From: a virus
DNA: 22,863 bases
Reading direction: 5' to 3' (one strand)
IMG/VR virus record: IMGVR_UViG_3300028025_001541
Coordinates: 1 to 22,863 of that record
The notes below the pieces were generated by a model. That model was not told the origin of the DNA and did not search any database. It saw only the letters and a list, made by a program, of their open reading frames with translations. Below are positions 1-22,863 of this stretch, in pieces. A program made the translations under genes and the position numbers. Each line of letters opens with the position of its first letter. The stretch's first letter is position 1.

Positions 1-498
1 GTTGCTGGAAAAGCCATTGCGGGTAGCGATATCAATACACTGTTATCTGCTGGCGGCAAAGCGTCACAGGATGTAGATAGTGTTCTTTCATATGCAAAGA
101 GGTATGGTGTTGTTCTAACTAAAGAACAGGCTATGAAGTACGTTGCAGATAACTTTAAAAAGGGACAGGACCTAGAGGCTAGCAAGGCAAAGATTCTGCA
201 GATTGCAAAGTCACAGCCACAGTATGCTGGCATTGCAGATAAGATTTCAGATACCGTTAGTGTGCAGGATATTGCTGGTAACTATATGTGGCAGAAGGCT
301 CAAATCCTAGAACTATCACAGGATTCAATTGATGTATTCGACAAGGATATTCAAGATGGTCTTACTGGTAATATGACAATGACTGACTTTAATAAGAAAC
401 TACGTCAAAACCCTGGATGGGCTAAAACAAAGAACGCTAAAGAGGAAGCAGCAAACTACGCTACTGATATCCTCAAGTCGTTCGGATTGATGGCATAA
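1..498 (+). CDS. Internal/minor virion protein, 5'-truncated
   Basis: The frame is open from the first base of the window to TAA at 496-498, so this is the last 165 residues of a longer protein; the ATG at 133 is internal and not the likely start. The tail is polar and alpha-helical in character, with 'RQNPGWAKTKNAKEEA' followed by 'ILKSFGL' at the very end. That pattern resembles proteins found upstream of scaffold and capsid genes in actinobacteriophages, usually called minor or internal structural proteins. It overlaps the next gene by one base (TAATG), and both proteins are Ala/Lys/Gln-rich, so they are probably made and used together. No catalytic motif is visible in the part present. 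Virion location is inferred from gene order; the missing N-terminus could change the call. Confidence 0.6.
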   Translation, partial: VAGKAIAGSDINTLLSAGGKASQDVDSVLSYAKRYGVVLTKEQAMKYVADNFKKGQDLEASKAKILQIAKSQPQYAGIADKISDTVSVQDIAGNYMWQKAQILELSQDSIDVFDKDIQDGLTGNMTMTDFNKKLRQNPGWAKTKNAKEEAANYATDILKSFGLMA

Positions 499-1640
499 TG
501 GCACAGACTAAAGCGCAACTAGAAGCAGCAGCCAAAGCAAAACAAGAAGCAGCAACTGCTGCTGTTCAGCAAGCATTAAAGTCTAAAACATCTGCTCTTG
601 AAAACCTTAAGGGTCGTATTCAATATAAAACTGGTGCTACAAAAGCAAAGCCCGTTTCGTATGAAGACCTTCAAAAGCAACTAGCCAGTTCCAGTACTGA
701 GATGGCTTCTGCTATTGATTTGCAGCGTGCTGCCCAAGCAGCACAATCTGAGGTTACTAATTTTAAAGCACCAGAAATAGATAAAGATACTAAAGATGCT
801 TATGCTCTTCTTGAAGAAGCGTTTAAATTATACGGTCTTGAAAGTTTGGTTCCAACAATTCGTAGATATATGGAGCAAGACCTAGGACCAGAGCAGGCTA
901 AATTAAAACTTAAATCAGAAACGGCTTATACTGATAGATTTAAAGGCAATGAATTTCGTGTTGCGAAAGGTCTTAATGTTATTAATGAAGCAGCCTATCT
1001 TGAACTAGAAAATGATTATAGTGAAACACTTAAAGCATACGGTTTGAGTGATTACTTTGGTACTGCTACAGATGCTACTACCCGTCTTGCTCGTCAGCAA
1101 AAAATGGCTGAAGTTATTGGCAATGATATATCAGCAAATGAATTTAAGGACCGTATTGATACGGTAGTTACACGCGTAAATCTATCAGATGCTAATATTA
1201 AAACAGAACTTAAAAGACTTTATGATATTACAGAGACTGACCTAGTCAAGTACTTTCTTAATCCTAAGGAAGGTTCTAAGCAACTGGAGCAAAAAGTAAA
1301 CGTTGCTGAGATTAGCGCCGCTTCTATATCACAGGGACTTGGTCAAACAAGTCTTAGTACAGCAGAGGACCTTGCCAAGTTAGGTATTGATAGGGCTAAG
1401 GCTATGGCTGGATACGAGAAAATTGCAGAGTATCTACCAACAACTGAAAAACTTAGTGCTATCTATAATGCCGAAGGCATTACATATAATAAAACAACAG
1501 GTGAAGAAGAAGAGTTTAAAGGACTTGCTTCTGCTAAGCGTAAGCGTCAAACGCTTGCAGCACGCGAAATAGGAGCCTTCTCTGGTTCATCTGGCATGTC
1601 CCAAGTTAGTCTTAAGAGTAAGACTACAGGGCAAATATAA
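498..1640 (+). CDS. Minor/internal virion protein (380 aa)
   Basis: This protein is coupled to the gene before it by a TAATG overlap and sits just upstream of scaffold and capsid. The N-terminus (about residues 1-100) is Ala/Lys/Gln-rich and likely helical or coiled. Residues about 100-190 hold the most distinctive stretch: 'LEEAFKLYGLESLVPTI', then 'TDRFKGNEFRVAKGL', then 'EAAYLELENDYSETL' and 'YGLSDYF'. I associate this Y..RF.gN..R...GL...aYl.lE..Y pattern with phage virion-associated proteins of unknown function. The C-terminal 60 residues are basic with a Ser/Gly-rich end. No enzyme motif is seen. After its stop the same frame stays open for 33 more codons, through the structured element, to TAG at 1740-1742; those codons are Arg-rich and look non-coding. 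Role as an internal or ejected virion protein is inference. Confidence 0.6.
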   Translation: MAQTKAQLEAAAKAKQEAATAAVQQALKSKTSALENLKGRIQYKTGATKAKPVSYEDLQKQLASSSTEMASAIDLQRAAQAAQSEVTNFKAPEIDKDTKDAYALLEEAFKLYGLESLVPTIRRYMEQDLGPEQAKLKLKSETAYTDRFKGNEFRVAKGLNVINEAAYLELENDYSETLKAYGLSDYFGTATDATTRLARQQKMAEVIGNDISANEFKDRIDTVVTRVNLSDANIKTELKRLYDITETDLVKYFLNPKEGSKQLEQKVNVAEISAASISQGLGQTSLSTAEDLAKLGIDRAKAMAGYEKIAEYLPTTEKLSAIYNAEGITYNKTTGEEEEFKGLASAKRKRQTLAAREIGAFSGSSGMSQVSLKSKTTGQI

Positions 1641-1759
1641 TATCCTGAACGGACCCACCAGCCCCGTCAGCGTAACAGACTGGTAGCAAGAGCCAGCCCA
1701 TTTCCCCGAATGGTCACTGAGGCTTGCGAACTCAAACAATAGAAGGGTGGATAGTTGCT
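1641..1759 (+). promoter_or_regulatory. Candidate structured RNA leader before the scaffold gene
   Basis: This gap is GC-rich compared with its surroundings (by hand count about 59% for 1646-1730). It can fold into nested elements: ACCAG 1657-1661 with CTGGT 1680-1684; GCAAG 1686-1690 plus CC 1693-1694 with GGCTTGC 1721-1727; and inside that CCATT 1698-1702 with AATGG 1709-1713 around a TCCCCG loop. TCAG 1667-1670 in the first loop could pair with CTGA 1717-1720 as a pseudoknot. CCACC 1655-1659 can pair with GGTGG 1746-1750 in the ribosome-binding region of the scaffold gene, in competition with the first hairpin. A cis-acting leader that tunes scaffold or capsid expression is the simplest reading, but this is inference from base pairing only. 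Confidence 0.45.
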
Positions 1760-2236
1760 ATGAGCAACAACATATGGGATGACGAAGACGACGACCTAGA
1801 TACCGAGAATTTCTCAGGCGATAGCAGTGACTTATTAAAAAAGTTACGCAAGGCTAAGCGTTCTGACGAAAAACGTATTAAGGAACTAACGGAACAACTA
1901 GATGGTTTATCTAAAGTTCAACGTGAACGTACAGTCAAAGAAGTCCTAGAAAAGAAAGGTGTAAATCCTAAAGCAATGCGTTTAATTCTTAAGGACATAG
2001 ACGAAGTTTCTGAAGAGTCAGTTAATACTTGGCTTGAAGATAACGGAGACTTGTTTGGAATTGCGACAGAGCAGGATGCACCAAGAGTAAGTGAGATGGA
2101 CCGCGCTGCATTACGTCAGCAGGACGTTATCACTCAAGGTGCTACTACACCTGACCGAGCAGAAGACCTAGAACTTCGTATGCAGAACGCGCAATCTGAA
2201 GAAGAGTTCCTAGCAATCCTCCGTTCACAATCATAG
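1760..2236 (+). CDS. Capsid scaffolding protein
   Basis: The gene encodes 158 residues and lies 31 bases before the major capsid gene. The start is ATG 1760, with AGAAGGGTGG at 1741-1750 as ribosome-binding region; an in-frame TTG at 1724 lies inside the structured leader and is less likely. The N-terminus is strikingly acidic ('WDDEDDDLD'), followed by a charged helical segment (about residues 25-70) suited to a coiled coil, and a polar helical C-terminus ending 'EEEFLAILRSQS'. Small, acidic, coiled-coil proteins immediately before the capsid gene are the usual scaffold in actinobacteriophages; scaffolds guide procapsid assembly and are lost or cleaved before packaging. No protease motif is seen, so a separate maturation protease, if any, lies outside the window. 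Confidence 0.8.
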   Translation: MSNNIWDDEDDDLDTENFSGDSSDLLKKLRKAKRSDEKRIKELTEQLDGLSKVQRERTVKEVLEKKGVNPKAMRLILKDIDEVSEESVNTWLEDNGDLFGIATEQDAPRVSEMDRAALRQQDVITQGATTPDRAEDLELRMQNAQSEEEFLAILRSQS

Positions 2237-2267
2237 TTTCCAACTAGTCACTTGGAGGTGACAAACA

Positions 2268-3221
2268 ATGGCTAATGCCTATACATCAACTGGCTCATCC
2301 TCATTCGGAGGTACAGTCGGTTCAGCAGGTTTGGTACAAAAGGCCTATGACCGCCTCTTGGAGTTCGCACTCCGCGATGAGCCGCTCATTCGTGCCGTCG
2401 CTGATAAGCAACCAACAAACCAGACACAACCTGGTTCTACAGTTGTTCTACAGCGCTTCGTAGACCTTTCAACACAGACCACTGCTCTTACTGAAGATGC
2501 AGACCGCGACTCTGTTGCACTTGCTACACCAACCTCAACAACTATTACTCTTGCAGAGTATGGTAACTCAACACTCGTAACACGTGCTCTTCAACTATTC
2601 AGCCTTGCTGATGTTGACCCAGCAGTTGCGAACATCATTGCTGTTAACCTTGCAGACTCTATCGACGAGATTGCAATGACAACACTTCGCGGTGGAACTA
2701 ACGTTCTATACGCAGGTGCAACAGCAACATCAACAGCAACAATTACTGCTGCTGCTACAATCTCAGGTGCTAACATCCGTAAGGCTGTTCACAAGTTACG
2801 TGCTAATAAGGCTAAGGCTCGCAAGGGTTCACTTTATTGGGCAGGTATGCACCCAGATGTAACATTCGACTTGATGGCAGATTCATCTGCTACAGGCTGG
2901 CTCATCCCTAACCAGTACGGTGCTTCACAGGACCGCATCTGGGCAGGAGAAGTTGGTCAGTACGGCGGAGCGTTCATCGTAGAGTCACCACGTCTATACG
3001 TGGGAACTGATGGTGCTTCATCTGCTAAGAACTACCGCACAATTCTTTGCGGTAAGCAAGCACTTGCACAGGCTGTGGCAGAAGAGCCACACACTGTAAT
3101 CGGACCAGTAACAGATAAGTTGATGCGCTTCCGTCCAATCGGATGGTACGGCGTACTCGGCTTTGCACGTTACCGTGAAGAGGCACTATACCGAATCGAA
3201 TCAGGTTCATCAATCGCTTAA
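2268..3221 (+). CDS. Major capsid protein, N4-gp56-like
   Basis: The product is 317 residues with a very strong ribosome-binding site (GGAGGTGA just before ATG 2268), fitting a highly expressed virion protein. After a flexible Ser/Gly N-terminus come 'KAYDRLLEFALRDEPLIRA', 'STVVLQRFVDLS' and a Thr-rich strand leading into 'ITLAEYGNSTLVTRALQLF', the pattern of the N4-gp56 branch of HK97-fold capsid proteins (LTE...T..V...QYGN...T). The C-terminal half includes a 'GMHPDVTFDLMADS' segment and ends 'LGFARYREEALYRIESGSS'. The position directly after a scaffold-like gene supports the assignment. Codon use is more biased to C-ending codons (TTC, CGC, AAC, ATC) than in neighbouring genes, as expected for high expression. 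The HK97 fold is a family-based inference. Confidence 0.9.
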   Translation: MANAYTSTGSSSFGGTVGSAGLVQKAYDRLLEFALRDEPLIRAVADKQPTNQTQPGSTVVLQRFVDLSTQTTALTEDADRDSVALATPTSTTITLAEYGNSTLVTRALQLFSLADVDPAVANIIAVNLADSIDEIAMTTLRGGTNVLYAGATATSTATITAAATISGANIRKAVHKLRANKAKARKGSLYWAGMHPDVTFDLMADSSATGWLIPNQYGASQDRIWAGEVGQYGGAFIVESPRLYVGTDGASSAKNYRTILCGKQALAQAVAEEPHTVIGPVTDKLMRFRPIGWYGVLGFARYREEALYRIESGSSIA

Positions 3222-3235
3222 TTGATTGACGGTTG

Positions 3236-3265
3236 AGTAAAGGTTAGGTTCGCTTAGCCTTTACT
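3236..3265 (+). terminator. 13-bp hairpin after the capsid gene
   Basis: A near-perfect inverted repeat pairs 3236-3248 with 3253-3265 around a TTCG loop, with two G-T pairs and no mismatch. It starts 14 bases after the capsid stop codon. There is no run of T after it, so it is not a classic intrinsic terminator; it may act as a partial attenuator, an RNA-processing site, or a 3' stabiliser of the capsid message, lowering expression of the downstream genes relative to capsid. Confidence 0.5.
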
Positions 3266-3292
3266 TAACAGTAAGTCCATTAAGGAGGACGC

Positions 3293-3562
3293 ATGACAAA
3301 CTATATCTTTGAGACACCAACGGTGGCTGAGGGTCCTGCAGGCGGTCATCGTCTATTTGACTTTTATACAATTGACCGTGGTATCACAATTATAAAAACT
3401 GGCGGTACATACCGTCAAGTACGATATCCATCACAAGATGACCTAGATACTTATGATGAGGTTTATATGGGTGGTACTAAGAATGTTGTTAATGATGCTA
3501 CTAAAGCAGCATTGATTGCTGGCAACGTTGGAGTTACAGAAGCAAACTTCACTGTAGAGTAG
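3293..3562 (+). CDS. Hypothetical protein after capsid (89 aa)
   Basis: This is a small protein starting at ATG 3293 behind a strong ribosome-binding site (TAAGGAGGACGC). It begins 'MTNYIFETPTVAEGPAGGH', then 'LFDFYTIDRGITI', 'GGTYRQVRYPSQDD' and a C-terminal half rich in Ala, Val and Thr. No cysteine, membrane segment or catalytic motif is present. The aromatic, beta-strand-like first half and position right after capsid would suit a capsid-associated or connector-region structural protein, but I do not recognise a defined family. The hairpin at 3236-3265 separates it from the capsid gene, so it may be made at a lower level than capsid. Confidence 0.6.
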   Translation: MTNYIFETPTVAEGPAGGHRLFDFYTIDRGITIIKTGGTYRQVRYPSQDDLDTYDEVYMGGTKNVVNDATKAALIAGNVGVTEANFTVE

Positions 3563-3569
3563 GGACACA

Positions 3570-4022
3570 ATGGCTTGTTTAACAGAGAATGACCACATTA
3601 CTAAAGTACTTGAGTGGTCATACAAATTAGTAGATGGTCAGATGGACCAGTATGTATCATTGTATGGTTGTAGTAAATGTGATATTACATCAACTACAAT
3701 TTTTAATCAGACTGAAGAAGTAAGTATTGACCACAGCAATTGCAAGTATGACCCTTGCTTTGGTTGCAAGGCTAAAAGCCTACAATTAAATGCAGGAGAT
3801 GCTACAAGAGATATATCCAAAAAGAAGTGGGATGCACGTCTCAATGGATATGCAGCAGCAAAAGCACAAGGTATCCAACCTGGTGGAACTACACCAGAAA
3901 AAGTACAGGCAGCAATTACTGCAAGTGAGACATTAAACCGTCCTTACAATGCAGAAAAGATGCCAGCAGCACATAAGGTCAACAACAAGGTTGCCGAAGT
4001 TATGAAGGAAGTGGGCATATAA
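3570..4022 (+). CDS. Zinc-binding-like hypothetical protein (150 aa)
   Basis: Residues 34-66 hold C34xxC37, then H55xxC58, then C63 and C66 (CFGC), a spacing that could bind one or two zinc ions. After this comes 'LQLNAGDA', a 'KKKWDARLNGYAAAKAQGI' helix and a 'GTTPEKVQAAITASE' segment. The middle region (KKWDaeLnaY..AraqGi) resembles conserved small proteins near capsid genes in actinobacteriophages whose function is unknown. It starts 8 bases after the preceding stop with a weak ribosome-binding site, so translation probably depends on the upstream gene, and its stop overlaps the next ATG (TAATG). Metal binding is inferred from cysteine spacing alone. Confidence 0.65.
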   Translation: MACLTENDHITKVLEWSYKLVDGQMDQYVSLYGCSKCDITSTTIFNQTEEVSIDHSNCKYDPCFGCKAKSLQLNAGDATRDISKKKWDARLNGYAAAKAQGIQPGGTTPEKVQAAITASETLNRPYNAEKMPAAHKVNNKVAEVMKEVGI

Positions 4023-4177
4023 TGATGAAGAAGAAGATGGCTGGCAAGGCTGGCAAGATGTACGCAAAGGCAGAGTCAATGGAAGAAAAAGCCATGATGA
4101 TGAAGTTTGCAAAGAAGAAGATTGTCAAGAAGGCAGCAAAAAAAGCCGTAGCAAAGAAGATGGGCAAGAAGAAGTAA
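4022..4177 (+). CDS. Lys/Met-rich microprotein (51 aa)
   Basis: The product has 51 residues, of which 20 are Lys and 9 Met, starting 'MMKKKMAGKAGKMYAK' and ending 'KKMGKKK'. The start overlaps the preceding stop (TAATG at 4020-4024) and its own stop overlaps the next ATG in the same way, so it is the first link of a five-gene chain of basic microproteins. The very high positive charge suggests binding to nucleic acid or to an acidic partner, perhaps in the virion or in condensing packaged DNA. There is no hydrophobic segment. It is supported as a real gene by the overlap geometry and the coherent composition; function is unknown. Confidence 0.6.
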   Translation: MMKKKMAGKAGKMYAKAESMEEKAMMMKFAKKKIVKKAAKKAVAKKMGKKK

Positions 4178-4386
4178 TGGCTTCTATGATTCGCAAGGCA
4201 ACACCTAAGCCTAAGGTAACACCTACGGCTAAGGCTACGCCTAAGCCAACTGTTAAACCTAATGTCAAGGCTGCTGAAGATGCATTTCAAAAAATGATTA
4301 ACAGTGGTAAAGTAAAAAACATAGAAAAAGCACGTGCTGAGATTTACAAAAAGTACGGAGTACGTCCAAATGGAAAAACAAATTAA
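4177..4386 (+). CDS. Basic Pro/Thr/Lys-rich small protein (69 aa)
   Basis: The first half is a low-complexity Lys-Pro-Thr tract ('ATPKPKVTPTAKATPKPTV'), reminiscent of histone H1-type tails; the second half is a compact helical segment with 'AAEDAFQKMINSGKV' and 'ARAEIYKKYGVRPNG'. TAATG overlaps join it to the genes on both sides. The composition suggests nucleic-acid contact through the tail with a small folded C-terminal part. Function is not known; similarity to H1 is compositional only. Confidence 0.6.
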   Translation: MASMIRKATPKPKVTPTAKATPKPTVKPNVKAAEDAFQKMINSGKVKNIEKARAEIYKKYGVRPNGKTN

Positions 4387-4559
4387 TGAAAGCACATCCA
4401 GGATTCAAAGCAGTACAAAAGAAAATTGCTGCCAAGCAAGGTGTGAGTATGGAGCGTGCTGGTGCGATTCTCGCATCGGGAGCACGCAAAGCAAGCAAGA
4501 AAGCCGTTGCTGCTAATCCACGCCTTAAGCGTGTATCTGGAGTTAAGAAAGGTAAATAA
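4386..4559 (+). CDS. Conserved basic phage microprotein (57 aa)
   Basis: Sequence begins 'MKAHPGFKAVQKKIAAKQG' and continues 'GAILASGARKASKKA', then 'NPRLKRVSG' and a basic tail. This layout (KahPGFkaVQ.kIa.kqGvs...AgAIlAs..RkAs..AkkaNPrLkrV) is one I associate with very small proteins in many tailed phages, always of unknown function. It is joined by TAATG to the genes on both sides. Like its neighbours it is strongly basic, without cysteine or membrane segment. Confidence 0.65.
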   Translation: MKAHPGFKAVQKKIAAKQGVSMERAGAILASGARKASKKAVAANPRLKRVSGVKKGK

Positions 4560-4816
4560 TGTCAGACCCTAGACTAAAGCGAGCAGGAGTATCTGGTTTT
4601 AATAAACCAAAGCGTACGCCTAACCATCCTAAGAAGTCGCACGTTGTTGTGGCTAAAGAAGGTACGAAGGTTAAGACTATTCGCTTTGGTCAACAGGGTG
4701 TGACTGGAGACCGTCAGCCCACAAAGCGACAGGCTTCTTTTAAAGCACGTCATGCTAAGAACATTGCTAAAGGCAAAATGTCTGCAGCATACTGGGCAGA
4801 TAAAGTAAAATGGTAA
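4559..4816 (+). CDS. Conserved basic phage protein (85 aa)
   Basis: It starts 'MSDPRLKRAGVSGFNKPKR', followed by 'KKSHVVVAKEGTKVKTIRFG', 'QQGVTGDRQPT', 'RQASFKARHAKNIAKGKMS' and ends 'AAYWADKVKW'. The block KTIRFGQQG...RaSFKARHakNI.kGKmSaAYWa...KW is a recognisable conserved small phage protein, seen in phages of several unrelated hosts; its function is unknown to me. The Arg/Lys-rich central helix would suit nucleic-acid or virion contact. The stop overlaps the next start by seven bases. Presence in a run of similar basic proteins between capsid and tail genes suggests a virion or assembly role (inference). Confidence 0.75.
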   Translation: MSDPRLKRAGVSGFNKPKRTPNHPKKSHVVVAKEGTKVKTIRFGQQGVTGDRQPTKRQASFKARHAKNIAKGKMSAAYWADKVKW

Positions 4817-4962
4817 AGAAAGCATTTTGGGATAAAAAGAATCCTAATAAGAAATCAAAACCACTTACATCTGCTCAAAAAGCAAAGGCTAAAGCAATGG
4901 CTAAAAAGGCTGGAAGACCTTATCCAAATCTTGTGGATAACGCAAGAGCAAAAAAGAAGTAA
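4810..4962 (+). CDS. Basic phage microprotein (50 aa)
   Basis: The gene starts inside the end of the previous one (ATGGTAA, seven-base overlap). The 50-residue product starts 'MVKKAFWDKKNPNKKSK', has a Lys/Ala helix 'SAQKAKAKAMAKKAGRP' and ends 'YPNLVDNARAKKK'. The 'AGRPYPNLVDN' ending resembles a conserved tail on other tiny phage proteins. It is the last member of the basic microprotein chain; a 14-base gap follows before the glycosyltransferase-like gene. Function unknown. Confidence 0.6.
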   Translation: MVKKAFWDKKNPNKKSKPLTSAQKAKAKAMAKKAGRPYPNLVDNARAKKK

Positions 4963-4976
4963 GAAAGCAGGGGACA

Positions 4977-5657
4977 ATGAACGACAAGTTGGCTATCGCT
5001 TGGTGCGATAATGGTATGGTTGATGGAAAGTTTATGCAGGGTGTTACCGATGTAATGCTCCACTCTGGAGTAGAAGTCGTAACCACTCTACGCAGTCAAG
5101 GCAATCAGATTGCTAGACAGCGCGATAAAGTAATTAACCATTGGTATGAAGGCAATAAAGCAGACTGGATTCTTTGGGTAGATTCAGATGTAGTTATAAG
5201 TGTAAATACATTTAAACTGCTTTGGGATAACAAGGATGTAATAGAACGTCCTATTCTTACTGGAGTTTACTTTACAACTGACCAGCCTGAAGAGAGTCTT
5301 ATGACTCCAATGCCTACATTATTTAATTTTGTAGAGAGCAATGGAACTGTAGGTATTACCCGCATACACCCATTGCCAAAGAATAAACTAATGCCAGTCG
5401 GAGCAGCAGGTATGGGCTACGTGCTTATGCACCGTAGCATAGTTGACCGCATTAGGGCTGTACTGCCAGATGCTCCATTGTTTTCTGACATTGGACATGG
5501 CAAGAACTTTATGGGTGAGGATATATATTTCTTTGCCCTGTGTGATAAGGCAGATGTTCCTGTTTATGCACACACTGGAGCAACTGTTCCACACATGAAA
5601 CGTTTCTCGTTTGATGAGCACTACTACGATGCTTTCGTAGGACAAAAAAGAAAGTAA
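4977..5657 (+). CDS. GT-A-fold glycosyltransferase-like protein
   Basis: The product is 226 residues. After an N-terminal strand come 'QIARQRDKVINHWYEG' and 'DWILWVDSDVVIS', where D69-S70-D71 is a DxD motif of the kind that holds the metal and nucleotide-sugar in GT-A glycosyltransferases. 'MGEDIYFFALC' (G180-E181-D182) matches the usual catalytic-base loop, and 'VYAHTGATVPH' with H199 matches the late metal-binding histidine of such enzymes. The length is typical of single-domain phage versions. There is no membrane segment, so it would act in the cytoplasm, perhaps decorating a virion protein or a host glycan. The ribosome-binding site is AGCAGGGGACA. The acceptor and sugar cannot be told from sequence. 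Confidence 0.75.
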   Translation: MNDKLAIAWCDNGMVDGKFMQGVTDVMLHSGVEVVTTLRSQGNQIARQRDKVINHWYEGNKADWILWVDSDVVISVNTFKLLWDNKDVIERPILTGVYFTTDQPEESLMTPMPTLFNFVESNGTVGITRIHPLPKNKLMPVGAAGMGYVLMHRSIVDRIRAVLPDAPLFSDIGHGKNFMGEDIYFFALCDKADVPVYAHTGATVPHMKRFSFDEHYYDAFVGQKRK

Positions 5658-5665
5658 GGTAATCT

Positions 5666-6589
5666 GTGGCTATCACATTGAATGAATTGACAGATGAGGT
5701 TGTAATTAACCTTGCTGGATATACATTGCAGCAAGACCGCGCTACACATTTGCGTGCTGCATTAGCGGCTACTGCATCAACTGTAGATGCGCCACTAACT
5801 ATGTCGCTTGGCTCAAGCGCTGATGTTGGCAAAGGAACTATAGAGATTAATGATGAGTTAATCTGGATAGATGCAATTGACAGAATTGGCAATACGGCAA
5901 CTATTGCTCCTTATGGACGTGGTTATTTAGGTACTACAACAGCAGCACATGCTGCGGGTGACAAGGTTACAATTAGTCCTACCTTTCCACGTTTTGTAGT
6001 TAAGCGTGCAATTCAAGATACAATTAAGTCACTTGGCTCTGTAATCTATGCAGTCAAGCAAACTTCCTTTACTTTTAACCCAGCAGTTACAACTTATGAA
6101 CTTAGTGGATTAGATATTCAAAACATACTTAGTATGCATTGGGAAGAGATTGGCTCATCTAAAGAGTGGATTCGTATTAGACGATATGACTTTGATGCTA
6201 ATCCAGACGTTACCACTTGGGGTTCTGGTGCACAGACAGTTACTATCGGAGACCGCGTAGCCCCTGGACGCACAGTTAAAGTTACTTACGCTACCTCACC
6301 TACTACTCTTAGTACTTCATTAACTACTTCATATTCTGCACAAACTGGACTTCCAGAATCTACACGTGATGTAGTTATCCTTGGTGCTGCTTACCGCTTA
6401 CTTGCTTATCTTGACCCTGCCCGTGCTTCTCAGACTAGTCCACAGGCTGATGAGACTGATAACAAGCGTCCGTTTGGTTCATCACAAAATGCAACTAAAC
6501 AACTGTATGCACTATATAGCCAGCGTCTTGCTGAAGAAAAATCAGCACAACAAAAACAATATCCGCCTCGCGTTCACTTCTCCCGATAG
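5666..6589 (+). CDS. Connector/tail-adaptor-like structural protein
   Basis: GTG 5666 follows TAAGGT at 5655-5660 and begins 'MAITLNELTDEVVINLAGY'. The 307-residue product has 'GKGTIEINDELIWIDAID' and 'TIAPYGRGYLGTTTAAHA' (residues about 60-95), then 'FPRFVVKRAIQDTIKSL', a beta-rich middle and a C-terminus ending 'YALYSQRLAEEKSAQ' and 'YPPRVHFSR'. I recognise this overall pattern (iEIddElvwVd....l.v.pyGRGy.GT.a..H..G..v..sP.FPr..V..aI.dTI) from conserved proteins between capsid and tail-fibre genes of actinobacteriophages. A role in the head-tail connector or short-tail tube is likely from position; no direct functional data are implied. The beta-module of its N-terminal third is echoed near the start of the next gene. 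Confidence 0.65.
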   Translation: MAITLNELTDEVVINLAGYTLQQDRATHLRAALAATASTVDAPLTMSLGSSADVGKGTIEINDELIWIDAIDRIGNTATIAPYGRGYLGTTTAAHAAGDKVTISPTFPRFVVKRAIQDTIKSLGSVIYAVKQTSFTFNPAVTTYELSGLDIQNILSMHWEEIGSSKEWIRIRRYDFDANPDVTTWGSGAQTVTIGDRVAPGRTVKVTYATSPTTLSTSLTTSYSAQTGLPESTRDVVILGAAYRLLAYLDPARASQTSPQADETDNKRPFGSSQNATKQLYALYSQRLAEEKSAQQKQYPPRVHFSR

Positions 6590-6597
6590 GAACATAA

Positions 6598-8751
6598 ATG
6601 ACAATACGCAACTATTCTTCACGTTCACAACAGACAAGCCTATCGGCTGGTATTAATGCTAGCACTACATCAATGACAGTCGGTTCTGCACTTGCATTAC
6701 TTGGCGGTATATCTGGTCCTAGTATTTCAACTACTTCAACATTTACTGTTGTTATTGACCCAGATACAGCGCTTGAAGAAATTGTAGATGTTACTGGAGT
6801 CTCTGGTGATGTATTAACAATTATTCGTGGAGTTGAAACAAGTCCTGTTGCTGGTCAAGCACACGGTGCTGGAGCAGTAATTCGCCATATGGCTATCGGG
6901 CGTGACTATCGTGAAGCCAATGCTCACATTGAGAACTCAACAACCGCACACGGTCTAACTATTGCTAACGTCCTTGAGACATCAGACACTAATATGATTA
7001 CCACAGCGATGCTCCAGTCTAACTCTGTGACTACCGCTAAGATTACTGATGCTAACGTAACTACAGCCAAGATTGCTGATAGTGCTATTACCTCTGCCAA
7101 GATTGCAGACCTAACCATTGCTACAGGTGATATAGCAGACTCTGCTATCACAAGCGGTAAGATTGCAACTGGTGCTGTAGGCACAACTAAGATTGATGAC
7201 CTATCGATTACAGAGGGCAAGTTAGCCCCAACAGTAGTAACTACGGGTAAGATTGCAGACTCAGCAATTACTAGCGCCAAGATAGCAGACGGAACTATCG
7301 TCGCTGGCGACATTGCAGATGGAGCCATAACCTCAGCAAAGATTCTTGATGGAACTATTGCTACTGGAGATATTGCTGACAGTGCTATTACTTCGGCTAA
7401 GATTGCCGATGGCACTATCGTTGCTGGAGACCTAGCAGACGGAGCGGTAACATCTGCCAAGATTCTAGATGGCACAATTCTTAACGCTGACATCAATGCA
7501 AGCGCAGCGATTGCCAAGACTAAGTTAGACCTTGGTGGAACTATTACTTCCGCTGACCTTGTTGATGGAACCATCGTTGCAGCAGATATTGCTGACGGTA
7601 CTATCACAGCAGCCAAGATGGTTACAGACCCATATGCCCGTGCTAACCACACTGGTACACAATTAGCAGCAACTGTTTCTGATTTTGATACACAGGTACG
7701 CACATCTCGTTTAGACCAAATGGCTGCGCCTACTGGCTCAGTATCTGTTAATAGCCAAAAGATTACATCTCTTGCTACACCTACAGTTAACACTGATGCT
7801 GCTACTAAACTTTATGTAGATACAAAGGTCGCAGACCTAGTTAACTCAGCACCTTCTACACTTGATACCCTTGGTGAGATTGCAACAGCAATTCAATCAG
7901 GTGGAACTGTCTATGACTCTTTTGTACTAAAGGCTGGCAGCACAATGACTGGTGCTCTTACCTTGTCAGGTGCTCCTACTGTAGACCTACACGCTGCTAC
8001 AAAGGCTTATGTAGACACTGTGGCAGGTTCTGCTACCGCTGCTGCAGCAAGCGCTACAGCCGCTGCCGCATCCTATGACTCATTCGATGACCGCTACCTT
8101 GGTAGCAAGTCATCTGCTCCATCTGTAGACAATGATGGTAATGCACTTATTACAGGTGCTATTTACTGGGATTCAGTATCTAATGCTATGTATGCTTGGA
8201 CGGGTTCCGAGTGGGGTTCAATCTCATCAACTGCAGCAATTTATCGTTATCGTTTTAACGCTTCTGGCGGAGAAACGTCAGTATCAGGTGCTGACTCTAA
8301 TGGATTAACATTATCTTATATTCCTGGTAAGGCTCAAGTATATCTTAATGGTGTTCTCCTTGTTCCAACAACTGATTATAGCGCAACTAATGGAACAAGT
8401 ATTACATCTCTTTCAGCCCTTGCTGCTAGCGATGTACTTGAAGTAATTACATTCACATCATTTGAATTAGCCTCTGCTATCGAAGAAACAATCTTTGATG
8501 CTAAGGGTGATATTCTTGTAGGTACAGCAGCAGATACTGTTGGTAAACTTGCGCTAGGGACAAATGGATATTATCTCAAGGCTAACTCATCTACAGCAAC
8601 TGGACTTGAATGGTCTGCTGTATCTCAATATTCATTACCTTCTCAAACTGGTAATGCTGGAAAGTTCTTAACAACAAATGGTTCATCCGAATCTTGGGGA
8701 GCAGTAACCACTGACCCGACACCAACTGTATTCCTCTTGATGGGAGCATAA
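6598..8751 (+). CDS. Tail fibre protein with repeat shaft (717 aa)
   Basis: Domains in order: an N-terminal beta module (residues about 10-100, with 'IDPDTALEEIVDVTG' and 'TIIRGVETSPVAGQAHG') that likely anchors the fibre; a shaft of decapeptide-type repeats at about 134-341 (ITSAKIADGT / IVAGDIADGA variants); then segments typical of phage fibres, 'TKLYVDTKVADLV', 'STLDTLGEIATAIQ', 'GSTMTGALTLSG' and 'ATKAYVDTVAG'; an Ala/Ser collar near residue 480; and a C-terminal part with 'GQVYLNGVLL'-like ('KAQVYLNGVLLVP') and 'FDAKGDILVGTAADTVG' modules. The protein ends 'PTVFLLMGA'. It is expected to trimerise and project from the tail to contact the host surface. RBS is ATAGGAACATAA. No C-terminal endosialidase-type chaperone is seen. 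Confidence 0.85.
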   Translation: MTIRNYSSRSQQTSLSAGINASTTSMTVGSALALLGGISGPSISTTSTFTVVIDPDTALEEIVDVTGVSGDVLTIIRGVETSPVAGQAHGAGAVIRHMAIGRDYREANAHIENSTTAHGLTIANVLETSDTNMITTAMLQSNSVTTAKITDANVTTAKIADSAITSAKIADLTIATGDIADSAITSGKIATGAVGTTKIDDLSITEGKLAPTVVTTGKIADSAITSAKIADGTIVAGDIADGAITSAKILDGTIATGDIADSAITSAKIADGTIVAGDLADGAVTSAKILDGTILNADINASAAIAKTKLDLGGTITSADLVDGTIVAADIADGTITAAKMVTDPYARANHTGTQLAATVSDFDTQVRTSRLDQMAAPTGSVSVNSQKITSLATPTVNTDAATKLYVDTKVADLVNSAPSTLDTLGEIATAIQSGGTVYDSFVLKAGSTMTGALTLSGAPTVDLHAATKAYVDTVAGSATAAAASATAAAASYDSFDDRYLGSKSSAPSVDNDGNALITGAIYWDSVSNAMYAWTGSEWGSISSTAAIYRYRFNASGGETSVSGADSNGLTLSYIPGKAQVYLNGVLLVPTTDYSATNGTSITSLSALAASDVLEVITFTSFELASAIEETIFDAKGDILVGTAADTVGKLALGTNGYYLKANSSTATGLEWSAVSQYSLPSQTGNAGKFLTTNGSSESWGAVTTDPTPTVFLLMGA
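6996..7620 (+). repeat. Coding repeat array of the tail fibre shaft
   Basis: About twenty imperfect units of roughly 30 bases each encode variants of ITSAKIADGT / IVAGDIADGA. A higher-order 120-base (40-residue) period is clear: the unit starting at 7267 repeats at 7387. Over the first 31 codons of these two copies I count 13 identical codons, 16 synonymous differences and 2 amino-acid changes, so the protein repeat is preserved while the DNA repeat is eroded. It is not a CRISPR array: there are no unique spacers and the frame is maintained. Confidence 0.85.
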
Positions 8752-8754
8752 CAA

Positions 8755-9084
8755 ATGCCAACAGCATATAAAGTACTAGGACAATCTAACCCAAGCGCAA
8801 CAACAGCAACGACGCTGTACACAGTTCCGTCGGCTACATCAGCAGTGGTATCTACCATTGTTATTTGTAACCAGACAACAACTGCTGCTACATACCGTAT
8901 TGCTGTGCGACCAGCAGGAGCAACTCTTGCTGCTGTGCACTATGTTGCTTACGATATTTCAGTCGGAGCATCTGACTCAACAGCGCTAACACTTGGTATC
9001 ACATTGGCTACAACAGATGTGATTACAGTGTATGCATCAACAACTACTCTTTCATTCACAGCATTTGGAAGCGAGATTTCATAG
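8755..9084 (+). CDS. Small beta-rich tail protein, copy 1 (109 aa)
   Basis: The product starts 'MPTAYKVLGQSNPSATTA' and then 'TTLYTVPSATSAVVSTIVI', with a Thr/Ala/Val-rich beta character throughout and no Cys-rich or catalytic motif apart from a single Cys. It is a clear paralogue of the 100-residue protein at 11385..11687: both share T.TTLYTVPS.T..VV..IV. and an aligned 'TTAATYRI' / 'STAATFTI' strand. In both places the gene is followed directly by a glycine-rich adhesin gene joined by a one-base overlap. A small immunoglobulin-like or jelly-roll fold that attaches or caps the adhesin is plausible; this is inference from pairing. Confidence 0.7.
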   Translation: MPTAYKVLGQSNPSATTATTLYTVPSATSAVVSTIVICNQTTTAATYRIAVRPAGATLAAVHYVAYDISVGASDSTALTLGITLATTDVITVYASTTTLSFTAFGSEIS

Positions 9085-9989
9085 TGGGAATTTCATCCTT
9101 TAGAACGGGATTTACTAAACAGAATATATCTGCGGTTTCACCAGCAACGGTAACATCAACAACTGGCTCACCGACAATCGACACTACATCTCGCGCTGGT
9201 AAAACTATTTATAAGTTTAACAGTTCTGGTTCTATTACTATTGGTACTGCTGGTACTGCCGAAATTCTTGTTGTAGGCGGTGGCGGTAGTGGTGGTTACG
9301 GTCAAGCATCAAGTGGTATAGATGGTGCTGGAGGCGGAGGTGGTGGTGGATATTTATATAAATCTTCCGCACTTCTTCCATCTGGAACATTAACTGTAAC
9401 CGTAGGTGCTGGTGGTGCTGCATCAAATTCTACTTATGCAAATAACCTTGGCAGAAATGGAAATCCTAGCCAATTAGGAGATTACTCTGTTCTTGGAGGC
9501 GGAGGTGGTGGAGGCACAGGTAATAACTGGGTCCTTTTAGGACAAAATGGCGGTTCAGGCGGCGGTGGAACAGATGCTTCTAGTTGGGCTCTTTTTGGAA
9601 GCGCTCAACTTTCTCAAGGAAATAATGGCGGACAAGCGGGCAATGGTTGCGGCGGTGGCGGCGGCGGCGCAGGTAGCGTTGGAGTAAATGGCGCTACTGC
9701 TGGTTCTGGTCGTGGTGGTGCAGGTGGTAGTGGAGTTTCTAACTCTATAACTGGAACTGCTGAAGTTTATTCATCAGGTGGTGGTGGAGGTGGAGAAAAC
9801 GGTGGCGGTGCTGGTGGAACTAATGCTGGACGTGGAGCAAGTTGGGCTGGTGGTTCTTCTGGAAAAGTAACATCTACTGCTGGCACTGCCAATACTGGAG
9901 GCGGAGGTGGTGGTGGAGTGCAATCTGACGCAGATACATATATAGGCGCAGCAGGTGGTTCAGGAATAGTTATCGTAGTGATTGGATAA
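9084..9989 (+). CDS. Glycine-rich tail adhesin, copy 1 (301 aa)
   Basis: GTG 9084 overlaps the preceding TAG by one base; translation is probably coupled. The first 70 residues are a Ser/Thr-rich beta part ending 'TIYKFNSSGSITIGTAGTAE', leading into 'ILVVGGGGSGGYGQ'. Residues about 70-295 hold many runs of three to seven Gly, separated by Asn, Ser, Ala and Thr loops. The end is 'GAAGGSGIVIVVIG', typical of glycine-rich domain proteins at phage tail tips. In the phage S16 adhesin, glycine-rich motifs form a polyglycine-II sandwich that displays variable receptor-binding loops; the same principle probably applies here. It is paired with the 109-residue protein before it and is paralogous to 11687..12553. 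Confidence 0.75.
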   Translation: MGISSFRTGFTKQNISAVSPATVTSTTGSPTIDTTSRAGKTIYKFNSSGSITIGTAGTAEILVVGGGGSGGYGQASSGIDGAGGGGGGGYLYKSSALLPSGTLTVTVGAGGAASNSTYANNLGRNGNPSQLGDYSVLGGGGGGGTGNNWVLLGQNGGSGGGGTDASSWALFGSAQLSQGNNGGQAGNGCGGGGGGAGSVGVNGATAGSGRGGAGGSGVSNSITGTAEVYSSGGGGGGENGGGAGGTNAGRGASWAGGSSGKVTSTAGTANTGGGGGGGVQSDADTYIGAAGGSGIVIVVIG

Positions 9990-9992
9990 TCA

Positions 9993-11264
9993 ATGGCAGT
10001 CAAAAGATTTAAGGAATCATCTGTCTTAGTTGACAAGAGATACCAATCAATGCTTGTTGGAAATGTTGGATATCAACCATACTGGATGTCTACTGTAGAT
10101 ACACGCATAGGTGGAGTTGCTGTTGACTCAAATAAAAATGTCTATACAGTCGGTGCTTTCTTAACTGGAGCAAGTGATAGAGATACGTACACGATGAAGA
10201 TAAATGAACGTGGCGCATTTCAATGGGCATACAAAATGGCTTTTGCTGGAGATGACTATCTTCCAAATAATCCAATGATTACTGTCGATTCATCTGGAAA
10301 TATTGTTACAGGTTCTTCAAGCGCAAATGATTCTAACTGGTATATATACTCACTAAATTCATCTGGCACATTGCAGTGGCAGAAAACTACCAGTAATGCT
10401 AATGCAAACTTAGTTATGCAAGGTTATGATTTCTCATCTGGATATATCCTTGGATATGGTAGTTGGTATATTGGTGCAAACTTTAAGCCATATACATTTA
10501 AGTGGAACTCTAATGGAAGCATAAACCAGACAAGTTACTGGAATTCAACTGGAGCCAACTTTAATGGACAGGCTGGTTGTGTTCTTTCTAATGGAGATAT
10601 GGTTGTTGGTGGCGGAGAAAACGCTGGAAACACTACCTCAGTATGGAAATGGACTGGCACTGGTAATGGCTGGACAAAAACATATTCACTAGGACAATAC
10701 CCAAGAGCAATGAAATCAGACTCTCTTGACAACATATATGTAGCAACAGAGGGTGGAGTTTTATTTAAGATAAATTCAAGTGGCACTACTCTTTGGCAAA
10801 AAAACAGTGGAACTGGTGGATATGCAAAGCAGATTTTTATATCTGGTTCTTCTATGTATGTTCTTTATAGAACTACAGTATCAACCAGAACTGCTATTCA
10901 GGTTACAAAATATGATTTAGATGGAAATATTCAATGGCAACGTCAGGTTACAAATTCTACATATAACCTACAACCACAAGGAATATTCGTTGATTCGAGT
11001 GGCAATATGTATATTAGTTCTTGGATTAACAACAACACAGCATCAGTAATTATGAAACTTCCAGCAGACGGAAGCCTTACTGGAACATATACTGTCAATG
11101 GCTTTACATTTGTATACGGAACAAGTTCATATTCTACAACGACAACAACGTATACTGAAGGAACAGTAAACGGTAGCGCAACAACTGGTTCATTAACTAA
11201 TACCGACTGGACCGCTACACGTGGAAGTATCACTCCATCTTATACAGCAGCAGCACTCAATTAG
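9993..11264 (+). CDS. Beta-propeller-type tail protein (423 aa)
   Basis: After an N-terminal 'MAVKRFKESSVLVDKRYQS' come repeated blade-like units: 'GVAVDSNKNVYTVGAF', 'ITVDSSGNIVTGSSS', 'YSLNSSGTLQWQKTT', 'MKSDSLDNIYVATEGG', 'FKINSSGTTLWQKN', 'YDLDGNIQWQRQV' and 'IFVDSSGNMYISSW'. The alternation of (V/I)D(S)SGN.Y(V/I) and (L/Y)..(S/D)G.(L/I)QWQ is the signature of SBBP/PQQ-like beta-propellers, probably six or seven blades over residues 35-360. The last 60 residues are Thr/Ser/Tyr-rich. No catalytic residues are apparent. It lies between the two copies of the adhesin pair, so it is probably a tail-tip component that binds host surface or carries the adhesins. Four bases separate it from the previous gene. 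Confidence 0.75.
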   Translation: MAVKRFKESSVLVDKRYQSMLVGNVGYQPYWMSTVDTRIGGVAVDSNKNVYTVGAFLTGASDRDTYTMKINERGAFQWAYKMAFAGDDYLPNNPMITVDSSGNIVTGSSSANDSNWYIYSLNSSGTLQWQKTTSNANANLVMQGYDFSSGYILGYGSWYIGANFKPYTFKWNSNGSINQTSYWNSTGANFNGQAGCVLSNGDMVVGGGENAGNTTSVWKWTGTGNGWTKTYSLGQYPRAMKSDSLDNIYVATEGGVLFKINSSGTTLWQKNSGTGGYAKQIFISGSSMYVLYRTTVSTRTAIQVTKYDLDGNIQWQRQVTNSTYNLQPQGIFVDSSGNMYISSWINNNTASVIMKLPADGSLTGTYTVNGFTFVYGTSSYSTTTTTYTEGTVNGSATTGSLTNTDWTATRGSITPSYTAAALN

Positions 11265-11272
11265 GAGAAATA

Positions 11273-11365
11273 ATGAGTAAAGCAAGAGACCTAGCAAACC
11301 TAGCAACATCAGCAGCCGTAGATATCGAAGCCCTAAAGGTTGAAGATATTATGGATTCTAAGTAA
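11273..11365 (+). CDS. Tail-region microprotein (30 aa)
   Basis: The short frame MSKARDLANL...EDIMDSK starts at ATG 11273 with a good ribosome-binding site (TTAGGAGAAATA) and ends at TAA 11363-11365. The 'SKARDLANL' opening is a motif I associate with the N-termini or internal joints of phage tail fibres. The gap between the propeller gene and the second adhesin pair is otherwise unexplained. It may be a real microprotein or a remnant of a fibre gene; the clean ribosome-binding site favours translation. Confidence 0.5.
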   Translation: MSKARDLANLATSAAVDIEALKVEDIMDSK

Positions 11366-11384
11366 AGGAAAAAGGTAGTAACTA

Positions 11385-11687
11385 ATGGCTACAACATCTA
11401 AAGCACTGGCTAGAACAGCAGCAGCCACAACAAGCACAACGCTCTATACAGTCCCATCATCTACTACAACAGTAGTAACTAACATCGTAGTAACTAACTC
11501 GGCATCTACTGCTGCTACATTTACTATCACATTAGACTCTGTTGACCTATTCAAGGATGTGGCACTAGCAGCAAACTCAACAGCAATGTTTGACCTCAAG
11601 CAGGTCCTTGCTACAACTAAGATTATTGCTGGGCTTGCATCAGCAACTACAGTTAAGTTTCATATCAGCGGAGTGGAGATAGCGTAA
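11385..11687 (+). CDS. Small beta-rich tail protein, copy 2 (100 aa)
   Basis: It begins 'MATTSKALARTAAATTSTT' and continues 'LYTVPSSTTTVVTNIVVTNS', 'STAATFTITLDSVDLF' and ends 'TVKFHISGVEIA'. It is the paralogue of the 109-residue protein at 8755..9084, with the same LYTVPS...VV..IV core, and like it is followed by a glycine-rich adhesin gene through a one-base overlap (TAATG at 11685-11689). Beta-sandwich composition, no membrane segment, no Cys. Probably the attachment or cap partner of the adhesin (inference). The ribosome-binding region is AAAGGAAAAAGG, a little distant from ATG 11385. Confidence 0.7.
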   Translation: MATTSKALARTAAATTSTTLYTVPSSTTTVVTNIVVTNSASTAATFTITLDSVDLFKDVALAANSTAMFDLKQVLATTKIIAGLASATTVKFHISGVEIA

Positions 11688-12553
11688 TGGCATATTCAGT
11701 ATTCCCAGCACCTGCAGGTGCTACTCCACCTATTCTTCCAACAGGTGTTCCTGCTGGTTTAACGCTTCGTAATACTTACACATCTAATCAAACTGGACTT
11801 TCATTTCCCGTATCACAGGTTTATGCAGTAGTGGTTGGTGGCGGTGGTGCAGGTGGTTTGACTGGTTCTACTGTTTCTGGCGGAGGCGGTGGTGGTGGTG
11901 GAGCCGTTATGCAAGGTTGGGTAACACCAACAACAACAGCAACCATTGGTGCTGGTGGAACCTGTAATACATCTACATTTCTTAATACTCCAGGCAACCC
12001 AAGTTTATTTGGCGGTTTAGTTGCATCAGGTGGTGCTAATGGAGGAACTGCTACTTCCCCACCTTCAAACGGTGTTGGTGGTTCTGGTGCAGGAGGTGGA
12101 GCCGAAGGTCAAGTTGGTGGTCGTGGTGGAACGGGAAGTTCTGCTGCATATGCTATTGGTGGTAGTGGTGGAAACAGCGCTGGTTTCGGAGGTATTTCCG
12201 TTGGTGGTGCTGGAACATCTGGAGGTGGCGGAGCCGCTGACCAAAGTGGAAACCCTGGTGGCAAGGGTGGAGATGGTTTATATGTCGGTGGTGGTGGCGG
12301 TGGAACAACAAATAACATTGGAGTAAGTTACGGCGGAGGCTCGGGTCTTTTTGCTGGAGGAAGTTCGGTATCAGCAAGCCAGCGCGGTGGTGGTGGTGGA
12401 GGTGGATACCTTGGTGCGGGAGCAACTGCTAATACCGCTACTGGTGGAGCAGGTGGCTCTGGCGGAGGCGGTGGTGGTGGCGCAGGAACATCAGGTGGTT
12501 CCATAGTTGCTGGTGGCGCAGGCGGCACGGGCTGCGTTCTTATTTACTACTAA
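11687..12553 (+). CDS. Glycine-rich tail adhesin, copy 2 (288 aa)
   Basis: The first 45 residues are a short beta part ('PAPAGATPPILPTGVPAG', 'TGLSFPVSQVYAVVVGG'), then glycine runs dominate to the end ('GGAGGTGCVLIYY'). The run-and-loop pattern (GGGGGGGG, GGNSAGFGG, GGSSVSASQRGGGGGGG) and the hydrophobic start VYAVVVGGGG parallel the first copy (ILVVGGGG), but the loops and N-terminus differ strongly. This fits two adhesins with different receptor-contact loops on one frame. Antisense and +1 frames through this gene stay open only because of the GGN codon bias. Receptor binding is inferred from family resemblance. Confidence 0.75.
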   Translation: MAYSVFPAPAGATPPILPTGVPAGLTLRNTYTSNQTGLSFPVSQVYAVVVGGGGAGGLTGSTVSGGGGGGGGAVMQGWVTPTTTATIGAGGTCNTSTFLNTPGNPSLFGGLVASGGANGGTATSPPSNGVGGSGAGGGAEGQVGGRGGTGSSAAYAIGGSGGNSAGFGGISVGGAGTSGGGGAADQSGNPGGKGGDGLYVGGGGGGTTNNIGVSYGGGSGLFAGGSSVSASQRGGGGGGGYLGAGATANTATGGAGGSGGGGGGGAGTSGGSIVAGGAGGTGCVLIYY

Positions 12554-12565
12554 AATAATAACTAA

Positions 12566-12606
12566 TCCCTGAGCACGGATTCAAACTGCTCAACTAATTT
12601 TAGGGA
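12566..12606 (+). promoter_or_regulatory. Hairpin that can cover a ribosome-binding site
   Basis: TGAGCA 12570-12575 pairs perfectly with TGCTCA 12587-12592 around an 11-base loop, and the flanking TCCC 12566-12569 can pair with GGGA 12603-12606, leaving a bulge of ten bases on the 3' side. The GGGA is part of the presumed ribosome-binding site of the 28-codon gene that starts at 12611. There is no T-run, so this looks more like a translational control or processing hairpin than a terminator. Confidence 0.35.
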
Positions 12607-12610
12607 CGAT

Positions 12611-12697
12611 ATGTGCAAGATATGTGGGAACTGCTCTAAAGAGCATGGTCGTACTATAGACGACGCAGTAGACGAAGCAGAAGCATCAATTATATAA
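12611..12697 (+). CDS. Cys-rich microprotein (28 aa)
   Basis: The short frame starts 'MCKICGNCSKEHGRTIDDA' and ends 'EASII'; C2xxC5xxC8 followed by H12 could hold a metal ion. A ribosome-binding site (TAGGGAC) lies 4-5 bases before ATG 12611, and TAA at 12695-12697 overlaps the AAGGAG of the next gene, giving coupled spacing. Tiny Cys-cluster proteins of this type occur in phage structural regions with unknown role. Length alone cannot exclude chance, but the gap has no other explanation. Confidence 0.45.
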   Translation: MCKICGNCSKEHGRTIDDAVDEAEASII

Positions 12698-12706
12698 GGA
12701 GATACG

Positions 12707-14944
12707 GTGGCTGGTAGAGACATAACCGAAGGTCGTGGCGATTTAACAGGCAACGCCCGTGCTATTGCAGTTGATATTGGTATTGTCTCCAACAATTCAA
12801 TCTGGCAAAATACAGATATTGCATATGATACTGCAATAGGTGGCTTGCCTTTTATCTATGCTATTAAAGATGAGCGCCCTTACGTACGCCAGACTGCACC
12901 ATTTAAGAAAGACCAGTTTGATAATGGACAAGAACCAGGTGAGCAATCACTTACTGGTTGGTGGATTCGTAGCCAAATGTCCTTTCATGCTGGTTCTGGT
13001 ATTAAATTTCTTGACCCAGGAACCGCCGATGCTAATGGTCACTATCGTTTTGCTGACTCACAAGGTATAGATGTTTGGACAAAAGGACAGGCTACGCTTC
13101 TTAAGTCAGTATCAGATACTCATATTACTACTGGTCCTATAGTTGGTACTGACCATCAGCATACTAACCAACACGTACGTTCTATTCAGTGGTCTGGAAT
13201 AGATGGAGTATTGCTACATGATGAATACGATGTTGATAAAGTTTATCCAGCAATTACTGTATCTATAACTAACAAGGCTTTAACTTCAAACGTAGCAACC
13301 CTTACTACATCTACAGCACACGGTTTATCTACTGGTATGAGTATAACCATTACTGGTGTAGATGCTACCTTTAATGGCACCTATACCATCACGGGTGCAC
13401 CTACAACAACAACCTTTACATATGCTAAAACTGCATCCAACGTAACTTCTACTGCTGTATCTCCAGTTGGTACTGGAGTAACCGACCCAGTAATTCACTT
13501 TATTGATTACAATACTGGTAGCGCAGAACCAGTCTATGCTATCTGTGATGATGGTGTTTACGCATACTGGATAACTAATGCTGATATAAGTGGTACTCCA
13601 AGACTTCATATGTACAAGAAGTTACTAACTGACAATACTACAACCATTCCATCACCTATGTTTACTGCAAATAGTATTACAATTCAATATGCAGCAATGG
13701 AGTTTGTTAAAGACCGTATTGTTCTTTGTGTTAATAACGCAGTTTATGAAGTAACAACTACGGCAACAGCGTTGCCGACTGCTCTATATACTAATACTAA
13801 TACTAACTATCACTACACATCTATCGCTGCATCTGGTCCTGCTATTTACACAGCAGGACATTCAGGTATCTACTCTACTATACAGAAGTATAGCATATCT
13901 ACTGCTGGTGTTATGCCTACTCTTACATCAGCGGTAGTTGCAGCAGAATTACCTGCTGGTGAGATTATAGAAAAGATATACTATTATCTTGGACGTATAA
14001 TGATTGGCACTAATAAAGGTATTCGAGTTGCCGCTATCAACGACCAAGATGGCGGGTCATTAAACTATGGACCACTTATTGTAGAGACAAGCCAACCTGT
14101 ATACGACTTTGCAGCAAGAGATAGATTTGTTTGGGCAGCCTCTGGTATTGGTGCACTAGATGGTGGTCTTATTAGAATTGATTTAGGTACAGAACTTGAG
14201 TCACTTGTATTTGCATACGCAAATGATTTGCAGGTGACACAAACATCAGAACACTATACAACAGCCGTTGCCTTTATGGGTGCAACTAACCGTCTTGCTT
14301 TTACTACTGCATATAATACAACAAATGGTGCAATTTATCTTGAATCAGCAAGTGAACTAGTAACCTCTGGTTATTTAACTACTGGAAATATTAGATATGG
14401 AACACTAGAACCTAAGAACTTTAAGCGTTTACTTGGGCGTGGAGATTTTAGTTATGGAACTCTTACGCTTGAAACAGTAGATAAGAATGATGTTGAGTAT
14501 GACCACATAACTTACAGTTCTGGCATTACTGCTGTAGAGGTTACAACCTCTCAACCATCTACCGCTCAAGAATATGTAGCATATAAGTTTTTATTTACAC
14601 GTGACAGTACAACTGCAAGCAGAGGTCCAGTCTTTAAGGGATACCAAGCCAAGGCTACTATTGCTACACCACGTCAGCGTCTTATCCAGTATCCAGTGTA
14701 TTGCTTTGATATTGAAACAGATAGATTTAATGTACAAACAGGATACGAAGGGCGAGCGATGGCTCGCATTGCAGCACTAGAAGAGATAGAAGAATCAGGT
14801 GACATAGTTACTTGGCAAGACTTAACAACAGGTGAGACTCGACAGGTTGTTATAGAACAGATTCAATTCACACGTGCGACACCACCAGATAAAGGCTTTG
14901 ATGGATTTGGCGGTATCTTGCAGATAATTGTTAGGACTGTGTAA
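12707..14944 (+). CDS. Large tail structural protein (745 aa)
   Basis: GTG 12707 follows AAGGAG at 12696-12701. The product opens 'MAGRDITEGRGDLTGNARA' with 'TDIAYDTAIGGLPFIYAI' and a beta-rich body with repeated strand-turn units ('HFIDYNTGSAEPVYAICDDG', 'IYTAGHSGIYSTIQKYS', 'FAARDRFVWAASGIG'), suggesting a beta-propeller or similar. Residues about 182-260 form an Ig-like insert ('ATLTTSTAHGLSTGMSITI', 'GVDATFNGTYTITG') that is a recurrent module in phage tail proteins and may have been inserted. The C-terminal 100 residues ('YPVYCFDIETDRFNVQTG', 'EQIQFTRATPPDKGFDG') resemble a receptor- or hub-binding end found in actinobacteriophage tail proteins. Its final TAA overlaps the next ATG. Exact position in the tail is unknown. 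Confidence 0.7.
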   Translation: MAGRDITEGRGDLTGNARAIAVDIGIVSNNSIWQNTDIAYDTAIGGLPFIYAIKDERPYVRQTAPFKKDQFDNGQEPGEQSLTGWWIRSQMSFHAGSGIKFLDPGTADANGHYRFADSQGIDVWTKGQATLLKSVSDTHITTGPIVGTDHQHTNQHVRSIQWSGIDGVLLHDEYDVDKVYPAITVSITNKALTSNVATLTTSTAHGLSTGMSITITGVDATFNGTYTITGAPTTTTFTYAKTASNVTSTAVSPVGTGVTDPVIHFIDYNTGSAEPVYAICDDGVYAYWITNADISGTPRLHMYKKLLTDNTTTIPSPMFTANSITIQYAAMEFVKDRIVLCVNNAVYEVTTTATALPTALYTNTNTNYHYTSIAASGPAIYTAGHSGIYSTIQKYSISTAGVMPTLTSAVVAAELPAGEIIEKIYYYLGRIMIGTNKGIRVAAINDQDGGSLNYGPLIVETSQPVYDFAARDRFVWAASGIGALDGGLIRIDLGTELESLVFAYANDLQVTQTSEHYTTAVAFMGATNRLAFTTAYNTTNGAIYLESASELVTSGYLTTGNIRYGTLEPKNFKRLLGRGDFSYGTLTLETVDKNDVEYDHITYSSGITAVEVTTSQPSTAQEYVAYKFLFTRDSTTASRGPVFKGYQAKATIATPRQRLIQYPVYCFDIETDRFNVQTGYEGRAMARIAALEEIEESGDIVTWQDLTTGETRQVVIEQIQFTRATPPDKGFDGFGGILQIIVRTV

Positions 14945-15147
14945 TGAGTGCATCGGATTGGGCTGGGCTTATAGTTTCAGTCGTAACTATCATTGCATCT
15001 TTTGGTGCAGCAACACGCTGGTTAGTTAAACACTATCTCAGTGAACTTAAAAATAACGGGGGCAGTTCGGTAAAAGACCAAGTCGATAGATTGGAAACCC
15101 GCGTTGACCAAATTTACTTACTCCTTTGTGAGCAAGGTAAGAAATAG
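14944..15147 (+). CDS. Small membrane protein with coiled coil (67 aa)
   Basis: One membrane segment spans about residues 6-27 ('[20 protein letters not shown]'), followed by a basic stretch and a short coiled coil '[19 protein letters not shown]'. This layout (one helix plus a cytoplasmic or periplasmic coiled coil) is common in holin-associated or antiholin-like proteins of actinobacteriophages. TAATG joins it to the tail gene before it and it overlaps the next gene by 20 bases, placing it at the head of the lysis cassette. Its lysis role is inferred from position. Confidence 0.6.
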
Positions 15148-16297
15148 TTTAGCAATATCTTTTATATTATTTAATTCACTATTTCTTTTCCCTGCAATTG
15201 CAAGGGCTGAAGATGGATTAACAGCAGAAGTCTATAATGTTTTAGGTCAAAACAACGCACCAGTATTGCCAGCAAATGCACAACCTATACTTGTAACTCA
15301 AGTACCTAATGTTGATTTTAACTGGGGCAGTGGTCAAGTACTTAACTCTGGTAGGTCAGAGGATGTTATAGTTAAGTTGACTGGTAATTTTACTCCAATT
15401 AAAACTGGCACTACATACATTACTGCACCTGCAGATGATGGTGTTCGACTATACCTTGATGGTCAGTTGTATATAAATGATTGGTACGACAAAGGCGGAG
15501 GCGGTTCAACCGCCGATATACCTACTACTCAAGCAGTACCTATGATTATTGAAATGTGGTATTACGAAAATGGTGGCGGAGCCAACGTTAGTTTAATGTG
15601 GTTTACAGATACTGGATGGGAAGTTATTCCTTCTTCTGCGTTTTTGGAGCCACTCCCTGTAAGTCCCACTCCAGAGCCTGTTGTACCAGAAGAGCCTGCT
15701 CCTGTTGAACCTGTTGAACCTGAGCCTGAACCTCTTCCTGAACCTGAACCTGAGCCTGAGCCTGTTCCCGTACTTCCAGAGCCTGAAGTAATTCCTGCTC
15801 CAGAACCCGAACCTGCTCCTCAACCCGTACCAGTGCCACAACCAGAATTACCACCAGCGGTAGAGCCAGAGCCAATAGAACCTGAGCCACCTTTACCTCC
15901 TGAACCAGAGCCAGAACCTGAACCGCAACCTGCGGAGCCTGAGGTTCCAGAGGAAGCACCCATAGTAGAACCTCAACCAGAGCCTGAACTCCCGCCAGAA
16001 CCCGCTCCAGAGCCTCAAGAACATGAGGAAAGTGTAACACTAGACAACGGAGTTGTGCTCACACAAGAGCAAGCGGTAGCCGTGGCGTTATTGCAGAATC
16101 CAGCCGAGTTACTAGCAACAATGTTTACTGATCCAAGCGCTGCACTTGCAGCGTTCGCTCAGGTAGGTGCCGATATGTCACCAGAGGTGCGAGAGAAGTC
16201 AGAAAAGGTAGTGGTTTCAGCCATTATCGCAGGGGGTATAGCAACACAAGCAGCGGCAGGAGCCGCCGCAACAGCCGCCTATAGGAGAAAACCATGA
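15128..16297 (+). CDS. Secreted PA14-domain protein with Pro/Glu stalk
   Basis: The start is either GTG 15128 (389 aa) or TTG 15104 (397 aa); I prefer GTG because it gives a compact signal peptide ending 'FLFPAIARA' before 'EDG'. Next is a PA14-type beta domain (about residues 30-180): '[19 protein letters not shown]', '[20 protein letters not shown]' with the Asp-Asp pair that binds calcium and sugar in the family, and '[17 protein letters not shown]'. Then about 120 residues of E-P-rich repeats form a stiff stalk. The end has '[20 protein letters not shown]', a helical domain and a hydrophobic segment '[18 protein letters not shown]' before 'YRRKP', a probable membrane anchor. The predicted topology is outside-facing, anchored at its C-terminus. 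Glycan binding, host-surface display and a role in lysis or exclusion are inference. Confidence 0.75.
15672..16020 (+). repeat. Pro/Glu-rich coding repeat (stalk)
   Basis: Imperfect GAGCCT / GAACCT-type hexamers encode runs of Glu-Pro with interspersed Val, Leu, Gln and Ala. Codons alternate between GAG and GAA and between CCT, CCA and CCC, so exact DNA repeats stay short. The tract separates the PA14 domain from the C-terminal anchor. Confidence 0.75.
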
Positions 16298-16467
16298 AGA
16301 AATTCTTTTCAGATATTTTTAACCAACTCTGGACACTACTAGGTATGTTCGTAGCATGGGTTGTACTTGAAGGCTCGGCTAAAACCGTAGTTGGTTATGC
16401 AATTATTCTATGTTTAGTTATATGGGCAATTACATTTAAGATACGGACAATGGAGGACGATAAATGA
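16294..16467 (+). CDS. Two-helix small membrane protein (57 aa)
   Basis: The start ATG 16294 overlaps the previous stop (ATGA), behind ATAGGAGAAAACC. The product has a basic N-terminus '[11 protein letters not shown]', a hydrophobic segment at about residues 12-26 ('[16 protein letters not shown]'), a second at 32-49 ('[17 protein letters not shown]') and a charged end 'RTMEDDK'. Two short membrane helices in a lysis cassette fit a holin or holin partner, but the size and family are not diagnostic. The stop overlaps the next start (ATGA). Confidence 0.6.
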
Positions 16468-16559
16468 CAGTTGGTTTCATAATCCCAGAACCAAAGTGGG
16501 GTATAGGAGTACCAGACATAGACATATCCGAATGGATTGACGAAGAGGAAGAAGAATAA
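16464..16559 (+). CDS. Acidic microprotein (31 aa)
   Basis: The frame '[15 protein letters not shown]' to 'SEWIDEEEEE' starts at ATG 16464, overlapping the previous stop, with GGAGGAC nine bases upstream; its stop overlaps the holin start by one base. Both overlaps and the good ribosome-binding site support translation. The product ends with five Glu. Possible coupling peptide or small regulator; function unknown. Confidence 0.55.
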   Translation: MTVGFIIPEPKWGIGVPDIDISEWIDEEEEE

Positions 16560-16801
16560 TGGAAACATTTAAGAATGTAATGCTACGAATTGTTGCGGTT
16601 ATTGCAGCAGAATCACTTGGCGTTATCGGTGCGGGTTCACTTGTTGGTATTGAAGTATGGCAAGCAGCGGTACTGGCTGGCGCCTTAGGCGCAGCAACTG
16701 TTATTGAAGCACTTGCTCGCTTCTTCCTTGCAGATGGAAGTCTAACAGCAGAAGAAATTAATCAAGCATTTGCTAAAGTAGATAAGAAGGCAGCAGAATA
16801 A
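16559..16801 (+). CDS. Holin
   Basis: The 80-residue product has two hydrophobic segments, about residues 7-31 ('VAVIAAESLGVIGAGSLVG') and 35-57 ('QAAVLAGALGAATVIEALA'), and a polar C-terminus 'DGSLTAEEINQAFAKVD'. The 'ALGVIGAGslvGIEVWqAA...G...A...VieaLAR...DG.LT..EIN.AF..VD' pattern is the one I know from holins or holin-like proteins encoded next to endolysins in actinobacteriophages. It would form lesions in the cytoplasmic membrane that let the endolysin out. TAATG overlaps at both ends place it directly before the CHAP endolysin gene. Confidence 0.8.
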   Translation: METFKNVMLRIVAVIAAESLGVIGAGSLVGIEVWQAAVLAGALGAATVIEALARFFLADGSLTAEEINQAFAKVDKKAAE

Positions 16802-17313
16802 TGGGTCAACGTTTAGATTTTATTGAGGTTGCTAAGAGTCAACTCGGAGTTATTGAAGGACCAAAAGATAACGAGACTAAGTATGGTGCTTTCACAAAGG
16901 CAAACTTCCTGCCTTGGTGTGGGTCATTTGTTAATTGGTGTGCCAATGAGGTAAATCTAAAGATTCCTAACTGTGTATCTACAGTTAATGGTGCATCAGC
17001 ATTTATGAAAAAGAAACAATGGGAAAAGGCAAGTGATACTGCTCAGCCACTACCAGGAGATATTGTGTTCTTTGATTTTCCTAACGATGGAGTTGACCGC
17101 ATTTCCCATATCGGGATTGTAGTCAAAGACAACGGAGATGGAACGGTCACTTGCATCGAAGGCAATACTGCCCCAGATAAGAAGGGTGACCAGCGCAATG
17201 GAGGGCAAGTCTGCCTAAAGGTGCGTGCATTTAAGAAGAAGAATGGTTCCAAATTACGTAGGTCACAGGCTGTGACTGTCGTAGGCTTTGGTAAGCCAGT
17301 CTTTAAATCCTAA
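16801..17313 (+). CDS. CHAP-domain endolysin
   Basis: The 170-residue product is a single CHAP-type amidase/peptidase domain. 'EVAKSQLGVIEGPKDNETKYG' type opening is followed by 'FLPWCGSFVNWCAN' with the catalytic Cys at residue 40, 'PGDIVFFDF' and 'RISHIGIVVKD' with His at 103, and 'CIEGNTAP' where E120 or N122 completes the active site. Such enzymes cut peptidoglycan cross-bridges or stem-peptide links. There is no signal peptide, membrane segment or separate wall-binding domain, so release should depend on the holin just upstream. Length fits one-domain endolysins. The end 'FGKPVFKS' closes the domain, with no truncation evident. Confidence 0.88.
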   Translation: MGQRLDFIEVAKSQLGVIEGPKDNETKYGAFTKANFLPWCGSFVNWCANEVNLKIPNCVSTVNGASAFMKKKQWEKASDTAQPLPGDIVFFDFPNDGVDRISHIGIVVKDNGDGTVTCIEGNTAPDKKGDQRNGGQVCLKVRAFKKKNGSKLRRSQAVTVVGFGKPVFKS

Positions 17314-17322
17314 GGAGGAAAT

Positions 17323-17514
17323 ATGAATACAGATAAACTCGTTGCTATTGCAACTACATACGCCCGTGCTGCTGTGCCTACTGTTGTAGCACTCTATGCA
17401 TCAGGTGTAACAGACCCTAAGGCACTTGTATATGCCTTCTTGTCTGCCTTCATTGCACCAATCTGGAAGGCACTTGACCCTAAAGCCAAAGAATTTGGTC
17501 GCGGTTCCAAGTAA
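17323..17514 (+). CDS. Small hydrophobic protein, possible second holin (63 aa)
   Basis: The start ATG 17323 has a perfect AAGGAGG eight bases before it. Sequence: 'MNTDKLVAIATTYARAAVP', then 'TVVALYASGVTDPKAL', 'VYAFLSAFIAPIWKALDP' and 'KAKEFGRGSK'. Hydrophobic stretches at about residues 14-27 and 34-48 are interrupted by polar turns and are borderline for membrane helices. The TYAR.AV...VALY..GVtdPK.L..AF..AF..P..KALDPKA.EFGrG pattern recurs beside endolysins in actinobacteriophages. It is the last gene of the late block, directly before the terminator. Confidence 0.65.
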   Translation: MNTDKLVAIATTYARAAVPTVVALYASGVTDPKALVYAFLSAFIAPIWKALDPKAKEFGRGSK

Positions 17515-17523
17515 ACAAAAAGT

Positions 17524-17572
17524 AAAAGCCCCTGCTCAGGTAAATTAACCTACCTGGCAGGGGTCTTTTTTT
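17524..17572. terminator. Bidirectional intrinsic terminator between converging operons
   Basis: CCCCTGC 17529-17535 pairs with GCAGGGG 17557-17563 and, after a one-base bulge, CAGGTA 17537-17542 pairs with TACCTG 17551-17556, giving a long GC-rich hairpin. Seven T (17566-17572) follow on the plus strand; on the minus strand the sequence after the hairpin reads CTTTTACTTTTTG. It lies between the last late gene and the last gene of the leftward operon and should stop transcription from both sides. Confidence 0.9.
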
Positions 17573-17578
17573 GTCCCC

Positions 17579-17782
17579 TTATGACTTCTTCTTTACTGCT
17601 TTCTTCTTTCTTGCTCTACGCATTTCTTCTACTTCTATATCATAGTTGTCCATCAACTCATCGAATTGCTTTTCATATTTTTTGTTTTCAATACGTCTAG
17701 CAATTTCTACTGCAAATAAAGATACTATGTCTCTTACTAGTAGTGCCAAGAAAACACCTACTGCAATTTCATATACTGTCAT
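17579..17782 (-). CDS. Single-pass membrane protein with basic coiled coil (67 aa)
   Basis: One hydrophobic helix covers about residues 4-26 ('YEIAVGVFLALLVRDIVSLF'), followed by a charged helix ('ARRIENKKYEKQFDELMDN', 'IEVEEMRRARKKKA') and a Lys-rich end. It overlaps the WhiB gene by four bases (ATGA), with AAAGGG as ribosome-binding site. It is the last gene of the leftward operon. A membrane-bound early protein could serve in exclusion or host membrane remodelling; no family is recognised. Confidence 0.6.
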   Translation of the reverse strand: MTVYEIAVGVFLALLVRDIVSLFAVEIARRIENKKYEKQFDELMDNYDIEVEEMRRARKKKAVKKKS

Positions 17783-18045
17783 AGTGTTACCCTTTCAATT
17801 AAGATTGGTTCTGGAATTATATTAAGTTTTTGACGCAGTCTTCTGCGTTGTATTTCTGATGTGCCACCCCACCATCCTAGCACTGCATGATTTAATGCAT
17901 AGTCCAGACACTCGGATTGAACTGGACATGCAGCACATGTACGTTTAAGAAGTTTCTCTTCTTGAAATGTACTAGTACCTTCCTTAGTAAAGAACATATT
18001 AACGTCAATACCAATGCAGTTTGCTTGGTCGGTAAAGTTATACAT
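17779..18045 (-). CDS. whiB: WhiB-family iron-sulfur regulator
   Basis: The start is ATG 18045, five bases after AGGAGG; a longer in-frame start at 18141 would overlap the gene upstream and adds residues unlike WhiB. The 88-residue product has Cys 10, 37, 40 and 46 (C...CAACPVQSEC), which bind a [4Fe-4S] cluster in the family, then 'HAVLGWWGGTSEIQRRRLRQ', the turn and basic tail typical of WhiB. WhiB proteins bind the primary sigma factor and control transcription in Actinobacteria. The WhiB of mycobacteriophage TM4 blocks host WhiB2 and affects superinfection, so this one may act similarly (inference). It lies beside a sigma-like and two zinc-ribbon genes. Confidence 0.93.
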   Translation of the reverse strand: MYNFTDQANCIGIDVNMFFTKEGTSTFQEEKLLKRTCAACPVQSECLDYALNHAVLGWWGGTSEIQRRRLRQKLNIIPEPILIERVTL

Positions 18046-18046
18046 A

Positions 18047-18208
18047 CTATCCTCCTGTGGAGTAAAAGCCTGAACCATTAAACTTAATGGCTGGGGCTGA
18101 CCATATTCTAACCATTGTGTTACCGCAAGTTGTGCAGCCAATAGGTGCAGGGTCTTGTAGTTCTATAACAGTTAAACATGTTTCACATTTAAAATCATAA
18201 TTAGGCAT
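18047..18208 (-). CDS. FmdB-like zinc-ribbon protein (53 aa)
   Basis: The product starts 'MPNYDFKCETCLTVIEL', with a second cysteine pair 'IGCTTCGNTMVRIWSAPA', and ends 'IKFNGSGFYSTGG'. MP.Y.F.C..C...(n)...C..CG..M.R...AP...F.GSGFY.T is the FmdB (CxxC_CxxC_SSSS) zinc-ribbon signature, a family of putative regulators or assembly factors common in phages. Start ATG 18208 follows GAGGAC and overlaps the previous stop by one base (TAATG). The end of the gene contains the ribosome-binding site for WhiB, so the two are likely co-translated. Zinc binding through C8, C11, C25 and C28 is expected from the motif; its target is unknown. Confidence 0.85.
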   Translation of the reverse strand: MPNYDFKCETCLTVIELQDPAPIGCTTCGNTMVRIWSAPAIKFNGSGFYSTGG

Positions 18209-18387
18209 TAGTCCTCACACCCATCTATTTCTGTCGGTGCTGTTGTTAACGTACCGCACTCTTTACATTTCTGAGTGAGGTCATACCAGCCTACTGCCCG
18301 TGTTCCCTCATCCCACATTACTGTTACTTCAAACATCTTACAACCGCATATACATGCAAATGCTGGCTCACCTCTTAAGTCATTCAC
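18208..18387 (-). CDS. Zinc-ribbon-like small protein (59 aa)
   Basis: GTG 18387 follows GAGGA at suitable spacing and overlaps the end of the sigma-like gene by eight bases. The product reads 'MNDLRGEPAFACICGCKMF' and later 'WYDLTQKCKECGTLTTAP', with C12, C14, C16 and C41, C44 as likely zinc ligands. The layout (CxCG...F.V...W......Y....C..CG) is that of small zinc ribbons seen in actinobacteriophage regulatory regions. An upstream ATG is not available in this frame. TAA overlaps the next ATG (TAATG). Role unknown; possibly nucleic-acid or RNA-polymerase contact. Confidence 0.7.
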   Translation of the reverse strand: MNDLRGEPAFACICGCKMFEVTVMWDEGTRAVGWYDLTQKCKECGTLTTAPTEIDGCED

Positions 18388-19003
18388 TTACTACATCCTC
18401 ATCAGTCTGTGGCTTCCAGCCACCAAGGTGTTTAATAAGTGAGTTCAATGCACGCTGAACTTTCATACGTGCACCATCTGGTGTGCTATCCATTTCTTTT
18501 GCCAGTGTTGCCCAGTCTGGCTGCTCTACACTAAAGCGTAAGCGTAATATGTTTTGCTTTGCTTCGGATAACTTATAGTAACCTGATGCTATATCTGAGC
18601 GAAGAGATAACCAATTGTTGCCATCCGACAAGTCTCCGCTTCCAAACTTAGAATTTAAATCTTGAATCTTAACTGGTATTACATAGGTTTCACTGATGAT
18701 TGAAGGCAAGAAAGCCTCTACAACTGAAGCGTCATAGTAGTATAAATCGGACATATCGTACCCAATTTTTTTAGATTTCTCACGTTCACAGAATTTAAGG
18801 GCTGCATTACGTAGCGACTTAGCAATAAGTTTATCTTTATCTTTTTGTTCTAGGTCTGACCACTCTTTGTACTTGCGTGGGTGCGAAACAAACCATACCC
18901 ACAACTCTTGTGCAATATCATCACGCTCTAACATGTTATACCTGCGTGCATATTCTGTTGCTAGAGTTTGTACCAACTCGTTATACTCCGAAATGTAATT
19001 CAT
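18380..19003 (-). CDS. Sigma-70/ECF-like sigma factor
   Basis: The 207-residue product has a region-2-like N-terminus ('EYARRYNMLERDDIAQELWVW', from about residue 17; given here as landmarks E17 to W37) and a region-4-like helix-turn-helix at about 150-195: 'LSEAKQNILRLRFSVEQP', 'WATLAKEMDSTPDGARMKV' and 'QRALNSLIKHLGG'. The pieces between are acidic and divergent. This matches sigma-factor-like proteins annotated in actinobacteriophages. It would direct host RNA polymerase to phage promoters, perhaps the late ones; that function is inference. It starts at ATG 19003, overlapping the phosphoesterase stop by one base (TAATG). Confidence 0.75.
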   Translation of the reverse strand: MNYISEYNELVQTLATEYARRYNMLERDDIAQELWVWFVSHPRKYKEWSDLEQKDKDKLIAKSLRNAALKFCEREKSKKIGYDMSDLYYYDASVVEAFLPSIISETYVIPVKIQDLNSKFGSGDLSDGNNWLSLRSDIASGYYKLSEAKQNILRLRFSVEQPDWATLAKEMDSTPDGARMKVQRALNSLIKHLGGWKPQTDEDVVSE

Positions 19004-19752
19004 TATGGAATGATTACCTCGCCATTAACAATTGGAACAGCAAATGGTGTTACCTTATTATTCTTTTGTACTAAGATACCAATGCCCTGCTGCCAGTTGG
19101 CGCTACCTGAAGTAAGGTAACTTGCCTGCTTGATATCCATCATATGCCCGACTTCTAGACCATACAAGGTATGTGTCTTACCATAGAAGCCAGTTGTTTC
19201 ATGTTGTAAACCCACGCGATGCGTGTGTCCACATACTACTGACTTACCTAAACGCTTTGCTAAGTTTAAAGCAGTGGCTCCTGGTGCACGGTTAAGTGCG
19301 CCTTCATCACCGTGTGCCATTACCCAGCCAGGCATTAGTTCATGCATTTTATGTAGATAATTAATCTTTAGTTTACTATAACCTAGTAAGGTTTCAATCT
19401 CTAATGATTTAAGAGACATAAAAGCAGGTGCATATTTGCGCATGTAAGTATCAATGCGGTCAGTATGATTACTTCGTTGAATAAAAAATGGCTTGTTACC
19501 TAATGCTTCTCGGTAACTAGCCATTATTTCATTTGTTAAATCTATACTATCTTGTAACGTATCTGCATACTCACCCGCCATGCCTTTATTCCAGCGCGAC
19601 GGTTCGGGTGCATCGAGTTCATCTCCTACACACCAGAGTTCATCTGGTTTATAATCACGAATGAAATCTAACGTAGCATCTACGGCTTTATTATCTTGAT
19701 AGGGAATCTGTAAGTCACTGAGGACTACGACTCTCTTCAGTTGTTTTGCCAT
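19003..19752 (-). CDS. Calcineurin-like metallophosphoesterase
   Basis: I choose ATG 19752 (249 aa, 'MAKQLKRVVVLSDLQIPYQD') over the in-frame GTG 19782, since the family begins near this point. Motifs follow the family order: 'SDLQIP' (D13; Q15 in place of the usual His), 'VGDELDAPEPSRW' (D44), 'QRSNHTDR' (N95-H96), 'MAHGDEG' (H147) and 'VCGHTHR' (H176, H178). Two metal ions would be held for phosphoester hydrolysis. The DxQ first motif and the 'DAPEPSRWNKG' loop are typical of the phage branch rather than of repair nucleases such as Mre11. The substrate is unknown. It overlaps the gene before it by 38 bases. Confidence 0.85.
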   Translation of the reverse strand: MAKQLKRVVVLSDLQIPYQDNKAVDATLDFIRDYKPDELWCVGDELDAPEPSRWNKGMAGEYADTLQDSIDLTNEIMASYREALGNKPFFIQRSNHTDRIDTYMRKYAPAFMSLKSLEIETLLGYSKLKINYLHKMHELMPGWVMAHGDEGALNRAPGATALNLAKRLGKSVVCGHTHRVGLQHETTGFYGKTHTLYGLEVGHMMDIKQASYLTSGSANWQQGIGILVQKNNKVTPFAVPIVNGEVIIP

Positions 19753-20038
19753 TTGAATTGGGTAAACCTTCCCACTGTCCACGTTGGACTAGTAGCCCAA
19801 TTATAGCGTAGTTTGCTAGGTCAATTAGAGTATCTTCAATAGATTCATAGTTCGGCGTGTCGCCTGTATCTACAAGGTTATTGAGGCGTGCAAGTTTGTC
19901 ATACATGCGTACTCGTAGCCCATTCATAGCACCACCAGGTGCTCCAGAGATGTTCATTGGTCCATAATCTGCATGCTTTTTAAGCATAATGCTCTGCAGT
20001 TCATGCAAGATTACGTCTACGTCAGTTGGATTTTTCAT
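19715..20038 (-). CDS. Nucleotide modification-associated / MazG-like protein (107 aa)
   Basis: The sequence contains 'LHELQSIMLKKHADYGPMN', 'GLRVRMYDKLARLNNLVDTG' and 'ESIEDTLIDLANYAIIGLL'. This pattern (K..DYG....GL.vR..DKl.RL.nLv....p.yEs.eDTl.DLanYaii...l) matches the phage DUF1599/Nmad1 group, an all-alpha fold related to MazG nucleotide pyrophosphohydrolases. A role in nucleotide pool control or base modification is suggested by the family, not shown. The last 12 residues are polar and overlap the phosphoesterase start. Its start overlaps the preceding gene end by 17 bases. Confidence 0.7.
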   Translation of the reverse strand: MKNPTDVDVILHELQSIMLKKHADYGPMNISGAPGGAMNGLRVRMYDKLARLNNLVDTGDTPNYESIEDTLIDLANYAIIGLLVQRGQWEGLPNSNGKTTEESRSPQ

Positions 20039-20333
20039 TTAAGATTCTTTCGATTCCCTTATCAAAGTTCTGCATGGTGTCCTTCACCATAAACTCTTCA
20101 AAGACTGTGTCTGCTTTATCTTCTTTGACTGCTGTTAAAATTGCAGCCAATCCTATAAGTAGTTCTTGTGCTGCTTCAGGGTCTTCTTCAATCGTCTCGT
20201 AGATATCATGCAAGGCTCCGAGTATATCTAAGATACGCTTCTCGGATACTGGTATGCCTACAGAATAATTCATGTGCTTGATGTGTTCCCAGATACTACT
20301 GTCCAGGGGAAATGCACTCGTTGATTCGCTCAT
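20022..20333 (-). CDS. Hypothetical acidic helical protein (103 aa)
   Basis: The start is 'MSESTSAFPLDSSIWEHIKH', followed by 'VSEKRILDILGALHDIYETI' and 'AAQELLIGLAAILTAVKED'. The protein is acidic and mainly helical, without cysteine or catalytic motif. It overlaps the primase gene end by 38 bases and the next gene by 17, within the replication operon. I do not recognise a family. A small adaptor for replication proteins is possible but unsupported. Confidence 0.55.
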   Translation of the reverse strand: MSESTSAFPLDSSIWEHIKHMNYSVGIPVSEKRILDILGALHDIYETIEEDPEAAQELLIGLAAILTAVKEDKADTVFEEFMVKDTMQNFDKGIERILNEKSN

Positions 20334-20943
20334 CTATCCAATCGCTCCCTCGTTTTATCATCATGCTGTTAACGTCTTCGCCTTCAGGCATGCTGATTAT
20401 GTTTACGTTACCTAGTTCCCTACTTATTTTCTTGCCGAACTCTAACCCTGCTGCATCACCATCTGCTAATACGATGACTACTTCAAAGTCATCTAGTATT
20501 TTTGCATAGTGTGGCTTCCAGTTGTTAGCACCTGGAATACCAATTGTTGGATGCTGTGTCTTGACACTCATCATAATACAATCAAACTCACCTTCGGTTA
20601 CGCAGATATATTTATCTGCTACAAAGCAAGCCTTAGTATTAAACATTGTAGTTTTAGCACCAACTAATCCCATATACTTTGGGTCTTCGTTATGCATTGC
20701 ACGGAATCGTATATCAACTACACCTGATGGTGTGATGTATGGTATTGCTAATCTACCTTTGTATGGTTCATGCCCTGGAAGAGGGTCTGCGACCACTCCC
20801 AGATGAAATATGTTTGCCTCGTCTACCGACAGATGACGGCTTGACAGATACTCTGCTGCTTGTTCTATTGCTCCCGCGTACCTCTGTGTTGCCTGAAGCA
20901 AGAACTGACGTTGCGAACTTGACAGCCTCACGATAATCACCAC
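20296..20943 (-). CDS. Primase, TOPRIM part (split reading frame)
   Basis: 'GRLAIPYITPSGVVDIRFRA' (residues 63-82), 'CVTEGEFDC' (E117, E119) and 'VLADGDAAGLEF' (D161, D163) form a TOPRIM metal site as in DnaG primases, and 'GIPGANNWKPH' and 'MPEGEDVNSMM' match phage primases. The coding pattern becomes convincing from about 'TQRYAGAIEQAAEYLSSRHL' (residue 19 on); the first residues (MVIIVRLSSS) read like out-of-frame sequence and GTG 20943 has no good ribosome-binding site. The zinc-finger part is encoded just upstream in another frame with 176 bases of overlap. The two together would make a full primase that lays RNA primers for replication. Confidence 0.85.
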   Translation of the reverse strand: MVIIVRLSSSQRQFLLQATQRYAGAIEQAAEYLSSRHLSVDEANIFHLGVVADPLPGHEPYKGRLAIPYITPSGVVDIRFRAMHNEDPKYMGLVGAKTTMFNTKACFVADKYICVTEGEFDCIMMSVKTQHPTIGIPGANNWKPHYAKILDDFEVVIVLADGDAAGLEFGKKISRELGNVNIISMPEGEDVNSMMIKRGSDWIDERINECISPGQ

Positions 20944-21142
20944 CTTCTTTATACATAATTAGAGAGAACGTATCACCTTTAACGCCACAACCGTGGCAAA
21001 CAAATGCGTTCTTATCAAAGTTAACTGCTGCGCTTGCATGTGTATCTATATGGAAAGGACATTTCATCTTGCGCCAGCCGCTGCCCATAGCGGGCACGGC
21101 TGCGCCTATGTAGTGTAAGTATTCTTCAATGCTTGGTTTCAC
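20768..21142 (-). CDS. Primase, CHC2 zinc-finger part (split reading frame)
   Basis: The first 85 residues hold a DnaG-type zinc finger: 'WRKMKCPFHIDTHASAAVN' (C28, H31) and 'FVCHGCGVKGDTFSLIM' (C49, C52), then 'YREAVKFATSVLASG'. The remaining 40 residues are Arg/Ser-rich and repetitive ('SSRVSVKPSSVGRRGKH'), as expected for reading out of frame; the same DNA in the +1 frame encodes convincing primase sequence. So the real protein likely ends early, or shifts frame near 20885..20910 into the TOPRIM part. The zinc finger recognises template DNA in DnaG-family primases. The start overlaps the resolvase gene by 17 bases. Confidence 0.85.
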   Translation of the reverse strand: MKPSIEEYLHYIGAAVPAMGSGWRKMKCPFHIDTHASAAVNFDKNAFVCHGCGVKGDTFSLIMYKEGGDYREAVKFATSVLASGNTEVRGSNRTSSRVSVKPSSVGRRGKHISSGSGRRPSSRA

Positions 21143-21476
21143 CTAGCGCTCTCCTTAATAAATCTATATAAACATAGCCAGGCATAGTGCAGTACCAATC
21201 ACCAGGACTTCCCCTACCCTTGCGCTTGTGCCACACTACGCCTGTCCATGCCTTGTCGTTAGCCATCTCGACTATCAACTCTTCTACCCACCCTGCCAAA
21301 TCCATCTTGGCATGATTCTTTATCTCAACAGTAACACCTGGTATACCTGAGATGTCACCTTTGTCTAGTGTAGCACCAGCCAAACGCCTATCAGCATATT
21401 GAAATCCATGTTCTTTTAAGTACTTAACGATATCTCGTTCAGCACCTGAGCCTTTGGCTTTGGCTGCGCTACTCAT
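21126..21476 (-). CDS. PD-(D/E)XK Holliday-junction-resolvase-like nuclease
   Basis: The 116-residue protein has 'GSGAERDIVKYLKEHGF' (E13 likely in the active site), 'LDKGDISGIPGVTVEIKNH' with D41 and E51-x-K53, the PD-(D/E)XK core, and 'WVEELIVEMANDKAWTGVV' in the following helix and strand. This is the usual actinobacteriophage type annotated as a Holliday junction resolvase, which cuts branched DNA before packaging. Size and residue order fit. ATGA overlap joins it to the helicase gene; it overlaps the primase start by 17 bases. A general endonuclease role remains possible. Confidence 0.8.
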   Translation of the reverse strand: MSSAAKAKGSGAERDIVKYLKEHGFQYADRRLAGATLDKGDISGIPGVTVEIKNHAKMDLAGWVEELIVEMANDKAWTGVVWHKRKGRGSPGDWYCTMPGYVYIDLLRRALGETKH

Positions 21477-22288
21477 ACTTTCATTTCTACCTGTCTGTAA
21501 TCTCGTACTACATCTTCAAGATACATAGAGCCAGGCTCAAATGATAATGAAAGATATGTAGCACCAGTGTGGTCGGCTTTACCATAACGATTCTTAACAG
21601 CAGCAACACACAAGTATGCATCTTGCCCTTGCATCATCTGACCTACGGTTAGAACCATTGCTGGAATCTGTGCAACTTTGCCTTGCAATGCAGAACGTGG
21701 CTGGCATGGATAGCCAAGCGCACTTTCCTGTGTATGGTGTAAAACTAGTACTGCTGCATTGGTATCACGTGCTAGGTACTTTAACTCTTTCATTACCTGA
21801 CGCATACCAGCAAACTCTTCGTGCCCATCTATTGCAATATCCATAAGGTTATCTACAACTATAAGAGTTGGGCTTCTACCCCACATGGTTTCAAATGCAG
21901 ATACCTCTTCATCTAAATCCTTAAGGGTAGGGCTAGGCTCAAACGACCAGTAAAGATTACTAAACTCCCGAAGAAGTTCTTCTGCTTTATGTGGGTCTGT
22001 CTTGAGCATGTACTCAGCATGAGCCTGAGTAATCTTAGCCTTCATAGCAAGCAAACGCATTGCCATAGTATGTGCATTAGTATCAGCAGAAAAATATAAT
22101 GTCGGTTGTTTTAGTCTTGCTGCGATATGTAATGCAATAGATGACTTACCTGCGCCTGGAGTACCTGCTATGACGGTAACTTCTGCTCGTCGCAGAATGA
22201 TTCCTTCTCGCTGGAAAGCCTGAAAAGGTGGGGGTAATGGTTCTCCCCCCACCTCTGGCTTACCGATACTACGGCGTAATGTTTTCAT
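21473..22288 (-). CDS. DnaB-like RecA-fold helicase ATPase
   Basis: The product is 271 residues. Walker A is 'AGTPGAGKSS' (residues 41-50); Walker B is 'LIVVDNL' with D146; 'VLVLHHTQESA' follows as the sensor-type strand, and 'AAVKNRYGKAD' near the end fits the arginine/lysine-finger region of DnaB-type proteins. The fold is the C-terminal RecA-like domain of replicative helicases, but it lacks the N-terminal primase-interacting domain of full-length DnaB (about 450 residues). It starts at ATG 22288, directly after the preceding stop codon. Together with the split primase it gives the phage its own primosome-like set. A RecA/Sak4-like recombinase is the main alternative. Confidence 0.8.
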   Translation of the reverse strand: MKTLRRSIGKPEVGGEPLPPPFQAFQREGIILRRAEVTVIAGTPGAGKSSIALHIAARLKQPTLYFSADTNAHTMAMRLLAMKAKITQAHAEYMLKTDPHKAEELLREFSNLYWSFEPSPTLKDLDEEVSAFETMWGRSPTLIVVDNLMDIAIDGHEEFAGMRQVMKELKYLARDTNAAVLVLHHTQESALGYPCQPRSALQGKVAQIPAMVLTVGQMMQGQDAYLCVAAVKNRYGKADHTGATYLSLSFEPGSMYLEDVVRDYRQVEMKV

Positions 22289-22729
22289 TTAGTTCTTTGT
22301 TTGGTCTGCTTGGAATGAGTTCCACTCAGGTTGATTCTGCTTAATGTACTGAGTAGTACATTTAGTTGGGTCGCCTTGCTGTGCTGGACAGAAGTGACCC
22401 TTGTATGGACCAAACTTACCTGTTAGTCCATGGATGCGTGTCATAGTTCCGTGAGGACACATGCGCTGTCCTGCTCCACCTGCTGCTGGAGCAGAGACTA
22501 CTGTGCCACCTAGTTCATGTGCTGCATATGCAACTGCTGGTGATGGTGGTACTGCAGCATTACCTGCACCACGTACATTGGTTTCAATTTCTTTTACTGC
22601 ATCTGCAATAGCAAAGATACCCTGTGCAACTAAGTTGCCTAGGTCTTCTGCTGTTTCTGCACGCAATGTAACTAGCGTGCCTGCTGCTGTCTTTGCGGTG
22701 ATACTGATGGGTGCTTCTGTTGATGACAT
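22289..22729 (-). CDS. Replication-region protein with Cys/His C-terminus (146 aa)
   Basis: Residues 1-50 form a small beta/alpha segment ('APISITAKTAAGTLVTLRAE'), followed by an Ala/Gly/Pro linker and a C-terminal part with 'GQRMCPHGTMTRIHGL', 'GPYKGHFCPAQQGDPTKC' and 'YIKQNQPEW'. The CxHG...(G.pYkG.fCp......C) pattern resembles zinc-ribbon ends found on proteins encoded next to helicase genes in actinobacteriophages. The protein could bind ssDNA or a helicase, but I cannot name the family. ATG 22729 follows AAGGAG. The stop immediately precedes the helicase start. Confidence 0.65.
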   Translation of the reverse strand: MSSTEAPISITAKTAAGTLVTLRAETAEDLGNLVAQGIFAIADAVKEIETNVRGAGNAAVPPSPAVAYAAHELGGTVVSAPAAGGAGQRMCPHGTMTRIHGLTGKFGPYKGHFCPAQQGDPTKCTTQYIKQNQPEWNSFQADQTKN

Positions 22730-22730
22730 A

Positions 22731-22863
22731 TTACTCCTTGATTGATGTGACTAGATTCTTCTTTGTTTCTCTGAAGGCTCTCACCTTCATTGCTAATTGT
22801 ATACCCTTCCAACCTTCATTGAACGAGCAAAGGAAACAGATGCTATCCAACAAGTCGCAGACA
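22731..22863 (-). CDS. Unknown protein, C-terminal end only
   Basis: In the frame from base 22862 leftward, 43 codons are open to TAA 22731-22733, reading 'VCDLLDSICFLCSFNEG' then 'WKGIQLAMKVRAFRETKKN' and 'LVTSIKE'. The end overlaps the ribosome-binding site of the next gene (AAGGAG TAA T ATG), the usual compact spacing here. Three cysteines lie close together (C2, C9, C12 of the fragment). The fragment is too short to identify. Confidence 0.6.
   Translation of the reverse strand, partial: VCDLLDSICFLCSFNEGWKGIQLAMKVRAFRETKKNLVTSIKE

Follow-up and report, generated by a model that had tools for sequence, protein, structure and literature searches.

What does a GC-rich, non-coding stretch do directly ahead of the scaffold and major capsid genes of a phage? 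The proportioning of scaffold to capsid in tailed phages is an old question, for which autoregulation in phage P22 is the main case, and we know of no conserved RNA element tied to it. In the 22,863-nucleotide stretch of viral DNA analysed here (positions 1 to 22,863 of IMG/VR record IMGVR_UViG_3300028025_001541, hereafter the window), a non-coding gap of 119 bases extends from the stop codon ending at 1640 to the scaffold ATG at 1760, and its GC content of 0.53 compares with mostly 0.32–0.47 in the flanks, as a preliminary description of the locus had noted. That description proposed a new cis-regulatory or packaging-related RNA, and the first of these suggestions is well supported by covariation in relatives, an obligatory linkage to the scaffold gene, and the lack of a match in Rfam.

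The gap and its neighbours lie on the plus strand. The upstream gene (498–1640) belongs to PHROG 8424; the scaffold gene (1760–2236) encodes 158 amino acids and is preceded by the RNA in every relative, and the major capsid gene (2268–3221) belongs to PHROG 1357, major head protein, and to the Pfam family Phage_capsid_3. The scaffold protein of the window matches PHROG 7813, whose function is not annotated, and its predicted model is all-helical (mean pLDDT 69). It is homologous to the scaffolds of soil phages (hhalign profile comparison: probability 92%, E = 5e-7), some of which have been labelled "scaffolding protein" by their depositors. Further downstream, a long open reading frame at 6598–8751 contains many near-repeats of "SAKIADGTIVAGDIADGAIT", which probably form the repeat of a tail fibre.

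Distribution and linkage to the scaffold gene

Relatives of the scaffold protein number 457 in IMG/VR, of which 80 were kept, and two in GenBank phages ("ct2KA10" records); one GenBank relative is LanE43-AprF5, a cultured Planktophila phage and one of two isolated from the Rimov reservoir (PMC10202952). Wherever a locus extends far enough upstream, the gap holds the same element. The profile search reaches scaffolds down to about 45% identity, and a pattern scan adds about 118 loci, nearly all of which lead into a scaffold homologue where enough downstream sequence is available; the exceptions are contig ends and one chance match (L083), in which the covariance model R1 is negative. R1 finds exactly one copy in 160 of 160 scaffold-homologue loci and in the window, always at the start of the scaffold gene, with a few partial copies at contig edges, one of them (L052) too short to be significant alone (E 0.04). 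No convincing second copy was found in 22 longer records (20 long contigs, F5, and one metagenome-assembled genome (MAG)); whole records gave weak second matches in G015 (E 0.017), which is a chance GTTGTT-ATG-AACAAC, and in G005 (E 0.18).

The genome collection yielded a single match, on a phage contig within an Actinomycetota MAG, where the gene order is the same, which fits an actinobacterial host. The 248 genomes of the order of that MAG gave no further RNA match, and the one weak match in 396 genomes of the phylum (L328) was rejected, as it lies without a scaffold gene or credible capsid similarity. No scaffold homologue was found on plasmids, and a scaffold profile search of the genome contigs gave no matches. 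In Rfam 15, the window has no match even at E 10 and nothing reaches a gathering score, and in six related loci tRNAs alone reach the cut-off; the sub-threshold hits to STnc420 and PhotoRC-I, the latter on one soil hairpin (16.5 bits, cut-off 45), were judged to be due to chance. No report of the leader RNA was found in the open-access literature, a scope that leaves aside subscription papers and preprints. The leader pseudoknot RNA is carried by hundreds of freshwater viruses, and by soil relatives that infect Actinobacteria. As a separate observation on the neighbouring capsid gene, the Planktophila phage capsid in OX376640 and OX376641 (6720–7910 in OX376641) aligns in two pieces, with about 1190 nt for 317 amino acids, which suggests an inserted domain relative to the window capsid.

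Architecture and covariation of the leader RNA

The conserved sequence begins with TAGAATCC right at the upstream stop codon and extends past the scaffold start codon to 1768, so that the limits first given for the element, 1641–1759, fell short of its full length. At the 5′ edge (1638–1644), which overlaps the upstream stop codon TAA (1638–1640) and reads TAATATC in the window and (T)AGAATCC in relatives, conservation climbs from about 0.3–0.6 to 0.8–1.0 among 194 upstream sequences. The P1 hairpin (1645–1670) is formed by 1645–1652 and 1664–1670, with A1648 bulged in the window phage and 8 bp elsewhere. The loop of P1 (1656–1661) pairs with 1680–1685 to form the covarying H-type pseudoknot P2 (1656–1685), and the intervening linker cGTAnnAGa (1671–1679), between P1 and the 3′ strand of P2, is conserved in all 68 aquatic sequences and in 19 of the 21 from soil, where it takes the form GTAn(1-6)AGAC. 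The pseudoknot is followed by a compound stem (1686–1727), recovered by RNAalifold and supported by changes on both sides, which is composed of P3 (1686–1690/1723–1727), P4 (1693–1696/1717–1721), and P5 (1698–1702/1709–1713, with a CCCC loop at 1704–1707). Three nested stems had been predicted and are found as P3, P4, and P5; a pseudoknot had been predicted as well, and exists, but the contact proposed for it, from the P5 loop to the 3′ side, was wrong.

The in-frame continuation past the upstream stop codon, which in the window stays open for 33 codons and would encode an Arg-rich peptide, had been considered the less appealing explanation. This stop codon lies 3–14 nt ahead of the P1 helix across copies, which is the geometry of a readthrough pseudoknot, but the in-frame extensions, anywhere from 0 to 201 codons long, are unconserved, every frame through the RNA is closed in 151 of 198 copies, and the upstream neighbour in soil phages is a tRNA. 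The gap as a readthrough or frameshift signal of the upstream gene, or as coding sequence, is therefore rejected, its probability being negligible; the combination of conservation and covariation in relatives with the absence of codon-like conservation instead favours a cis-regulatory RNA, and neither outcome that had been named as refuting that proposal was observed. A promoter or other DNA-level signal is highly improbable. The TAGAAT at the 5′ edge resembles a −10 element, but no −35 element is enriched in the 194 upstream sequences, the transcript would start inside P1, the corresponding site in soil phages is occupied by a tRNA, and a DNA site is not expected to show compensatory base-pair changes.

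Folded alone, the window gap is no more stable than its shuffles (MFE −26.2, z +0.83, with 156 of 200 shuffles as good); as this single-sequence fold is uninformative, the structural case depends on relatives. Helices P1–P5 and a start-codon repeat, P6, were defined on an alignment of 68 diverse sequences (A3), in which 95.9% of the cells pair, as compared with 30–41% in slid controls, and 20 pairs are changed on both sides (12.8 in shuffles), corresponding to 292 such cells (83 in shuffles). Changes on both sides affect 6–7 of the 8 pairs of P1, where 98–99% of the cells are paired, and 10 of the 14 pairs of P3–P5. RNAalifold, which cannot predict pseudoknots, independently recovers P1, P3, P4, P5, and P6. 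Covariation was further assessed by a home-made, R-scape-like test that served as a substitute for R-scape, a G-test with average product correction whose 100 nulls were made by placing the substitutions anew on a FastTree tree of 190 unique sequences. Eight pairs reach E ≤ 0.01 in this tree-aware test, three in P1, two in P2, one in P3, and two in P5. A3 pairs 20–49 and 22–47 of P2 hold 29 and 33 double changes and have E = 0 in the 100 nulls, as do A3 pairs 55–93, 65–81, and 68–79 of P3–P5; beyond these, E = 0 occurs only for cross-combinations inside P2, and a pair of neighbouring positions at the Shine–Dalgarno sequence (125–128) has E 0.06.

A competing pairing of CCACC (1655–1659) with GGTGG (1746–1750) had been proposed as a switch that hides the ribosome-binding site of the scaffold gene. 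This pairing can be drawn in 86% of the cells, against a shuffle mean of 84.5%, has one pair changed on both sides against 1.2 expected, and gives no signal in the tree-aware test, and its 5′ strand already forms the covarying P2, all of which speaks against the switch. The same pairing, or one between a P3 strand and TTGCT, would be the off state of a riboswitch, or of a sensor that responds to a small molecule or host factor. Most sequences allow both pairings (judged by eye for the P3 strand and TTGCT) and the loops are conserved, but neither pairing covaries, the Shine–Dalgarno sequence lies outside every conserved helix, Rfam similarity is absent, and the RNA was never found ahead of another gene, which makes such a sensor improbable. 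The conserved unpaired nucleotides, GTAnnAGAC, AGC, and CCC, suggest specific recognition.

The Shine–Dalgarno-like AGAAGGGTGG (1741–1750), unpaired in the conserved structure, is present, exactly or nearly so, in 196 of 198 distinct copies; it lies 9 nt from the ATG in the window and 5–9 nt in relatives, and the spacer around the ribosome-binding site is ACTAACAACGAATAG-like. The base of P3 lies 28–39 nt from the AUG in freshwater and 17–22 nt in soil phages, a distance that places the fold at the 5′ edge of the 30S binding area and leaves the Shine–Dalgarno sequence exposed. A ribosome-recruiting enhancer of the standby or IRES-like kind, in which the 30S subunit would dock on the folded RNA beside the Shine–Dalgarno sequence, would account for the constant short distance of the P3 base ahead of that sequence (12–21 nt in freshwater, 7–11 nt in soil), as well as for the unpaired, A-rich spacer and the high conservation of the Shine–Dalgarno region. 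Such an enhancer is a serious rival reading but on the unlikely side, as the Shine–Dalgarno sites are recognisable already, and the hairpin at the start codon would oppose initiation.

This last hairpin, P6 (1754–1768), is the inverted repeat GTTGCT-ATG-AGCAAC, which would hold the start codon in its loop (−4.8 kcal/mol, z −3.4). Codons 2 and 3 are AGC AAC in 180 of the 180 freshwater genes that have Ser-Asn there; elsewhere in those genes AGC makes up 9.8% of Ser codons and AAC 49% of Asn codons, and most other conserved scaffold codons vary. The letters GCAAC are kept despite an extra codon in L084 and another reading frame in L115. Judged from these sequences, the constraint around the start codon acts on nucleotides. 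The P6 pairs show no covariation in A3 and, since the repeat is invariant, the pairing itself remains putative; soil phages lack the upstream half of the repeat. At column 49 of the scaffold alignment, an internal Glu is encoded by GAA in all 179 genes and neighbouring conserved codons vary, which may be a second nucleotide-level constraint or chance.

Relatives in soil phages

The window capsid is 44–48% identical to those of Streptomyces phages of the Beephvirinae, in which the scaffold gene is preceded by a tRNA array, with a leader in the interval that separates it from the last tRNA. The best unfiltered R1 match falls on this leader in all seven Streptomyces phages examined, with weak scores (E 0.003–0.09), and the same pseudoknot is visible by eye. 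A scan with the Streptomyces scaffold provided 31 soil loci, 21 of which were used for covariation; in this set there is independent covariation in P1 (9 bp), P2, P3, and the compound stem, with changes on both sides in 20 pairs and in 88 cells (24 in shuffles). The soil model R2 gives a single copy in each of the 31 soil loci, and on freshwater loci it matches L216 (E 0.0046), L115 (E 0.1), and L268 (E 0.9), the others being unmatched. As the reciprocal model matches are weak, common descent of the RNA is argued from position, topology, and motifs combined: freshwater and soil leaders share their position, helices, pseudoknot, and unpaired motifs, which comprise GTAn(1-6)AGAC before the 3′ strand of P2, AGC after P3, the CCC loop, and GG ahead of the 3′ strand of P3, and the scaffolds and capsids of the two groups are homologous. 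Taken together, the freshwater and soil data show a leader RNA whose structure is under selection, and which is bound to the scaffold gene, single-copy, and old.

The tRNA array, of about 2 kb between the upstream gene and the leader, holds about 14–23 tRNA genes in most of the complete loci and ends with tRNA-Val (L286–L289 and L291–L293; L299, L302, L308, L312, L318, and L324), and the soil P1 starts at the 3′ end of the last tRNA. A tRNA or tRNA-like identity of the leader itself was rejected, as ARAGORN found no tRNAs in the freshwater loci scanned (L036, L040, L210, and L115) and the window has no Rfam match. Two further observations concern single records: the weak R2 match at 11184–11281 of the window (16 bits, E 0.034), away from the scaffold gene, is probably due to chance, and the major head protein of Streptomyces phage JXY1 (NC_048854; L293, 3025–3893) is annotated as two open reading frames where relatives have one, reflecting a frameshift or a sequencing error.

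Probable control of scaffold synthesis and comparison with known leaders

In a large group of actinophages, the scaffold(-capsid) mRNA carries the element as its structured 5′ leader; composed of an H-type pseudoknot and a compound hairpin, the leader very probably acts in cis on scaffold expression. RNA distances correlate with those of the scaffold (r = 0.61; partial 0.37 given the capsid, and 0.06 for the capsid given the scaffold), although the scaffold adjoins the RNA and physical linkage alone could produce this correlation. The upstream gene, whose distances do not track the RNA (r = 0.16), lies outside the system, and in soil phages the RNA stays with the scaffold even though the tRNA array parts it from that gene. 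The evidence is neutral on a packaging role, which thereby gains no support; the element is single-copy and always in the scaffold mRNA. The leader may serve to balance the production of scaffold and capsid.

A purely structural role, in mRNA stability or ribosome recruitment, also fits the same data. As a 5′ stabiliser or roadblock, the knotted 5′ end would shield the abundant scaffold-capsid mRNA from the 5′-to-3′ decay carried out in Actinobacteria by RNase J, the protected end arising by endonucleolytic or tRNA 3′ processing. The pseudoknot does lie at the 5′ edge, with the structure clear of the Shine–Dalgarno sequence, and because the soil P1 begins where the last tRNA ends, tRNA processing would expose it as the 5′ end of the mRNA. 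The freshwater loci scanned, however, keep the RNA without tRNAs, and a roadblock would not need unpaired bases and the start region to be so strongly conserved; stabilisation, a serious rival reading, is on the unlikely side.

The reading tentatively favoured here, by analogy and at somewhat less than even confidence, is that of an autogenous translational operator with the scaffold protein as its putative ligand. Because the conserved fold leaves the Shine–Dalgarno sequence free, repression would require a bound factor. Free scaffold protein would bind the pseudoknot or stem once procapsid assembly stops consuming scaffold, and the bound protein would then cover the adjacent unstructured stretch and the start hairpin and shut down initiation, such that scaffold supply would track assembly; the last on/off step in freshwater phages would take place at P6. 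A bolder version, in which scaffold binds the RNA on its own messenger, procapsids nucleate at the site of translation, and this contact reports assembly to the ribosome, is very unlikely; if true, it would make the leader part of head assembly, in an RNA-guided, assembly-sensing module kept in freshwater and soil actinophages.

The closest parallel is the leader of T4 gene 32, where a pseudoknot serves as the nucleation site for binding by the protein that the gene encodes, and translation is repressed (PMC535899). In the T4 and RB69 gene 32 operator (PMC535899), as in the scaffold leader, an H-type pseudoknot comes ahead of a region with less structure that contains the ribosome-binding site. 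Both leaders precede the gene for a protein needed in large amounts. In contrast to gene 32, which encodes a single-stranded DNA-binding protein, the scaffold leader adds the compound P3–P5 stem and a start-codon hairpin, the UUAAA/UAAA repeats found around the T4 ribosome-binding site are not seen, and the ligand, known in T4, is a proposed one. The operator reading is favoured by this gene 32-like layout together with the autoregulation of the P22 scaffold. For the latter protein, work by King, Casjens, and colleagues between 1978 and 1985 reported self-repression at a post-transcriptional level, and the control proposed for the leader is likewise post-transcriptional and tied to assembly. 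The P22 scaffold is unrelated to that of the window, and to our knowledge no conserved leader RNA structure accompanies its autoregulation. In the RNA phages MS2 and R17, the replicase operator is a start-codon hairpin at which binding of a virion protein stops initiation. P6 resembles this hairpin in layout, but has a short loop containing the ATG and no bulged A, and protein binding to it is only putative.

The leader is thus a real and old RNA element of a known general kind, the structured phage mRNA leader, whose function we infer. The cyanophage cis-regulatory motifs manA, wcaG, and PhotoRC-I (PMC2864571; RF01716) are likewise structured leaders of phage mRNAs known from metagenomes; they precede metabolic or photosynthesis genes and have no homology to the scaffold leader. 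In phages of the abundant freshwater Actinobacteria and in those of Streptomyces alike, a conserved, covarying leader constantly accompanies the scaffold gene, and the existence of cultured phage–host pairs in both groups opens it to experiment as a defined RNA target. The covariance model can be used to annotate such head modules in metagenomes.

Short hairpins also occur upstream of the presumed scaffold gene at 2030–2126 of L290 and in L326 and L327 (Bacillus Pagevirus, capsid 30% identical). The hairpin loop can pair downstream, in Pascal (GCGTC-ctgagtat-GACGC, with ACTCA) and in Page (CGAC..GTCG, with CTCA), and a TTTTCC/GGAAAA hairpin then adjoins the Shine–Dalgarno sequence; Palmer (L325) differs. 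These hairpins are possibly a version of the same idea, or chance.
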